Assembly: GCF_014596945.1 (NCBI RefSeq)
Contig: NZ_JACVXB010000003.1
Location: 434,001-498,000 of the forward strand
DNA: 64,000 nt
Direction: 5' to 3'
From: Aestuariibaculum sediminum
GTDB taxonomy: Bacteria > Bacteroidota > Bacteroidia > Flavobacteriales > Flavobacteriaceae
Shown here: positions 1-64,000 of the stretch, in pieces
Position numbering within the stretch: the stretch's first letter is position 1
Layout: each line of letters begins with the position of its first letter
The notes under the pieces: model-generated
Told to the model about the DNA's origin: nothing
Databases searched by the model: none
The model's input: the letters and a program-made list of their open reading frames with translations, nothing else
Made by a program: the position numbers and the translations under genes

Positions 1-2
1 AC

Positions 3-716
3 AAAGACGTTGTGGTTACAGAAGAACAAACTATTTACCCTGTTCCTATTTTAAGAAGTAAACAAATTTCAGCAGGGCTGCATTACAACAAAAATGAATT
101 CTTGATGAGTTTCGAAGCATTTTGGAAGAAAGTTAACGGCATAACCACGCGAAGTCAGGGTTTTCAAAATCAATTTCAATTTACAAACGACACCGGAAGT
201 TATACCATTAAAGGGCTTGACTTACTCATTAACAAACAGTTTGGAAATTCCTTGAGTTCATGGATTTCATATTCATTTTGTACAAACATTTATACGTTTA
301 ATTCCATTAATGATGGTAACCCCTTCCCGAATAATACCGATATTAAAAATGCCCTTGCTTTTGGTGGCGCGTATACCAACAACGCTTTCAAATTTGCTCT
401 TGGAATTAACTGGCATTCCGGAAAACCAACGACGGAACCCGACGTAAATGACAGTCAAGAGGACAATGTTATTAGCTATGCCAGTCCTAATAGTTCAAAT
501 TTAAAAGATTATTTGCGCGCCGATTGCTCTGCTACTTACGATTTTAAGCTTACGCAGCAAGCAAAAGCCACGATAGGAACTTCCATTTGGAACCTTTTAG
601 ATCGTACTAACATTATAAATCGCTATTATACCTTAGATGACGCGAATAATGTAAACAAAGTTGAAAACCATTCGTTAGGTATTACCCCAAATGTAAGTTT
701 CAGGGTCAGGTTTTAA
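3..716 (+). CDS. TonB-dependent receptor, C-terminal fragment (5' end outside window)
   Basis: The reading frame is open from the first bases of the window, so this is the 3' end of a longer gene. The roughly 237 visible residues alternate polar and aromatic residues as amphipathic beta strands do. They contain an NLLDRTNI stretch near residue 195, typical of the last strands of TonB-dependent receptors, and end in FRVRF, the terminal aromatic expected of an outer-membrane barrel. The family imports siderophores, vitamins or glycans across the outer membrane using TonB energy. The substrate cannot be told because the plug and most of the barrel are missing. It is closed by a hairpin shared with the convergent valS. 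Confidence 0.82.
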   Translation, partial: KDVVVTEEQTIYPVPILRSKQISAGLHYNKNEFLMSFEAFWKKVNGITTRSQGFQNQFQFTNDTGSYTIKGLDLLINKQFGNSLSSWISYSFCTNIYTFNSINDGNPFPNNTDIKNALAFGGAYTNNAFKFALGINWHSGKPTTEPDVNDSQEDNVISYASPNSSNLKDYLRADCSATYDFKLTQQAKATIGTSIWNLLDRTNIINRYYTLDDANNVNKVENHSLGITPNVSFRVRF

Positions 717-728
717 ATGTTATAGAAA

Positions 729-768
729 ACAAAAAGAGATCCATTTTTCAATGCACCTCTTTTTTCAT
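729..768. terminator. Bidirectional hairpin terminator between TonB receptor and valS
   Basis: An 8-bp stem (AAAAAGAG at 731-738 with CTCTTTTT at 757-764) is flanked by A-rich and T-rich sequence. It lies between two convergent stop codons and can serve both strands. Confidence 0.6.
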
Positions 769-789
769 TTTATCTTTTAGAGTCAGATT

Positions 790-3426
790 TTAATTTAAAC
801 TCGCTAAACTCGCTTTTAATGTTTCTATTTTTGCTAATGCATCGGCCTCTTTCTTCTTTTCTGAAGCCACAACCTGATCGGGTGCATTGCTAACAAAACG
901 TTCGTTAGATAACTTTTTCTGAACTGATTTCAAGAAACCTTCAGTATAATTTAGCTCCTCTGTTAATTTCTTAATTTCCGCTTCAACATCAATACTTCCT
1001 GCCATAGGCACAAAATATTCATTAGATTTTACTCGGAATGTTAAAGCACCATCTACAGCTTCATTTACATATTCTATAGCCTCAAGGTTCCCTAGTTTTT
1101 GAATTATCGAATCGAAAGTCGATTTAGTATTTTCCTTATTAATTACAGAAAAACCAATCGCATCTTTAAATGCTATATTTTTTTCTTTTCTAATATTTCT
1201 AATGCCTGAAACAACTTCAGAAGCAAAATCAAATTCAGCAATTAATGCATCGTTTATTGATTTTGCCGCTGGCCATTTCGCTACAATTAAAGCTTCTTCT
1301 GGGGTGCGCTCGGCTATATAATGCCAAATATCTTCTGTTAAAAATGGCATAAACGGATGAAGAACTTTTAAATTATCTTCAAACGCTGCAATTAAAGCTT
1401 TATAGGTTTTTGCATCAACAGGTTTTTGGTAGGCGGGCTTAACGATTTCAAGTAACCAGCCCGAGAAATCATCCATAATCAACTTGTAAATAGTCATTAA
1501 AGCATCGCTTAAACGATATTTACTAAAATGATCTTCAATGTCTACTAATGCTTTTTGAAATTTTGATTCATACCATTCTAAGGCAATCTTACTTGATTCG
1601 GGCTGGGGTATGGTTTCATCAATTTCCCAACCGTCTATTAAACGGTAAGCATTCCAGATTTTATTTCCGAAACCTTTTCCTTGCTGACATAAAGCCTCAT
1701 CAAACAATAAATCGTTACCAGCAGCACTACTTAATAGTAATCCTACGCGAACGCCATCGGCACTGTATTCTTCAATTAGCTTTAAAGCGTCTGGTGAATT
1801 CCCTAAAGATTTACTCATTTTACGACGCTGTTTATCTCGAACAAGTCCGGTTAAATAAACATTATTGAATGGTTTTTCTCCTTTATACTCATATCCAGCA
1901 ATTATCATTCTGGCTACCCAGAAGAATAAAATGTCAGGACCAGTAACTAAGTCGTTGGTTGGATAATAGTATTTAATATCTTCATTTTCAGGATTACGAA
2001 TACCATCAAAAACACTCATTGGCCATAACCATGATGAAAACCAAGTATCTAGCGCATCGGTTTCCTGAGTTAAATCCTCAGCCTTTAAATCGCTATTTCC
2101 TGTCTTTTCCTGAGCTAAAATTAAAGCTTCCTCAGCAGTTTCAGCAACTACAAAATCTGCCTTACCATCGCCATAGTAGTATGCCGGAATTTGTTGTCCC
2201 CACAATAACTGGCGAGAAATATTCCAGTCGCGAATATTTTCCATCCAGTGACGATAGGTGTTTTCGAACTTTTTAGGAAATAACTGAATATCATTATTAT
2301 CACCTAAAACAGCCTCAATAGCAGGTTTTACGAGTTCTTCCATCTTTAAAAACCACTGATCGCTTAATCGCGGCTCGATAACGGCTTTAGTTCGCTCGGA
2401 TGTTCCTACTTTATTTATATGGGTTTCAGTTTTTACTAAAACGCCTGCTTCTTCTAATTCTTTGGCAATCGCCTTACGCACCACAAAACGATCTTGTCCT
2501 TCATAATGTAATCCGTAACTATTTAAAGTGGCATCATCATTGAAAATATCTACAACTTCCAAATCATGTTTATCCCCTAAAACCTTATCGTTTTCATCGT
2601 GAGCTGGTGTTACCTTTAAACAACCTGTACCGAATTCAAGATCTACATACTCGTCTTCAATTATAGGAATAACACGACCACAAATTGGCACTACCGCCTT
2701 TTTCCCTTTTAAATGTAAAAAGCGCTCATCGGTAGGATTGATACAAATCGCGGTATCTCCAAAAATAGTTTCCGGACGCGTAGTAGCAATTGTTAAAACA
2801 TCGTCACTACCTTCAATTTTGTAATTTAAATAATAAAGGTTGCCCTGTTTTTCTTCGTAAATAACTTCTTCGTCTGAAAGTGTTGTTTTTGCTTCAGGAT
2901 CCCAGTTAACCATACGATAACCTCGGTAAATTAACCCTTTATTAAATAAATCAACAAATACTTTTATAACAGCTTCAGACATATTGTCATCCATGGTAAA
3001 CTTGGTTCTTTCCCAATCGCAGGAGCACCCAAGTTTTTTAAGCTGTTCTAATATAACCCCACCGTATTCATGCGTCCAATCCCAGGCATGCTTTAGAAAC
3101 TCATCACGAGACAAATCATTTTTATCGATACCTTGTTCTTTTAATTTGGCAACGACTTTGGCTTCGGTAGCAATCGATGCATGATCGGTTCCAGGCACCC
3201 AACAAGCATTTTTACCTTGTAAACGTGCCCGACGTATTAATACATCCTGAATGGTATTATTTAACATATGCCCCATGTGTAAGACCCCGGTTACGTTAGG
3301 TGGAGGTATTACAATGGTGTAAGGTTCTCTTTCATCTGGCTCTGAATGAAAATAATTGTGTTCCATCCAGTAGTTGTACCACTTACTTTCTACCTGACTA
3401 GCTTCATATTTTGAAGGTATTTGCAT
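790..3426 (-). CDS. valS: Valine--tRNA ligase
   Basis: This cytoplasmic class I aminoacyl-tRNA synthetase charges tRNA-Val. It shows [14 protein letters not shown] near residue 45 (the HIGH-type signature), the CP1 editing domain with [22 protein letters not shown], and [11 protein letters not shown] (the KMSKS loop). The C-terminal end is a leucine- and lysine-rich coiled coil typical of ValRS. The length of 878 residues fits the family. I chose the ATG at 3424-3426 ([13 protein letters not shown]) over an in-frame start 33 bases upstream, because a TACTTTTG box at 3457-3464 on this strand would put transcription start downstream of the longer version's start. Confidence 0.97.
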
Positions 3427-3456
3427 ACTTTGGAATAGTTTTTGAATAATGAAGTG

Positions 3457-3464
3457 CAAAAGTA
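3457..3464 (-). promoter_or_regulatory. Putative -7 promoter element of valS
   Basis: TACTTTTG on the minus strand matches the Bacteroidota -7 consensus TAnnTTTG and lies about 30 bases before the chosen valS start. I see no clear TTG -33 element at the usual spacing. Confidence 0.4.
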
Positions 3465-3600
3465 CTTATATTTCTTGTTCTTTAAAAGTCATATTAAAAG
3501 TAAGAATTAAAAGGACCTTTTTTTTAATGTAAACATGCATTCTTTATAGCTTTAAAAGCCTAATTTGTTAGAACCAAATTGTGTAATACAACTAATATTT

Positions 3601-3631
3601 TTGTAGAATGCTAAAAAAGTAAGTATGTTTG
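3601..3631 (+). promoter_or_regulatory. Putative Bacteroidota promoter for the DUF1573 gene
   Basis: TTG at 3601-3603, a 20-base spacer and TATGTTTG at 3624-3631 match the Bacteroidota TTG/TAnnTTTG promoter well. The predicted leader is about 80 bases. Just upstream, at 3562-3580, an inverted repeat (AATTTG, 7-base spacer, CAAATT) could be an operator, but this is only a guess. Confidence 0.5.
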
Positions 3632-3716
3632 AGTTCGTTTTAACGGGAAAAAACCCTAAAAAAATGATAACAACAACAATAAAATAATAGAAAACAAGAA
3701 CTTAAAATAATAAACC

Positions 3717-4142
3717 ATGAAACAGTTAATAACAATTTTATTCGTAGGATTATTTAGTTTATCAATTTCAGCCCAAAGTAAAAAGGCTAAAATAGAATTT
3801 AAGACCGAAACTATTGATTACGGTACCATCGAGAAAGGTGCCGATGGAGTAAGAGTTTTTGAATTCACTAATACAGGTGAAGCTCCTTTGGTTATTTCGA
3901 GCGTAACATCAAGTTGCGGTTGTACGGTTCCTAAAAAACCAAAAGATCCTATTTTACCAGGTAAAACAGGAGAGATTGAAGTTAAGTACGATACTAACCG
4001 AGTAATGCCAATTAGAAAAACCATTACAGTAATTTCTAATGCCGAGACTCCTACTGTAGCCCTTAAAATTAAAGGTGAAGTGATTGACACAAAATCAGGA
4101 AAAGCAATGCTTGAAAAGAAAAAAAGTATCGTTCAGCAATAA
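3717..4142 (+). CDS. Secreted DUF1573 domain protein
   Basis: The 141-residue product begins with a signal peptide (MKQLITILFVGLFSLSISAQ, cut after about residue 20). A DUF1573 immunoglobulin-like domain follows at about residues 25-118, with the hallmark SSCGCT near residue 64 and a PGKTGEI-type strand. DUF1573 proteins are common exported proteins of Bacteroidota with no settled function; the Cys-Gly-Cys pair is conserved in the family. The gene has its own promoter about 90 bases upstream and a strong terminator downstream, so it is probably monocistronic. The C-terminal lysine-rich tail is short and lacks a T9SS signal. Confidence 0.88.
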   Translation: MKQLITILFVGLFSLSISAQSKKAKIEFKTETIDYGTIEKGADGVRVFEFTNTGEAPLVISSVTSSCGCTVPKKPKDPILPGKTGEIEVKYDTNRVMPIRKTITVISNAETPTVALKIKGEVIDTKSGKAMLEKKKSIVQQ

Positions 4143-4160
4143 ATATATTAATTAACAAAA

Positions 4161-4196
4161 AATAAGGGCAACGTAAACGTTGCCCTTATTTTTTTA
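4161..4196. terminator. Strong bidirectional terminator
   Basis: A 13-bp stem (AATAAGGGCAACG at 4161-4173 with CGTTGCCCTTATT at 4178-4190) and a TAAA loop are followed by a T tract. The stop codon of the convergent aspartyl protease gene lies inside the right arm, so both genes share it. Confidence 0.9.
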
Positions 4197-5526
4197 GCGG
4201 ATTTTCTAAATTAAAACTAAACGTTAAGGGAATACCATTTCGTTCCACCTTTAATCGAATATTCTTTCCCGGATCATCATAAAACATTTCCATAAGCTTT
4301 TGCAACTTGTAATGATGCGTTACTTTTCCGTTAATAGAGACCACCACATCATTAAGTTTTAATCCAATACGTTCAGCTGGCGAATTTTTTCTAAGCTCTA
4401 CAATAGTGTATACAGGTTTTAAAACCATTTTAACATCCGTCCGATATAATATATTTAAACCTTGACTGATACTTTCTTCATCATTTCCACTTTGATTATA
4501 TAATATATCTTTAGTTTGCTTAACAAATTTGTAACCATCATGCGCCAATTCAATACCACTATTGTTATAATTAAAATCGTGATTAAAGCTTCCATTCTTT
4601 TTAAGGGAAATCGTCGCATTACGATAGTCTAAAATAATATTAAATCGTTTTAGGATATTACCCGAAACACTACCTGAGCGCTCTTTATGGTTTTTTGCGT
4701 GCATTATAAATAAAGAATCCGGATATGCCACATTTGGTTTTTTTAATGTGAAGTTTTTTAAATGAAGTGCCTCTACTTTAGACCGTTTCCCATAAACACT
4801 TCCACCTAATCCATGACCTAAAAAATCGTGAAAGTAATTAGCGCCAGCATTAATACCTTTCGTTTCATCTTCAAATAACCACAAAGCATCGCTCCCCCCT
4901 GTATCAATTAATAATTTCACAGGAATTGACCTTTCATTAAGCTCTACTACACCATTAATGTAAGGCTTATTATTATAAAATTCTAAATGGAAAATTTCAC
5001 ACTTTCTGCATCTTTTGTATTTATAATTGTCAGGATTATATAATTTTAAAAAAGATCTGGAGTAATTTACTTCTATAACCAAGTCCTTTAATAAATCGAA
5101 ACCTATTATGCCGTGTACAGGAACCCCAAGCTTTGGTGCTAAATTTAGATTCGCATCGTAAATAGCATACATATCCTGATCTAGTTTTACAGCATCACCA
5201 ATTTTAAAAACATTACCGGTAGATCGTTGTGCCAAAATATGCTCGTCTTCTCCTAAACCTCTTAAATAAAAGGTTTCTGTGCTTTCAATTTTTAAGGAAT
5301 CGGAAACATTTAAAAAATTGAATAAGATCGGTTTAGTAACACCAGAATCTAACAAAAAAGACAAGTTCACGCCGTTAATTTCAACTGGAATAATAATTAA
5401 GTTATTGATAAGTTGAAATTTTACCTTATCGGATTGTTTAGCATTTTGAACAATAAATCTATCCTGAGAATAACCACAGTAATGCAAGCAAAAAAAATAT
5501 ACTATAAAAACTGTAATTCGTTTCAT
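4186..5526 (-). CDS. Retropepsin-like aspartyl protease with C-terminal PDZ domain
   Basis: The 446-residue product has an N-terminal hydrophobic signal (about residues 1-20, ending GYSQ), so it is probably periplasmic or surface-located. Two retropepsin-like half-domains follow: the first has DSG at about residue 60, the second has DTG at about residue 208 (LLIDTGGSDALW). A PDZ domain sits at about residues 375-435 (SPAERIGLKLNDVVVSING). This matches the Bacteroidota aspartyl protease/PDZ family. The paired Asp motifs suggest an intramolecular active site, with the first motif carrying Ser in place of Thr. A CRKC pair at about residue 173 is unusual. Substrate unknown. Confidence 0.88.
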   Translation of the reverse strand: MKRITVFIVYFFCLHYCGYSQDRFIVQNAKQSDKVKFQLINNLIIIPVEINGVNLSFLLDSGVTKPILFNFLNVSDSLKIESTETFYLRGLGEDEHILAQRSTGNVFKIGDAVKLDQDMYAIYDANLNLAPKLGVPVHGIIGFDLLKDLVIEVNYSRSFLKLYNPDNYKYKRCRKCEIFHLEFYNNKPYINGVVELNERSIPVKLLIDTGGSDALWLFEDETKGINAGANYFHDFLGHGLGGSVYGKRSKVEALHLKNFTLKKPNVAYPDSLFIMHAKNHKERSGSVSGNILKRFNIILDYRNATISLKKNGSFNHDFNYNNSGIELAHDGYKFVKQTKDILYNQSGNDEESISQGLNILYRTDVKMVLKPVYTIVELRKNSPAERIGLKLNDVVVSINGKVTHHYKLQKLMEMFYDDPGKNIRLKVERNGIPLTFSFNLENPLKK

Positions 5527-5742
5527 CTGTTGAAAAGTTAGCGTTCCGAATATTTAAAACATCTTTTTTTAGTCAGAAACATGCTAAAAATCTAATCCTT
5601 TAATGAGCATAAAAACCAAATTATAAAACTCATTTTTGCTGCATTAGAAAATATTCAGTAGTTGGCCTATTCAATTTACAAATCTTTGAAACACAATGCT
5701 TATTTTCATGGACTTTTTAAAAAAACTTTAAGATAATTTTCT

Positions 5743-5750
5743 CAACTTTG
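5743..5750 (+). promoter_or_regulatory. Near-consensus -7 element before the aminotransferase gene
   Basis: CAACTTTG differs from TAnnTTTG at the first base only and sits 20 bases before the ATG, the spacing seen at other promoters in this window. The rest of 5527-5742 shows nothing I can name. Confidence 0.35.
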
Positions 5751-5770
5751 CGCCTTATAATTAAAAAATA

Positions 5771-6961
5771 ATGCCAACTATTTCAAGAAAAGGGCGCCTT
5801 ATGCCCGAATCGCCAATTCGTAAACTTGTACCATATGCGGAGCAGGCTAAAAAGAACGGTAAATTTATTTATCATTTAAACATAGGGCAACCCGATATAA
5901 AAACACCAGATGTAGCTTTAGAAGCTGTAAAAAATAACACCGTAGAAATACTTGAATATTCACGATCTGAAGGATCGGAAAACTACCGAACTAAACTTGC
6001 TGCTTACTATAAAAAACACGATATTCTTGTAAAACCAGACGATATCGTAGTAACAACAGGAGCCAGTGAAGCACTTTTATTTTTATTTAGTAGTATCATG
6101 GATCCGGGAGACGAAGTGATTATTTCTGAACCTTTTTATGCCAACTACATCGCTTTTTCAACTGCTACAGGGGTAAATGTTGTACCGGCCGTTTGTAACA
6201 TAGACGATAATTTTGCATTACCTCCTATTGAGACTTTTGAAAAATTAATTACACCTAAAACAAAATCTATATTAATTTGTAATCCAGGTAACCCAACAGG
6301 ATACCTGTACTCTAAAGAAGAAATTGAACAATTAGGCGCCTTAGCTAAAAAACACGATTTATTTTTAGTTGCCGATGAAGTTTACCGGGAATTTGTGTAT
6401 GATGGTGCAAGCCACTTCTCTATTTTACAATTAAACGATTTAGATGAACACACTATTTTAATAGATTCGGTTTCTAAACGGTATAGTATGTGTGGGGCAC
6501 GCGTAGGCTGCTTAGTGTCACGTAACAAAACAGTATTACAAACCGTTTTAAAGTATGCTCAGGCAAGACTAAGTCCGCCAACCTTTGCACAAATAGCCAG
6601 CGAAGCCGCTTTAGATACGCCACAAAGTTATTTTGACGATGTTATTGCAGAATATGTAGACAGAAGAGACACCCTAATAAAAGCATTACAAAATATTGAA
6701 GGTGTTAAAGTAGCGACTCCTAAAGGTGCTTTTTATTGTATCGTGGAGCTTCCTATTAAAAATTCCGATAATTTTGCACAGTGGCTTTTAGAGCATTTCG
6801 ATATTGATAACGAAACTGTCATGATTGCACCTGCAGGTGGGTTTTACTCAACTCCAGGACTCGGATTAAACCAAGTTCGTATTGCATACGTACTTAATAA
6901 GGAAAGCTTATTAAAAGCTGTTAACATAATTAAAGAAGCTTTAAAAGTTTATAAAGATTAG
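5771..6961 (+). CDS. Pyridoxal phosphate-dependent class I/II aminotransferase
   Basis: The 396-residue product is a fold-type I aminotransferase of the aspartate-aminotransferase group. It has LNIGQPDIKTP near the N-terminus, TTGASEALLF (cofactor phosphate contact), NPGNPTGYLYS, VADEVYREF and the PLP-binding lysine in DSVSKRYSMCGARVG (about K236). The C-terminal small domain carries GLGLNQVRIAYV, where the Arg is the expected alpha-carboxylate contact. Such enzymes move amino groups between amino acids and 2-oxo acids in the cytoplasm. The exact amino acid cannot be decided from sequence. The last base of its stop codon is the first base of the murB start, so the two are translationally coupled. 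Confidence 0.9.
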   Translation: MPTISRKGRLMPESPIRKLVPYAEQAKKNGKFIYHLNIGQPDIKTPDVALEAVKNNTVEILEYSRSEGSENYRTKLAAYYKKHDILVKPDDIVVTTGASEALLFLFSSIMDPGDEVIISEPFYANYIAFSTATGVNVVPAVCNIDDNFALPPIETFEKLITPKTKSILICNPGNPTGYLYSKEEIEQLGALAKKHDLFLVADEVYREFVYDGASHFSILQLNDLDEHTILIDSVSKRYSMCGARVGCLVSRNKTVLQTVLKYAQARLSPPTFAQIASEAALDTPQSYFDDVIAEYVDRRDTLIKALQNIEGVKVATPKGAFYCIVELPIKNSDNFAQWLLEHFDIDNETVMIAPAGGFYSTPGLGLNQVRIAYVLNKESLLKAVNIIKEALKVYKD

Positions 6962-7974
6962 TGCATATTCAACAAAACATATCGCTTAAACCATACAATA
7001 CCTTCGGGATTGATGTAAACGCAAAACATTTTGTATCTGTAAAGTCCGTCAACGAATTACAATCGGTGTTATTACTTAAAAATTACCCCGATAAATTAAT
7101 TTTAGGAGGCGGTAGTAATATGCTGCTAACAAAAGACATTGATGCATTGGTTATTCATATTAACTTAAAAGGCATTGAAACGATTAATCAAGATGAAGAT
7201 TATGTTTTTGTAAAAGCAAATGCTGGCGAAAATTGGCATGAATTTGTACTTTGGTGTCTAGCAAACAATTATGGCGGCATCGAAAATCTTTCTCTAATAC
7301 CTGGGAACGTGGGCACAGCGCCCATTCAAAACATTGGTGCCTACGGTGTAGAGCTGAAAGATATATTTTACGAATGTGAAGCACTAACAATTTCAGATGG
7401 TTCTATTGTTCGTTTCAACAAAAAAGATTGTAATTTCGGATATAGAAACTCTATCTTTAAAGAACATGCAAAAGGTAAATATATAATTACCAATGTTACT
7501 TTTAAGCTAAGCAAGCGTAATCATAAACTGCAAATTAAGTACGGAACAATAGCCTTGCAATTAGAGGAAATGAAAGTTTCCTGTCCTAATATTCAGGATA
7601 TTTCAAAGGCCGTCATTGCCATCCGTGAAAGTAAGTTGCCAAACCCAAAAGACATTGGAAACAGTGGCAGTTTTTTTAAAAATCCTATTATTTCCAAAGC
7701 ATTATATGACGCGCTTTTAAAGAACTTTCACGACATCCCATGCTATCCATTATCAGATACCGAAGTAAAAGTACCAGCGGGTTGGCTTATTGAAAAAGCA
7801 GGGTTTAAAGGCAAGCGCTACAGCGATTACGGTGTACATAAAAATCAGGCGTTAGTTCTAGTAAACTATGGTAACGCCAAAGGAAAAGACATATTAAAAC
7901 TATCTAAACTCATACAGGACACCATTGAGCGTCTGTTTAATATTAAAATTGAAGCTGAAGTAAACATTATTTAA
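6961..7974 (+). CDS. murB: UDP-N-acetylmuramate dehydrogenase
   Basis: The enzyme reduces UDP-GlcNAc-enolpyruvate to UDP-MurNAc with FAD and NADPH, an early cytoplasmic step of peptidoglycan synthesis. The 337 residues show the FAD-binding GGGSNMLLT near residue 50, PGNVGTAPIQNIGAYG near 120, the catalytic-serine loop GNSGSFFKNP near 235, and PAGWLIEKAGFKG. The length and the insertions fit the type I MurB common in Bacteroidota. The start is GTG and overlaps the preceding TAG stop by one base; LKPYNTFGI at residues 9-17 is the usual MurB N-terminus, which supports this start. Confidence 0.95.
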   Translation: MHIQQNISLKPYNTFGIDVNAKHFVSVKSVNELQSVLLLKNYPDKLILGGGSNMLLTKDIDALVIHINLKGIETINQDEDYVFVKANAGENWHEFVLWCLANNYGGIENLSLIPGNVGTAPIQNIGAYGVELKDIFYECEALTISDGSIVRFNKKDCNFGYRNSIFKEHAKGKYIITNVTFKLSKRNHKLQIKYGTIALQLEEMKVSCPNIQDISKAVIAIRESKLPNPKDIGNSGSFFKNPIISKALYDALLKNFHDIPCYPLSDTEVKVPAGWLIEKAGFKGKRYSDYGVHKNQALVLVNYGNAKGKDILKLSKLIQDTIERLFNIKIEAEVNII

Positions 7975-7989
7975 TACAAAAGAAATTTC

Positions 7990-7997
7990 TAACTTTG
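7990..7997 (+). promoter_or_regulatory. Putative -7 element of the sigma/anti-sigma operon
   Basis: TAACTTTG matches TAnnTTTG in the gap between murB and the ECF sigma gene, about 43 bases before the TTG start. No clear -33 TTG is seen. Confidence 0.4.
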
Positions 7998-8040
7998 GCC
8001 ATTAACCAAAATCAAAGTTTTCACTTAAAACCCTTTTAAC

Positions 8041-8571
8041 TTGATATCATCAATAGAAAAAGAAATCGTGTATTTGCTGGAGCGTGGCGATAAGAAAGCT
8101 ATTTCTCTGCTTTATGAAAACTATGCAGACTCTTTATATGGCGTTATTAAAAAAATAATTGCCGACGATGATACCGCTCAGGATGTACTTCAGGAAACCT
8201 TTGTAAAAATATGGAGATACTCTAAAAAATACGATTCCAGCAAAGCAAAACTTTTCACTTGGTTATATCGAATTGCCTATAACTCAGCTATTGACAAAGT
8301 TCGATCTTTAAAAAATAAAGATGGAAATGAAGTCCAAATAGAAGAAACATACGTATATAAATTGTCAGCATCAGAGATAAATCAGGATGTTTTAGATATT
8401 AAAAAGCACCTAGGCAGTTTAGATGAAAAATATCAAATTGTATTAAATGCACTCTTTTTTGAGGGCATGACCCAGCAAGAAGCCAGCGACGAATTAGATA
8501 TTCCGTTGGGTACTATAAAATCGAGATTAAAAATTGGATTACGAGAATTGAAAAAAATTTATAATCCTTAA
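8041..8571 (+). CDS. ECF-type RNA polymerase sigma factor (with downstream anti-sigma)
   Basis: The 176-residue protein has sigma region 2 at about residues 20-90 (QDVLQETFVKIWRY and FTWLYRIAYNSAIDKVR) and region 4 at about 120-172 (MTQQEASDELDIPLGTIKSRLK), with no regions 1 or 3. That is the ECF architecture. It would direct RNA polymerase to a stress or envelope regulon. It starts at TTG, since no ATG lies near and the residues after it fit the family N-terminus. An anti-sigma gene follows after 12 bases, so this sigma is presumably held at the membrane. ECF subgroup not assigned. Confidence 0.9.
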   Translation: MISSIEKEIVYLLERGDKKAISLLYENYADSLYGVIKKIIADDDTAQDVLQETFVKIWRYSKKYDSSKAKLFTWLYRIAYNSAIDKVRSLKNKDGNEVQIEETYVYKLSASEINQDVLDIKKHLGSLDEKYQIVLNALFFEGMTQQEASDELDIPLGTIKSRLKIGLRELKKIYNP

Positions 8572-8583
8572 CTAAAAAAAGTC

Positions 8584-9372
8584 ATGAATGCGAAAATAAC
8601 TACTTTTTTAAATTCTGGCCTATTAGAAAAATATCTATTAGGTGAAACCACTGTTTCCGAAACAGAAATGGTTGAAACCTATATTTCAAAATACCCAGAA
8701 GTTCAAAACGCATACAATACCCTACAATACAATTTAGAAGTTGTAGCTAAAACCAATGCCGTTGAAGCCCCTGCGAGCATCTTAAACAGTGTTTTAGATG
8801 AGCTTGATGATGCCCCTGTTGTTACAATGAAGCGTCGTAAAAATTACAAATCATGGTATAAATACAGTATTGCTGCTAGTGTTGCTGCTTTACTGTTTGC
8901 AGGAACATCTTATATTTTCTATAATCAGAACAAAAAGTTAAGTCAGGAAAACCAGATTGTTGTCGATGAGATTTTCGACCTAAGGAGTGACATTGAAATG
9001 AACAACAAAAAACTGGACAATTTAATGCAGCAGTTTAAACAATTAAACGATCCTGAGACGTATAAATACATCATGCAGGGAAATAATCGTGCTAAAAACT
9101 TAAAAACTGTAGCATATATAAACCCTAAGGACAAAACATCGATGATTGATGTGGTATCATTACCTCAACTGCCGGAGGAGCAATGTTATCAAATCTGGGC
9201 CGAATTACAAGACAAAATGGTAAGTCTCGGTATTTTAAGTGAAACCGATAGGCAACTTAGACAATTACCATACACTGAAAATGCACTTGGTTTAAATATT
9301 ACCATCGAACCAAAAGGTGGCAATACCACAGCATCTTTAGATAATTCGGTTGCAGAAATAGAATTGAAATAA
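8584..9372 (+). CDS. Membrane anti-sigma factor with RskA-like domain
   Basis: The 262-residue protein has a short cytoplasmic N-terminal helix region (about 1-85, with EKYLLGETTVSE typical of sigma-binding anti-sigma domains), one transmembrane segment at about 94-113, a periplasmic coiled coil (about 115-155), and an RskA-type C-terminal domain (PEEQCYQIWAELQDKMVSLG). By family, the N-terminus would bind the ECF sigma encoded just upstream and release it on an envelope signal. Its own gene is normally in the sigma's regulon. A strong terminator follows. Confidence 0.85.
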   Translation: MNAKITTFLNSGLLEKYLLGETTVSETEMVETYISKYPEVQNAYNTLQYNLEVVAKTNAVEAPASILNSVLDELDDAPVVTMKRRKNYKSWYKYSIAASVAALLFAGTSYIFYNQNKKLSQENQIVVDEIFDLRSDIEMNNKKLDNLMQQFKQLNDPETYKYIMQGNNRAKNLKTVAYINPKDKTSMIDVVSLPQLPEEQCYQIWAELQDKMVSLGILSETDRQLRQLPYTENALGLNITIEPKGGNTTASLDNSVAEIELK

Positions 9373-9390
9373 AATTATTTTTCAAATAAC

Positions 9391-9426
9391 AAAAAGCCTC
9401 AAATAACTAGATGAGGCTTTTTTTAT
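9391..9426. terminator. Bidirectional terminator between anti-sigma gene and aqpZ
   Basis: A 10-bp stem (AAAAAGCCTC at 9391-9400 with GAGGCTTTTT at 9413-9422) is followed by further T residues. It lies between convergent genes. Confidence 0.85.
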
Positions 9427-9446
9427 TTGTATTTATGAAATTCACT

Positions 9447-10169
9447 TTAAGAATCTAAAGCTTCTTTTTCCGGAGACTGAAGCAGGTTTTTATAAATAAG
9501 TCCACCCACAATAGCTCCTAAAATTGGTGCTACCCAAAACAACCAAAGTTGCATTATAGCTTCGCCTCCTACAAAAATAGCCTGAGAAAGCGAACGCGCC
9601 GGATTTACAGATGTATTGGTTAAAGGTATGGAAATTAGATGTATTAAGGTTAATGCCAAGCCTATAGCGATTCCTGCAAATTTCCCATTAGCCATCTTAT
9701 CGGTTGTTCCCATAATTATAATTAGAAAAAACATAGTGAGTAAAAATTCAACCAAAAATGCTGCACCCATGCTGTAACTTTTACCAAAATAAACGGCATG
9801 ATCGTAAAAGTTTGTGGCAAATGCTCCAGGCCCTGTACCTGTACCTCCATTAATAAAGTACAAAGCAGCCGCGGCAGCTATAGCTCCTATACACTGAGAG
9901 ACAATGTATGGTAAAGCTTCTTTAGCCGAATGTCGACCACCAGACATTAACCCTAATGTTACTGCTGGATTAAAATGACCGCCAGAAATATGTCCTACCG
10001 CATAGGCCATCGTTAATACGGTTAAACCAAATGCTAAGGCAACCCCAACAAGTAAAATACCTACTTGGCCGCCTTCTGCGGGAGCAATTTGTGATGCAAA
10101 AATTGCACTTCCACAGCCTCCAAAAACAAGCCAAAACGTTCCAAAAAACTCTGCAAATAATTTTTTCAT
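9447..10169 (-). CDS. aqpZ: Aquaporin Z family water channel
   Basis: The 240-residue integral membrane protein has six hydrophobic segments and the two half-helix NPA motifs, [10 protein letters not shown] at about residue 63 and [12 protein letters not shown] at about 187. The second NPA followed by an Arg is the selectivity-filter position. The N-terminus [22 protein letters not shown] is the family's first helix. The protein should be a tetrameric inner-membrane water channel rather than a glycerol facilitator, judging from the AqpZ-like spacing and the lack of the Asp that follows the second NPA-R in GlpF. Monocistronic on this strand. Confidence 0.94.
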
Positions 10170-10290
10170 ATTTAAAATATTAAAATGTTAGCTCTATAAA
10201 TATACTTATTTACAATTAGTTACACACACATTAATTAATTTCTCACAAAAAGGAAGAACAAATAAACTTTTAGTAGTTGTTAGTATTGAT

Positions 10291-10298
10291 TATCTTTG
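10291..10298 (+). promoter_or_regulatory. Putative -7 element for the small-protein/GT2/sigma/transporter operon
   Basis: TATCTTTG is a full match to TAnnTTTG, 16 bases before the ATG at 10315. No good -33 TTG is found at the usual spacing. Confidence 0.5.
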
Positions 10299-10314
10299 CA
10301 TAAAATAATTTCAA

Positions 10315-10518
10315 ATGAAACTTCTTTTATTAACATTAGTATTATTAGGACTAGGTATTGCAGGAATAGCCATAAAAATTTGGGCTAAAAAAGATGGCAA
10401 ATTTGCTGGTACTTGCGCCAGCCAAAATCCTATGCTGAATAAAGAAGGGGAAGCTTGTGGTTTTTGTGGAAAAACTCCAGATCAATTCGATTCTTGCAAC
10501 GAAACTCAACACTCATAG
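10315..10518 (+). CDS. Small membrane-anchored Cys-rich protein, unknown function
   Basis: The 67-residue product has one hydrophobic segment (about residues 2-23), a short KIWAKKDGKF linker and a Cys-rich tail: a Cys at about 34, then CGFCGKTPDQFDSC at about 48-61. The CxxC pair could bind a metal or form disulfides. I have a general memory of similar short proteins in flavobacteria but know no function. The ATG lies 16 bases after a TATCTTTG box and the glycosyltransferase gene starts 6 bases after its stop, so it opens an operon. A bitopic protein with the Cys tail outside is likely, but orientation is not proven. Confidence 0.75.
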   Translation: MKLLLLTLVLLGLGIAGIAIKIWAKKDGKFAGTCASQNPMLNKEGEACGFCGKTPDQFDSCNETQHS

Positions 10519-10524
10519 CCATAT

Positions 10525-11637
10525 ATGAGCGTACTTGATTTTGTGTTCTACGCATTCGCTGCTGTAGTTGTTATTCAAGTTATTATTTATTTTGTTTTAT
10601 TCGGCAAATTTGCCTTTTTAAAACCAAAAAAAGCATCTCCAATAAAATTTCCGGTATCTGTTATTGTATGCGCCAAAAACGAAGCCGAGAATTTGGCCAA
10701 GTTTCTACCTTCAGTAATTAATCAAAACTATCCAAAATTTGAAATCATCCTCATAAATGATGCTTCGAGCGACAATACGCTTAACGTTATGGAAGATTTC
10801 AAAAACAGTAATAGCAATATTCGAATCGTAAACGTAAAAAATATAGAAGCATTTTGGGGAAATAAAAAATACGCACTAACACTCGGCATAAAAGCTTCAA
10901 GCTACAATCATTTACTTTTCACCGATGCCGATTGCAAACCTTTATCGAAATTTTGGATTAAAGATATGTGCTCTAATTTCAATGATAACACGGAGTTAGT
11001 TTTAGGGTATGGTGCTTACAACAAGGTTAAAAACTCCTTTTTGAATAAAATTATCCGCTTTGAAACCTTGGTTACGGCTATAAATTATTTTTCGTTTGCA
11101 AAAGGAGGAAACCCATACATGGGCGTAGGAAGAAATTTAGCCTACACCAAAGAGCTCTTTTTTAAAGCTAACGGATTTATTGAACACATAAAAATCCCAT
11201 CTGGTGACGACGATTTATTTGTTAACCAAGTTGCTACAAAACATAATACAGCGATATGTGTTTCGCAAAATAGTTTTACCGAATCCATTCCAAAAACAAA
11301 TTTTAAGGCTTGGATAAAACAAAAGAGACGCCATATTTCGACTGCGAAACACTATAAACCCAATCATAAAATAGCATTATCCCTACTCTATTTATTACAA
11401 ATTATGTTTTGGGGTTTTGGTATTTCACTTATAGCTTCAACTTTCAAATGGCCATTTGTAGTGGGCTTAATATTAGTACGATTCATTTCACAATTCATAA
11501 TCTTTGGGCGCTCGGCAAAAAAACTGAATGAAGAAGACCTGATTATGCTTCTACCAGTTTTAGAAATATTTTTAATTGTTGCACAATTGGTTATCTTTAT
11601 AAAGAATCTTTCATCAAAACCGAGATATTGGAAATAA
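10525..11637 (+). CDS. Membrane-bound family 2 glycosyltransferase
   Basis: The 370-residue protein has an N-terminal membrane helix (about 5-27), then a GT2 (GT-A fold) domain: PVSVIVCAKNEAENLAKFLP, EIILINDASSDNT, the metal-binding TDADCKP (about residue 133), GDDDLF (about 229) and KQKRRHISTAKHY, the place of the QxxRW motif. Two or three more hydrophobic segments follow at about 285-365. It would transfer a sugar from a nucleotide donor to a lipid or surface glycan on the cytoplasmic face. Acceptor unknown. Its last 10 bases overlap the following sigma factor gene, which indicates co-translation. Confidence 0.87.
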   Translation: MSVLDFVFYAFAAVVVIQVIIYFVLFGKFAFLKPKKASPIKFPVSVIVCAKNEAENLAKFLPSVINQNYPKFEIILINDASSDNTLNVMEDFKNSNSNIRIVNVKNIEAFWGNKKYALTLGIKASSYNHLLFTDADCKPLSKFWIKDMCSNFNDNTELVLGYGAYNKVKNSFLNKIIRFETLVTAINYFSFAKGGNPYMGVGRNLAYTKELFFKANGFIEHIKIPSGDDDLFVNQVATKHNTAICVSQNSFTESIPKTNFKAWIKQKRRHISTAKHYKPNHKIALSLLYLLQIMFWGFGISLIASTFKWPFVVGLILVRFISQFIIFGRSAKKLNEEDLIMLLPVLEIFLIVAQLVIFIKNLSSKPRYWK

Positions 11638-12173
11638 AAGAGGCTATTACACGTGCTAAAAACAACGACCAGAAAGCATTTAATTTTCTGTTAGATAATT
11701 TTTGGGATGCTGTTTATGGCTATCAAATAAAACGTGTTCAAAACGAAAATGATGCCGAAGACATAACCATTCAAACGTTTTCCAAAGCATTTGATAGAAT
11801 TGAAACTTTCGACGATTCGTACAAATTTAAAACCTGGCTTATAACCATTTCAAAAAATATTCACATCGATTTATTGCGAAAAGAAAAGAATTCGATTTCT
11901 CAAATCATGTCGAACGATGACAAATCGGTATATCAAATTTTAGATGAATCTCCCACTCCGGAAGATAAACTAATTACCGATCAGCATTTAGCCAAACTAC
12001 TTAGAGACATAAAAAAATTAAAACCCCATTATCAGGAAATAATAAATCTGCGTTATTTTCAGGAATTGAGTTATAAAGAAATTTCTGTTCAACTGAAAGA
12101 GCCGATAAATAATGTTAAAGTAAAACTTCTTCGGGCAAAAAAATTACTAGCAGAAATTATTCAGTCAAACTAA
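11628..12173 (+). CDS. ECF-type RNA polymerase sigma factor (no adjacent anti-sigma)
   Basis: The 181-residue protein has region 2 at about 20-90 (AEDITIQTFSKAFDR and KTWLITISKNIHIDLLRKE) and region 4 at about 125-178 (HYQEIINLRYFQELSYKEIS followed by NVKVKLLRAKKLL). It starts at TTG 10 bases inside the end of the glycosyltransferase gene; the family N-terminus (residues 1-15, ITRAKNNDQKAF) fits this start. Unlike the sigma factor at 8.0 kb it has no anti-sigma gene beside it; a metal-transporter-like gene follows after 4 bases. Its activity may therefore be set by expression level or by an unlinked partner. Confidence 0.88.
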   Translation: MEIKEAITRAKNNDQKAFNFLLDNFWDAVYGYQIKRVQNENDAEDITIQTFSKAFDRIETFDDSYKFKTWLITISKNIHIDLLRKEKNSISQIMSNDDKSVYQILDESPTPEDKLITDQHLAKLLRDIKKLKPHYQEIINLRYFQELSYKEISVQLKEPINNVKVKLLRAKKLLAEIIQSN

Positions 12174-12177
12174 ATTA

Positions 12178-13422
12178 ATGATCACCAAATTAAAGCATTT
12201 AGGCCCTGGATTATTGTTTGCTGGCGCAGCAATAGGGGTCTCGCATCTGGTTCAATCTACACGAGCCGGTTCCGATTTTGGCATGGGTTTACTTTGGGCA
12301 TTACTTTTGGTAAATCTTTGTAAATATCCTTTTTTTCAATTTGGCCCTCGATATGCAACAGCCACAGGTGAAAGTTTACTGGAAGGTTATAAAAAATTAG
12401 GAAAAGGCGTTTTAACTTTTTATTACATTTTAAATTTCGCTACCATGTTTACTATTCAAACCGCTGTTACCATAGTTACGGCAGGTTTGGCGGCCCATTT
12501 ATTTGGAAATTTTAGCAGTTTCAGCATGGGCAACACGGTAATAAACAGTACAGAAATATGGACATTAGTCATCCTTTTAGTTTGTGTTTGTTTACTCACC
12601 TTAGGCAAATACAAGCTTTTAGATAGACTAATGAAAGTAATAATAATCACCCTCACCATTAGCACTTTTGCAGCGGTAATTATTGCCTTGTCAAATACAA
12701 ACGAACCAATCTCTTTTACCCAAATAATACCAGATAATGGTTTAGATATCGCCTTCCTGATAGCGTTTATGGGATGGATGCCAGCTCCTTTAGATGTTTC
12801 GGTATGGCAATCGTTATGGGCCGTTCAAAAAAACAAAGATACTAAACGATATACGCCCGAGTCTTCGTTATTCGATTTCAATATAGGATATTTGAGCACC
12901 ATATTAATAGGATGTGGCTTTTTACTTTTAGGCACTTTAGTAATGTATAAAAGTGGCGAAAGTTTCAGTACATCAGCCGCTGTATTTTCGGGACAACTCA
13001 TAACTATGTACACCAAAAGTTTAGGGAGTTGGGCCTATATTATAATTGGTATTGCCGCATTTACAACCATGTTTAGTACCACATTAACAACATTAGATGC
13101 CTCTCCCCGGGCCATGGCTAAGGCCACACAATTACTTTTTAAAAAAGGAACCAGATTAAACTACACTTTTTGGATTAGCTTGCTCACTTTGGGTTCTGTT
13201 TTTATTTTTTTCTTTTTAGCTTCTGAAATGGGCCTGCTTATTCAACTAGCTACCATTTTATCGTTTATAACTGCACCTTTTTTTGCTGTAATTAACTATA
13301 TTTTAATTTCCAGTAATCACACTCCAAAAGCCTGGCAGCCTTCAAAAAAACTTCATCTATTAAGCTGGATCGGCATTAGCTTTTTAATAGGCTTTAGTAT
13401 TTGGTATCTAACCACTTTATAG
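12178..13422 (+). CDS. Divergent Nramp-family (SLC11-like) membrane transporter
   Basis: The 414-residue polytopic protein has about 11 hydrophobic segments and starts with the Nramp-like HLGPGLLFAGAAIG. By family it should use the LeuT fold to move a divalent metal across the inner membrane. The canonical TM1 metal site (DPGN) is absent: the equivalent place reads IGVSHLVQS (about residues 19-27). In TM6 the usual MPHN reads MPAP (about 201-204). It is therefore a distant branch whose substrate may not be Mn or Fe. The gene follows the sigma gene by 4 bases and probably shares its operon. Confidence 0.82.
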   Translation: MITKLKHLGPGLLFAGAAIGVSHLVQSTRAGSDFGMGLLWALLLVNLCKYPFFQFGPRYATATGESLLEGYKKLGKGVLTFYYILNFATMFTIQTAVTIVTAGLAAHLFGNFSSFSMGNTVINSTEIWTLVILLVCVCLLTLGKYKLLDRLMKVIIITLTISTFAAVIIALSNTNEPISFTQIIPDNGLDIAFLIAFMGWMPAPLDVSVWQSLWAVQKNKDTKRYTPESSLFDFNIGYLSTILIGCGFLLLGTLVMYKSGESFSTSAAVFSGQLITMYTKSLGSWAYIIIGIAAFTTMFSTTLTTLDASPRAMAKATQLLFKKGTRLNYTFWISLLTLGSVFIFFFLASEMGLLIQLATILSFITAPFFAVINYILISSNHTPKAWQPSKKLHLLSWIGISFLIGFSIWYLTTL

Positions 13423-13445
13423 CCGCTTTTTAAAAGAATACTTTG

Positions 13446-13453
13446 TATCTTTG
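13446..13453 (+). promoter_or_regulatory. -7 promoter element of lipA
   Basis: TATCTTTG matches TAnnTTTG exactly, 16 bases before the lipA ATG. It overlaps the longer possible reading frame start and so supports the ATG at 13470. Confidence 0.5.
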
Positions 13454-13469
13454 TGCTTTATTTTTCAAT

Positions 13470-14348
13470 ATGAATACAGAAAGCACTTCAAATATATTAC
13501 CTGAAAGAAAGCCAAAGCCAAAATGGCTACGTGTAAAACTTCCAACAGGAAAAAAATATACCGAATTACGAGGCCTTGTTGATAAATACAAATTAAATAC
13601 AATATGTACATCCGGAAGCTGCCCTAACATGGGTGAATGCTGGGGTGAAGGTACAGCAACCTTTATGATTTTAGGTAATGTTTGTACCCGATCTTGTGGT
13701 TTTTGTGGTGTTAAAACAGGACGCCCAGAAACAGTAGATTGGGATGAACCTGAAAAAGTAGCACGTTCCATTAAAATCATGAATATTAAACATGCCGTAT
13801 TAACCAGTGTTGATCGTGATGATTTAAAAGATATGGGAAGTATTATGTGGGCCGAAACTGTGAAAGCCGTGCGCCGAATGAACCCTGAAACCACGCTTGA
13901 AACCCTTATTCCAGACTTTCAAGGTTTGGAACAACATATCGATAGAATTATTGAAGTTGCCCCGGAAGTAGTGTCACACAACATAGAAACCGTTAGACGC
14001 TTAACTCGTGAGGTTCGCATACAGGCGCAATACGATAGAAGCATGGGCGTTTTAAAATATTTAAAACAACAAGGGCAACGTCGCACAAAATCTGGCATCA
14101 TGCTTGGGTTGGGAGAAACACGTGAAGAAGTGATTGAAACCCTGCACGACTTAAAAGAAAATGACGTCGATGTGGTAACTATAGGGCAGTATTTGCAACC
14201 AAGTAAAAAACACTTGCCTGTTCAGCAGTTTATTACCCCTGACCAATTTAAAGAATACGAAGAAATTGGTTTAGAATTAGGTTTCCGTCATGTAGAAAGT
14301 AGTGCCTTAGTTCGTTCATCTTACAGAGCGCAAAAACACATTAATTAA
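13470..14348 (+). CDS. lipA: Lipoyl synthase
   Basis: This radical SAM enzyme inserts two sulfurs into octanoyl chains on lipoyl domains of pyruvate and 2-oxoglutarate dehydrogenases and of GcvH. The 292 residues have the auxiliary cluster motif [12 protein letters not shown] (about residues 46-57) and the radical SAM motif CTRSCGFC (about 72-79), followed by the family's [10 protein letters not shown] and LMLG-type motifs and a C-terminal RSSYRA, where the Ser is the third ligand type of the auxiliary cluster. The ATG at 13470 was chosen because a TATCTTTG box lies just upstream. The GAPDH gene starts 3 bases after the stop. Confidence 0.96.
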
Positions 14349-14351
14349 ATT

Positions 14352-15362
14352 ATGATTAATGTTGCTATTAATGGTTTTGGCCGAATAGGAAGACGGGTTT
14401 TTCGATTGTTACAAGAATATAATAATATTCAGGTCGTAGCCATTAATGACCTTGCCAATATAGAAACTCTAAGTCATTTACTTAAATACGATAGCGTACA
14501 CGGTAGATTTAATGGTACCGTTAATTATGAAGGAAGTCATCTTATTGTTAACGATAAAAAAGTAACACTTTTAAACAAAAACCACCCTAAAGACATTAAT
14601 TGGACTCCTTATAATGTTGATTTTGTCATTGAATCTACAGGCAAATTTAAAACTGCAACAGATTTACAAAATCACATTAAAAATGGTGCAAAACATGTTA
14701 TCTTAAGTGTTCCTCCTTTGGAAGACAATATAAAAACGATTGTTTTGGGTGTTAATGACGTTAGTATCGATGGTACCGAACATATTATTTCAAATGCCTC
14801 CTGCACGACCAATAATGCCGCCCCCATGATTGATGTTATTAATAAATTGTGCGGTATAAATCAAGCATACATTACAACGGTTCACTCCTACACTACCGAC
14901 CAAAGTTTACACGATCAACCGCATCGCGATTTGAGACGATCGAGAGCTGCCGGACAATCTATTGTTCCCACAACAACAGGTGCAGCTAAGGCTTTAACTA
15001 AAATATTTCCCGATTTATCGGAGGTCATTGGTGGATGTGGTATACGAGTACCCGTAATTAATGGATCGCTAACAGATATTACCTTTAACGTTAAAAAAAG
15101 TGTTACCATTAATGATGTTAACCAAGCTTTTAAAAACGCATCACTTAACGAATATAAAGGTATTTTACAATATACCGAAGACCCTATCGTATCAATTGAT
15201 ATTGTAGGTAACACCCATTCTTGTATATTTGATTCAGGAATGACCTCTGTTATTGGAACCATGGTTAAAATTATTGGATGGTACGATAATGAGTCGGGAT
15301 ATTCACAAAGAATTATTGATCTTTTGTGTAATTTATCGAAAAAAAGTGTATTTTGTCGATAA
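14352..15362 (+). CDS. gap: Type I glyceraldehyde-3-phosphate dehydrogenase
   Basis: The 336-residue enzyme oxidises glyceraldehyde-3-phosphate in glycolysis or runs the reverse step. It has the Rossmann NGFGRIGRR at the N-terminus, Asp33 (the NAD-type residue), catalytic SNASCTTNN with Cys at about 151, His in TTVHSYTTDQ, and WYDNESGYSQR near the end. The start ATG is 3 bases after lipA. The C-terminal tail (KKSVFCR) is short. Genomes of this group often hold more than one GAPDH; the lipA context does not tell whether this one is glycolytic or gluconeogenic. Confidence 0.94.
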   Translation: MINVAINGFGRIGRRVFRLLQEYNNIQVVAINDLANIETLSHLLKYDSVHGRFNGTVNYEGSHLIVNDKKVTLLNKNHPKDINWTPYNVDFVIESTGKFKTATDLQNHIKNGAKHVILSVPPLEDNIKTIVLGVNDVSIDGTEHIISNASCTTNNAAPMIDVINKLCGINQAYITTVHSYTTDQSLHDQPHRDLRRSRAAGQSIVPTTTGAAKALTKIFPDLSEVIGGCGIRVPVINGSLTDITFNVKKSVTINDVNQAFKNASLNEYKGILQYTEDPIVSIDIVGNTHSCIFDSGMTSVIGTMVKIIGWYDNESGYSQRIIDLLCNLSKKSVFCR

Positions 15363-15368
15363 AATAAT

Positions 15369-15376
15369 TATATTTG
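15369..15376 (+). promoter_or_regulatory. -7 promoter element of the hybrid histidine kinase
   Basis: TATATTTG is an exact TAnnTTTG match directly after the GAPDH stop codon and 18 bases before the ATG at 15395. It argues against an upstream TTG start. Confidence 0.5.
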
Positions 15377-15394
15377 TCGTTAAAGAACGTTAAA

Positions 15395-17632
15395 ATGCTT
15401 CAAATTAAAAGTTACATATTCCTACTGCTTTTGCTTTTTAGCACATGTGGTATATCACAAAATTCGGTTAGTGATGACCCTGAATTGATACAGAATGGAA
15501 TAGACTATCATATAGAACGAGCTCAAACCGATCTTGAGAACTTTAGGTATTACGAAGCTCAAAAGAATCTGGATTCTGCCCTAAAAATTGCTGAAAGCAC
15601 GAATAACAAAGAACGTATAGCAGTAATTTATGCTATAAAAGGTAAACTACAGTTATATGTTGAAGAATATCAGCAAGCTATAAATTCATTAAACAAATCG
15701 GTCGAAATACAACGCACGATAAACGACAATATAAACCTTGGAAAATCATATAAGATTTTTGGAGATGTTTATGCGGCTAAGAAAATGTATTATCAGGCCT
15801 TAGATTCATATCGAGCAGCAAAGTCGAAATTTGAAGAAGAAGAGTTAATAGCAGATTTATCTGAAGTTCTACTTGCCGAGGGCAAAACCTATTTTCTTAT
15901 AAAAAACTACAACAAAGCCAGAGATGTTATAGAACAAGCATTAGCACTAGCCAGAAAAGAAAAGCTATTAAAAATCCAGAGCGATGCTTTAATTGAACAT
16001 GCCATTATTTATAACAAATTAAATAATAACGATAAGGCCTTAATTCTCGCAAAAGAAGGTTTAGAAATAGCAAAGAAAAATAATTATTTAACCATTTTAG
16101 ACAAAGGCTATTTAATAACCAGTAACATATACAACGAGTTAGAAAATTACAAAGCCTCTAGAGAAAATTTAAAATATCATATTGATATCTCCGATTCTTT
16201 AGCAGATGTTAAACGTGCCAATTACTCTAAAGCCCAGCAGGTGCAATATCAGCTAGATGAAGCCAATCAAAAATACAGTGAAACCTTCGAAAAGTTAAAA
16301 AAAGAAGAAGACGATAATAATTTAAGCACGTTAATTTCTATTTTAAGTGTGGCTTTAATAACCATATTATCACTATTAACACTATCGCTTTACAAGAATA
16401 ACAACATAAGATTAAAGACCAATAATATGCTGCATAAAAAAAATGGAGAGCTTATTATTGCGAAAGAAAAAGCTGAATTAGCTTCAAAAACTAAGGCAAA
16501 CTTCTTATCTACAGTAACGCATGAACTTCGCACCCCGCTTTACGCGGTAACAGGCTTAAGTAATATGTTATTGGAAGAAAACCCTAAACCAGAACAAATT
16601 CAACATTTAAAATCTTTAAAATTTTCAGGTGATTATTTATTAACGTTCATTAACGACATTCTTCAAATTAATAAAATTGAAGCCAATAAAGTCGATGTTG
16701 AACCTGAACCTTTTAATTTAAAGAAAAAAATAAATAACATTATTATGGCTCTGAATAATCAGGCTCAGGATAATAATGTTAAAATTCATCTGGAATATGA
16801 TGCTTCAATTGGCGAAAACTTTATTGCCGATCAAATTAAAATTTCTCAGATATTAATTAACCTTATTGGTAACTCTATAAAGTTTACCAAAAATGGAGAC
16901 ATCTGGATAAGAATCTATAAAATAGAAGAAAAAGGAAATATTTATACCCTTCGATTTGAAGTTGAAGATAATGGAATAGGTATCAGTCAAGAGAAACAAG
17001 ACCACATGTTTGAAAGTTTCTCACAAGGATCGATTCAAATTAACCGAAAATATGGCGGTACAGGTCTTGGCCTATCCATTGTAAAAGGACTAATTGGTAT
17101 TCTAAACGGGAAAATTTACGTAAAAAGTGAACTAGGAAAAGGCACGACGTTCTATTTTGAAATTCCTTTAGAACACACTTCTAATCAGGAAAGTATTGAA
17201 AACAAACCAATTTATTTTGGCGGCAATCCAGACGACATTGATTTAGAAAATGTAAAAGTATTGGTGGTTGAAGACAATAAAATCAACCAGATGATTACCA
17301 AAAAAATACTAACCAAAATGAACCTTAATTGCGAAATCGTTGATAATGGTGAAGATGCAGTTAATAATATTAAAAATAAAAAATACGATATTGTTTTAAT
17401 GGATATTCATATGCCAGGTATTAGTGGTATAGAAGCTACAAAGCGCGTTCGTACTTTTGACAAGGAATTAACCATATTTGCGCTTACAGCTGTTACTATT
17501 GAAGATAAAATGCAGGAATTTGAAGATGCTGGTTTTACCGATATTATTCCTAAACCATTTAAGCAAGAAGAATTCGAAAAGAAACTATACAATGCGCTAA
17601 AAAATAAACGAAGTAACTGGACTACAACTTAA
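15395..17632 (+). CDS. TPR-containing hybrid histidine kinase
   Basis: The roughly 745-residue protein has a signal peptide (about 1-22), a periplasmic stretch of tetratricopeptide repeats (about 25-285, e.g. AKSYKIFGDVYAAKKMYYQA-like units), a transmembrane helix (about 312-335), a dimerisation/phosphoacceptor domain with His in THELRTPLYA (about 380), an HATPase domain (LIGNSIKFTKNGD, DNGIGIS, GGTGLGLSIVKG) and a C-terminal receiver with VEDNKINQMI and phosphoacceptor Asp in VLMDIHMPG. It should sense through the TPR domain and relay phosphate internally. No output regulator is adjacent. Start chosen at ATG 15395 from the promoter position. Confidence 0.9.
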   Translation: MLQIKSYIFLLLLLFSTCGISQNSVSDDPELIQNGIDYHIERAQTDLENFRYYEAQKNLDSALKIAESTNNKERIAVIYAIKGKLQLYVEEYQQAINSLNKSVEIQRTINDNINLGKSYKIFGDVYAAKKMYYQALDSYRAAKSKFEEEELIADLSEVLLAEGKTYFLIKNYNKARDVIEQALALARKEKLLKIQSDALIEHAIIYNKLNNNDKALILAKEGLEIAKKNNYLTILDKGYLITSNIYNELENYKASRENLKYHIDISDSLADVKRANYSKAQQVQYQLDEANQKYSETFEKLKKEEDDNNLSTLISILSVALITILSLLTLSLYKNNNIRLKTNNMLHKKNGELIIAKEKAELASKTKANFLSTVTHELRTPLYAVTGLSNMLLEENPKPEQIQHLKSLKFSGDYLLTFINDILQINKIEANKVDVEPEPFNLKKKINNIIMALNNQAQDNNVKIHLEYDASIGENFIADQIKISQILINLIGNSIKFTKNGDIWIRIYKIEEKGNIYTLRFEVEDNGIGISQEKQDHMFESFSQGSIQINRKYGGTGLGLSIVKGLIGILNGKIYVKSELGKGTTFYFEIPLEHTSNQESIENKPIYFGGNPDDIDLENVKVLVVEDNKINQMITKKILTKMNLNCEIVDNGEDAVNNIKNKKYDIVLMDIHMPGISGIEATKRVRTFDKELTIFALTAVTIEDKMQEFEDAGFTDIIPKPFKQEEFEKKLYNALKNKRSNWTTT

Positions 17633-18633
17633 GTCTTTACAAACGATTTTATTAGAGCATTAAATCTTTCGGGATCATTCAGAACTACTGTTATGGGTAA
17701 ATAAAATAATTTCCCTTTTAAAACTTCATATTGCTTTAAACGCATATAATCTTTCTCGGTTGTTAATATTAACGATTTCGTACTTAATAATAATACGTCC
17801 TGATCGGTAAAATTATAATGATCGTCGTAATTCAGGTGTTCAAAATTTAATTGGTTGCCCTTTAGGTAATTCACCATGCTGTTGGGATTGGCTATTCCTG
17901 TTACCAAACAAAAATCATTTAAAGATGTTAATTTTAGTTTTCCATCATGAGCGTATACGTTTGAATCGTATTGTATCGAACTAAAAAACACCTGCTGATA
18001 ATCTTCGGGCGCAATAGCATCTAATATTTTCGATTTTTCATGGTCCTGTATCTCTTCAGGACATTTAGTAACAATTATAACATCTGCACGTTTAGCCCCT
18101 AACCTAGGCTCTCGTAAATTGCCAGTAGGCAATAAAATATCTTTAGTATATAAATTATTGTAAGCTGATAATAAAATATTAAATCCCGCCTTTACCTTTC
18201 TATGTTGAAAAGCGTCATCCAATAAAATTACTTCGGGTGGCATTTCTAGATTCATTAAATTAGCAATTCCTTGACGCCTATTGGCATCAACAGCTACAGT
18301 AATATCGTGTCCAAATTTATTGTAAAACTGAAAGGGTTCATCGCCTAATGTCTCTACAATAGACTGTTCATCACCAATTCGAAAACCTGAAGTTTTACGT
18401 TTGTAACCTCGGCTTAATGTCGCTACTTTATAATCATTTTTAAGTAGCTTTATTAAATATTCTATCATAGGTGTTTTACCTGTTCCGCCAACGTTTAAAT
18501 TTCCAACACAAATGACCGGGAAGTTATATGACGTCGATTTCAATACACCATAATCATACAAAGCATTTCGTAGGCGAGTAATTAAAAAATAAACAGGAAC
18601 AAAAGGAAAACATATCTTTCTAATAATCTTCAT
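17629..18633 (-). CDS. lpxK: Tetraacyldisaccharide 4'-kinase
   Basis: The enzyme phosphorylates the 4' position of the lipid A disaccharide precursor on the cytoplasmic face of the inner membrane. The 334 residues have an N-terminal amphipathic/hydrophobic anchor, Walker A NVGGTGKTPM at about 46-55, LSRGYKRKTSGF, DEPFQ, LLDDAFQHRKV and TEKDYMRL, all typical of LpxK. Its stop codon overlaps that of the convergent kinase gene by four bases (TTAA shared at 17629-17632), with no terminator between. The divergent neighbour at 18777 is unrelated. Confidence 0.94.
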   Translation of the reverse strand: MKIIRKICFPFVPVYFLITRLRNALYDYGVLKSTSYNFPVICVGNLNVGGTGKTPMIEYLIKLLKNDYKVATLSRGYKRKTSGFRIGDEQSIVETLGDEPFQFYNKFGHDITVAVDANRRQGIANLMNLEMPPEVILLDDAFQHRKVKAGFNILLSAYNNLYTKDILLPTGNLREPRLGAKRADVIIVTKCPEEIQDHEKSKILDAIAPEDYQQVFFSSIQYDSNVYAHDGKLKLTSLNDFCLVTGIANPNSMVNYLKGNQLNFEHLNYDDHYNFTDQDVLLLSTKSLILTTEKDYMRLKQYEVLKGKLFYLPITVVLNDPERFNALIKSFVKT

Positions 18634-18730
18634 CGAGCCTCAAACTTGTAATTTCTTTTAAAGTGCAAGATAATCAATATTTATCTCATTTAATTAACTA
18701 TACTCATTCTAAAACTTGACATTTCCTTAC

Positions 18731-18757
18731 TTGAGAAAACATAAAATTTTATCTTTG
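18731..18757 (+). promoter_or_regulatory. Putative promoter of the Nif3-like gene
   Basis: TATCTTTG at 18750-18757 matches TAnnTTTG. A TTG at 18731-18733 is 16 bases upstream, slightly short for a -33 element. The ATG lies 19 bases downstream of the box. Confidence 0.45.
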
Positions 18758-18776
18758 GTATAAACAAACCGAATTC

Positions 18777-19871
18777 ATGATTATTCAAGATATTATTAAC
18801 CACCTTGAAAGCCTTGCTCCTTTAGCTTACGCTGAAGATTTTGATAACGTAGGTCTTCTTGTTGGCGATAAAAACGCTAAAGTAACTGGTGTTCTGGTTA
18901 CTTTAGACACCTTAGAAACTGTTGTCGATGAAGCGATTACAAACGATTGTAATTTAATTGTTACCTTTCATCCTATAATCTTTAAAGGCCTAAAAAAAAT
19001 AACTGGAAAAACTTATGTGGAACGCGTAGTATTAAAAGCAATTAAACATGATATTGCCATTTATACCATACATACAGCACTAGATAATGCATTTCAAGGT
19101 GTTAACGACATGATTTGCAACCAATTAAAGCTCAGTAATAAAAAAGTTTTAATTCCTCAAACACAAACCATAAAAAAACTAACCACGTATGTACCTAGTA
19201 ACGAAGCAGAACAATTAAGGATTGCTTTATTTGAAGCCGGTGCTGGCACTATTGGGAATTACGATAATTGCAGCTTTAACGTGGAAGGTTATGGTACGTT
19301 TAATGCTAACGAAAACGCAAATCCAAGTATTGGCGAGCGCGGAACAACTCATACGGAATCTGAAACTAAGATTACGGTTACCTTTCCGAGACATTTAGAA
19401 TCTCAAATTTTAAAAACATTGTTTGAAACGCATTCTTACGAAGAAGTCGCCTTCGAAGTCATTACCATTGAAAACAAAAACCAGCATATTGGCATAGGAA
19501 TGGTGGGTGAACTGAAGGATTCTATGACTGAAAAAGACTTCCTTTCGTACGTAAAAGACCAAATGAATACCCAATGTATTCGACATTCAGCCCTTTTAAA
19601 CAAAAAAATAAAAAAAATAGCAGTACTTGGCGGCTCAGGTAGTTTTGCTATTGGTGCGGCCAAAGCAGCTGGCGCAGATGCATTTATCACTGCCGATTTA
19701 AAATATCACGATTTTTTTACTGCTGAAAATAACATTCTACTAACCGATATAGGCCACTACGAAAGTGAGCAATTCACAAAAAACGGATTAGTAGCGCATC
19801 TTACAAAAAAATTTACTAATTTTGCAATCATTTTATCAAAGACAAATACCAATCCTGTTAAGTATTTTTAA
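18777..19871 (+). CDS. Nif3-like dinuclear metal centre (DUF34) protein
   Basis: The 364-residue protein belongs to the Nif3/YbgI/YqfO family of ring-shaped proteins with a two-metal centre. Visible metal-ligand regions are FHPIIFKGLKKI (about 62), IHTALDNAFQGVND (about 98) and, near the C-terminus, GHYESEQF (about 325). The length shows the central YqfO-type insert (about residues 135-235) between the two family halves. The biochemical function is unsettled; roles in cofactor or metal handling have been proposed. The next gene starts 3 bases after the stop, a pairing I recall as common in flavobacteria. Confidence 0.9.
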   Translation: MIIQDIINHLESLAPLAYAEDFDNVGLLVGDKNAKVTGVLVTLDTLETVVDEAITNDCNLIVTFHPIIFKGLKKITGKTYVERVVLKAIKHDIAIYTIHTALDNAFQGVNDMICNQLKLSNKKVLIPQTQTIKKLTTYVPSNEAEQLRIALFEAGAGTIGNYDNCSFNVEGYGTFNANENANPSIGERGTTHTESETKITVTFPRHLESQILKTLFETHSYEEVAFEVITIENKNQHIGIGMVGELKDSMTEKDFLSYVKDQMNTQCIRHSALLNKKIKKIAVLGGSGSFAIGAAKAAGADAFITADLKYHDFFTAENNILLTDIGHYESEQFTKNGLVAHLTKKFTNFAIILSKTNTNPVKYF

Positions 19872-19874
19872 AGT

Positions 19875-20657
19875 ATGGCTAAAAATAAAGAAGTAACTGT
19901 TGAAGAGCGCTTAAGAGCTTTATACGATTTACAACTCATCGATTCTCGTATAGATGAAATTAGAAATGTTCGAGGAGAACTTCCTTTAGAAGTTCGCGAT
20001 TTAGAAGACGAAGTTGCTGGATTAAACATCAGATTAGACAAATTAGTTTCAAGTTTAGAAGTCATCGACAACGATATCGCATCTAGAAAGAATCTTATTG
20101 AAGAAGCTAAAGCTTTAATTAAAAAGTATACTGAGCAGCAAAAAAATGTTAGAAATAACAGAGAATACAACTCGTTAACTAAAGAAGTTGAATTCCAAGA
20201 ATTAGAAATTCAGTTGGCTGAAAAACACATCAAAGAGTTTAAAGCACAAATTGAGCAGAAAAAAGAAGTTATTGCTGAAACCAAAGAACGTCTAAAAGAG
20301 CGTGAAACGCACCTTAAACACAAAAAAGGAGAATTAAACGACATTTTAGCCGAAACTGAAAAAGAAGAGCAAGCGTTAATTGAAAAGTCGGATGACTACA
20401 AAAATCAAATTGAAGAACGTTTAGTTTCTGCTTATACACGAATCCGAAAAAATGTGAAAAATGGATTAGCTGTTGTACCTATTGAAAGAGGTGCTTCCGG
20501 AGGTTCATTCTTTACTATTCCTCCTCAGGTTCAAGTAGAAATTGCATCACGCAAAAAAATCATTACTGATGAACACAGTGGACGTATTTTAGTGGATGCA
20601 CAATTAGCTGAAGAACAAAAAGAAAAAATGGAAAAGTTGTTTGCTAAATTAAGCTAA
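19875..20657 (+). CDS. Coiled-coil protein of the C4 zinc-ribbon family, zinc ligands lost
   Basis: The 260-residue protein is a long charged coiled coil (about 5-185) followed by a C-terminal region that aligns by eye with the C4 zinc ribbon of this family (IPPQVQVEIASRKKI and SGRILVD). In the family two CxxC pairs bind zinc. Here the positions read GASGGSFF and TDEHSGRIL with no cysteine, so zinc cannot be bound in that way. The gene is 3 bases downstream of the Nif3-like gene, which suggests linked function. Role unknown; related proteins have been suggested to bind nucleic acid. Confidence 0.85.
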   Translation: MAKNKEVTVEERLRALYDLQLIDSRIDEIRNVRGELPLEVRDLEDEVAGLNIRLDKLVSSLEVIDNDIASRKNLIEEAKALIKKYTEQQKNVRNNREYNSLTKEVEFQELEIQLAEKHIKEFKAQIEQKKEVIAETKERLKERETHLKHKKGELNDILAETEKEEQALIEKSDDYKNQIEERLVSAYTRIRKNVKNGLAVVPIERGASGGSFFTIPPQVQVEIASRKKIITDEHSGRILVDAQLAEEQKEKMEKLFAKLS

Positions 20658-20680
20658 GAACAACCAACCGTTAATAATAT

Positions 20681-20720
20681 AAAAGCCTTTACATTTTTAG
20701 TGTAAAGGCTTTTTTTTTAT
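20681..20720 (+). terminator. Hairpin terminator after the Nif3-like operon
   Basis: A 13-bp stem (AAAAGCCTTTACA at 20681-20693 with TGTAAAGGCTTTT at 20701-20713) and a 7-base loop are followed by a T tract. Confidence 0.9.
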
Positions 20721-20796
20721 AAATAAATTATTGAATTACCTTTAAGGATTGTATGCTTATTACGTCTAAACCCAAAATAAAACTACTTTTACACTT

Positions 20797-21453
20797 ATGA
20801 AACAACTTGTTTTAGCATTTTCGTTAACACTTATGTTTAATTGTCATAATAAGGCTCAAAATTCTGAAAAGCAAGAAGCGATAAAAAACAGTTCGCCTAT
20901 TGAAGTACCAATACAAAACGGAAAAGCACGAGCATATTTCGCCAGTGGCTGTTTTTGGTGTGTTGAAGCCATTTATGAAAGCGTAAAAGGCGTTGATGAA
21001 GTTATTAGTGGCTATTCGGGCGGACACACCAGCAACCCAACCTACGAAGCCAGTAACACAGGAAAAACAGGACATGCCGAATCTGTTGAAGTTATTTACG
21101 ACCCAAAAATTGTAAGCTTTGAAACGCTTGTGGATGTTTATTTTGGTTCTCAAAATGTCACCCAGATTAATGGCCAAGGTAATGATATAGGTTCGCAGTA
21201 CAGATCTATTATTTTTTATCAGAACGATACACAAAAACAAATCATAATGGAGAAAAAAGCGGCTTTAGCAAAACAATTAAACGCTAAAATTGCTGCCGAA
21301 GTTTATCCGTTTCAAAAATTTTGGAAGGCCGAGGATTATCACCAAAACTACGAACGCCTCCACCCCAACAATCCTTATGTTAAAAATGTATCCATACCAA
21401 GGCTAAATCGATTTAAAGCTAAATTTCCAGAATTATTAAAAACCGCTAAATAA
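20797..21453 (+). CDS. msrA: Exported peptide-methionine (S)-S-oxide reductase
   Basis: The enzyme reduces the S form of methionine sulfoxide in proteins. It has the catalytic motif FASGCFWCVEA (Cys at about 52), GYSGGHTSNPTYE, GHAESVEVIYDP and the C-terminal KAEDYHQNY. The first 20 residues are hydrophobic with a Cys at about 16 (MFNC), and a linker follows before the MsrA domain, so the enzyme is probably an exported lipoprotein that repairs envelope proteins. No MsrB is adjacent. The gene stands alone between a terminator and the GH95 gene. Confidence 0.95.
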   Translation: MKQLVLAFSLTLMFNCHNKAQNSEKQEAIKNSSPIEVPIQNGKARAYFASGCFWCVEAIYESVKGVDEVISGYSGGHTSNPTYEASNTGKTGHAESVEVIYDPKIVSFETLVDVYFGSQNVTQINGQGNDIGSQYRSIIFYQNDTQKQIIMEKKAALAKQLNAKIAAEVYPFQKFWKAEDYHQNYERLHPNNPYVKNVSIPRLNRFKAKFPELLKTAK

Positions 21454-21598
21454 AAGCTTAGTGTTTCATTTTTAAATCCGACACAAAACTATAACTTTAT
21501 TTTCCTAGCCTTTTGTATATTGCCTTGTCTACTTTTAATAGAATTGATTCTTTTAATAACAGATTTTAGGACAGAATAACCATAACCCAAATAAATTG

Positions 21599-24064
21599 AT
21601 GTCTTTATATTTAACGAACAGGGATATCAAAATAATTCACTCAAGCCAAAACATGTTAAAAAGCTTACCTCTACTATTTTTTTTATTATTTTTTTCATTA
21701 AACGCAGTTTCTCAAAACGCTAAAAACAATAGAATATATGAAGTTTGGGATAGCCAACCCGCTCCAAACAGAGGTAAAGACTATTCAGTTACTGTGGCAC
21801 GTGGTTTTCCGTTTGACCGCGATTGGGAAACCTATTCCTACCCTATTGGAAATGGCTATATGGGAGCTAATATTTTTGGACGTACCGATACTGAACGTAT
21901 TCAAATTACCGAAAAAACTCTAACAAATGGTGCGCCTTACGGTACAGGTGGAATGACAAATTTCGCCGAAATATTTTTACAATTCAATCATTACAATATT
22001 TCCAACTATAAACGTTCCATTAATTTAAATGACGGGACTGCTTATGTGAGTTATGACCACAAAGACGTGACATATACCAGAGAATATTTCGCAAGCTACC
22101 CAGACAACATCATAGCCATTAGGTTAAGCGCCAATAAATCTTCCAAAATATCATTAACTGTTCGCGCCGAAATACCCTATTTAAGAGGAAAAGACGAATT
22201 AAACAATTCTCGCGGTACGATAACGAAAATAGCCAAGTCTGGAAAAATTAACACCTCTGAAAACCAAATTACATTATCGGGATCTATACCTTCATTCAGT
22301 TTAAATTATGAGGGACAAATAAAAATAATTAACGACGGCGGACAACTTTTATCTAACTCGGAAAATGGAACTAAAGACATTAGTATTGTTGACGCTAATA
22401 CAGTTACCATTTTAATCGCAACAAGTACCAATTATAAATTAAATAAGAATATCTTTCTTCAGGATTCTACACAATTGAAATTAGATCCTAAAGTTTTTCC
22501 GCACGATAAGGTATCTAAAATCATAAAAGAGGCTTCATCTAAAACCTATCAAGAATTAAAAGAAACTCATTTAAAGGATTACCAAAACTTATTTTCCAGA
22601 GTTCAACTAAAATTAACTAAAAATCAATCAACCGAAACAACTAGTAGCCTTGTTGAAAATTATAAAGACAATGCTACTAATCCTTATTTAGAAGAACTTA
22701 TGTTTCATTTCGGCAGGTATTTGTTAATCGCCAGTTCCAGAAAAGGAACACTACCATGTGGATTACAAGGCACATGGAGCCAATACCATGTCACACCATG
22801 GTCTGGAGGCTACTGGCACAACATTAACATCCAGATGAACTATTGGGGCGCCTTTAATGCAAATTTAGCCGAGACATTTCTGCCTTACGAGCAGTATTTT
22901 GAGGCTTACTTACCGAAGGCCTTTGAAAATGGCAGCACTTATATTAAAACATATTATCCAGAAAAATTTAACGAGAATCCACATAAAAATGGCTGGTGTA
23001 TAGGAACAGGGGCAAATGCCTATAGCATAGGAGTTCCTGGTGGACATTCCGGTCCTGGTACTGGCGGTTTTACAACTAAACTATTTTGGGATCGATTTGA
23101 ATACACGCAAGACACTACTTATCTCAAAAACATAGCCTACCCTGCCCTATTAGGGATGAGCACATTTTTATCTAAAACTCTTGAACCAAAACAAGAAGGC
23201 ATCCTTTTGGTAGACCGCTCTTTCTCGCCCGAACAAATTCATAATGGCAAATATTATGAAACCAAAGGGAGTACCTTCGATCAAGGTTTTGTTTGGGAAA
23301 CCTATAACGACTTGCTAAAAAGTGCTAAAATACTAGATTTAAACACCACATTTCTAAACCGCGTTAAAAAACAAATTAAAAAATTAGATCCTATTCTTAT
23401 TGGAGAATCAGGACAAATTAAAGAATTTCGTGAAGAAAAAACATACGGAGAAATTGGTGACCCGAAACACCGTCATATTTCGCATTTATGCACCATATTT
23501 CCTGGTACTTTAATTAATTCCAACCATCCTGACTGGATGAAAGCAGCAAGTACAGTTCTTAATTACAGAGGAAACGAAACTACAGGATGGGCCATGGCCC
23601 ATAGGATGAATATATACGCCAGAACAAAGGAGGCTGAAAAGGCTCACGACGTATATTCTAAATTTTTGAGAGAACGTACCAATCCAAACTTATGGACGAA
23701 ACATCCACCTTTTCAAATAGACGGAAATTTAGGCACCATGGCGGGGGTAGCCGAAATGCTTATTCAAAGTCATGAAGGATTAATAGAACTTTTACCCGCA
23801 CTACCGAAAGCATGGAAAAACGGATCTTTTAAAGGCCTAATGGCGAGAGGTAATTTTGAAATTGATTTAAAATGGACAAATGGCGAAGTTACTTACACCT
23901 CTGTTTTATCTAAAATTGGAGGAACATGCCGTGTTAAATATAAAAACATTAATCGCGTTAAAATAAAGGACAAATCTGGTAAAATTGTACCTATTAAACA
24001 ACTGAGTGATGATGTTATTTCATTTAACACTAAAGCGCTAAGCAAATACATTATTAACTTTTAA
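21599..24064 (+). CDS. Exported glycoside hydrolase family 95 (alpha-L-fucosidase-like)
   Basis: The roughly 820-residue protein matches GH95: an N-terminal domain with WETYSYPIGNGYMGANIFG near residue 75, the catalytic (alpha/alpha)6 region with WHNINIQMNYWGAFNANL (the paired Asn), and PPFQIDGNLGTMAGVAEML (the Asp acting as base), then ELLPALPKAW and a C-terminal beta domain. GH95 members cleave alpha-1,2-fucose or alpha-L-galactose. A signal peptide is clear from an internal Met (start at 21653, LPLLFFLLFFSLNAVSQ); the ATG at 21599 is the longest choice. No other glycan genes (SusC/D, sulfatase) lie next to it. Confidence 0.88.
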   Translation: MSLYLTNRDIKIIHSSQNMLKSLPLLFFLLFFSLNAVSQNAKNNRIYEVWDSQPAPNRGKDYSVTVARGFPFDRDWETYSYPIGNGYMGANIFGRTDTERIQITEKTLTNGAPYGTGGMTNFAEIFLQFNHYNISNYKRSINLNDGTAYVSYDHKDVTYTREYFASYPDNIIAIRLSANKSSKISLTVRAEIPYLRGKDELNNSRGTITKIAKSGKINTSENQITLSGSIPSFSLNYEGQIKIINDGGQLLSNSENGTKDISIVDANTVTILIATSTNYKLNKNIFLQDSTQLKLDPKVFPHDKVSKIIKEASSKTYQELKETHLKDYQNLFSRVQLKLTKNQSTETTSSLVENYKDNATNPYLEELMFHFGRYLLIASSRKGTLPCGLQGTWSQYHVTPWSGGYWHNINIQMNYWGAFNANLAETFLPYEQYFEAYLPKAFENGSTYIKTYYPEKFNENPHKNGWCIGTGANAYSIGVPGGHSGPGTGGFTTKLFWDRFEYTQDTTYLKNIAYPALLGMSTFLSKTLEPKQEGILLVDRSFSPEQIHNGKYYETKGSTFDQGFVWETYNDLLKSAKILDLNTTFLNRVKKQIKKLDPILIGESGQIKEFREEKTYGEIGDPKHRHISHLCTIFPGTLINSNHPDWMKAASTVLNYRGNETTGWAMAHRMNIYARTKEAEKAHDVYSKFLRERTNPNLWTKHPPFQIDGNLGTMAGVAEMLIQSHEGLIELLPALPKAWKNGSFKGLMARGNFEIDLKWTNGEVTYTSVLSKIGGTCRVKYKNINRVKIKDKSGKIVPIKQLSDDVISFNTKALSKYIINF

Positions 24065-24143
24065 AAGTCAACTTTATAAGGCATACAGTCAAACTTTAAA
24101 CGGAATACTACATAATTTTATTTTTTAAGTTTCGACTTGAATA

Positions 24144-24563
24144 TCATCCTTTAAAATCTTCTTTTACATGCGTACCATCGCAGTAAGGTTTATTATCAGA
24201 TTGACCACACCGACAAAATGCTGTAGTTCTGTTTTTTACTTCTTCATGCCCATCTTTGTGTGTTATCTTTAGGGTACCATAAACCAATAAAGGCCCATTT
24301 TCTAAAACTTCAACTTTAGTTTCTAAAACCTCTGCTGATTTATCTTTTTCATCATTCATATAAAAACTTAATGCACCTGATGGACAAGCTTTTACCTGAT
24401 TTATCAACACATCTGTTTCTGCTGCATTAATATTAATCCATGGTCGTACACGTGGTTGAAACACCTGAGGAAGCCCCTTAGCACAAATTCCTGAATGTAT
24501 GCATTTTACAGGTTCCCAAACAATAGTAACCTCTCCATTTGTATATTCTTTTATCTTGCTCAT
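24144..24563 (-). CDS. Two-domain iron-sulfur protein: YjdI-type (Fer4_19) plus CDGSH
   Basis: The 139-residue protein has an N-terminal divergent ferredoxin-like domain (about 1-70) with CIHSGIC and CPSGAL, as in YjdI, and a C-terminal CDGSH domain (about 85-139) with CRCGQSDNKPYCDGTH, the three-Cys/one-His 2Fe-2S motif. It is cytoplasmic, with no signal. Both domains are expected to carry Fe-S clusters; physiological partners are unknown. Fused proteins of this kind are known in Bacteroidota. It stands alone, convergent to the GH95 gene and divergent from kynU. Confidence 0.88.
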   Translation of the reverse strand: MSKIKEYTNGEVTIVWEPVKCIHSGICAKGLPQVFQPRVRPWININAAETDVLINQVKACPSGALSFYMNDEKDKSAEVLETKVEVLENGPLLVYGTLKITHKDGHEEVKNRTTAFCRCGQSDNKPYCDGTHVKEDFKG

Positions 24564-24677
24564 TGTTAAGTTCTTTTTTTAAATATACAAAAAATCGATA
24601 TGGAAACCATTTGAATTTATTAAGTTATTCCTAACTTTAGATGAATAAATTTTATTCTAATTTCAAAAGAAAATATT

Positions 24678-25949
24678 GTGTTTGAATATCAATTAGGGAT
24701 TGATTTTGCTAAAACTTTAGATAAAAATGACCCCTTGGCTCTTTATCGAAATCAGTTTCACATACCAAAGGATGATACCGGAAATGACTTGATTTACCTT
24801 TGCGGAAACTCATTAGGCTTACAACCAAAAACAACAAAACAATACGTGAACCAAGAGCTTGAAGATTGGGCAACATTAGGTGTTGAAGGTCATACCGAAG
24901 CGAGACACCCTTGGTTACCATATCATGAGTTTTTAACAGAAAGTATGGCAAAAGTTGTTGGGGCTAAACCCATAGAAGTAGTGGTTATGAATACCTTAAC
25001 GGCTAATCTGCATTTTATGATGGTGTCGTTTTACCAACCTACACCTCAACGCTATAAAATACTGATAGAAGCCGATGCTTTTCCTTCTGATAAATACGCC
25101 GTAGAATCGCAATTGCGCCATCATGGCTACGACGATAAAGAAGCTGTAATTTTGTGGAAAGCAAGAAAAGGCGAAGAGCTATTGCGTTACGAAGATTTGG
25201 AACAAATTTTAGAAAACCATGGACATGAAATAGCCTTAATCATGATTGGTGGAGTTAATTATTACACAGGGCAATATTTCAATTTAAAACAAATTACAAA
25301 CCTAGGCCATAAATATGGGTGCAAAGTCGGTTTCGATTGTGCTCATGGTGCTGGAAATGTAGCCTTGAATTTACATGATTCGGGCGCCGATTTTGCCGTA
25401 TGGTGTACTTATAAATATTTAAATTCTGGCCCCGGCAGCTTGGCAGGGGCTTTTGTTCACGAACGCCATGCTCATAGTAAAACTCTTAATCGTTTTACGG
25501 GTTGGTGGAGCCATAACAAGCAAACACGTTTTAAAATGCGCGATGCATTCGACCAACTCCCTGGTGCCGAGGGCTGGCAGTTAAGCAATCCTCCTATTTT
25601 ATCTATGGCTGCCATACGTGCCTCTTTAGATATGTTCAATCAAGTTGGTATCGAAAAACTCATTGAAAAATCAAAAATGCTTACAGGGTATTTTGAATTT
25701 TTAATTAATGCATTAAAAAACGAACATATTAAAATTATAACACCAAAAAACCAGGAGGAGCGGGGATGCCAATTATCAATACAAGTTAAAACTGCCGATA
25801 GATCATTACATGAAAAATTAACTAACGCTGGTATTATTTGCGATTGGCGTGAGCCCGATGTTATTCGCTGCGCACCTGCGCCGCTTTACAATACTTACCA
25901 GGATGTTTATAATATGGTAGAAAAACTTAAAAACATTTTAAATGAATAA
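24678..25949 (+). CDS. kynU: Kynureninase
   Basis: This PLP enzyme cleaves kynurenine or 3-hydroxykynurenine to anthranilate or 3-hydroxyanthranilate plus alanine. The 423 residues show LCGNSLGLQPK near 40, EADAFPSDKYA, GFDCAHGAGNV (PLP contact Asp), VWCTYKYLNSGPGS with the PLP lysine, and GWWSHN. The start is GTG. Beside kmo and the 3-hydroxyanthranilate genes the likely substrate is 3-hydroxykynurenine. Its last 8 bases overlap the kmo start, so the two are translationally coupled. Confidence 0.96.
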   Translation: MFEYQLGIDFAKTLDKNDPLALYRNQFHIPKDDTGNDLIYLCGNSLGLQPKTTKQYVNQELEDWATLGVEGHTEARHPWLPYHEFLTESMAKVVGAKPIEVVVMNTLTANLHFMMVSFYQPTPQRYKILIEADAFPSDKYAVESQLRHHGYDDKEAVILWKARKGEELLRYEDLEQILENHGHEIALIMIGGVNYYTGQYFNLKQITNLGHKYGCKVGFDCAHGAGNVALNLHDSGADFAVWCTYKYLNSGPGSLAGAFVHERHAHSKTLNRFTGWWSHNKQTRFKMRDAFDQLPGAEGWQLSNPPILSMAAIRASLDMFNQVGIEKLIEKSKMLTGYFEFLINALKNEHIKIITPKNQEERGCQLSIQVKTADRSLHEKLTNAGIICDWREPDVIRCAPAPLYNTYQDVYNMVEKLKNILNE

Positions 25950-27363
25950 CTCCCAAACCATACAAATTATTGGTGCGGGGCTCTGTGGCTCGCTCTTAGC
26001 TTTACGATTGGGACAACGTGGTTTTAATGTTGAAGTATTCGAAAAACGCCCTGATTTAAGAAAAGTAGACCTTAGTGCTGGACGCTCCATTAATTTAGCC
26101 TTTTCAAACCGAGGCATTAAAGCCATGAATCTAGTCGGCTTACAGCATAAAGTAAAACCACTCTGCATCCCAATGTACGGCCGCATGTTACACGATTTAG
26201 AAGGCAACACCACACTCTCACCTTATAGTGGACGAGAAAATGAATATATCAATTCCATTTCCCGAAACGACTTAAACGCTTTGTTACTTGAGGAAGCCGA
26301 AGCCCTAGCAAATGTAACCATTCATTTTAATCATAAATGCACAGCTGTAGATTTTGAAAATACCTCATCTACCTTTTACAAATATGAAAACAAAACCGAA
26401 TATTCAAGAAAAGCTGATGTTATTATTGGTACCGATGGGGCTGGTTCGGTACTTCGAAAAAGTTACTATTTGGGCAAGAAATTCTTATTTAGCTTTTCAC
26501 AAGATTATTTGACTCATGGATACAAAGAATTAACGATTCTACCGAAAGAAAATGGAGATTATAAAACATTTAAAAATGCTTTGCATATTTGGGGCCGTGA
26601 TGCCTTTATGCTAATTGCCCTACCTAATTTAGATGGCAGTTTTACGGTAACACTGTTTTTAAATTACGACGACGGCGAATACAATTTCAATAATTTAACT
26701 TCAGAAAATCAGGTCAGAGCATTCTTTTCAACCTACTTTAAAGATGCTTTAGAGCTCATGCCTAATCTGGTGGAGGACTTTTTTAAAAACCCAACTTCAC
26801 CACTGGGAACCGTTAAATGCTCTCCATGGCATTATAAAGGCAATACCCTGCTTTTAGGCGATGCTGCACACGCCATTGTTCCGTTTTACGGACAAGGCAT
26901 GAATGCTTCCTTTGAAGATATAACAGAATTTGACGCATTGTTAGATAAAGAATATAACAACTGGGAAAGCCTGTTTAAAGCTTTTGAAAGTTCAAGAAAA
27001 AAAGACACCGATGCCATTGCCGATTTAGCTATTGATAATTTCCACGAAATGAAAGGTCACGTTAATCAGGCTATATTCCGCGAAAAGCGTAACTTAGAAA
27101 TGGCATTCGAAAAAACATTTCCAGACTTATATGCTTCAAAATATGCCTTGGTAACATTTAACGAAAATATAGGTTATAGACAAGCTATGTTACGGGGTCG
27201 TGCTCAAGATAAGGCCATACTCAATATGCTCGCCGATGGAGATATCACGATGCCACTCAATATTACAGACAGAACATGGCTTGAAGAAACACTTAAACAG
27301 GTACAAATTGAAACGGATAATATATTAGAAGAAGACCGAGTAGCTAAAAACATGCATCATTAA
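25942..27363 (+). CDS. kmo: Kynurenine 3-monooxygenase
   Basis: This FAD- and NADPH-dependent hydroxylase converts kynurenine to 3-hydroxykynurenine. The 473 residues have the FAD Rossmann motif [19 protein letters not shown] at about 9-27, [12 protein letters not shown], a [10 protein letters not shown] stretch near 168 and the second FAD motif [19 protein letters not shown] near 308. Length and C-terminal helix fit bacterial KMO. It overlaps kynU by 8 bases and the RidA gene follows after 10 bases. Confidence 0.95.
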
Positions 27364-27373
27364 AATTAACACT

Positions 27374-27778
27374 ATGGAAAACGAACATGTTACACCTCGA
27401 GGTGCCTATCCACATACAAAACGTGCAGGCGATTTTATTTTTGTTTCCGGAACCAGTTCGCGCCGTCCGGACAATTCGATTGCCGGTGTTGATATTATCG
27501 ACAATATGGGCACAAAACAATTAAGTATTGAAACACAAACACGAGAAGTTCTAAAAAATATTGAAAGAAATTTAGCAAAGGAAGGTGCCTCCCTTCAAGA
27601 TGTTGTAGATGTAACAACTTTTTTAGTTAATATGAATGATTTTGCTGGTTACAACCGCGCTTACGCAGAGTTTTTTAACACAGAAACCGGGCCAACAAGA
27701 ACCACAGTTGCTGTGCATCAACTACCTCATCCCGATTTGGTTATAGAGATTAAAGTTATGGCGTATAAAAAATTATAA
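27374..27778 (+). CDS. RidA-family protein, probable 2-aminomuconate deaminase
   Basis: The 134-residue protein has the RidA/YjgF fold signatures: [47 protein letters not shown] (the Arg that binds the substrate carboxylate) and EIKVMAY. In 3-hydroxyanthranilate and 2-nitrobenzoate pathways, RidA-like AmnD/NbaF proteins remove ammonia from 2-aminomuconate, and the operon position between kmo and the semialdehyde dehydrogenase points to that role. General enamine/imine deaminase activity is the alternative. Its stop shares one base with the next start (TAATG). Confidence 0.88.
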
Positions 27779-29217
27779 TGCTTAAAGTACAAAACTATAT
27801 AAACGGTAATTTTCACGACCCTCTGTCAGATGAATGGCTAGATAACTACTGCCCTTCCGATGGTAAAATTTATGGCATAACACCAAATTCATCTCGAGAG
27901 GATGTTGAAAACGCTTATATAGCGGCGCAATCCGCCTTCCCGGTTTGGTCTCAAACTACGTTAGAAAAGCGAAGTCAGATTTTACTAAAGATTTCAGAAT
28001 TATTAGAAAATAATTTACAAGAATTTGCAGCAGCCGAAAGTAAAGATAACGGCAAGCCTATCCATGTTGCAAAAAGTATTGATATCCCTCGTGCAGCAAG
28101 TAACTTTCGCTTTTTTGCACATGCTATTACGCAATTTTCAAGTGAAAGTCATCATACAACTGGCGAAAACGCGATTAATTTCACATTGCGACAACCACTT
28201 GGTGTAGTGGGCTGTATTTCACCGTGGAATCTTCCGCTCTATTTATTTACATGGAAAATTGCTCCTGCCATTGCTGCTGGTAATTGCGTAGTTGCAAAAC
28301 CCAGTGAAATCACACCAGCAACTGCTTTTTTGTTAGGTAAACTATGCAACCAAGCTGGACTACCCAAAGGCGTCTTAAACATCGTTCATGGTTTAGGGAA
28401 AACAACCGGACAAGCCATTATTAAGCATCCAGACATTAAAGCCATCTCATTTACGGGAGGCACCAAGACAGGAACCCATATAGCAAGCGTGGCCGGCCCC
28501 ATGTTTAAAAAAATGTCGTTAGAACTCGGTGGTAAAAATCCTAATATCATCTTTGCCGATTGCGATTATAATAACATGCTTGAAACTACAGTCAAGTCTT
28601 CATTTGCAAATCAAGGACAAATATGTTTATGCGGCAGTCGAATTTTTGTTGAAGCCAGTATTTACGAAAAATTTAAGGAGGATTTTGTAAATAAAGTCAA
28701 AAAATTAAAAATAGGACATCCTTCCAATAATGAAACTGATATTGGTGCCATCGTGTCTAAATCTCATTTAAATAAAATTTTAAGCTATATTGATTTCGCC
28801 AAAAAAAATCATAACATTTTATCTGGTGGTCATGTCGTATCTATTAAAAATTATGAAAACGGTTACTACATGGAACCAACAATTATAGAAGTAAACAGTA
28901 ATGACTGCGACTTAAATCAGGAAGAGATTTTTGGCCCTGTAGTTACCATTATACCATTTGAAAAAGAAGATGAGGTACTTCAAATGGCGAACCAGGTAAA
29001 ATATGGCTTATCAGCCACCATCTGGACCAACGATTTAACACGAAGCATGCGTTTAAGTCACCAAATAGAGGCTGGAGTCGTTTGGGTAAACACATGGATG
29101 TTACGCGATTTACGCACACCTTTTGGAGGCACAAAAGCATCAGGTGTTGGTCGCGAGGGCGGATTCGAAGCCCTGCGATTTTTTACTCAATCTAAAAATG
29201 TATGTATAAAATATTGA
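27778..29217 (+). CDS. Aldehyde dehydrogenase, probable 2-aminomuconic semialdehyde dehydrogenase
   Basis: The 479-residue NAD-dependent aldehyde dehydrogenase shows PWNLPLYLFTWKIAPA near 145, FTGGTKTGTHIA near 225, LELGGKNPNI with the general-base Glu near 250, the nucleophile Cys in NQGQICLCGSR (about 282), and EIFGPVVTI near 380. In this operon it most likely oxidises 2-aminomuconate-6-semialdehyde to 2-aminomuconate, as NbaE/AmnC do. Substrate assignment rests on context. It is coupled to the RidA gene by a one-base overlap and followed by a 76-base gap. Confidence 0.88.
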   Translation: MLKVQNYINGNFHDPLSDEWLDNYCPSDGKIYGITPNSSREDVENAYIAAQSAFPVWSQTTLEKRSQILLKISELLENNLQEFAAAESKDNGKPIHVAKSIDIPRAASNFRFFAHAITQFSSESHHTTGENAINFTLRQPLGVVGCISPWNLPLYLFTWKIAPAIAAGNCVVAKPSEITPATAFLLGKLCNQAGLPKGVLNIVHGLGKTTGQAIIKHPDIKAISFTGGTKTGTHIASVAGPMFKKMSLELGGKNPNIIFADCDYNNMLETTVKSSFANQGQICLCGSRIFVEASIYEKFKEDFVNKVKKLKIGHPSNNETDIGAIVSKSHLNKILSYIDFAKKNHNILSGGHVVSIKNYENGYYMEPTIIEVNSNDCDLNQEEIFGPVVTIIPFEKEDEVLQMANQVKYGLSATIWTNDLTRSMRLSHQIEAGVVWVNTWMLRDLRTPFGGTKASGVGREGGFEALRFFTQSKNVCIKY

Positions 29218-29293
29218 CATAAATAGAGACTTTTAACCAGTTTTACATCCAAATAACTAACTTAAAAAGATCCCTGTTAGCACAGGAAAGCCT

Positions 29294-30076
29294 ATGAATT
29301 TAAACTTAAAAAACAAATATGCTTTAGTATGCGGTAGTACTGCAGGAATAGGAAAGGCCACCGCTTTGGCTTTAGCCGAAGAAGGTGCTACTGTAACTTT
29401 AGTTGCCAGAAATAGAGAAAAACTAAAACAAGTAATTAGCGAATTACCTCAGGATAACAAACACGATTTTATAGTTGCCGATTTCTCAAACCCCAGAGAC
29501 TTACAAGAACAGGTTATTAAATACATTGAAAATCATCATGGGTTTCATATTTTAATTAATAATACTGGAGGCCCCCGAAGTGGTGAAATAATAAATGCAA
29601 GCTTAGATGAATTTGAAAACGCTTTTATTCAGCATGTAAAATGCAATCATGTTTTAGCACAATCTACAATTCCGTTTATGAAAGAAGCCGGTTTTGGTCG
29701 TATTGTAAACATCATATCTACGTCGGTCAAAGAACCAATTCCTGGGCTTGGCGTGAGTAACACTATACGTGGCGCTGTTGGAAACTGGAGTAAAACGTTG
29801 GCAGCAGAAGTTGCTGCTTTTGGTATTACCGTAAACAATGTATTACCTGGTTTTACGGAAACCGAAAGACTTAATGAAATCATTCAAATAAAGGCAAAAA
29901 ATGAAGAACGCAGTTTTGAGGACATGGCTGAAATAATGAAAAATTACACCCCTGCCAAACGTTTTGCAAAACCCGAAGAAACGGCCAACGCCATTGTATT
30001 TTTAGCTAGTGAAGCGGCAAGTTATATTAATGGTATCAATGTGCCTGTAGATGGTGGACGAACAAAAAGTTTGTAA
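29294..30076 (+). CDS. Atypical short-chain dehydrogenase/reductase lacking the Tyr-Lys pair
   Basis: The 260-residue protein has an SDR Rossmann fold: GSTAGIGKATALALAEEGA near 10, NNTGG near 86, NIISTSVKE near 140, and the C-terminal ASYINGINVPVDGG. Where classical SDRs have YxxxK it reads SNTIRGAVGNWSKTLA, so Tyr is Ser and Lys is Arg. This resembles a known subgroup of beta-ketoacyl-ACP-reductase-like SDRs without a perfect catalytic tetrad. The operon position suggests it acts on a product of 2-aminomuconate deamination, but no reaction can be assigned. A small hairpin (CCTGT/ACAGG, 29273-29286) lies just before the start. Confidence 0.85.
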   Translation: MNLNLKNKYALVCGSTAGIGKATALALAEEGATVTLVARNREKLKQVISELPQDNKHDFIVADFSNPRDLQEQVIKYIENHHGFHILINNTGGPRSGEIINASLDEFENAFIQHVKCNHVLAQSTIPFMKEAGFGRIVNIISTSVKEPIPGLGVSNTIRGAVGNWSKTLAAEVAAFGITVNNVLPGFTETERLNEIIQIKAKNEERSFEDMAEIMKNYTPAKRFAKPEETANAIVFLASEAASYINGINVPVDGGRTKSL

Positions 30077-30094
30077 CTTTAATAACAAATAATC

Positions 30095-30168
30095 GCGTTA
30101 AGGATTGAGGTTTTGTTGGAGCTCCTTGCAAAGAGCGACTACCGAAAGCCTGCCCGAAAGGGAACGCC
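30095..30168. repeat. Structured intergenic element (possible dispersed repeat or ncRNA)
   Basis: This G+C-richer patch in the 106-base gap between the SDR and dioxygenase genes has paired ends: GCGTT at 30095-30099 with AACGC at 30163-30167. It contains a GGAGCTCC palindrome at 30118-30125 and a CCC-GAAA-GGG hairpin with a GNRA tetraloop at 30153-30162. Its framework resembles, from memory, an element scattered in many flavobacterial intergenic regions. I see one copy in this window and cannot name the family with confidence. The strand is undetermined. Confidence 0.55.
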
Positions 30169-30182
30169 AAAAATAAATAATA

Positions 30183-30719
30183 ATGAGCAAATTAGTTTCT
30201 CCTTTAAATTTTAAAGACTGGATTGAAGACAACCGACACCTGCTAAAACCGCCTGTTGGTAATAAAGTGGTTTGGAAAGATGGCGATTTTATTGTCATGG
30301 TTGTTGGCGGACCAAACAGCAGAAAAGATTACCACTATAATGAAACTCCAGAGTTTTTCTATCAAATTGAAGGTGATATTGTGTTGAAAATTATAGATAA
30401 CGGAACGCCTAAAGATGTCCACATAAAGGAAGGCGACATCTATTTATTACCTCCTAAAGTTCCACATTCACCTCAGCGCGGTGCAAATACTGTAGGTTTG
30501 GTTATCGAATACAAGCGGCCAGAAGGCATGAAAGATGCCCTGCTTTGGTTTTGCGAAAACTGCACGACCAAACTTTATGAGGAAGATTTTGCATTAGAAA
30601 ATATTGAAACTGATATGCCTAAAATATTCGACAAATATTACGGAGATCTTGAAAAACGTACTTGCCCAAATTGTGGCAAAACGATGGCCCCTCCAAAAAA
30701 GGTAAAGATTGACCAATAA
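30183..30719 (+). CDS. nbaC: 3-Hydroxyanthranilate 3,4-dioxygenase
   Basis: This Fe(II) cupin dioxygenase opens the ring of 3-hydroxyanthranilate to give 2-amino-3-carboxymuconate semialdehyde. The 178 residues have KDYHYNETPEFFYQIEGD (metal His and Glu, about 44-61), LLPPKVPHSPQRGANTVG (third ligand His and substrate Arg), and the bacterial-type C-terminal rubredoxin-like site formed by CENC (about 123) and CPNCGK (about 160). All ligands are present, so it should be active. It also makes the quinolinate precursor, but the following decarboxylase diverts flux to catabolism. Confidence 0.95.
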   Translation: MSKLVSPLNFKDWIEDNRHLLKPPVGNKVVWKDGDFIVMVVGGPNSRKDYHYNETPEFFYQIEGDIVLKIIDNGTPKDVHIKEGDIYLLPPKVPHSPQRGANTVGLVIEYKRPEGMKDALLWFCENCTTKLYEEDFALENIETDMPKIFDKYYGDLEKRTCPNCGKTMAPPKKVKIDQ

Positions 30720-30761
30720 AGCTTAATACATTGAAATTTTTGAATCTTTAAATATTCAATT

Positions 30762-31853
30762 GTGAACAACAAAAAAAGCAAACTTCGAATAAACGGACAC
30801 TCCCACTTACTTCCTTACCCTGAGGAAATACCAGATTTTATGCGCAAAAAAGGCATTTTTTGGGTGGATAAAGACCGAAAATTTATGCTACAAAAAGATT
30901 GGAAACGCCCGGTAACAGATTCCAGTTTCTTTCTACATGAAAAACTGGAGTGGATGGAGCGTTTTAATATCGATCATGCCGTGGTTTTAAACCTATCACA
31001 ACTTTATGGTAACGGTTTACGGGTTGAAGAAATGAAACAAGCCCTGCGTTTTCAAAATGATTTTAATGCGCGTATTCAGCATCAGCACCCAAGTAAATTT
31101 ACTTGTGGTTTTGTTGTACATCCTGGTTTTGTGCGCAGTGCGTGTTGGGAAATTGAACGTTGTGTAGAAGAAAACGGCATGAATTTATTGTGCTTACCAA
31201 CCCATTACATGGACACCATTGGAACCTGGCGTTGCATTTTTGATGAAGAAAACGAACCCATTTTCGAACTCGCCAACAAATATAATCTTGCTGTTGAAAT
31301 TCATCCGTACGACGGTGAAAAATTTATAAAACTGGAAAACACCTCATGGCGTTTTCACCTCATCTGGATGTTAGCGCAATGCGCCGATGCTTATCATTTT
31401 TTAACCTTGAATGGGTATCAGGAAAAATACCCAAATATGCGTACCTGTTTTGCTCATGGTGGACAGTTAGCTCAAATTAACTTAGGGCGACGTATTCAAG
31501 GCTTTGATGGCAGACCAGATTTGTTTGAAGGCAAGCACCACCCCAGAAAGGCTGTGGGGCATAAAAACATCTTTTTCGATACTCTGGTACACGATACTGG
31601 TTCGTTGGAATTACTGATTAAAAACCAAGGCGTTAATCAGGTGCTTATGGGCCTGGATGACCCATACCCTCTTGGAGAAATGGAAAGTATTAAGCAATCT
31701 TCGTACCCTGGTAAAATATTAGACTTAGCGATAGAACGAAAAATTATTTCGGAGCACGACCGAGATGCGATTTGGCAAAACAATGTAATTCAATGGTTAC
31801 ATGGTGACGACGAGGTTGCAAAGCAAAAATTACTTGAACGTATTTTAGCATAA
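30762..31853 (+). CDS. nbaD: Amidohydrolase, 2-amino-3-carboxymuconate-6-semialdehyde decarboxylase
   Basis: The 363-residue protein belongs to the zinc amidohydrolase-2 (ACMSD) family: the metal-binding HSH in NGHSHLLPYPEE (about 12-14), EIHPYDGEKF, CFAHGGQLAQINLGRR and the metal Asp in MGLDDPYPLGE. It removes the carboxylate from the unstable ring-opening product, so less goes to quinolinate and NAD. The start is GTG, 42 bases after the dioxygenase gene. The substrate is inferred from the adjacent dioxygenase. It is the last gene of the operon and ends in a hairpin terminator. Confidence 0.93.
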   Translation: MNNKKSKLRINGHSHLLPYPEEIPDFMRKKGIFWVDKDRKFMLQKDWKRPVTDSSFFLHEKLEWMERFNIDHAVVLNLSQLYGNGLRVEEMKQALRFQNDFNARIQHQHPSKFTCGFVVHPGFVRSACWEIERCVEENGMNLLCLPTHYMDTIGTWRCIFDEENEPIFELANKYNLAVEIHPYDGEKFIKLENTSWRFHLIWMLAQCADAYHFLTLNGYQEKYPNMRTCFAHGGQLAQINLGRRIQGFDGRPDLFEGKHHPRKAVGHKNIFFDTLVHDTGSLELLIKNQGVNQVLMGLDDPYPLGEMESIKQSSYPGKILDLAIERKIISEHDRDAIWQNNVIQWLHGDDEVAKQKLLERILA

Positions 31854-31857
31854 CTAC

Positions 31858-31884
31858 AAAAGGCTGGTTTTAACCAGCCTTTTG
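31858..31884. terminator. Bidirectional terminator ending the kynurenine operon
   Basis: AAAAGGCTGGTT at 31858-31869 is the inverse of AACCAGCCTTTT at 31872-31883; the innermost pairs must open to form a loop. It lies between convergent genes. Confidence 0.85.
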
Positions 31885-31907
31885 TCATTCTTAATTACAA
31901 TGTAACC

Positions 31908-34757
31908 TTATTTTAAATATTTCTCAAACAGTGGTTTTACCGTGTTTGGCATTCTTAAATCACTGGTATTACGCTTAACAATATTACCTTCCTTATCAAT
32001 TAATAAATAATGAGGTATTCCAGTGATATTGAATTTCGATTTTAAATAATTCCATTCGTCTGTAGAGACGCGGTAATGTTCTCCTTTTATATTTGGAATC
32101 ATGTTGTTATAAGTATTCTTTGGAGAAGAGGGATCGGTGATATAAACAAAAACCACATCTTTATCTTTCAATTCTTCTTTTAAGGGTTTGATTCGCTCCA
32201 TGCCCGAACGACAAGGTCCGCACCAGGTGGCCCAAAAATCAACAAACACCACTTTACCTTTGTATTTTGAAATAATGGCATCGAATACTTTATCGGCTTC
32301 GGTATTCGGAACTTCGTTATTTACATAATCGGTTTTCATTTTATTAGCTTCAATTTTAGCTTTTAAAGCTTCATTTTCGATTGTAAAAACGGTTTTAATA
32401 AAAGAATCTTCCACAAAACTTTCGGCTTCTGTTATTTCTTCTTCTGATAACGGCATATAATTACGACTTAAACTTCCAAGTATTACCTGAGCAACCATAA
32501 CGTCGGCACTAAAATTAGAACCAAAATTTTCCTTTATGTTTTGTAAATTTTGATTACGGATTTCCTTTTGAACATAGTTATCTGAATAGGGCTTATATTT
32601 TTTTAAAAAATCTGTATTTTGTTTATTTCTTGCTTCTGTATAAAAGGTCTTAGCCTTTTGACGTTCATCTTCTGTTAATAAATCTTTACTGGCCATTTGC
32701 ACCGCTATCTCTTCTTCTGTAAATTCTACATTTACGCCTTCAGATTTCCCAAAAGATTGAATAATATCGAAATCTAAAGGGGTTTTAAATACTTCCTTTC
32801 TTTTTTCTGGTGACAGCTTATTATAAATCGCGCCCAGCTTCATGGAGTAACTTCTAAGTATATCCTTATTAGAATTATTAAATTCTTCTTGCTTCTTAAT
32901 AGCAGATGCATAATCCTTTTTAAAATTAATTTGCTCTAAAAGTAACGCTTCTTCGGCTGGGGTTAATAAGACACCTTGAGCTTTTAATATGACTCCTAAT
33001 TCCTCTACGTCAGGATGCTTTACACTCATTTCTTTTCTTAAAAATCTTAAAAATCGTAATCGGTTTATGAATGTCGTATAACTACTTGTTAGTATAGCTT
33101 GCTTATTATTTAAAACTTCTGGCGTAATAAAATCAATATATTCCTTATTCATCGCTGAAGCTTCGTTGTAAGGTGTATTTCTAAACATATCATAACTTAA
33201 AGCCACTTCATAAAACCTATAATCTAATTTAAGTTTCATTAAATTATAAGCTGTTTCGCTCAAAAATTGCGTTTTATAAACACTATCCAACTGTTTTTTT
33301 TGATTTTCAATAACGTTATGGCATGCCTCTTTGTACTCGTTAAGGTTTAACTGGTCTGCCTGCTTTTGAAGACTTGCCATTTCTCGAGTGAAAACTAAAA
33401 AGCTTAAACTTGAAAAATCGGTATTTAATTGTGCTAAATCGCCCATAAAAAAGCCCTCGCCTTTTTTGCCACTATGAACGAGTTGCCATGTTTCTTTACC
33501 GGGTTCAATAAAAATAGCATTATAATACTGTGGTAAACTCACATAAACCATTTGTAAATGATAACTAGGGAAACTAACGGAAAAACTACCATCGTCGTTA
33601 ATATTTATGAGATAAGAATCCTGTTTTCCTGTAAACACATTATTTACAGATACAGTTCCGGTTTGTCCTTTACTCTTATCGAAATTTCTAATGATTCCAG
33701 AATAAGTGGCTATACCCTGCTTTAATATATTTTCTGAAATATTGGTTTCTTGAACCCCCGATTTAAATTCCGGATTATTAATTTTTGTTAAGCTGCAGGT
33801 TATTAAATTCTTTTTATCGGTTCCAAAACTTACGATACCGTCGGGTTGCATTTCGGCATATATTGTTTTCTCCGCTCCATTCTTTTCTAAAGTCAACACA
33901 TACCTTTTGCCTTTATGTTTAACTTTTTTATAGTTCCAAATGGCTTTATCGATTATAGCGTGATTGTAGTAAAGACTGTGAGACCACAAATTAGAGCCAT
34001 CGGCTTTAAGCCAGTTTCCTCTTAATTCTGTTGGAACAATAGAATTAACAACAGCTTCTGGATTATCTGTTAATTCATTTGGATAATCAGGGTGCGATTT
34101 AAAGTAACTACCACCACCAGCTACATGACGTATCAAAAAAATATAATCTTTATTACAAACCCTAAGATGAAATATATCGTAATCCTCACCATGCTTTACT
34201 AAAAACCGATAGGTAGAAAACTTGCCTTCTCCATAATAAAATACACTTTCAATGTTATAATTTTTACCTGCATACCATATAGAATTGTTTTCTATATTGA
34301 ACGTAAGTGCGTTATGGTTATTGGTAGCATACCATTTTTTCTTTAAATCCTCAGAAATTTCATGAATTGAAATATATTTACCTGTTTGGCTGTTTTCTTG
34401 TTTTGTGTAAATTATCGCGGGACGATTTAAAAATTTTAATCTTATAGAATCCTTACTTAAAATTTCTAAATTATAAGTTCCTTGTAAATCTGGCCCATTT
34501 ATTTCAGGTTTTACTTCATAAACAGCACTGCTAATTTTACTAACAGTTTGATATTTACAAGCTCGAAAGCCATACTCTATAAATTCTGGGTTTATAAGTA
34601 GTTCATTATACGATCTTCGGTCCCCTGAAAGATTACTCCACTCTCCATATAAATAATCAGGTAATTTTGTTCTTTCTTGATTTTGAGAAAACCCAAAATT
34701 TGTAAAACATATTAGTAAAAGACATAATACGTTTGTTCTGCTAAAAGTTTGTTGCAT
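31908..34757 (-). CDS. Large exported protein with C-terminal TlpA-like thioredoxin domain
   Basis: The 949-residue protein has a signal peptide (about 1-24), a long region of beta-rich sequence (to about 430), a helical middle part (about 435-810), and a C-terminal thioredoxin-like domain with FVDFWATWCGPCRSGME (CGPC at about 850) and the cis-Pro region ITGIPHYLLIDKEG. It should work in the periplasm as a disulfide reductase or in redox delivery; TlpA-type proteins with long N-terminal parts are common in Bacteroidota. The large N-terminal part is not recognised. The LytT regulator and its kinase are encoded directly upstream on the same strand and could control it. Confidence 0.85.
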   Translation of the reverse strand: MQQTFSRTNVLCLLLICFTNFGFSQNQERTKLPDYLYGEWSNLSGDRRSYNELLINPEFIEYGFRACKYQTVSKISSAVYEVKPEINGPDLQGTYNLEILSKDSIRLKFLNRPAIIYTKQENSQTGKYISIHEISEDLKKKWYATNNHNALTFNIENNSIWYAGKNYNIESVFYYGEGKFSTYRFLVKHGEDYDIFHLRVCNKDYIFLIRHVAGGGSYFKSHPDYPNELTDNPEAVVNSIVPTELRGNWLKADGSNLWSHSLYYNHAIIDKAIWNYKKVKHKGKRYVLTLEKNGAEKTIYAEMQPDGIVSFGTDKKNLITCSLTKINNPEFKSGVQETNISENILKQGIATYSGIIRNFDKSKGQTGTVSVNNVFTGKQDSYLININDDGSFSVSFPSYHLQMVYVSLPQYYNAIFIEPGKETWQLVHSGKKGEGFFMGDLAQLNTDFSSLSFLVFTREMASLQKQADQLNLNEYKEACHNVIENQKKQLDSVYKTQFLSETAYNLMKLKLDYRFYEVALSYDMFRNTPYNEASAMNKEYIDFITPEVLNNKQAILTSSYTTFINRLRFLRFLRKEMSVKHPDVEELGVILKAQGVLLTPAEEALLLEQINFKKDYASAIKKQEEFNNSNKDILRSYSMKLGAIYNKLSPEKRKEVFKTPLDFDIIQSFGKSEGVNVEFTEEEIAVQMASKDLLTEDERQKAKTFYTEARNKQNTDFLKKYKPYSDNYVQKEIRNQNLQNIKENFGSNFSADVMVAQVILGSLSRNYMPLSEEEITEAESFVEDSFIKTVFTIENEALKAKIEANKMKTDYVNNEVPNTEADKVFDAIISKYKGKVVFVDFWATWCGPCRSGMERIKPLKEELKDKDVVFVYITDPSSPKNTYNNMIPNIKGEHYRVSTDEWNYLKSKFNITGIPHYLLIDKEGNIVKRNTSDLRMPNTVKPLFEKYLK

Positions 34758-34831
34758 TTATTATTATATTGATTTATACTTATTATTAATTACAAAAACG
34801 TACAAGATATATTTTTTGTAGTAAAAAACAA

Positions 34832-35596
34832 CTAGTTTTCTATCCAGTTCTTAATATTTTGTAAATAACTTCTTCCAGAAGTTATTTGTGTAGTTGATTT
34901 ATTTACTAGTTTAATAGTATACCGACTGTTAAAATACTTTTGAATTTCTTGGACATATTCGGTATTGATGATAATACCCCGATGAACACGTAAAAAATAA
35001 TCCGGCAATTTTTCTTCCAGTTTTAACAAAGATTGTTCGGTTAAAAACTTTCCTTTTGAAGTATACACCTGTACGTAGCGCTCGTCGGATTCGAAATAGG
35101 TAACATCTTCTAATTTTATAAACACCAACTTATCATCTTTTTTCACAGTGATAGACGTCATGACTTTTTCGTCTTTCTTGTCGGTTAAAGTTTTAACCAG
35201 TTCTAAAAGTCTATGAGTGTCATTGGGTGTTCCTTTAAACCGTTTTAGTTTTTCAATCGTTTTATCTAAACGTTCCAGACGCACTGGTTTTACCAAATAA
35301 TCGACACTATTGGTTTCAAACGCCTGAAGCGAATATTGGTCGTAAGCTGTACAAAAAACCACCATGGGCATATGCGCAAGATTTTCTAACAGTTGGAATC
35401 CGGTTAAACCTGGCATTTCAATATCTAAAAAGATTAAATCTGGTTTTAAGGTATCTATTAGCTCCTGCGCTTCAATTCCAGATGAAGCTTCGGCAATAAT
35501 TTCGATAGCGTTTGAAAAGTTTGACAACAACTTTTTTAATCGGATTCTTGCTGGTGGTTCGTCGTCTATAATTATGGTTCTAAACATGCTATTCAT
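34832..35596 (-). CDS. LytTR-family response regulator
   Basis: The roughly 254-residue protein has a receiver domain (about 5-125: IIDDEPPARIRLKKLL, phosphoacceptor Asp in LIFLDIEMPGLTGFQ, Lys in DYLVKPV) and a C-terminal LytTR DNA-binding domain (about 150-253: TYFESDERYVQVYT and FLRVHRGIIINTEYV). It would be phosphorylated by the kinase encoded just upstream. Their ends overlap by a few bases, so the two are translated together. I chose the second of two adjacent ATG codons; a third at 35587 (MFRTIII) is also possible. Confidence 0.92.
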   Translation of the reverse strand: MNSMFRTIIIDDEPPARIRLKKLLSNFSNAIEIIAEASSGIEAQELIDTLKPDLIFLDIEMPGLTGFQLLENLAHMPMVVFCTAYDQYSLQAFETNSVDYLVKPVRLERLDKTIEKLKRFKGTPNDTHRLLELVKTLTDKKDEKVMTSITVKKDDKLVFIKLEDVTYFESDERYVQVYTSKGKFLTEQSLLKLEEKLPDYFLRVHRGIIINTEYVQEIQKYFNSRYTIKLVNKSTTQITSGRSYLQNIKNWIEN

Positions 35597-37592
35597 CATT
35601 TAAATCCTTTTGTTTAATGGTTATGCTAATGTGCTTTTCCGGAGTATTGTTCCAACTTAACTGGGCTTTATTGCCATAACTGAGTTCCAGCAAATCGTAA
35701 ACCGATTGCAAGCCGTGACCACTAACCAATCCTTCTGGAAACTCAGGGCCGTTATCAGTTACTTTTATAATGATTTGATGATTTTCTTTTTTTATGGACA
35801 ATCCAATGCAAGCCTTTTTCTGAACTTTAGATGCGCCATGTTTTACGGCATTTTCAATTAAAGGTTGAATCAAAAATCTTGGTATTTGAAAACCTTTTAA
35901 ACGTTCGTCGCATTCAATTTTGAATTGAAGTCGGTCACCAAACCGAATTTGCTCCACTTCCAGATAATTATTAACCATTTCCAGTTCGTCTTTAATGGTG
36001 CTAAACTTTTCACCTTTTCGGTTTATGGTGTATTTAAATAAATCGGAAAGCGCCAATGCCATATGTTCGGTTTTTTCACCATCTACGGTTGCCAATCCGG
36101 CAATAGAGTTTAATGCATTGTATAAAAAATGCGGATTGATTTGCGAGTGTAACAATTTTACCTGTGCGTTTGCATTGAGTTCCCTTAACTTAGTTAACTC
36201 TAGATCTTTTTGTTTGACTAAGTTTTCTGAGAAGTGATTGAGGTAGATTAATAGTCCTCGGCCTAAGGCCAAAATAATGGTTAATATAAATGTTGGTAAA
36301 TAAAACTCTACAAAACCATCACTTACATCACCATCTAAACCCTTAATTATCAACACTATTCCAATTGGTATATTGAAAACCACTAACGTTAATATCACCT
36401 TGAAAATCAATTTCATGGTAAAAAATTCCATTTTATCAATCATGAACTTTTCAATGATTCTAAAAACTAACGCACTAAATAAGGCAAATAGAATTGTAAA
36501 AAGCCATACATATGCAAATTTTTCAAGTGAAGGTAAATCATTCCTAATTTGAGTTAAAGTATGTAAAATAACAACAACATCCACATAACATAAAAGTACA
36601 ACCGTTATGGGAATTAGATAGTCTAAATATTGGTATTTAAACTTGTCTTTTTTATAAAAACTAACATACATAAGAAAAATAAAAACCGAAAAAACTATGA
36701 TTGCAGCCCAAACTTTCTTAGCTGTAAAATCCTTATTTATAAAATTATTAGCATAACGCCATGTATATCTCGATTTCAAATAGTCTTTAAACTGTTTTAT
36801 AAAATCATCCTCATATAGCTTATTTAATAAAAATTTATCTTCTTCAGTAAATACAGCTGTTTCTGGTATATAAGACTGTCTATAAAAAACTCCTGTTATG
36901 TCGTTTTCTTTATATTCTGCATCATCATGAGGGTAAACATAACACAATGTTCTAAGCATCTCATATTTAATATACTTCTCTCTTTTCTCTTTTGGTAATT
37001 CGTCTTTTAAATTAAACCATACCATATTAGGAAAATAAATATAATGCTCCATTCTTAATGGATTTGTTCGCTCGATACTACTACCATCATCAAATACGGT
37101 TGTTATTCTTTCCCTATAATTTATCTTGTCATCATTATTACCTCCAAATCGTAATCGAACTGTAATTAAATTTAATTTGTTAAAAGGGATATTTTTTCCT
37201 AAAAACTCTTTGTTTCTGTTTTTAGATTTAAAACGTTCGACTCTGAAATCATCTAAAGACTTTCCTATATAATTAGAAAATATGTCTATTGTTCTGTTAG
37301 GAATTACAGAACGTAACTCTTCAATGACACCTCTCACAATTAGACTATCTTCTGCTGTAGCAGATTCTATGTCAAATAAAATGGGATAATGCTTATTTAG
37401 ATAATCTACCTTATAAACAAACTCTCCTTCTCCTTTTCCACTATACAAACGTTCTTTAATAAATTCCCAATTAGTATCTAATGTAGTATTCGATTTTCTA
37501 AACCTATATGGATCATTCCTTGATTTAGAATCTTTTAAAATAAAAACAGGAACAGCTATAAGTATAGCAAGTAATAGGATAAGTTTCTTCAT
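35589..37592 (-). CDS. LytS-type sensor histidine kinase with an exported sensor domain
   Basis: The 667-residue kinase begins with a signal/membrane segment (about 2-19), then an extracytoplasmic domain (about 25-285). Four or five membrane helices follow (about 292-460), a short coiled coil, the His_kinase domain with phosphoacceptor His in HSQINPHFLYNALNS (about 480-495), and an HATPase domain ending in DNGPEFPEGLVSGHGLQ. The sensor domain has LRTLCYVYPHDDAEYKEND and LLNKLYEDDF, which look to me like DUF2927, a metalloprotease-like fold, with its catalytic motif lost. It pairs with the LytTR regulator. Confidence 0.9.
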   Translation of the reverse strand: MKKLILLLAILIAVPVFILKDSKSRNDPYRFRKSNTTLDTNWEFIKERLYSGKGEGEFVYKVDYLNKHYPILFDIESATAEDSLIVRGVIEELRSVIPNRTIDIFSNYIGKSLDDFRVERFKSKNRNKEFLGKNIPFNKLNLITVRLRFGGNNDDKINYRERITTVFDDGSSIERTNPLRMEHYIYFPNMVWFNLKDELPKEKREKYIKYEMLRTLCYVYPHDDAEYKENDITGVFYRQSYIPETAVFTEEDKFLLNKLYEDDFIKQFKDYLKSRYTWRYANNFINKDFTAKKVWAAIIVFSVFIFLMYVSFYKKDKFKYQYLDYLIPITVVLLCYVDVVVILHTLTQIRNDLPSLEKFAYVWLFTILFALFSALVFRIIEKFMIDKMEFFTMKLIFKVILTLVVFNIPIGIVLIIKGLDGDVSDGFVEFYLPTFILTIILALGRGLLIYLNHFSENLVKQKDLELTKLRELNANAQVKLLHSQINPHFLYNALNSIAGLATVDGEKTEHMALALSDLFKYTINRKGEKFSTIKDELEMVNNYLEVEQIRFGDRLQFKIECDERLKGFQIPRFLIQPLIENAVKHGASKVQKKACIGLSIKKENHQIIIKVTDNGPEFPEGLVSGHGLQSVYDLLELSYGNKAQLSWNNTPEKHISITIKQKDLNDE

Positions 37593-37707
37593 GGTAGTAA
37601 ATTTAAATATTTCTGCATCAAAGAAAACTTACAGGTACAGAAATAAAAAGGATATTCGGGCGAACTGCAAATACGGTTATTAAACTGCATTTTCATTTAA
37701 AATATCC

Positions 37708-37715
37708 TATTTTTG
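37708..37715 (+). promoter_or_regulatory. -7 element of the O-methyltransferase gene
   Basis: TATTTTTG is an exact TAnnTTTG match, 25 bases before the ATG at 37741. Confidence 0.45.
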
Positions 37716-37740
37716 CAATCTGTTTTAAAAGCACACCCAT

Positions 37741-38382
37741 ATGTATTTTTTACCTGAAGATTTAGATGATTACGTCGTTGCACATTCTGAAAACGAACCG
37801 GAATTATTGCAACAGCTCACTCGTGAAACCTACCAAAAAATATTGCAACCCATTATGCTTAGCGGGCCTTACCAAGGTCGTGTACTAAGTATGATTTCAA
37901 AACTAGTTCGTCCTAGAAATATTTTAGAATTAGGCACATTTACAGGGTATGCCACGCTTTGTCTGGCAGAAGGCGTTCAAAATGATGGTGAAGTACATAC
38001 CATTGATGTTAATGAGGAATTGGTTGATTTTCAGCGTAAATATTTTGATAAATCGGCGTACGGCCATCAAATTTTTCAGCATTTAGGCAGTGCTATCGAT
38101 ATAATTCCGTCACTGAATAAAACTTTTGATTTGGTTTTTATTGATGCCGATAAGCCTAATTATGTGAATTACTTTCATTTGATTATCGATAAATTAAACC
38201 CGGGAGGCATCATCATTTCAGACAACGTCTTGTGGCATGGTAAAGTGGTTGAGCCTTTAGACCCAAAAGATCACTCAACTAAAATTGTACTGGAATACAA
38301 CACGCTTTTAAAAGAGGATCCAAGAATTGAAACCGTTTTATTACCCATTAGAGATGGGCTAACGATTAGTAGGAAAAAGTAA
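37741..38382 (+). CDS. Class I SAM-dependent O-methyltransferase
   Basis: The 213-residue enzyme fits the Methyltransf_3 (catechol/caffeoyl-CoA-type) family: LELGTFTGYATLCLAEG (SAM-binding motif I, about 66-82), HTIDVNEELVDFQRKYF, VFIDADKPNYVNYFH (metal-binding Asp, about 135-149) and GGIIISDNVLWHGKVV (second metal Asp and Asn). The metal-ligand Asp residues are present, so it should be a divalent-cation-dependent O-methyltransferase in the cytoplasm. The acceptor is unknown. It stands alone, convergent with the EEP-family gene 15 bases away. Confidence 0.9.
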   Translation: MYFLPEDLDDYVVAHSENEPELLQQLTRETYQKILQPIMLSGPYQGRVLSMISKLVRPRNILELGTFTGYATLCLAEGVQNDGEVHTIDVNEELVDFQRKYFDKSAYGHQIFQHLGSAIDIIPSLNKTFDLVFIDADKPNYVNYFHLIIDKLNPGGIIISDNVLWHGKVVEPLDPKDHSTKIVLEYNTLLKEDPRIETVLLPIRDGLTISRKK

Positions 38383-38397
38383 TAGTGAACACGTACC

Positions 38398-39477
38398 TTA
38401 TGGAGTATTAATACCTCTATCACCTGTTTCTTTTTTACCCTTTTTAATCATCCTGTTCATTTCAGTTTTTTCGGTAGTATCTATCGGTTCAATATCATTA
38501 TTTTTTAAAATTTCCTTGTTACTGGTTATTGAAAACCGGCAATATAATGGCAAATGATCCGAGCCTATATGTTTTAACGTTTTAAATGTATCGACCATAA
38601 TGTCGGGCGAATGAAAAATTTGATCTAAAGGAATTCTAAACCATTTGTATTTAGCGTGAAATGTTGTTACAAAACCACGTCCTTTTCGAACATCAATAAG
38701 TTGAGACGCCTTTTGAAACAATCGATTTGTATATCCCCATGTTACTTGATTAAAATCTCCCGAAACCACAACCGAACCTTCTAACTGCCTGATGCGTTTC
38801 GCTATGCTCATAAGTTCGCCGTCGCGTTCTTTGGATGTTGGTTCTTCTGTTGGACTTGGTGGTGGCGGATGTACTCCAAAAAAATGAAATCGATAACCTT
38901 CTTCAGTTTCTAAAAATGCTTCAATACTAGGGATATCTTCCGACACGAAGTAATTCGTTTTAATCTGTACTACTTTTAAATTCGTGTAAAAATGCATGCC
39001 GTAAGTATTGGAAAGCGGAATATTATGATGATTTGCGTAAAGCCTTTCAATGGGTTTCATACCATGCTCCCAGGCTTTATCAGTCTCCATAGTTAATAAA
39101 ATATCTGGGGCAACCTGATTTACCAAATCAATTAAACCGTTATAATTTTTATTAAACTGATACACATTAAAAGCAATTAAAGAAATAGGTTTTGATTTTT
39201 TCTGAAATGAAGGTTTATGCTTTTTATACAGCACGGTGTAAGGCAAAAAATGTGTGGTAAGGTAGCTATTTACTAAAATTAAAAGAATAATTAAAACGCT
39301 TACATAATGGGATTCCTTAAGCAAAAACATTCCAAAAAGAATCGTTACGCTAATTAAAACAAACAAATGAAATTTCATAAAATCAACACCTCTCACGAGC
39401 CAATGCTGATTTTTACTTAAAGGTAGTAAGGCAGCTACAATAAGGAGTATTGATATTATGTAGAAAAGGGTTTGCAT
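38398..39477 (-). CDS. Membrane-anchored endonuclease/exonuclease/phosphatase family protein
   Basis: The 359-residue protein has three N-terminal membrane helices (about 1-80), then an EEP domain (about 95-325): FNVYQFNKNY, LLTMETDKAWE (metal Glu), VVSGDFNQVTWGYTN (catalytic Asp/Asn) and HIGSDHLPLYCRF (catalytic Asp-His). The domain cleaves phosphodiester bonds in DNA, RNA, inositol phosphates or lipids. With the helices placing it at the membrane, a phospholipid or surface substrate is plausible, but this is not shown. A charged, disordered tail follows residue 330. Confidence 0.87.
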   Translation of the reverse strand: MQTLFYIISILLIVAALLPLSKNQHWLVRGVDFMKFHLFVLISVTILFGMFLLKESHYVSVLIILLILVNSYLTTHFLPYTVLYKKHKPSFQKKSKPISLIAFNVYQFNKNYNGLIDLVNQVAPDILLTMETDKAWEHGMKPIERLYANHHNIPLSNTYGMHFYTNLKVVQIKTNYFVSEDIPSIEAFLETEEGYRFHFFGVHPPPPSPTEEPTSKERDGELMSIAKRIRQLEGSVVVSGDFNQVTWGYTNRLFQKASQLIDVRKGRGFVTTFHAKYKWFRIPLDQIFHSPDIMVDTFKTLKHIGSDHLPLYCRFSITSNKEILKNNDIEPIDTTEKTEMNRMIKKGKKETGDRGINTP

Positions 39478-39659
39478 AAGTATTTCTTACCCTAATGTAA
39501 TATTTTATAGTAACAAAATAAACACAAATTAAAATTAAAGTTAGAATCCATGCAAAATGGAAATCCAAAATTTGAAAAATGGAAAATACCTTTTTAACAA
39601 AATCCAGAAAATTAATTGAATTTTTCGAAATTAGTGAAAGTAAAAAACGTTATTGGATG

Positions 39660-39947
39660 TTACTTTTGGCGCTTTACCGAACCAGCAAAATCTTCAACAT
39701 CATCTTTTACACTGTCTATTTCCTTTTTAATGTCGGAAACCATAGAAGTATCGATGCCACTATTTTCGGCGCCTTTGGTTATTTCGTGTTTAATATCGTT
39801 GGTTGCGTTTTTTATGGTACGCATTCCTTTACCTAAACCACGTGCAATTTCAGGAAGCTTATCGGCTCCAAAAACCATAATAGCAATAAATAAAATAAAT
39901 GCTATTTCTGCCCCGCTTATAAATAAAAATGTTGCTTGTTGTATCAC
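39660..39947 (-). CDS. tatA: Twin-arginine translocase TatA/E family subunit
   Basis: The 95-residue protein has one short N-terminal membrane helix (about 7-25), the hinge FGADKLPEIARGLGKGMR (about 26-43) and a charged amphipathic helix and tail, the plan of TatA. It forms the pore for folded, usually cofactor-bearing proteins with TatC. No tatC is adjacent. The start is GTG. A TATATTTG box on this strand (39952-39959) is only about 5 bases before the start, so transcription may begin at or within the start codon, giving a leaderless message. Confidence 0.93.
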   Translation of the reverse strand: MIQQATFLFISGAEIAFILFIAIMVFGADKLPEIARGLGKGMRTIKNATNDIKHEITKGAENSGIDTSMVSDIKKEIDSVKDDVEDFAGSVKRQK

Positions 39948-39951
39948 GTTA

Positions 39952-39959
39952 CAAATATA
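39952..39959 (-). promoter_or_regulatory. -7-like element immediately before tatA
   Basis: TATATTTG on the minus strand matches TAnnTTTG. Its 3' end is 4 bases from the GTG start. I see no TTG at -33 spacing. Confidence 0.35.
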
Positions 39960-40020
39960 GTGAGTTGTTTGGCAGATTAAAAAATATTATTGAGGTAAAA
40001 TATGTTAAGAGTTTCGTTAA

Positions 40021-40050
40021 AAAAAAACCAACGCGTTTGCGTTGGTTTTT
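40021..40050. terminator. Hairpin terminator after the M1 peptidase gene
   Basis: A 13-bp perfect stem (AAAAAACCAACGC at 40021-40033 with GCGTTGGTTTTTT at 40038-40050) has a GTTT loop. Confidence 0.9.
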
Positions 40051-40057
40051 TCTAAAT

Positions 40058-42364
40058 TTATGATTTAATCTTTTGTTTAAACTGATCAAATTCTGTTTTT
40101 ACTTCTTTTTTAGGCCATATATTGTTTGTTGTATCAACATCGGCTGTTTCTTCTTTAGGATCAATTTCGATACTTACAATTTCCTTATCAGAGGCAATAG
40201 CTTTACTTACTTCGTTATCATTAAGTCTCCAAATTTGAGCAGGATAAGTTACTGTTTCCGATGTGCCATCAGCATAGGTATATTTTGCAATAATTGGCAT
40301 AACTAAACCTCCTGGCTTTTCAAATGTGATATTATAAAAGTACTTTGGCTCTTTAATATTTTTACGTTCTTCTGGGGTAAAATTATCCATTAAGTACTCA
40401 TTTAAAGATGTAGAATTTTCAACAACAGTACCATCTCTTAAATCTTCAGAGTAGTCCTCACTGCCTTCTTCCACCATAAATACTAAAGGCACTAAATTAT
40501 TTACAGAACGTCCCGTTTTTGCTAAATAATCTTTTATGTATTTGTTAGGTTTAGATGATACAAAGTATTTTTTAACGTCTTTAATACCTATATCAACCCA
40601 ATCGGTGGTGTAAAACCATCCTCTCCAGTACCAATCCAAATCGAATGCCGAAGCATCTTCCATGGTTCTAAAGAAATCTTCTGGGGTCGGGTGTTTAAAC
40701 ATCCAACGCTGAGCGTACTCTCTAAAGGCATAATCAAACAATTCTGGCCCCATAACGGTTTCTCTCAAGATATTTAATGCCGTAGCTGGCTTACCGTAAG
40801 CATTGTTACCAAACTGATACACATTAATACCTTTACTCATAATAGGCGCAATGAAATTTTGGTCTCCCCCCATATAAGGTACAATCATTTTTGCAGGACC
40901 GCGATCCGATGGAAAATGGTCATGTCCTGGCGATAAGGCTTCTGGATATTTTTTACCAAAATCCTGTTCTGCCACATATTGAACAAACGTATTTAATCCT
41001 TCATCCATCCAAGTCCATTGACGCTCATCACTGTTTACGATCATTGGGAAGAAATTGTGTCCTACCTCATGGGTAATTACTCCCATCATGCCGTATTTTA
41101 CACGGTCGCTGTACGTACCATCTTCTTCAGGTCGTCCGTAGTTCCAACAAATCATAGGATACTCCATACCCTGCTCTTTAGCGTGTACCGAAATAGCTTT
41201 ATGATATGGATAGTCGAATGTCATTCTTGAATAAGATTCCAGAGTGCTTCCAACTACTTTTGTAGACCAATCGCCCCATAATGGGTTTCCTTCTTTAGCA
41301 TATAATGATACTGCCATAACATCACGATCTCCAATTTTCACGGCCATCATGTCCCAGATGTATTTTCTAGATGTAGCAAATGCGAAATCGCGAACATTTT
41401 CTGCTTTTAATTTCCATGTTTTTGTTTCCTCTGAAAACTGACTTTCTTTGGCTGTTGCTTCTTCTTGAGTAACAATAACCACAGGCTTATCGTATGATTT
41501 CTTTGCTTGCTCATAACGCTCCATCATTTTCTTAGAGAACACGTCTTTACGATTCATTAATCGCCCTGTACCATCTAAGATATGATCCGCTGGAACTGTA
41601 ATGTTAACTTCGTAATCTCCAAATGGTAAAGCAAATTCCTCACGTCCCCAGAATTGTGTATTCTGCCAGCCTTCAACGTCATTATAAACCGCCATTCTTG
41701 GAAAAAATTGCGCTATAATGTATGTTCTATTACCATCCTTTGGGAAGTACTCGTATCCTGAACGTCCGCGTCCATCAACATGGTCGTTTATATTGTACCA
41801 CCATTTTACATTGAACGAAAATTTATCACCTGATTTTAAAACTTCAGGTAATTCAATACGCATCATGGTTCTGTTAATCATATGTGGTAATGGATCTCCG
41901 CTTGTATCAGATACTTCTTCAATATTAAATCCACCATCAAAACGCTCTTTCATAAACGTTGATACAAACTGCGAAGGACGCATAACATCAGATACCCCAG
42001 AACCTTCGATAAGCGGTGTTTTTGAGTCTTTCGCTCTCATGTTCTGATCTAACTGCACCCATAGATATTTTAAATCATCTGGTGAATTATTGGTATAAGT
42101 TATCGTTTCATACCCCGAAATTTTTTGGTTTTTATCGTCTAATACGATATCCATTTTATAATCGGCTTGTTGTTGATAATATGCTTTCCCTGGTGCTCCA
42201 GATGCCGATCTGTACATATTAGGGGTTGAAAACTCATCATACAACTGTCTGAATTTATTAGTATTTGTATGACCTTTTTTAATATCCTGTTTTTCAACTT
42301 CTTGAGCAAATACTGTTGCTGAAATAAAAAGTACGGACAGTAAATAATACTTAATTTTTACCAT
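40058..42364 (-). CDS. Exported M1-family metallopeptidase
   Basis: The 768-residue protein has a signal peptide (about 1-20) and an M1 (aminopeptidase N-like) catalytic domain with the zinc motif ITHEVGHNFFP (HEVGH at about 430) and the third ligand Glu in WTWMDEGLNTFVQY. The place where M1 enzymes usually have GxMEN reads YPMICWNYGR, so the exopeptidase motif is changed. This resembles a Bacteroidota M1 branch of large exported peptidases. It probably digests peptides in the periplasm or at the surface. A DUF6702 gene follows upstream on the same strand. Confidence 0.9.
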   Translation of the reverse strand: MVKIKYYLLSVLFISATVFAQEVEKQDIKKGHTNTNKFRQLYDEFSTPNMYRSASGAPGKAYYQQQADYKMDIVLDDKNQKISGYETITYTNNSPDDLKYLWVQLDQNMRAKDSKTPLIEGSGVSDVMRPSQFVSTFMKERFDGGFNIEEVSDTSGDPLPHMINRTMMRIELPEVLKSGDKFSFNVKWWYNINDHVDGRGRSGYEYFPKDGNRTYIIAQFFPRMAVYNDVEGWQNTQFWGREEFALPFGDYEVNITVPADHILDGTGRLMNRKDVFSKKMMERYEQAKKSYDKPVVIVTQEEATAKESQFSEETKTWKLKAENVRDFAFATSRKYIWDMMAVKIGDRDVMAVSLYAKEGNPLWGDWSTKVVGSTLESYSRMTFDYPYHKAISVHAKEQGMEYPMICWNYGRPEEDGTYSDRVKYGMMGVITHEVGHNFFPMIVNSDERQWTWMDEGLNTFVQYVAEQDFGKKYPEALSPGHDHFPSDRGPAKMIVPYMGGDQNFIAPIMSKGINVYQFGNNAYGKPATALNILRETVMGPELFDYAFREYAQRWMFKHPTPEDFFRTMEDASAFDLDWYWRGWFYTTDWVDIGIKDVKKYFVSSKPNKYIKDYLAKTGRSVNNLVPLVFMVEEGSEDYSEDLRDGTVVENSTSLNEYLMDNFTPEERKNIKEPKYFYNITFEKPGGLVMPIIAKYTYADGTSETVTYPAQIWRLNDNEVSKAIASDKEIVSIEIDPKEETADVDTTNNIWPKKEVKTEFDQFKQKIKS

Positions 42365-42472
42365 TTGATTACTGTTAATTTTTAAATGAATTGGTCTTTT
42401 GATAACAAATCATTGACTTATTATCACAAAAAACGCCAAAACGTAGTAAATTATAAAATTTCAACCGATTAT

Positions 42473-42976
42473 TTAGTTAAACTTTAACAATACACTCGAC
42501 TTTTGTGGAAATAATATGACGCTTTTTTGTTTCGAATTTATTTTTGTTTTTACGATATTTTGTTGATCATTAAACACATCAAACAACAACTCGTTCTTAA
42601 TATCTATATTTTGTATTGATTTTACATGCTCAATTTCAAGATAACATTTAACAAGATCTACATCATAAGATTTACCGATAAAATTAAGCGTTGCAGGTTC
42701 ATCGTTAATTTTAATAACCAGTTTTTCTTTCAAATACTTTTCTACATAGGCATCAACCGAATTCGGTTCATCCTCTCCCGCAAGAGTAATATTTTTATCG
42801 TAACGCTCTCTTAACAATTTCTCAAAATCATCTATAAAAATTCTTGAAATTATTTGCACCGACTCTTTTTCCTCTACATATTCTATTTGTGTTACACTTA
42901 CATAATATTTGTGTAGTCCGGTAAAAGCGACGCACGTTAATACTAGTGCTAAGAGTGATAGTTTTAAACCTTTCAT
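42473..42976 (-). CDS. DUF6702 family exported protein
   Basis: The 167-residue protein has an N-terminal hydrophobic segment (about 5-23, ending near AFTGLHKYYVSVTQIEY) and a beta-rich domain with EKESVQIISRIFIDDFEKLL, typical of DUF6702 to my memory. The signal end is not clearly cleavable. Function unknown; in flavobacteria it is often next to an M1 peptidase gene, as here (108 bases upstream of it on the same strand), so a shared role at the envelope is possible. Confidence 0.8.
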   Translation of the reverse strand: MKGLKLSLLALVLTCVAFTGLHKYYVSVTQIEYVEEKESVQIISRIFIDDFEKLLRERYDKNITLAGEDEPNSVDAYVEKYLKEKLVIKINDEPATLNFIGKSYDVDLVKCYLEIEHVKSIQNIDIKNELLFDVFNDQQNIVKTKINSKQKSVILFPQKSSVLLKFN

Positions 42977-43036
42977 TTGCTATGTATTATAAATTGCGAA
43001 AGTACGTTTTTATATGAATTCAAAAAGTATTCCAAA

Positions 43037-43840
43037 TTAGTTTTTTGTTTCATTTCTATTTTCCAGGTACGCTCTGTATTTTGCTCTTAAAAATAGAAGT
43101 ATTTCAAAATCGGTTTGATTTTTACAAAGCTTGAGAAAATCGGGGTCATCAGCACAGAAATATAAAAATTCCATTCGGTAAGCCTCGTCAAGTGGGTTAG
43201 ATATAAAAAAATCTAATGCCAATCGGGATTTTATTTTTCGCATGAGTTTATCGCGTTCCTCGTGGTCCACGCGAGTTTTAAGCATTTTTGTTCTTCCTGT
43301 AATGGCGTTTAATAAAGGATCTAAAGAACCTCCTCCTAAAAGCATACCCGGTAGCATTCTAGGTTTAAAATCGCCAGCTTGACTTAGCCTTCGTTCACTT
43401 TGAGTTTTTATTCTTCCTGTATATCCGGGAATGCCAACATCGTAAAAATTAATAGGTGGTTTCCCTTCAACATTTTCTATATCCGAAAATAAATTTCCTG
43501 TCAACACCTTTCCTACCACAACTTCATCCAATTGATTAACCTTTTCGTCCAACAGCACCCTTAGCGCTTTAAACAGTATCAATTGATGGTCTACAACCAC
43601 TCGTTTTTCTAAATGTTGAACAGATGAAAACACAAGCGTATCTTTCAATTTGGCCTTAATTTTAAACTCGCCCTTAGCATTGGTTATAGCATAAATATTT
43701 TCGGTTTTATTAATAACATGAATATTTTCTACTTCCTCAAAACTCGTTACCACACCCGACAATTCTACTACCTGCGCATATCCAAAGTATGATAAAATCA
43801 AAAAATAAAAGCAAGCTAAATTTGAAAGTGTGGGCATCAA
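43037..43840 (-). CDS. Exported CarboxypepD_reg-like domain protein (copy A)
   Basis: The 267-residue protein starts with a signal peptide (about 1-22) followed by a carboxypeptidase-regulatory-like beta sandwich (about 25-105: VELSGVVTSFEEVENI, ITNAKGEFKIKAKLKDTLVFSS). The C-terminal half is helical and charged. In TonB receptors such a domain sits at the N-terminus; here it stands alone. Its gene is 85 bases downstream of a homologous one, with the same layout and a shared LDEVVVGKVLTGNL/LDEIIILPNKLSGNL stretch. The two are tandem paralogues of unknown function. Confidence 0.82.
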   Translation of the reverse strand: MMPTLSNLACFYFLILSYFGYAQVVELSGVVTSFEEVENIHVINKTENIYAITNAKGEFKIKAKLKDTLVFSSVQHLEKRVVVDHQLILFKALRVLLDEKVNQLDEVVVGKVLTGNLFSDIENVEGKPPINFYDVGIPGYTGRIKTQSERRLSQAGDFKPRMLPGMLLGGGSLDPLLNAITGRTKMLKTRVDHEERDKLMRKIKSRLALDFFISNPLDEAYRMEFLYFCADDPDFLKLCKNQTDFEILLFLRAKYRAYLENRNETKN

Positions 43841-43925
43841 TAATTTTTAAATTATAAATAACGCTCAGCAACTCTTAAATAAATTTAAAAACGAAGGTAA
43901 ACTTTTGTTAAAAAGATCTTTAACT

Positions 43926-44723
43926 CTATTTTGTCGCTAAAAACTCCACACTTTTATCATGCAAATGCTCTAAAAACTCCATTTCTTTGCCGTAGCTTAG
44001 TAAAGAATAATCGAAATCGCTGGCTTGGACATAATGAATAAATTCTTCCACGCGATGTTCAGGAATGTTAAAGTTATCGGTTAAAAAAGTCGAACTGAAA
44101 TAATATTTAACAGACTCAATAGGTACTTCCGGAATGCCTTTTTCTTCCTTCTCAGGAGTTTTTGAACGAAATAAAGGCAGTAATAACTGATCCACCACAT
44201 TTACAATATTTAAACCATTTACCATGGTAATGTGCTGGGTAGGGGTCGCAATGTTTTCTGCTGAAGATTTGTAATCACGCTCAAAACTAAACTCATCCTG
44301 ATGTTTAATTCCAAAATATAACGCATCCAATTTCGGAGAGAAGTTTTTAGTAGCCTCTATATCGGTTTTAAGATTGCCGGATAATTTATTAGGCAAAATA
44401 ATTATCTCATCTAGTTTGTTTATTTCTTCAATTAAAAAGATTTTCATTTTTAACGAAGACATAATAGCTTCATTCACTTGAAATTGCAAATTCTGAAATT
44501 GCAAAGCACTTACTTCAATAACATCATTTAAACGTACTTCTAAAGTAAACTCTCCTTTTTCATCGGAAATCACACCTTTATTCGAGGAGGCATTAAATAT
44601 GGTTATTCCGTAAACATCTGAACTTTCAACAATAATCTTACCTTGGACTTCAAGCCGTTTAAAATCCTGAGCTTGGACCGCATAATTTATTGCTACAAAG
44701 ACAAATAATAAGAGTTTTTTCAT
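43926..44723 (-). CDS. Exported CarboxypepD_reg-like domain protein (copy B)
   Basis: The 265-residue protein begins MKKLLLFVFVAINYAVQAQ (signal peptide) and has the same two-part plan as its neighbour: a beta-sandwich domain (about 22-100: IFNASSNKGVISDEKGEFTL) and a helical C-terminal half. An in-frame ATG 36 bases upstream would put a charged stretch before the signal, so I take the internal Met. The two copies are clearly diverged. No partner receptor is adjacent. Function unknown. Confidence 0.82.
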   Translation of the reverse strand: MKKLLLFVFVAINYAVQAQDFKRLEVQGKIIVESSDVYGITIFNASSNKGVISDEKGEFTLEVRLNDVIEVSALQFQNLQFQVNEAIMSSLKMKIFLIEEINKLDEIIILPNKLSGNLKTDIEATKNFSPKLDALYFGIKHQDEFSFERDYKSSAENIATPTQHITMVNGLNIVNVVDQLLLPLFRSKTPEKEEKGIPEVPIESVKYYFSSTFLTDNFNIPEHRVEEFIHYVQASDFDYSLLSYGKEMEFLEHLHDKSVEFLATK

Positions 44724-44871
44724 GACTTTAGATTTTTTCGGTTCATTAAGACAAAACATTAATTTTAAGGATAACGTTTAATCTCCTCCCATAACAGTAA
44801 AAACATTATGGTCTCTTAAAAATAATACTTTAGCATGAAACTTACTACGAAATCCAACAGAATATTTTATG

Positions 44872-44879
44872 TAGTTTTG
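44872..44879 (+). promoter_or_regulatory. Putative -7 element upstream of pepE
   Basis: TAGTTTTG matches TAnnTTTG in the intergenic region, about 80 bases before the pepE ATG. The leader would be longer than at the other genes here. Confidence 0.3.
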
Positions 44880-44959
44880 CCTAACATAACAAGGACACTC
44901 ACCCGACCGTTTTTATGTTAGTTACTTAAATTCCAAAGGTATTCCGATTCAATATAAAA

Positions 44960-45676
44960 ATGACTGAAATGAAAAATATAATAATTGCCAGCACCTCAAC
45001 AGTTCACGGTAGTGGTTATCTGGAGTATATAATGAAAGAACTTGACACTTTCTTTAGTACTGCTCAAACTATTTTATTTATTCCGTACGCCCGACCTGGA
45101 AGTATATCGCACGACGAATACACTGCTACAGCAAAAAAGGCCTTTAGCCAAATCAATAAAACCGTTAGAGGCGTTCATGAATTTGAAAACCCAATTGAAG
45201 CTATTAAGCACGCCGATGCTATTTTTGTAGGAGGCGGCAACACATTTGTACTAACAAGCCAGCTTTATAAAAACAACCTTATTGAAGCCATTCGAACAGC
45301 TGTAATAAACGGCACTCCATATTTAGGAACAAGTGCTGGAAGTAACATATGTGGTTTAACGATTAGAACTACTAATGATATGCCTATTGTATATCCGCCA
45401 AGTTTTAATGCACTGGCTTTGGTTCCCTTTAATTTAAACCCGCATTACTTAGACCCAGACTCCAATAGCAAACATATGGGAGAAACTCGTGAAACTAGAA
45501 TTAAAGAATTTCACGGATTTAATCCACAACCAGTGGTTGGCTTAAGAGAAGGCAGTTGGTTACATGTACAGGAAGACGCCATTATTTTAAGAGGAAATTT
45601 AACCGCTCGAATTTTCAAAAAAGATCAAAAGCCATATGAAATAGCCCCAGGATCTAACTTAAACGACCTTAAATAA
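44960..45676 (+). CDS. pepE: Dipeptidase E (peptidase S51)
   Basis: The 238-residue cytoplasmic serine peptidase cleaves dipeptides with an N-terminal Asp. It has FVGGGNTFVL near 90, the nucleophile Ser in YLGTSAGSNICG (about 122), NLNPHYLDPD and VGLREGSWLHV, all typical of PepE. A second ATG three codons in (MKNIIIAS) could also be the start. The gene is single, with a strong terminator just past the stop. Confidence 0.93.
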   Translation: MTEMKNIIIASTSTVHGSGYLEYIMKELDTFFSTAQTILFIPYARPGSISHDEYTATAKKAFSQINKTVRGVHEFENPIEAIKHADAIFVGGGNTFVLTSQLYKNNLIEAIRTAVINGTPYLGTSAGSNICGLTIRTTNDMPIVYPPSFNALALVPFNLNPHYLDPDSNSKHMGETRETRIKEFHGFNPQPVVGLREGSWLHVQEDAIILRGNLTARIFKKDQKPYEIAPGSNLNDLK

Positions 45677-45705
45677 AAGAAGCTTCACAAATGTGAAGCT
45701 TCTTT
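45676..45705 (+). terminator. Hairpin terminator after pepE
   Basis: A 13-bp stem (AAAGAAGCTTCAC at 45676-45688 with GTGAAGCTTCTTT at 45693-45705) closes an AAAT loop right after the stop codon. Confidence 0.85.
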
Positions 45706-45774
45706 GGGAAGATTATTATATTTTTGATTAACACTTAAAAAATTAAAACTCTCCCTTTAATTTTGAGAATAAAA

Positions 45775-45806
45775 AAAAGCCTCGTCAGGACACCGATGAG
45801 GCTTTT
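45775..45806 (-). terminator. Terminator of the tRNA-Gly gene
   Basis: AAAAGCCTCGTC at 45775-45786 pairs with GATGAGGCTTTT at 45795-45806 with one G-T pair. On the minus strand it ends in a T run, 7 bases past the tRNA. Confidence 0.8.
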
Positions 45807-45812
45807 ATTTTG

Positions 45813-45885
45813 AGCGGGAGACCGGGTTCGAACCGGCGACATTCAGCTTGGAAGGCTGACGCTCTACCAACTGAGCTACTCCCGC
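45813..45885 (-). tRNA. tRNA-Gly (anticodon TCC)
   Basis: On the minus strand a 73-base cloverleaf is visible: acceptor stem GCGGGAG/CTCCCGC (45879-45885 with 45814-45820), D arm AGCTCAGTTGGTAGAGC, anticodon arm TCAGCCTTCCAAGCTGA with anticodon TCC, and the T arm CCGGTTCGAACCCGG. It would read GGA codons and, by wobble, GGG. The 3' CCA is not encoded. A TATATTTG promoter lies just upstream and a hairpin terminator just downstream, so it is a single-gene unit. Confidence 0.95.
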
Positions 45886-45895
45886 ATTGCGGTTG

Positions 45896-45927
45896 CAAAT
45901 ATATAAAAACGCATTGTTATTTTACAA
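45896..45927 (-). promoter_or_regulatory. Promoter of the tRNA-Gly gene
   Basis: On the minus strand TTG (45925-45927), a 21-base spacer and TATATTTG (45896-45903) match the Bacteroidota promoter consensus, 10 bases before the tRNA 5' end. Confidence 0.6.
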
Positions 45928-46252
45928 GAAAAAAATGCAACTTTTTTTAAAAATAACAAGCTCATATTTTAAAGCATTGATTCTGAAAGCGCTTATTAGT
46001 TATTTATTTTAACATAGAAGTAATTAATTTTTCCCTTTTGAAGCCTATTTCTTTCATATCAATACAGATGTTCACTAAACCATTAGGCTCAGCTTAACTT
46101 TACAAAGGTCTTTTGAATTTATTTATAATTCAACACTATTATTAACCACATAACCCACCGCTTAGTTTCGTTAATTTCTTAAAAATTGCTCTAAACAGCA
46201 CTTTTTTAAATTCAATTTTAATTAAGTTTGAAGATGCTATTCGAAGATTATT
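45928..46252. other. Gene-free stretch
   Basis: Together with the tRNA promoter, the gap from 45886 to 46252 is the longest without a gene in this window. Beyond the promoter it is AT-rich with no open frame, hairpin or repeat that I can support. The GNAT promoter must lie in its right part, but no clear TAnnTTTG box stands near 46253. Confidence 0.5.
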
Positions 46253-46711
46253 ATGTCTAAAAAACTCAACTATCCTATTAAAACTATTAATGCTTCTGAA
46301 ACTATTGCCGTAAGGCATCCTGTTTTAAGACCAGGTAGACCTGTTGAAACATGCCATTTTGATGGAGACGACCAAACGACAACCTTTCATTTTGGAATTT
46401 ACAACAACAACACTTTGGTTGGTGTAGTTTCCTATTTTAAGAACAACTGTAAATTACTTTCTAATGAAGAGCAATACCAACTTCGTGGCATGGCCGTGTT
46501 AGAACCATTTCAAGGTAAAGGTCTGGGAAAATTATTAGTAGAGCATGGAAATACCTTCTTAAAAAACTTAGAAACCACAGTAGTTTGGTGCAATGCGCGC
46601 GAGATAGCTTTAAATTTTTATAAAAAGAATAATTTTAAAATTATTGGAGCTCCATTCGAGATTAAAGATATTGGTCTGCACCACATAATGTATAAACCTT
46701 TACTCAAATAA
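46253..46711 (+). CDS. GNAT-family N-acetyltransferase
   Basis: The 152-residue protein has the GNAT core: a beta strand LVGVVSYFKNN (about 60-70), the acetyl-CoA loop QLRGMAVLEPFQGKGLGKLL (about 82-101, with QGKGLG as the pyrophosphate-binding motif) and AREIALNFYKKNNF near 125. It transfers an acetyl group from acetyl-CoA to an amine; the acceptor is unknown. Monocistronic, with a strong terminator directly after the stop. Confidence 0.9.
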   Translation: MSKKLNYPIKTINASETIAVRHPVLRPGRPVETCHFDGDDQTTTFHFGIYNNNTLVGVVSYFKNNCKLLSNEEQYQLRGMAVLEPFQGKGLGKLLVEHGNTFLKNLETTVVWCNAREIALNFYKKNNFKIIGAPFEIKDIGLHHIMYKPLLK

Positions 46712-46742
46712 AAAAAAGCTCTGGTTACCCAGAGCTTTTTTT
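46711..46742 (+). terminator. Hairpin terminator after the GNAT gene
   Basis: AAAAAAAGCTCTGG (46711-46724) pairs with CCAGAGCTTTTTTT (46729-46742) around a TTAC loop, directly at the stop codon. Confidence 0.88.
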
Positions 46743-46772
46743 GCGACTAACCCAAATAATTAAGTGTTATAA

Positions 46773-47162
46773 TTATTTTTTGGATAATGCCATGTCAATT
46801 ACTTTTTCGGCGTCTTTAGCTCCATGTAATTCGGCATATTTTTTTGCTGTATAACCTTTAGGGCATTTAGATTTTAAATTAGCACCTTCAGATATTAATA
46901 GTTGTAAAATTTCAACACGGTTGTATTTCGCCGCATACATCGCTGGCGTCATACCATTCGATTTTTGATTGACATCCTCACCTCTAGCTATTAACTTTTT
47001 AACGGTAACAATATCGCCTTTAGCAATGGATACACAGAATGAATTAACTTTTAAATAGGCTTCTACTTTGTTCGGAGTAACATTAGACTCTGTACTAGTA
47101 GCATTTACTGACACAATTGAAAAGCATAAAGCGATAGCGGATAAAATGATTGTTTTTTTCAT
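46773..47162 (-). CDS. Exported ankyrin-repeat protein
   Basis: The 129-residue protein has a signal peptide (about 1-21, cut near VNATS) and two to three ankyrin repeats (about 44-125): GDIVTVKKLIARGEDVNQK, GMTPAMYAAKYNRVEILQLL, and a partial third. Ankyrin repeats bind other proteins; here that would be in the periplasm. There is no catalytic domain and no adjacent partner gene. Two Cys residues (about 43 and 100) could form a disulfide. Confidence 0.88.
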   Translation of the reverse strand: MKKTIILSAIALCFSIVSVNATSTESNVTPNKVEAYLKVNSFCVSIAKGDIVTVKKLIARGEDVNQKSNGMTPAMYAAKYNRVEILQLLISEGANLKSKCPKGYTAKKYAELHGAKDAEKVIDMALSKK

Positions 47163-47378
47163 GATGAAAGAATTTTGATTTGATTAATGATTTGTTTTTT
47201 GATTTACTTAATAGACGACACTTTGTAACATATGTTACATTTAAATTGTTTTATTAATTGATTTTAACATATCATTCACATTTCTTTAACGTAATCTGAA
47301 ATTTTTAAATATCCTTTAAAAAGGAATATTTAAAGTTGTTTTAAAAGCTTTAGCCATTCATTTTTTAACAAACTTCAG

Positions 47379-47386
47379 TATATTTG
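47379..47386 (+). promoter_or_regulatory. -7 promoter element of gpmI
   Basis: TATATTTG is an exact TAnnTTTG match 24 bases before the ATG at 47411. It overlaps an earlier in-frame TTG and rules it out as a likely start. Confidence 0.5.
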
Positions 47387-47410
47387 GAAGCTGTAAAAAA
47401 TAAACAAACC

Positions 47411-48928
47411 ATGAACAAAAAAGTTATCTTAATGATACTTGATGGCTGGGGAAACTCTCCAGATCCTAAAGTTTCTGCAATCGACAATGCCAATACACCT
47501 TTTATAGATTCATTATACACAAAATACCCATATGCCACTTTACGAACCGATGGTTTACATGTAGGTTTACCCGAAGGACAAATGGGAAACAGCGAAGTAG
47601 GCCATATGAATCTTGGTGCTGGTCGAATTGTATATCAGGATTTAGTAAAAGTTAATTTAGCAGTTGAAAATAAAACTTTAAATACTGAAAAAGTCTTGGT
47701 TGATGCCTTTGATTACGCAAAAACGAACAATAAAGATGTTCACTTTTTGGGATTACTAAGTGACGGAGGCGTACATTCACATATTAATCATCTTTTTGGA
47801 TTAATCAACGCGGCCGACGAATATGGTTTAGAACACACCTACATTCACGCATTTACCGATGGCCGTGATGTCGATCCTAAATCAGGTTACGGATTTTTAA
47901 CCGAATTAGAATCTCATCTTGAAAAATCAAAAGCGAAACTTGCTACGGTAACCGGTAGATACTATGCAATGGATAGAGATAAACGTTGGGAACGTGTTAA
48001 GTTGGCTTACGACGCTATGGTTAACGGTATTGGTGAGAAATCTACTAACGTAACCGACAGCGTTCAAAAAAATTACAACAATGATGTTACCGATGAATTC
48101 ATCAAGCCGATTATAATGACAGAGTCCCAAGGCGAACCTGTTGCAAAAATAAAAGATGGAGATGTTGTTATCTTCTTTAACTTTAGAACCGATCGTGGTC
48201 GCGAGTTAACCGAAGCATTATCGCAAACCGACTTCCATGAACAGAATATGCATAAATTAAACTTGCATTACGTTACACTGACAAATTACGACGACACCTA
48301 TAAAAACGTCAATGTAATTTTCAATAAAGATAATTTAACCGATACATTAGGTGAAGTTTTAGCAAAAAACGGAAAGAAACAAATACGTATTGCTGAAACT
48401 GAAAAATATCCCCACGTGACCTTTTTCTTCTCAGGGGGACAAGAAAAAGAATTTGACGGTGAAACACGCATTTTAAGAAATTCTCCTAAAGTAGCAACCT
48501 ACGATTTACAACCAGAAATGAGTGCTTACGAGTTGCGAGATGCCTTAGTTCCTGAATTAGAAAAAGGAGACGTAGACTTTGTATGTTTAAATTTTGCAAA
48601 CGGCGATATGGTGGGACATACCGGAGTTATGGAAGCTGCCATTAAAGCTTGTGAAGCCGTTGATGAATGCGTTAAAGATGTTGTTACCACGGCACTTGAT
48701 AACGGTTATACCACCCTATTAATTGCCGACCATGGAAACTGTGAAACCATGATTAATCCAGACGGCACGCCGAACACAGCGCACACCACAAACCCTGTTC
48801 CAGTTGTTTTAATTGACAACGATTTAAAATCAATTAAAGATGGTATTTTAGGAGATGTTGCTCCAACGATTTTAAAATTAATTGGTGTTGAGCAGCCTGC
48901 TGCCATGACACAACATCCATTGGTATAA
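47411..48928 (+). CDS. gpmI: 2,3-bisphosphoglycerate-independent phosphoglycerate mutase
   Basis: The glycolytic enzyme interconverts 3- and 2-phosphoglycerate with two Mn ions and a phosphoserine. The 505 residues show ILMILDGWGNS at the N-terminus (metal Asp), GNSEVGHMNLGAGR with the nucleophile Ser (about 63), HAFTDGRDVDP, VTGRYYAMDRDKRWER, FFNFRTDRGRELT and DHGNCETMINPDG near the C-terminus. Length fits the family (about 510). The start was set at ATG 47411 because the promoter box overlaps the upstream alternative. Confidence 0.96.
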   Translation: MNKKVILMILDGWGNSPDPKVSAIDNANTPFIDSLYTKYPYATLRTDGLHVGLPEGQMGNSEVGHMNLGAGRIVYQDLVKVNLAVENKTLNTEKVLVDAFDYAKTNNKDVHFLGLLSDGGVHSHINHLFGLINAADEYGLEHTYIHAFTDGRDVDPKSGYGFLTELESHLEKSKAKLATVTGRYYAMDRDKRWERVKLAYDAMVNGIGEKSTNVTDSVQKNYNNDVTDEFIKPIIMTESQGEPVAKIKDGDVVIFFNFRTDRGRELTEALSQTDFHEQNMHKLNLHYVTLTNYDDTYKNVNVIFNKDNLTDTLGEVLAKNGKKQIRIAETEKYPHVTFFFSGGQEKEFDGETRILRNSPKVATYDLQPEMSAYELRDALVPELEKGDVDFVCLNFANGDMVGHTGVMEAAIKACEAVDECVKDVVTTALDNGYTTLLIADHGNCETMINPDGTPNTAHTTNPVPVVLIDNDLKSIKDGILGDVAPTILKLIGVEQPAAMTQHPLV

Positions 48929-48981
48929 ATTTCAAAAGGTAAATTGTACATTTTGTTTTTAATGATAGGTGTATAATTCCA

Positions 48982-49385
48982 ATGAATTTTAATCTTCGAC
49001 TTATTAGCGCTATCAATTTTGATGGCACTATAGTTGAAGATGCTTACCCAGATATAGGAAAGCCGATGCTTTTTGCTTTTGAAACTTTAAAATTACTTCA
49101 AAACAAAGGACATCGGCTTATTTTATGGACTTACAGGCATGGTGAAAATTAGATGAAGCCGTTGATATTTGTACATTATAAGGAATTACGTTTTATGCTG
49201 TAAACAAAAACTATCCTGAAAACATATTCAATCTGGAATCGAGTCGTAAAATTCTTGGCGATATATTTATAGATGATAGAAAAATTGGTGGTTTTCCAGG
49301 CTGGAGTGAAATTTTTCAATTGCTTACTAACAAGAAACTTCAAAATCTAGAAAAAAGGAAAGGTTTCTTTAAGCTTTTTAAATAA
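48982..49385 (+). pseudogene. Decayed BT0820-like HAD-superfamily phosphatase
   Basis: Translating from ATG 48982 gives about 56 residues that read as the N-terminal half of a small HAD hydrolase (NFDGTIVEDAYPDIGKPM, GHRLILWTY) and then meets TAG at 49150-49152. A one-base frameshift near 49148 restores LDEAVDIC, followed by TAA at 49179-49181, then GITFYAVNKNYPEN and DIFIDDRKIGGFPGW to 49385. The first catalytic Asp of the DxD motif is also Asn. So there are two coding lesions plus a lost nucleophile. It sits between gpmI and map. Confidence 0.85.
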
Positions 49386-49438
49386 AAAAACTCCTTTTAA
49401 TTATTAAAGCTATATAAAGGCGTTCCCACTATTTTAAG

Positions 49439-49446
49439 TATCTTTG
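49439..49446 (+). promoter_or_regulatory. -7 element upstream of map
   Basis: TATCTTTG matches TAnnTTTG, 19 bases before the map ATG. Confidence 0.45.
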
Positions 49447-49465
49447 CCCATATTTTTTTTGACAC

Positions 49466-50284
49466 ATGATTCAGATTAAAACCAGAGAAGAAATTGAATT
49501 AATGCGCGAGAGTGCCTTAATTGTATCGAAAACTTTAGGTGAAGTAGCCAAAGCCATCAAACCAGGCGTAACTACTTTACAACTTGATAAGATTGCAGAA
49601 GAATGCATTAGAGACCAAGGTGCTGTACCGGGATTTTTAGGCTTATATGATTTCCCAAACACCCTTTGCATGAGTCCAAATTCGCAGGTAGTTCACGGTA
49701 TTCCTAATAACGATCCTTTAAAAGAAGGCGATATTATTTCTATAGATTGCGGCGCTTTAAAAAATGGATTTTACGGGGATCATGCTTACACGTTTCCAGT
49801 TGGAGAAATCGATGCAGAAACCGAAAAATTACTTCAGGTTACAAAAGAATCACTTTATATCGGTATTCGAGAATTCAAAAAAAACAATCGTGTTGGCGAC
49901 GTAGGTTTTGCTATTCAAAAATATTGCGAAGATCATGGTTATGGTGTGGTTCGTGAATTGGTAGGACACGGATTAGGAAGAAAAATGCACGAAGATCCTG
50001 AAATGCCTAATTACGGAAAAAGAGGTCGTGGTAAAAAATTTGTTGAAGGTATGGTTGTTGCTATAGAACCTATGATTAACATGGGAACACAGCGTATTAG
50101 GCAACATAACGACGGTTGGACCATTACCACTTTAGATAATAAACCAAGCGCACATTTTGAGCATGATGTGGCCTTAGTTGATGGCAAACCAGAATTACTA
50201 TCAACATTTGCTTACATCTATGATGCTCTTGGTATTTCATCAAACGAAGAAGACGAGTTTAGACAAAACGCATTAGTTCTTTAA
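49466..50284 (+). CDS. map: Type I methionine aminopeptidase
   Basis: The enzyme removes the starter Met from new proteins in the cytoplasm. The 272 residues have the metal ligands in ISIDCGALKNGFYGDHAYT (two Asp), VGHGLGRKMHEDP (His), AIEPMINMG (Glu) and SAHFEHDVAL (Glu), in the type I order without the type II insert. The start ATG gives MIQIKTREEIELMRESA, the usual N-terminus. The DUF3050 gene begins 1 base after the stop region, so they form an operon. Confidence 0.96.
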   Translation: MIQIKTREEIELMRESALIVSKTLGEVAKAIKPGVTTLQLDKIAEECIRDQGAVPGFLGLYDFPNTLCMSPNSQVVHGIPNNDPLKEGDIISIDCGALKNGFYGDHAYTFPVGEIDAETEKLLQVTKESLYIGIREFKKNNRVGDVGFAIQKYCEDHGYGVVRELVGHGLGRKMHEDPEMPNYGKRGRGKKFVEGMVVAIEPMINMGTQRIRQHNDGWTITTLDNKPSAHFEHDVALVDGKPELLSTFAYIYDALGISSNEEDEFRQNALVL

Positions 50285-50285
50285 C

Positions 50286-51068
50286 ATGACCCAAATTGAA
50301 CGTATAGAACAAGAGCTAGAACCTTTAACAGCTCAATTAAACAATCATAAGTTATATAGCACACTAAATAGCATAAACGATGTGAAGACCTTTATGGAGC
50401 AACATGTTTTTGCCGTTTGGGATTTCATGTCGCTATTAAAATCGCTTCAAAATCAATTAACCACAACCCGCCTTCCTTGGGTACCTGCTGTAAATCCTTC
50501 TACATCGAGATTTATTAATGAAATTGTATTAGGAGAAGAAAGTGATGTAAACGAATTAGGGGTACCTAAAAGCCATTACGAAATGTACTTAGATGCCATG
50601 TTACAGGTTGGAGCAAGTACAAAACAAATCAACACATTTATTGATTTCATAAAACAAGGACTTTCTATCACTGAAGCAGGCTTGAAGGCCAATCTTGAAT
50701 CAGAAACCTTAAACTTTATACAGTTTTCATTTGATGTTATCGACACCAAAAAACCACATGTTATTGCATCGGCTTTCACTTTTGGGCGTGAAGATGTGAT
50801 TCCCGATATGTTTTTTCAAATTATAAATCAATCGAAAACAGCAGACAATACGTACAGTAAATTAACCTACTATTTAAAGCGACATATTGAATTAGATGGC
50901 GATGAACATGGTCCATTATCTTTAAAAATGATTGAAGAATTATGTCAGGAAGACGCTCAAAAATGGGAAGACGTTTTAGCTACAGCAAAACAAGCCTTAG
51001 AACATCGCATTGCGCTTTGGGATAGTATTTCTAATTTAATTCTTAATAATAGTTTAGTTGAAGCCTAA
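50286..51068 (+). CDS. DUF3050 family protein (heme-oxygenase-like fold)
   Basis: The 260-residue all-helical protein matches DUF3050: HKLYSTLNSINDVKTFMEQH near 21-40, VWDFMSLLKSLQ, RFINEIVLGEESD near 78-90, then FTFGREDVIPDMF and HIELDGDEHGPLS. The last two resemble ligand positions in heme-oxygenase-like diiron proteins. The family has no established function to my knowledge. It lies between map and a methyltransferase, with short gaps, which suggests co-transcription rather than a clear pathway. Confidence 0.85.
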   Translation: MTQIERIEQELEPLTAQLNNHKLYSTLNSINDVKTFMEQHVFAVWDFMSLLKSLQNQLTTTRLPWVPAVNPSTSRFINEIVLGEESDVNELGVPKSHYEMYLDAMLQVGASTKQINTFIDFIKQGLSITEAGLKANLESETLNFIQFSFDVIDTKKPHVIASAFTFGREDVIPDMFFQIINQSKTADNTYSKLTYYLKRHIELDGDEHGPLSLKMIEELCQEDAQKWEDVLATAKQALEHRIALWDSISNLILNNSLVEA

Positions 51069-51074
51069 GTACAT

Positions 51075-51839
51075 TTGAAAACCCTTTTTAAAATAATTCT
51101 GAATATTATTCCTAGGCCAATATTAATTAGGTTAAGTTATATTATTCGCCCTGTTTTTGCTTTTTTTCTAAAAGGAAATAAATATATAGACCCTATTGAT
51201 GGTAAAGGTTTTAAAACCTTTTTACCTTATGGCTACGGCGCTCAACGTAATAATGTATTATCGCCATCAACCTTAAGTTTAGAACGCCATCGGTTGTTAT
51301 GGTTATATCTTAAAAACGAAACTAAGTTCTTTAAAACTCCTTTGAAAGTGCTTCATTTTGCACCGGAACAATGCTTTTTAAAACGCTTTAAAAATTTAAA
51401 AAATTTAGACTATACTACTACTGATTTACTATCGCCTATTGCCGATGTTAAAGCTGATATTTGTGATTTACCATTTAAGGATGATGAATTCGATGTCATA
51501 TTATGTAATCACGTATTGGAACACATCCCTGACGACACCAAAGCCATGCAGGAATTATATCGGGTTATGAAACCTGGTGGTTGGGGAGTTTTTCAAATTC
51601 CGCAGGATTTAAGTCGTGAATTTACTTTTGAAGACAATAGCATAACCGACAAAAAGGAACGTGCTGAAATTTTCGGTCAATACGATCATGTGCGTGTTTA
51701 TGGCCGGGACTACTTTAATAAATTACGAGAAATAGGGTTTATTGTGGAAGAAGTAGATTACACTTCGAGTTTCTCTGAAAACAACATTGAAACTTACGCT
51801 TTGGCTAAAGGTGAAATTATTCCAGTGGTTAGAAAATAA
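51075..51839 (+). CDS. Class I SAM-dependent methyltransferase
   Basis: The 254-residue protein has a Methyltransf_11-type core: VLHFAPEQCFLKRF (about 92-105; the glycine-rich motif is replaced), ADICDLPFKDDEFDVILCNHVLEHIPDD (about 128-155) and MKPGGWGVFQIP. The N-terminal 35 residues are basic and hydrophobic and might touch the membrane. The start is TTG, 6 bases after DUF3050. Acceptor unknown. Its stop codon is directly adjacent to the convergent apbE stop with no space for a terminator. Confidence 0.87.
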   Translation: MKTLFKIILNIIPRPILIRLSYIIRPVFAFFLKGNKYIDPIDGKGFKTFLPYGYGAQRNNVLSPSTLSLERHRLLWLYLKNETKFFKTPLKVLHFAPEQCFLKRFKNLKNLDYTTTDLLSPIADVKADICDLPFKDDEFDVILCNHVLEHIPDDTKAMQELYRVMKPGGWGVFQIPQDLSREFTFEDNSITDKKERAEIFGQYDHVRVYGRDYFNKLREIGFIVEEVDYTSSFSENNIETYALAKGEIIPVVRK

Positions 51840-52814
51840 TTACTTCTCTGGAAAACCATTTAAACTTAAAGTTTCAAATTCATGATTGTTATTTTCAAAA
51901 ATTAAGAACACTTTTAGCTCTGGGTGGGACGCTAAAAATGATTTTATATTATCGATACCCATCGCTTTAAAAGCTGTCGCGTACGCATCGGCTGTCATAC
52001 AATCTTCTGCAATCACCGAAACACTTAGCAAATTTGTTTTACTCGGATACCCCGTTTTAGTATTAATAATATGTGCGTATTTATTCCCCTTATCATCAAC
52101 TTTAAACTTTCGGTAAGTTCCAGAAGTTGCCATTGCTTCATCCTTTAAGGTAATTGCCTTTAAGATCGACTGTGAGCCATCAAAATGAGGCTGCTCTACT
52201 CCTACTTTCCAAGGCAGCTGCTTTTCAATGTTTGTTCCTCGAGTTCGAATTTCCCCTCCTATTTCTACCAAATAATTCGTTATTTGTTTGCTTTCTAAAA
52301 ACTGGCCAATAACATCTACACCATACCCCTTGGCTATGGCATTAAAATCTATATAAGTTCCCTTAGGCTTATATAAAGTAGTGTCTTCTAGTTTTGCTTT
52401 ATGAAAACCAACCGAGAGCATTAAACTATCTATTTTAAGACTGTCGAGATTTACTATTTTCCCTTCAGGACCAAAATCCCAGGCATTAACTAAAGCTCCA
52501 ATAGTTGGATCGAAGGCGCCATGAGTTTGTTCATAGATTATTTTTGAAGCATTAAAAACGGTTTTAAAATGCGCATCGACCAAACTATCTTCATTTCGAT
52601 TAATTTTAGAAATATCAGAAGTAGATATATAGGTTGACATCGACTTATTGATTACTGAAAACAAACTATCAAATTGAGGCTGATAATTTACTTCTGAATC
52701 GTATAAAACTGAATAAGTCGTACCAAAAACAGCCCCTCGTAGTTTTGTGTTTTTAACGGGCGTGGTGCAAGACAAAAAGAGTGCTGCTATAATGGACGCT
52801 AAAAAGAATTTCAT
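51840..52814 (-). CDS. apbE: FAD:protein FMN transferase (lipoprotein)
   Basis: The enzyme attaches FMN covalently to Thr/Ser of exported flavoproteins such as NqrB/NqrC and RnfG. The 324 residues begin with a lipoprotein signal (LFLSC, Cys at about 16), then show FGTTYSVLYDSE, STYISTSDISKINR, DPTIGALVNAWDFG, IDFNAIAKGYGVDVIG, NYLVEIGGEIRTRG and CMTADAYATAFKAMG, the ApbE order. It acts in the periplasm. It directly follows a small gene, with no gap. No Nqr or Rnf genes lie in this window. Confidence 0.94.
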   Translation of the reverse strand: MKFFLASIIAALFLSCTTPVKNTKLRGAVFGTTYSVLYDSEVNYQPQFDSLFSVINKSMSTYISTSDISKINRNEDSLVDAHFKTVFNASKIIYEQTHGAFDPTIGALVNAWDFGPEGKIVNLDSLKIDSLMLSVGFHKAKLEDTTLYKPKGTYIDFNAIAKGYGVDVIGQFLESKQITNYLVEIGGEIRTRGTNIEKQLPWKVGVEQPHFDGSQSILKAITLKDEAMATSGTYRKFKVDDKGNKYAHIINTKTGYPSKTNLLSVSVIAEDCMTADAYATAFKAMGIDNIKSFLASHPELKVFLIFENNNHEFETLSLNGFPEK

Positions 52815-53192
52815 TTAATTAAGATTTGTTTCAATAACCTGAATGCCATTATATTCCATTAAATATTCCTGATTTAGATAAATAGGCATTTTTTCACCTT
52901 CAACATTACCTATACCTACACCAGCATATAAGACTTTCGCATTTTTTTCGCGTGCATGCTCTTTAAAGGTTTCCATCCAAACCACATCGTAATTGTTCGG
53001 GTTATCTGGTAAAATAACCGCTCGAACTATAACAAAATAATACTGGCTATTTTTATCAATACACACAAATTGGGGATACTTTTTAAGTTTACTATTTACC
53101 GCTATAAATTCAAAACCACGCTGCTCAAGGTCTTTTCCAACGTGATTCATAGCTAAATTATGCAAATCTTGTTCTGTTAATGGTTTACTCAT
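52815..53192 (-). CDS. Uncharacterised conserved protein paired with apbE
   Basis: The 125-residue soluble protein has no signal or membrane helix. Its sequence suggests a mixed alpha/beta fold (about residues 20-122, with YPQFVCIDKNSQYYFVIVRA and MPIYLNQEYLMEYN). I recall related flavobacterial proteins labelled as NADH-quinone reductase subunit F, but no ferredoxin, FAD or NAD motif is visible here, so I do not support that name. Its stop abuts the apbE start, so the two are one operon and it may relate to flavoprotein maturation. Confidence 0.75.
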   Translation of the reverse strand: MSKPLTEQDLHNLAMNHVGKDLEQRGFEFIAVNSKLKKYPQFVCIDKNSQYYFVIVRAVILPDNPNNYDVVWMETFKEHAREKNAKVLYAGVGIGNVEGEKMPIYLNQEYLMEYNGIQVIETNLN

Positions 53193-53313
53193 AGCACAAA
53201 AATAATATTAAAATTCCGCCCACCCTAAAATTAAAAAATGTTTAACTTTAAAGCACTTACTAATTATATCCTTATTATTATTGACCGCTTTTTTTTTGTA
53301 AAAAAACTCAATT

Positions 53314-54753
53314 ATGCCACACCACCCAATATCGAAACGCATAGGACTTATACTTGGTCCATTACTGTTTATATGTTTTAATATTATTTCAATTCATTCG
53401 ATTTCCGAACATGCCAATTATGTCATAGCAACAGCAATTTGGATGATCTGTTGGTGGATTACTGAAGCTGTATCTATTTCGGTTACAGCACTCCTTCCTT
53501 TGCTTATCTTCCCTTTATTCAAAATCATGCCACTGGCCGATGTTGGGGCTAATTATGGGAGTCCGATTATCTTTTTATTTTTTGGTGGATTTGTATTAGC
53601 ATTAGCTCTCGAAAAAGTAAACCTTCATAAACGTATTGCGTTAACGATTATAAATAAAACAGGTTCCACCCCAAACCGTGTCATACTAGGGTTTATGATT
53701 GCAACCGGATTTATGAGCATGTGGATTAGTAATACAGCCAGTACTGTCGTGATGTTACCCATCGCACTTTCGGTTATTCACCTCTTAATAAATGATCGGG
53801 ATGGATATACAAAAAATGATAAAAATTTTGCTTTAAGTGTGATGCTAGGCATCGCCTTTTCTGCAAATGCAGGGGGTATAGCCACTGTTATTGGAACACC
53901 GCCAAATTCTGTTTTAATAGGTTTACTTGAAAACGAATATAACATCGAAATTTCCTTTTTAAAATGGATGATTATTGGTTTACCTTTTTCTATCATACTC
54001 ATAAGTATTATCTATTTGATAATGGTTAATGTGTTTTTTCCATGTCATAACTTAAAGTTTAATACAGAAAAAGATTTTATTGATAAGGAGCTGAAAAAAC
54101 TAGGTAAAACAAATCCCAGAGAAAAACAAGTACTTACCATATTTGCCATAACGGTTTCCCTATGGATTTTTAGAAGCTTGATAAACTCTTTAATTCCTTC
54201 TTTAGAACTTTCGGACACCATGATTAGCATGTTTGGAGCCATTGCGCTATTTGCTATTCCATATAATTTAAAACAAGGTGAATTTATACTAAATTGGAGT
54301 GACACTGAAAAACTGGCTTGGGGAATACTCATTTTATTTGGTGGCGGATTGGCATTAGCAAAAGGTATGTCAGCAACCGGAATCGTAGATATAGTTGCAA
54401 ATACCATTGCTACGAGTAATATAAGTATTCTGGTAATGGCTTCCCTGCTTATCATTCTGATGCTTTTTATGACAGAACTGATGAGCAATGTTGCGTTAAC
54501 GGCAGTCCTTGCTCCAGTGGTTGCCGGTATTGCTATCGGTTTGGATATTCCAATGCTTTATTTACTTATTCCTGTTACCATCGCCAGCAGCTGCGCTTTT
54601 ATGCTTCCCATGGCAACACCACCAAACGCAATAGTTTTTGCTAGTGGTTTTGTTAAGGTAAAAGATATGGCTAAAGCGGGTATTGTTTTAAACCTTATTT
54701 CTGTAATATTGCTTATAATTCTTTTTAAATGGATATTGCCTTTAGTTTTTTAA
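53314..54753 (+). CDS. SLC13/DASS-family sodium-coupled anion transporter
   Basis: The 479-residue membrane protein has about 11-12 hydrophobic segments and the two DASS hairpin motifs: SMWISNTASTVVMLPIA (SNT motif, about 130-145) and MTELMSNVALTAVLAPV near 390-405 (second motif, SNV here). The length and the phrase WWITEAVSISVTALLPLLIFP fit bacterial dicarboxylate/sulfate:Na+ symporters. The substrate could be succinate-like dicarboxylates, citrate or sulfate. Not in an operon with metabolic genes; the DUF6090 array follows after 74 bases. Confidence 0.9.
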   Translation: MPHHPISKRIGLILGPLLFICFNIISIHSISEHANYVIATAIWMICWWITEAVSISVTALLPLLIFPLFKIMPLADVGANYGSPIIFLFFGGFVLALALEKVNLHKRIALTIINKTGSTPNRVILGFMIATGFMSMWISNTASTVVMLPIALSVIHLLINDRDGYTKNDKNFALSVMLGIAFSANAGGIATVIGTPPNSVLIGLLENEYNIEISFLKWMIIGLPFSIILISIIYLIMVNVFFPCHNLKFNTEKDFIDKELKKLGKTNPREKQVLTIFAITVSLWIFRSLINSLIPSLELSDTMISMFGAIALFAIPYNLKQGEFILNWSDTEKLAWGILILFGGGLALAKGMSATGIVDIVANTIATSNISILVMASLLIILMLFMTELMSNVALTAVLAPVVAGIAIGLDIPMLYLLIPVTIASSCAFMLPMATPPNAIVFASGFVKVKDMAKAGIVLNLISVILLIILFKWILPLVF

Positions 54754-54792
54754 TTTTTTAGTAAAGTGTAACAAAACGTAAGAATAATACAC

Positions 54793-54809
54793 TAACTTAC
54801 AATAAGTTA
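54793..54809. promoter_or_regulatory. 17-bp palindrome upstream of the DUF6090 array
   Basis: TAACTTA (54793-54799), a 3-base spacer CAA and TAAGTTA (54803-54809) form a perfect inverted repeat 18 bases before the first ATG of the array. It could be an operator; no binding protein is known. The 3-base loop and lack of a T tract make it a poor terminator. Confidence 0.4.
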
Positions 54810-54827
54810 CTCCTTTTAAAAAAATAA

Positions 54828-55589
54828 ATGCTAAAACTTTTTAGAAATATCCGTAGATCTCTTATCAACGAAGGCAATACCAATAGATATTTAAAATATG
54901 CATTTGGAGAAATTGTTTTGGTAGTTATAGGTATTCTTATTGCATTACAAATTAATAACTGGAATGAGGTTAGAAAAAACCATAACGAAGAAAAAGTTAT
55001 TCTAAAAAGTCTGCAAGAGAATTTAGTTCTGGCAAAAAAGCACTCAGAATTATTAATATTAAATGAAAAACAGTTAAAAACATCCTTACTTCTTGTTCTT
55101 AACATAAATTACACCTCTCAAAACGCTGAAATAACAATAATTTCAGACTCTATTTTTAATGATGCTTTATGGAACTTAGAAAGCGACCTTCCTATACTAA
55201 ATATTTACAATAACCTAAAATTCACTAACAAACTTAGTCTTATTAGAAACCTAAGACTTAAAGAGAAATTCGCAAATTTTGAAGCCGATTTAAAAGAATT
55301 GGATAATATGATAGAAGATAGATTGAATGTACAACAAATTCGGATTGATGCTATTGTCGAAAATGATTTAAACTTTGTTCCCTTAATAAAATCTAACGTC
55401 CCTGAAATTAATATAGAAAACGAGTCAAAAAACGATTACTCACAAATACTTAACAATAGAAGAATAAGAAATCTTTTGTCTATAAAATTAACGATGACCC
55501 AAGATGTTATTAAATATAGAGAAACACTTAATAACGAAATAAAATCACTAATAACAGCCATAACATCTGAATTGAAGAAACTCAAATAA
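54828..55589 (+). CDS. DUF6090 family membrane protein (array copy 1)
   Basis: The 253-residue protein has the family head: a basic amphipathic N-terminus (MLKLFRNIRRSLINEGN), a short membrane helix at about 29-43 (IVLVVIGILIALQI) and INNWNE. A mainly helical, charged tail follows (about 50-253). Positive residues before the helix place the N-terminus inside and the tail in the periplasm. Function unknown. The head is shared with three more genes and a relic downstream, but the tails do not align by eye. Copy 2 starts 10 bases after this stop, unlike the overlapping junctions further on. Confidence 0.88.
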   Translation: MLKLFRNIRRSLINEGNTNRYLKYAFGEIVLVVIGILIALQINNWNEVRKNHNEEKVILKSLQENLVLAKKHSELLILNEKQLKTSLLLVLNINYTSQNAEITIISDSIFNDALWNLESDLPILNIYNNLKFTNKLSLIRNLRLKEKFANFEADLKELDNMIEDRLNVQQIRIDAIVENDLNFVPLIKSNVPEINIENESKNDYSQILNNRRIRNLLSIKLTMTQDVIKYRETLNNEIKSLITAITSELKKLK

Positions 55590-55599
55590 AGTCATACAA

Positions 55600-56367
55600 A
55601 TGATTAAATTCTTTCGAAACATCCGTAGAACACTTCTTAACGAAGGTAAAACCAATAAGTATATAAAATATGCTATTGGCGAAATTGTGCTTGTAGTTAT
55701 AGGCATTCTTATCGCTTTGCAAATTAATAATTGGAATGAGAATCGAAAAACCACAAATAAAACCCAGAAATACTATCATGGAATCCTCTCGGAATTAAAA
55801 GTAACTGCAAATGCTATAGAAGATTTTCAAATTTATTTAGATTCTACAATTCAAAAAAACAAAAAAATCTTGCAAATTATAAACAGTAAGAATCAGGACT
55901 CTCTTCTCCTTTTAGAACATTTATTAGGGGAGATTGCACTTGCAAATGGTCTACCAGTAAATTTATCGCTACCTATAACAGATGAGTTTATAAATCAAGA
56001 CTTACAAAGTCAGATTAAAAACGACTCTCTAAGAAGGAGTTTTTGGCGTTTTATTTATGCAAGAAAGTTTATTAATTCAGTAGGAAAATACAGCGAAAAC
56101 CAATATGCAACCAGTATAGAACCTTACTATATAAAACACATAAATTATAGCCAAATAGCAATTACTAAATATAAAAAAGGCTTAGTAAAAGGAGGACCAA
56201 ACACAGATTATAAAGCCCTTGGGGCATCCTTGGAGTTTTGGAATATTGCCTCCTTAAAACTAGAATCTTATACCGCGGAAAAAGAAGTTTTGGATAATTT
56301 TATATCAAGAATAAATACGCTTATAAAAATTATTGAGAGTGAATTAAAACAAGACTCTCATGATTAA
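55600..56367 (+). CDS. DUF6090 family membrane protein (array copy 2)
   Basis: The 255-residue protein starts MIKFFRNIRRTLLNEGKTNK, with the same membrane helix (AIGEIVLVVIGILIALQ) and INNWNENRK. The tail is helical, with a KILQIINSKNQDSLLLLEHL stretch and a basic region at about 180-190. It ends ...KQDSHD, where the last codons and stop are part of the next gene's ATGATTAA start. Reading N-in, the tail would be outside. Function unknown. Confidence 0.88.
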   Translation: MIKFFRNIRRTLLNEGKTNKYIKYAIGEIVLVVIGILIALQINNWNENRKTTNKTQKYYHGILSELKVTANAIEDFQIYLDSTIQKNKKILQIINSKNQDSLLLLEHLLGEIALANGLPVNLSLPITDEFINQDLQSQIKNDSLRRSFWRFIYARKFINSVGKYSENQYATSIEPYYIKHINYSQIAITKYKKGLVKGGPNTDYKALGASLEFWNIASLKLESYTAEKEVLDNFISRINTLIKIIESELKQDSHD

Positions 56368-57058
56368 ATTCTTTAAAAACTTTAGAAAAACGCTTATCAA
56401 CGAAGGCAAAACCACCAAATACTTTAAATATGCCATTGGCGAAATTGTGCTTGTAGTTATTGGAATTCTTATTGCCTTGCAGATTAATAACTGGAATGAA
56501 AACCGATTAACCAAAATAGTAAAGAGCAACTATTTAAAGCAAATAAAAGCCGAACTTATACTAGATGTTACTAATTTTAAGAAAGATATTCGCTCAATAA
56601 AAACCTACACAGAATACCTTAATAAGGTTAGCGAAGGAAACTATAATAACATAGACTTATCGCTTTTACTTAATTACTTATGTAGAAATCTTGAGCCTGG
56701 AAATTGCGGAATCTCATTTAATAAAATGCTAGAATCCAACACGTTCGAAGAAATCGATGGTGAAACAATAAAAGAAAAACTACAAACATATTATTTAACC
56801 AATTGTGCCGAGTACAACAATTTAACTGCATTTCATTCTAAATTTATTTCCGAAAATATTGAAGGACCACTTCTATTAATCTTGAATCATAAAAAGGGAT
56901 TTCTTGTTGACCCAAAGGAGGTGATTGAACAGCTGGAAGTTGGAAAGTTAAAATCTATGATTAACTGGCAAATCTCTTATCTAAATTACTACATACCTTC
57001 AATTAACAAAAATATTAGCCTGGCAGAAGAATTAATTCAATTAATAAACCATGATTAA
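56360..57058 (+). CDS. DUF6090 family membrane protein (array copy 3)
   Basis: The 232-residue protein has the family head (MIKFFKNFRKTLINEGKTTK, helix at about 29-43, INNWNENRL). The tail has several Cys residues (LCRNLEPGNC and TNCAEYNN), unlike the other copies, and helical segments. It starts inside the previous gene's end (8-base overlap) and ends ...INHD with its stop inside the next start. From 56424 to 56476 its DNA is identical to copy 4. Function unknown. Confidence 0.88.
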   Translation: MIKFFKNFRKTLINEGKTTKYFKYAIGEIVLVVIGILIALQINNWNENRLTKIVKSNYLKQIKAELILDVTNFKKDIRSIKTYTEYLNKVSEGNYNNIDLSLLLNYLCRNLEPGNCGISFNKMLESNTFEEIDGETIKEKLQTYYLTNCAEYNNLTAFHSKFISENIEGPLLLILNHKKGFLVDPKEVIEQLEVGKLKSMINWQISYLNYYIPSINKNISLAEELIQLINHD

Positions 57059-57851
57059 ATTCTTTAGAAACATTAGAAAAACGTTTATCAATGAAGGCAA
57101 AACCACCAAATACATTAAATATGCCATTGGCGAAATTGTGCTTGTAGTTATTGGAATTCTTATTGCCCTTCAAATTAATAACTGGAATGAAATAAGCAAA
57201 GAAAAACAACTCGAAGCATTGTACCTAAAAAATATGTTGAATGATCTTAAAGACCAAAAAAACTCCATAGAAACTCAAATCGATTATGAAAAATCTTTTT
57301 TTAAAGCTAGTAACACCATCATAAAAAACTACCAACAGGACAACACTTTAAAAATTGACAGTATGTTTTTTAAACATGCTACTATTTTAGCTTCAAGAAA
57401 AACCTTTATAATTACAGATCCCACATATACCGATTTAATATCTTCTGGAAATATTAACGTATTAAAAAACGTAGAATTTAAAAAACGGCTCATTAATTAT
57501 TATCAAGAGTTAAAGCGAATAGAAAAGGTTATACATAACAATAACGCTTTATTGGTAGACCAGAACTATTTATTCAACTATAATAAAATTGGTTACTGGT
57601 ATGAACCTAATATTATTGAATATGATAGTACAAATAATATATTAGATGAGGGTATAACAATACAAAATTATCAAACAGAACTTCAGGATTTATCTAAAAA
57701 GCAATTATTAAAAGGTGAAAACAAACTTGTTTTCATGAATGCTATTTATTTAAGAAATACAATCGCATTAGGAAATTTCGAATTTTTAAAAGAAATCCAG
57801 TACAGTACTCAATCTCTAATTACAGATTTAAAAAAGTTAAATAATGATTAA
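57051..57851 (+). CDS. DUF6090 family membrane protein (array copy 4)
   Basis: The 266-residue protein has the head MIKFFRNIRKTFINEGKTTK, helix at about 29-43 and INNWNEISK, then a helical tail with an NMLNDLKDQKNSIETQID coiled-coil-like start and DPTYTDLISSGNINVL near 125. It ends ...KKLNND with the same 8-base overlap onto the relic fifth copy. The 53 bases at 57115-57167 are identical to copy 3 while the tails do not align by eye. Function unknown. Confidence 0.88.
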   Translation: MIKFFRNIRKTFINEGKTTKYIKYAIGEIVLVVIGILIALQINNWNEISKEKQLEALYLKNMLNDLKDQKNSIETQIDYEKSFFKASNTIIKNYQQDNTLKIDSMFFKHATILASRKTFIITDPTYTDLISSGNINVLKNVEFKKRLINYYQELKRIEKVIHNNNALLVDQNYLFNYNKIGYWYEPNIIEYDSTNNILDEGITIQNYQTELQDLSKKQLLKGENKLVFMNAIYLRNTIALGNFEFLKEIQYSTQSLITDLKKLNND

Positions 57852-58062
57852 ATTTTTTAGAAACATTCGCAAATCCCTTATCCAAAAAGGCAAAACTAAA
57901 AAATAGATTGATTATATATTTAAAAGCGAAGACCATCTTAAAAAATGCGTAAGCTTCTTAATTTATAGCAAATATAATTATCTCCCTATGCTAGAATACT
58001 ACCAAAAAACAGCGGTTGATATTTTAAAGACTTTAGATGAAAAACTAGAACAATCCCCTTAG
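57844..58062 (+). pseudogene. Decayed fifth DUF6090 copy
   Basis: ATG 57844 begins MIKFFRNIRKSLIQKGKTKK, the family head, and stops at TAG (57904-57906). In the same frame a further 51 codons (KSEDHLKKCVSFLIYSKYN..., ending DILKTLDEKLEQSP) resemble the C-terminal helix of DUF6090 tails. The membrane helix and most of the tail are gone. The first bases may be kept only because they carry the end of copy 4. Confidence 0.8.
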
Positions 58063-58090
58063 TGTAACACATTTTTCATTAACTTTAAGT

Positions 58091-58549
58091 ATGAAAACAT
58101 TAAATACTCGTTTAGATAACGCCATAAAAAAATTATACACGGCATTTCACAACAACACGCTTCATCCAGAATGTTGCAAACAATGTGCTGTTGGAAATAT
58201 TTTAGACAATTCCGATAGTTGGAAACACTTTTCAGATGAACATGGCTCTACAAAATTAAATTATGTTGGTCGAGTTAATGAAGCCTTCGGAAAACGTTTT
58301 AATGGTTATACACCTTCAGAATTATTACAAATAGAAGTTACTTTTTTAAAAGCTTGCGGATATCAACTTCCAATTCATTATAAAAACACAAAACCCGACA
58401 CGCCAACCGATAAAGATGTATTATTTAATGGTTTACAAGCTGTTATTGAGTTTCTTTGTAAATTAGATAATAATCTAAACGTGATGGATTACACTAAAAT
58501 TTTTGACAAAATTAAATGTGATTTTATAGAAAAATCACCTGTAAAATAA
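58091..58549 (+). CDS. Uncharacterised conserved cytoplasmic protein with a CCxxC motif
   Basis: The 152-residue protein has no signal or membrane helix. Its N-terminal part has HPECCKQCAVGNILDNSDSW (about 26-45) with a CCxxC that could bind a metal. A helical region follows (RVNEAFGKRFNGYTPSELLQ, GLQAVIEFLCKLD). I recall similar flavobacterial proteins called NADH-quinone reductase subunit F, but no cofactor motif of NqrF is present, so I do not use that name. The gene follows the DUF6090 relic by 28 bases. Function unknown. Confidence 0.75.
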   Translation: MKTLNTRLDNAIKKLYTAFHNNTLHPECCKQCAVGNILDNSDSWKHFSDEHGSTKLNYVGRVNEAFGKRFNGYTPSELLQIEVTFLKACGYQLPIHYKNTKPDTPTDKDVLFNGLQAVIEFLCKLDNNLNVMDYTKIFDKIKCDFIEKSPVK

Positions 58550-58626
58550 CTTTTGTTTCAATTTTTTATTCCTGAATACAACGTAACACTTTAACAAAAC
58601 GGCATCTAAAAAGTAAAACTATCCCG

Positions 58627-59015
58627 ATGAAATTCGTATTTACTTTGGCAATCTTAATGTGTTTACAAGATGTTCTTCATACAAAACAACAGTCAACGAA
58701 AATTTTACTTTAACCGTTGATAATTGTCAAACGATAAAAAATTCCCAATATCAATTATGTCTAAATACCGTTTCAGATTCCAGGTGTCCTGAAGATCTTT
58801 CCTGTGTCTGGACTGGAAATGGCGAAGTTGCGTTAATATTAAAAAATAAAAATGAACAAACTCCTTTCACTTTAAATACGCACACAAACTTTCAGCAAGA
58901 CACAATTATTAAAGGTTTTAAATTTGAATTAATTAATTTATATCCATATCCAAAAAGTAATACCCAAACATCACTAAACGACTATGTGTTAGAAATAAAA
59001 ATAACCAAGGAGTAA
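58627..59015 (+). pseudogene. Small exported protein with a frameshift in its signal peptide
   Basis: ATG 58627 opens a hydrophobic start (MKFVFTLAILMC), but that frame soon reaches a stop. The frame that continues (from about 58659) reads FTRCSSYKTTVNENFTL and runs to 59015 with SRCPEDLSCVWTGNGEV, a motif common in small Bacteroidota lipoproteins. Supplying one lost base near 58655-58660 would join a lipoprotein signal to the rest. The open part alone (118 residues from GTG 58659) could still be translated without a signal. Sequencing error not excluded. Confidence 0.55.
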
Positions 59016-59120
59016 TAGATCTTTAGAATTTAACGCCAAACACTTGTTATTCAATAATTACCATTACTTATAATGTTTTCATATATTTAAGTTCCCTAAC
59101 GAATTACTAACCAATTTTTT

Positions 59121-59711
59121 ATGAAAACAAACAACTTAATTTTATCTGTCGTATGCAGCTCTATTCTCCTTGCCTGCATTTCTAAAGACAAAAAAGAAAC
59201 AACAGAAATTTACGAACCCACCATCGTAAAAGATGTCACCATCGATCCAGTAAAACGAGGCGAGCATTTAGTTAACGCGATTGGATGTCATGATTGCCAC
59301 ACACCTAAAAAATTCACTGAAAATGGCATGGAATTAGATTTAGACCGACTTTTGTCTGGACACCCCGCTGATGAAGTACTTCCTCCATATGACGAAACCA
59401 CTGCCAAATCGTATTTATTATTTAATATGGGCTTAACGGCAGCAACAGGACCATGGGGTACATCATTTGGCGCTAATTTAACACCACATGCAACGGGAAT
59501 TGGTTCGTGGAATGAAGCCCAGTTTTTAACAGCTATTAAAAAAGGGCTATACAAAGGCATGGAAGGCAGCAGACCACTTTTACCGCCCATGCCTTGGCAA
59601 TCCTATAAAAATTTACCTGACGATGATTTAAAGGCTATTTTTGCATATTTGAAAACGATAAAACCTATTGAAAATTTAGTACCTGCCAATATTCCTCCGA
59701 AGATGAATTAA
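59121..59711 (+). CDS. Lipoprotein c-type cytochrome
   Basis: The 196-residue protein has a lipoprotein signal (SSILLACIS, Cys at about 19), a single heme motif CHDCH at about 56-60 in GEHLVNAIGCHDCHTPKKF, and a C-terminal cytochrome c helix (LPDDDLKAIFAYLKTIKPI). LPPMPWQSYKNL near 153-164 supplies the Met likely to be the sixth heme ligand. It probably carries electrons at the periplasmic side; partner unknown. It stands alone and ends in a strong hairpin terminator. Confidence 0.88.
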   Translation: MKTNNLILSVVCSSILLACISKDKKETTEIYEPTIVKDVTIDPVKRGEHLVNAIGCHDCHTPKKFTENGMELDLDRLLSGHPADEVLPPYDETTAKSYLLFNMGLTAATGPWGTSFGANLTPHATGIGSWNEAQFLTAIKKGLYKGMEGSRPLLPPMPWQSYKNLPDDDLKAIFAYLKTIKPIENLVPANIPPKMN

Positions 59712-59729
59712 TTTAATTCTAATCCATAA

Positions 59730-59760
59730 AAAAAGCCAACTCAATTGAGTTGGCTTTTTG
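59730..59760. terminator. Bidirectional hairpin terminator
   Basis: A 13-bp stem (AAAAAGCCAACTC at 59730-59742 with GAGTTGGCTTTTT at 59747-59759) has an AATT loop, between the convergent cytochrome and T9SS-protein genes. Confidence 0.9.
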
Positions 59761-59776
59761 TTCCAATAATGTAAAC

Positions 59777-61636
59777 TTAATTTATTTTTAAAAATTTAAT
59801 AGGTTTCCGATTTGAAATTTTTAAAACATAAAAACCATGACTTAAATCTTGAACATCAATTTCATTGTTGAAAACATACCCCGATTTTATTGGTTTACCT
59901 AATAAGTCTGAAACAAAATATTTCGTTTGATTTATGCTTTTGCCTTTTAAATGGATTTGGTTTTTAACAGGGTTTGGATAGATATATAAGCCAGAATAGT
60001 CAGCATCTAAAATATTCATCGTTGTTTCAATTTGCGTTGAAGCCGTATTGGTAACAATGGGCAAATTATAATCGAAAAATATACTAGCTTTGGCCTCAAT
60101 AATATCGCCCGTTGTAAAGCTTGATAACGGTTTCGCTTTATAAAGCACCCAACCATGGCTGTTAGGTTCATCTGTAGTGCTATCGGCTAAATTTATATTA
60201 TCGAAATTAAAATTAACCTGGTTTCCATTACTTATGGACGTTGAAAAATCGTGCGATGCATATAGAGGTTGAAACGTTGAGATGTCGATATGACTGTCCA
60301 AAACTGTTTCCACATTAATATTTATTGCTGAAGCTTTTCCTGTATTTTGAAAACGAAGTCTAAAATATAAATCTTCTGTCGCCTGACTAGCAGTTATATA
60401 AGGCCCTTGTAAGATGGCGGCATCGTTGGGATCGTAAGAGCCAATGGTCGTTTGATTTAATGTAAAGGTATTATTTGTTGGATTTGCATCGCCAGAAATT
60501 GGGTTTACTACAGCCGTAAATGCCAGATTTTCACCATTGTTTACCGTTGGCGGTGTGTTGATATTAAAATCGACATAAATTTGTCGCGACTCGAAGGGCT
60601 GTAAATTAGTATAATTCCAAGTTAAACTATTTGTGGATTGTGAATCTTGCGTTGGGTTGGCATTTAAAAAATTGACCTTGGAATTTTCGAATGACACATC
60701 TAAGCTCCCACTTATAGTTGTGTTTCCTAGATTACTATAAATGATTTTATAATAAGTATTAAAACCTGGTCGTGCGTCGGAAATTGGAATAATATATACA
60801 TTTAAATCGTAACCTGAAATGGAAGAAGAAACGCAAAAATTTTGATTAGTCGTACTTTGATAAGCAGAAAAAATGTTGGCATAATTTACTGGTGTTGAAA
60901 ATAAGCTATTTGATTGCATTTTTGTATCGACAGACTCCAATTCATTAAATGCAAAAAAATAATTTCCGTTATTATCGGTTTTGGCATAATATGTTTTCCC
61001 TGAAGGATTCAATGTAGACTTCAAAAAAATATTTGATAGGTAAATTGTTGATGACGCACAGTTATCTGCATTAGTATTATAAGACACTTTACCAGATAAA
61101 GTATTCACAGTTGAATTTTTTGTTATCCATAAATTCTCAAACCAAAAGTTTTCTTCTGAAATTGGTTGTCCTGCCAAAACTCCTAAAACACCAGAATATT
61201 CAATATAATATGAGCCGGAGGTATTTACTAAAATTATATCGGTTTCTCTACACCTTCCTCCTAGACAGTCTAAATCTAAATTTTTAACAATATTTCCATC
61301 TTCATCTTTTAAATTGGCTGAAATTAATGGAGGTGCATCCCATTCACCCATCAAAACATCAAAGTAAGTATGGGTATATTCCATTGTATAATTATAAACT
61401 TCCGTGGATAATAATGTGAAAACATCAGATTTAACCGTAAATGTTGCATCAACATTTGAAGTATTTAACAAATAAAACAACCCAGCCATACTAGTCTCAC
61501 TATTCAAACTAACATTACCCGTTACAGACCAACTTTGATTAATATTGTCAAAAAATCCATTAGGTGGTGTTTGAGCCTTAAAAGTATTAATAACCAAAAG
61601 CATAATAAACCCTGAAAAAAGTAATTTTGTTTTCAT
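59777..61636 (-). CDS. Secreted protein with T9SS type A sorting domain
   Basis: The 619-residue protein has a signal peptide (about 1-22), a beta-rich N-terminal region (about 25-185) and repeated Ig-like/DUF11-like segments (about 185-400). A DUF7619-like region at about 400-530 contains GSYDPNDAAILQGP and LRFQNTGKASAININV. The type IX sorting tail at about 545-619 has YIYPNPVKNQIHLKGK and GFYVLKIS. Such proteins cross the outer membrane by T9SS and end up outside or on the surface. The neighbour upstream (61.7-64 kb) has the same tail and is probably a paralogous surface protein. Confidence 0.9.
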   Translation of the reverse strand: MKTKLLFSGFIMLLVINTFKAQTPPNGFFDNINQSWSVTGNVSLNSETSMAGLFYLLNTSNVDATFTVKSDVFTLLSTEVYNYTMEYTHTYFDVLMGEWDAPPLISANLKDEDGNIVKNLDLDCLGGRCRETDIILVNTSGSYYIEYSGVLGVLAGQPISEENFWFENLWITKNSTVNTLSGKVSYNTNADNCASSTIYLSNIFLKSTLNPSGKTYYAKTDNNGNYFFAFNELESVDTKMQSNSLFSTPVNYANIFSAYQSTTNQNFCVSSSISGYDLNVYIIPISDARPGFNTYYKIIYSNLGNTTISGSLDVSFENSKVNFLNANPTQDSQSTNSLTWNYTNLQPFESRQIYVDFNINTPPTVNNGENLAFTAVVNPISGDANPTNNTFTLNQTTIGSYDPNDAAILQGPYITASQATEDLYFRLRFQNTGKASAININVETVLDSHIDISTFQPLYASHDFSTSISNGNQVNFNFDNINLADSTTDEPNSHGWVLYKAKPLSSFTTGDIIEAKASIFFDYNLPIVTNTASTQIETTMNILDADYSGLYIYPNPVKNQIHLKGKSINQTKYFVSDLLGKPIKSGYVFNNEIDVQDLSHGFYVLKISNRKPIKFLKIN

Positions 61637-61671
61637 AATATGTGCGTTAAAAATTAAAAATGTTTTTGCTA

Positions 61672-63117
61672 TTAATTTTTAATAAACTTTAGGGTTTTTG
61701 TTCTGTTTCCTTGAATAATCTTAATTAAGTACATGCCCTTTTGATATCGCGAAATGTCAATAGAATTACCTTTGGAATAAGTACCATTACTTATTATTTT
61801 CCCATGTATATCGTATATTTCATAGTTAAAATCCATTTCATAAACTCCTGAAACATTAATTGAAGACGATGATGGATTTGGATATAATCGAAGACTATAA
61901 TCGTTGGTTTTCACTGCCACATCTTCTACCGACAACAAATAAAAATCAACACATAAACAATCCTCCTGCAAAAAATAATAGAACTTATTTTCACAGGGCG
62001 TATAACTTATGGCAATGGGGCAATTATTATCAAAATAATCGACTATTCTTGTTACAACCCAATCACATGCCAAAGGCGCATTATCTACCGTTTCATCGTT
62101 TAAGCCAAATTGATTTGTTAAACCTACTCTATTGATATTTGGAAATATTCCTGAAGTGACACCTCCATTATTTTCATGAAAGTAGACGCGCCCTCCATTA
62201 CCCATAGTACTACTGTATAGTGGATCAGAAATTAAGACATCGTTATCGCCATCGCAGTCAACATCGTAAATTTCTGGCACTGGGTAACTACCGCTATTTC
62301 CAAGCAGGAATATATTACTAATAAAAGAGTTTCCAGGATTATAAATTTGTGGTGAAGCCAATGAAAAATATGGTGAGGTCCCTCCTGTATTTTCAAAATA
62401 AGCAACGCCATGAAACCATCCTTGACTTAATAATATATCTGGAAGGTTATCGTTATTTAAATCACCAATATCGAAAAACCAATCGACTGGTGGATAATCT
62501 ACACCCGAAGTCATTAAAACGGTAGTTGCTGTCGCAGGAAACACGCCCGAACCATTATTTTGATAATAACTAATTCTGTATACCGCAGCACCGGCATCAT
62601 ATTCATGTAAAATAAGGTCGTTTACGCCATCGCCGTTCCAGTCGTATAATCTGTAAGATTCCGTTGAATTGAGAATATTAAGAGATACTCCCGTACTCGG
62701 ATAGTTAGGAATCATTCCTGCACCAGCCGAATTTATTAAAACATTTAATTTTCCAAAGCGATCCGCGTAAAGTATATCGATATCGCCATCATTATCAATA
62801 TCGCCATATTCTTTATCGCTTACTCCTCTATTAACCTTTAATTCATCTTCTACCGATAAGGGAAATAAATCTGGTGCAGCTTCCTTATAAGGACTAAAAT
62901 TCAGCCCCAAACAAATGGGATTATAAATATTAACCTCCGTCATATTTGTAGGTCTTATTATTTTATCTCCTGCATCGCAATTAACCAAATAGGCACTATT
63001 TACAATTTTACTATTATGAGACATTATTTGATTAATTGGCATAACGCCTTCAAAAATTATCTCTGTAGATTCACCTATAAGCAATGGGTTTAAATTCTCG
63101 TAAAAAATGGTTCTCGT
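61672..63117 (-). pseudogene. FG-GAP/T9SS protein, C-terminal part of a broken gene
   Basis: This part runs from the codon after an in-frame TGA (63118-63120) to the stop at 61672. The first codons read TRTIFYENLNPLLIG; the earliest usable start is TTG at 63084. It holds FG-GAP/VCBS calcium-type repeats (GDIDNDGDIDILYADRFG, YDWNGDGVNDLIL, GDLNNDNLPDILLS, DVDCDGDNDVLISD) and a T9SS tail (LRLYPNPSSSSINVSG, KGMYLIKI). Without the upstream part it has no signal peptide, so it should not reach the surface. Same frame as the preceding fragment, so one base change would rejoin them. Confidence 0.85.
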
Positions 63118-64000
63118 TCAATTAGAACTGGAACTATTTCCGGTCGAAACTGTATTGCAATTAAAATTAGCCTGAGATGTTGTTGAAGATGGGGTGTTAT
63201 TTAGAAAAGACACATTAAAATCTGGGGCACTTCTGTTAATCACGTTAACAAACGAAAAGTCACTTCCTCGATTTAATGTTGTTGGAAAATACACATCGTT
63301 AACATCTGGCAATTCATCTATAACCTGATATTGAAGAACATCCTTATTACCTAGGTTGGTTACAGATATTTTATAAAAAACTCCATCGTCGCATTGCGGT
63401 CTAAAGGTTACTATGCTACTAAAACTTAATAAATCTGTAGAAACTTCTTTAGTAAACTTTAAAACAGACGACTCTTTTATATTTACCTTAGCTTTTTCGG
63501 TTGTTAAAGTGTTGGTTCCGTTATCACTTAAAGTAGCGGCATTATCTATATTTCCCGGTGGTGTAAAGGCCTTTACTTTAACTTTAATAATTACACAATA
63601 ACTTGGAGCCACAGGATTTAAACAACCGTAATCGACACCAAACGTATTACAAGTTTGATTTAGGCTTACATTGTTCCATGTTAAAGTTTGTCCGCTTTGA
63701 GTAAAATTAGTCCCTATTGGCATATTACTGAAAACCACTGATAAAAATTCGTATTTAGCATCTAGCACATCTACCAATTGACCATTAAAATTTAAACTAC
63801 CGTTATTTTGAATACATAATTCAAATTCTAATTCGTCTGTAGGTGTTAATTAAATCGGTAACAAAAGGATCGTTCGTATTTGCCTTTCTTACACGTTTTA
63901 ATGCGCATAATTTAACTTGAGGATCTTCAATAGTAAAATCTATGCAACTGTCTTGACTTAATATTTCATTTACATTATTAGGTGTATCTATAATTGCGCC
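63118..64000 (-). pseudogene. FG-GAP/T9SS protein, middle part with frameshift (5' end outside window)
   Basis: Two frames cover this stretch. From the window edge (64000) one frame reads DSCIDFTIEDPQVKLCALKR to a TGA at 63821. Near 63847 the coding sense moves by one base to a second frame (TPTDELEFELCIQNNG), which runs through DUF11-like repeats (VVFSNMPIGTNFTQSGQT and VFYKISVTNLGNKDVLQYQV) to TGA 63118. A single extra base in the TTAATTAA run at about 63846-63853 explains it. With the TGA this gives two lesions in one gene. The true start lies beyond the window. Confidence 0.82.

Follow-up and report, generated by a model that had tools for sequence, protein, structure and literature searches.

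Integron gene-cassette arrays hold accessory genes in rows whose order can change. Pilin and other surface-antigen cassettes, such as Neisseria pilS, share a conserved start and a variable remainder, and are exchanged by homologous recombination. The arrays of DUF6090 genes described here are unlike pilS in that the copies are complete genes in one row, the tails are maintained by purifying selection, and overwriting affects the start. Orphan immunity genes of the type VI secretion system (T6SS) in Vibrio cholerae are reported to form horizontally acquired accessory rows with frequent homologous recombination, located 3' of T6SS clusters and corresponding to known effector-immunity pairs (PMC5361080). 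With the V. cholerae rows, DUF6090 arrays share accessory genes that are kept side by side and recombine; they may differ in their surroundings, as the neighbours scanned include neither effector nor secretion genes, and they differ in recombining through a shared, coding membrane head. Like integron cassettes, the subject of IntegronFinder 2.0 (PMC9024848), they form rows, and a repeated element precedes some DUF6090 genes. In contrast to integrons, no integrase exceeds the cut-off in the five genomes searched, and half of the clear breaks lie inside the coding head.

The window, a stretch of 64,000 nucleotides from Aestuariibaculum sediminum that was analyzed as a whole, contains at 54828-58062 the four intact DUF6090 genes and the broken fifth copy that the original prediction had recognized (Table 1). 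The open reading frames bear this out, and in a scan of the four intact genes all four exceed the gathering cut-off of 23.5 bits for Pfam family PF19578 (DUF6090), with 32.8, 28.7, 25.3 and 45.6 bits for copies 1 to 4. The PF19578 profile starts at the membrane helix (residue 28) and extends into the tail. The second open piece of the relic bears only a weak resemblance to a DUF6090 tail (phmmer E 2e-4; best blastp E 0.66). The family itself is already known, and its Pfam entry gives no function, in line with the suggestion that the system is undescribed; the array behavior, the replacement of heads and the tail repertoire come from the present comparisons. No paper in the literature searched deals with DUF6090 by name, and among the matches listed for related ideas, none concerns it by its title or the start of its abstract.

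Table 1. Features of the DUF6090 array and its borders (positions within the window)
Feature	Position	Strand	Remarks
DUF6090 copy 1 (A), 253 aa	54828..55589	+	head 54828-54968, tail from ~54969
DUF6090 copy 2 (B), 255 aa	55600..56367	+	head 55600-55740
DUF6090 copy 3 (C), 232 aa	56360..57058	+	head 56360-56500; 8-nt overlap with copy 2
DUF6090 copy 4 (D), 266 aa	57051..57851	+	head 57051-57191; 8-nt overlap with copy 3
Fifth copy, broken	57844..58062	+	head start, TAG at codon 21, then open piece weakly DUF6090-tail-like
53-nt tract in copy 3 head	56424..56476	+	identical to 57115-57167
53-nt tract in copy 4 head	57115..57167	+	identical to 56424-56476
Symporter, left border of array site	53314..54753	+	Pfam Na_sulph_symp
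Conserved 152-aa gene, right border of array site	58091..58549	+	without Pfam match

Alignments, together with AlphaFold models of copies 1 and 4 (mean pLDDT 88.7 and 91.7, pTM 0.74 and 0.81, respectively), give the proteins a short basic head, one membrane helix and a tail of about 200 aa. In both models, a predicted helix at residues 2-14 is followed by one long helix that begins at residue 18 and continues through the membrane segment into the tail. The anticipated topology, with the N terminus inside and the tail outside, is plausible by these models, the inside position of the N terminus following from the charge rule. DUF6090 proteins would be accessory single-pass inner-membrane proteins, in which the common head, about 47 codons long and made up of a basic and a membrane helix, anchors a helical domain that is probably periplasmic. 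Modeling of the tails, as had been proposed, yielded all-helical structures for copies 1 and 4; searches of the PDB with these two models gave no fold match at E 0.001, the top matches being assorted helical bundles. Copy 4 likewise gave no match at E 0.001 among viral models, and its profile has no sequence relatives in the PDB. The best match of PADLOC models to the four window genes (E 0.022) does not place them among known anti-phage systems. Thirteen head residues are invariant in 47 sequences, including E28, G35 and A39.

The four tails of the window have no mutual blastp matches at E 1e-3, in keeping with the claim that they do not align, but a profile of the copy 4 tail matches those of copy 1 (E 5e-10) and copy 2 (E 1e-6) over nearly their full length, which marks them as distant homologues. 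The copy 3 tail entered the copy 4 group only at the third iteration, and stayed outside the groups of copies 1 and 2. Relatives in other genomes reach 50-55% identity over about 200 aa for copy 1 (L063, a Maribacter, and the bins L035 and L031), 41% for copy 2 (L045), 39% for copy 4 (L026) and only 22-25% for copy 3. The proposed survey of tandem arrays found DUF6090 in 158 of the 249 genomes sampled from the window's taxonomic family and in three of five in the genus, including that of the window, with as many as 84 members in one genome; 93 of 257 tail groups occur in at least two genomes. For the tails of 40 close pairs, dN/dS has a median of 0.12 and peaks at 0.37. The idea that tails change rapidly against a changing partner is rejected for close pairs by this median and by the relatives in other genomes, three of which carry relatives of the copy 1 tail.

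Tandem duplication as the main mode of growth is also unsupported. Among 319 neighboring pairs, 31 have any tail match, five reach 35% identity, and the highest value is 59.9%, although recent duplicates would be expected. Of the 84 tails in the one genome, 9 of 3486 pairs reach 35% over 150 aa. Redundancy within genomes is below random (19 pairs versus 31.7 at 35% identity, and two versus 11.2 at 50%), but plain orthology without recent duplication predicts the same. Judged from these sequences, the arrays seem to be put together from distinct tails, not from recent duplicates.

The heads behave differently. Copies 3 and 4 have 53 exact nucleotides in common, from nucleotide 65 of each gene and at precisely the positions claimed (Table 1). 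Within the first 48 codons, these copies have the identical codon at 38 of 41 positions with the same residue, versus 21 to 26 of 34 to 41 such positions in the other five copy pairs; codon usage alone predicts an identity of 0.477 in this array. For wider comparisons, 440 open reading frames with a head were reduced to 393 by leaving out 22 duplicates and 25 genes that were incomplete or had a weak head, and two of these (from a contig present twice) were removed and 100 genes from genomes G134 and G487 added, giving 491. Exact head tracts of at least 50 nucleotides between genes with unrelated tails occur in 14 of 4594 pairs within genomes and in 2 of 91632 pairs between genomes; therefore, the 53-nucleotide tract is not due to chance. 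The tracts that join such genes measure 53-103 nucleotides. With these exact tracts, including that of copies 3 and 4, the predicted gene conversion is borne out as recombination of the head. Codon identity in heads with unrelated tails is 0.498 within a genome versus 0.451 between genomes (366 genes, head insertions excluded). Heads of tail orthologues were not significantly less similar than heads with unrelated tails in the same genome (synonymous p 0.14, amino acid p 0.29; 218 tests, some of which possibly count one pair from both sides).

In the 40 pairs with near-identical tails, which were selected by a nucleotide filter, include one pair from within a genome and share members, so that they are not independent, tail similarity exceeds head similarity in 37 and the reverse holds in three (mean nucleotide identity, 0.769 for heads and 0.901 for tails). 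Clear change points with the more diverged side in the head occur in 20 pairs, ten of them at nucleotides 121-133; the other 20 pairs have none. The suggested comparison of synonymous divergence, made on these close pairs, gave a head dS greater than the tail dS in 36 of 40 when ten saturated heads are counted as greater; the medians are 1.01 for heads (saturated ones excluded) and 0.40 for tails. In 80 control pairs of other genes, which are somewhat more diverged (0.851 in the body) than DUF6090 tails (0.901), the deficit at the start is 0.007 versus 0.132 in DUF6090 pairs, and it exceeds 0.1 in five control pairs versus 23 of the 40. Two copies within one array of Winogradskyella ouciana have 16 mismatches in nucleotides 1-123 and three in the remaining 630. 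At the 3' junction, identity over the first 30 nucleotides of the next head is 0.826 in 18 pairs versus a baseline of 0.764. Tails are orthologous across species, which refutes part of the original prediction, but heads are not simply inherited along with them.

In four congeners, the symporter lies about 60 nucleotides from the homologue of the 58091 gene, with no DUF6090 gene in between. Recognizable versions of the array site are present in five other loci, mostly with different tails, and the recurrence beside arrays of ApbE, a 125-aa gene and the 58091 gene indicates a shared chromosomal site. In a set of 31 between-genome pairs with near-identical tails, selected by a codon filter, 31 of 39 scorable sides have unrelated neighbors and eight have homologous ones. 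The L019 and L042 tails agree at 86% of amino acids, versus a median of 76% for nine other shared genes, and the L015 and L024 tails agree at 88% versus 69% for two genes. Transfer between genera is possible for both on these sequence identities, although few pairs form the basis, several others come from metagenome bins, and many shared tails are explained by inheritance within a genus combined with conversion of the head.

No obvious conserved partner gene was found beside the arrays. The most widespread neighbor group occurs in 11 loci, and we take it to be DUF418-like because two of 56 scanned proteins match DUF418. The genes interspersed in arrays are mixed (56 of 67 proteins scanned), with four matches to the beta-lactamase fold, two to SnoaL and two to DUF998. 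DUF6090 itself is matched by five of the 56, which means that the head-based search missed some copies. Among PADLOC models of known or candidate defence systems, these proteins match PDC-M19 (E 2e-127), PDC-M45 (E 4e-13) and, more weakly, a few others, each in one member only. No effector or T6SS gene appeared among three neighbors in the window or, at other loci, among 25 of the 50 families listed (56 of 67 in-array proteins), and a tblastn search with copy 4 gave no match in 50,697 phage and 72,556 plasmid records. A box, TAnnTTTG, upstream of first genes was dropped, as it is present in two of 124.

The explanation that we prefer, and consider fairly probable as a whole, is that heads are repeatedly overwritten or swapped, tails are old, stable modules that change their order and perhaps pass between species, and arrays grow by recombination through heads. 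The comparisons show that the head is the stretch in which DNA is exchanged between copies with unrelated tails, and that the tails form stable lineages, maintained by purifying selection and found in several genomes with different heads and mostly different neighbors. At this locus, the array occupies a site that is empty in the four congeners, and the five related loci have mostly other tails. Homologous recombination through heads may act partly between species, and each genome would end up with a largely nonredundant set of tails in tightly packed or overlapping genes.

Tandem duplication with head conversion and rapid, diversifying change of tails against a changing partner would also place near-identical heads beside tails without mutual blastp matches, and its head conversion is confirmed; the low dN/dS of tails, their relatives in other genomes and the dearth of recent duplicates among neighbors make it improbable. 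The genes might instead be ordinary old paralogues whose heads are kept by purifying selection alone, without special recombination, as the 13 invariant residues and the only modest excess of head codon identity within genomes would suggest. However, purifying selection would not leave heads synonymously more diverged than tails, and it leaves the exact tracts between unrelated-tail genes and the difference from control pairs unexplained, so we regard this reading as very improbable. Short-read assemblies could have joined repeated heads to the wrong tails, given that heads are repeats of about 140 nucleotides and several loci come from metagenome bins. We give such an artefact hardly any credence: many loci come from isolate genomes, two single-contig genomes have like arrays (though they figure in just one of the 40 close pairs), and within-head break points occur in pairs from several assemblies.

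Some DUF6090 genes resemble single-gene cassettes preceded by a repeated element that ends in CGTTGTGC, and genes might move by a site-specific, integron-like process instead of homologous recombination. CGTTGTG[CG] occurs at most 120 nucleotides upstream of 20 of the 491 genes (about 1.2 expected), 17 times at 32-34 nucleotides; the strict pattern is found seven times in the 4.1 Mb of G134, within or beside DUF6090 regions, and a variant precedes two genes in a congener (L070). Such movement is nonetheless rather unlikely, as neither the window's genome nor four congeners contain the strict pattern, no integron integrase exceeds the TIGR02249 cut-off in five genomes (G000, G001, G003, G134 and G487), an integron-type site does not accompany each gene, and half of the clear break points of close pairs fall within the coding head. 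As to putative function, the arrays could be a set of sensors or adaptors with a common partner, in which each tail would detect a ligand and the head would pass the signal to one membrane protein. The modeled continuity of the single membrane helix with a helical tail, the invariant Glu and small residues of that helix, and the sensor helical bundles among the non-significant fold matches would fit this, but the presumed cytoplasmic side has only about 20 residues, no partner gene was found and the fold matches are not significant; we hold a sensory role to be unlikely. A defence or immunity repertoire is the putative function that we favor. The heads, with their invariant E28, G35 and A39, might dock to a common membrane partner or pack together, with each tail having its own target, most likely in immunity or defence, a proposal that we consider possible, if doubtful.

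Under our preferred explanation of head replacement, we tentatively suggest that the DUF6090 head is both an anchor for a common partner and a patch of homology that captures unrelated periplasmic tails, also across species, which could let flavobacteria build large, mostly nonredundant repertoires of periplasmic recognition modules without a dedicated recombinase. At silent sites, starts have diverged further than ends, the opposite of what the long-term conservation of the family leads one to expect, and therefore the arrays would be a natural system for studying short-homology recombination and marine gene exchange. Should the tails prove to act in immunity or defence, an extensive repertoire has gone unnoticed because each tail resembles an orphan.

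The DUF6090 (Pfam PF19578) array comprises, as originally predicted, four intact genes and a broken fifth copy, and a search at E 0.001 found these four alone in the genome. Each gene consists of a head of about 47 codons, which encodes a basic helix and a membrane helix and ends in INNWNE, and a tail of roughly 200 residues. Copies 2, 3 and 4 and the broken copy open with ATGATTAAA, and the last three of these overlap the preceding gene by 8 bases. Direct reading of the ATGATTAAA start reveals stop codons in both other frames, so an out-of-phase upstream frame that enters it terminates within 8 bases. Overlaps of 8 and 4 nucleotides occur in 65 and 83, respectively, of 319 close neighbor DUF6090 pairs, and ATGATTAA or ATGATTAG opens the downstream gene in 57 of the 65.

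Coordinates of DUF6090 features and of the genes bordering the array
Feature	Location	Strand	Remark
DUF6090 array	54828-58062		head to tail; 4 intact genes, 1 broken copy
Copy 1	54828-55589	+
Copy 2	55600-56367	+
Copy 3	56360-57058	+
Copy 4	57051-57851	+
Symporter gene	53314-54753	+	left border
58091 gene	58091-58549	+	right border
Truncated DUF6090 copy	L028:11497-11655		head, then peptide CHSDRAKRRGISSDISQSSLYTTFRNDL

Exact head tracts of at least 50 nucleotides are shared by genes with unrelated tails in 14 of 4594 within-genome pairs versus 2 of 91632 between-genome pairs. The 53-nucleotide tract of copies 3 and 4 is one of the 14, which bears out the proposed exchange of heads between such copies. 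Heads (nucleotides 16-120) are less similar than tails (nucleotides 151-600) in 37 of 40 close pairs, which have members in common and tail DNA identities of at least 0.80 (means 0.769 versus 0.901). In close pairs, median dS is 0.40 for tails and, once 10 saturated heads are set aside, 1.01 for heads, which is consistent with head exchange but not with the expectation that heads are the more similar part. Among 20 clear change points with the more diverged side in the head, 10 lie at nucleotides 121-133, where INNWNE closes the head, another 7 at 58-100, and 3 at 193-211. For comparison, 80 control pairs were taken from other genes at the same loci, and in these the start is only marginally less similar than the body (0.843 versus 0.851). 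The cleanest case of head replacement is a pair within one array of Winogradskyella ouciana, with 16 mismatches in nucleotides 1-123 and 3 in the other 630. Over long time scales, heads are kept by protein conservation and resemble the constant part; over short time scales, it is the heads that get replaced.

In-frame insertions such as SPAGQAG, LPASKGG and GKPALPVGR occur in some heads (L033, L017, L018, L047, L013 and G487_73197), mostly right before the membrane helix, and are possibly a small mobile palindromic repeat. The CHSDRAKRRGISSDISQSSLYTTFRNDL peptide of the truncated L028 copy resembles a translated genomic repeat.

Rapid change of the tails, also predicted originally, is not borne out, because the 40 close pairs have a median dN/dS of 0.12 in their tails and the tails have relatives of their own in other loci. 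The copy 1 tail has relatives at 50-55% in three loci, those of copies 2 and 4 have relatives at 41% and 39%, and that of copy 3 has relatives at 22-25% only. Most tails fall into a single superfamily: a copy 4 profile gave 341 domain matches (median coverage 0.97). The tails of 491 genes form 257 groups (35% over 150 amino acids), of which 93 occur in two or more genomes; a group recurs inside one genome in 13 cases. Tail identity in the 319 neighboring pairs peaks at 59.9% and reaches at least 35% in 5. Sequence comparison thus shows the tails to be stable modules.

DUF6090 units also appear to move. In 31 between-genome pairs with near-identical tails, the neighboring tails are unrelated on 31 of 39 scorable sides and related on 8. 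Three Hanstruepera loci (L023, L029 and L078) have common flanking genes that are 88-96% identical, and their shared tails mostly have differing neighbors. In two cross-genus cases between isolates, one based on two genes only, the tail is more similar than other shared genes. In four congeners, the array site between the symporter and 58091 genes spans about 60 nucleotides and contains no DUF6090, although two of the four (G001 and G003) carry DUF6090 elsewhere; the species may have gained the array, or its congeners may have lost it. Related sites with ApbE and 125-amino-acid genes hold other DUF6090 sets in L027, L031, L032, L044 and L048, and these include a good relative for copy 1 alone (L031, 51.5%). 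The symporter gene is absent from L027, L031 and L048, and the 58091 gene from L031 and L032, in the related-site listing. The region 51840-58549, with the ApbE, 125-amino-acid, symporter and 58091 genes, recurs as a DUF6090 site at five other loci. The genes next in L027, L032 and L044 are presumably NqrF and NqrE.

A repeated element that ends in CCGTTGTGCTTCATTAT...AACCANTAACCA before the ATG lies mostly 32-34 nucleotides upstream of DUF6090 starts in L038, L049, L070, L082, L096, L097, L113 and other loci. Its strict pattern occurs 7 times in genome G134, within or adjoining DUF6090 regions. A row of single genes at 1.832-1.859 Mb of G134, mostly on the same strand, has a cassette-like look.

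Of the 5 genomes in the genus, 3 (including this one) carry DUF6090, as do 158 of 249 sampled in the family and 41 of 247 sampled in the phylum; none of 14 control genomes does. The 4.1-Mb genome G134 has 84 copies, 36 of them within about 32 kb (contig C1, 2823298 to ~2855200), including 24 up to ~2842860. The longest arrays hold 19 units without a 300-nucleotide gap in sampled loci, many of them drafts or metagenome bins, which were the best 80 matches to copy 4 and hence are biased to its relatives; the head search overlooks genes with variant heads. One DUF6090 gene (L081) is on a contig labeled candidate division KSB1, outside Bacteroidota, a placement that may reflect an error in binning.

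In the AlphaFold models of copies 1 and 4, the main helices follow one another in the same order: a basic-residue-rich helix (residues 2-14), a second one that begins at residue 18, spans the membrane segment and continues into the tail up to about residue 90-97, two more long helices, and finally a small part that is also helical. Thirteen head residues, among them E28, G35 and A39, are invariant in 47 sequences.

No paper found in the open-access literature names DUF6090. The nearest described behavior found is that of immunity-gene arrays in V. cholerae (PMC5361080), which occur in a T6SS context and apparently lack a shared coding head, whereas DUF6090 genes have a common one. A scan of neighboring genes found no recurrent partner, toxin or defense gene near the arrays; single interlopers within arrays match PADLOC candidate models. 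With the N terminus probably inside, the head would dock on a shared partner or pack helix to helix, and the tail would recognize a target. The genes are accessory and co-directional, show little redundancy and are shuffled while each tail is preserved; for these reasons, the reading that we favor, tentatively and with considerable doubt, is that DUF6090 arrays might constitute an immunity or defense repertoire.
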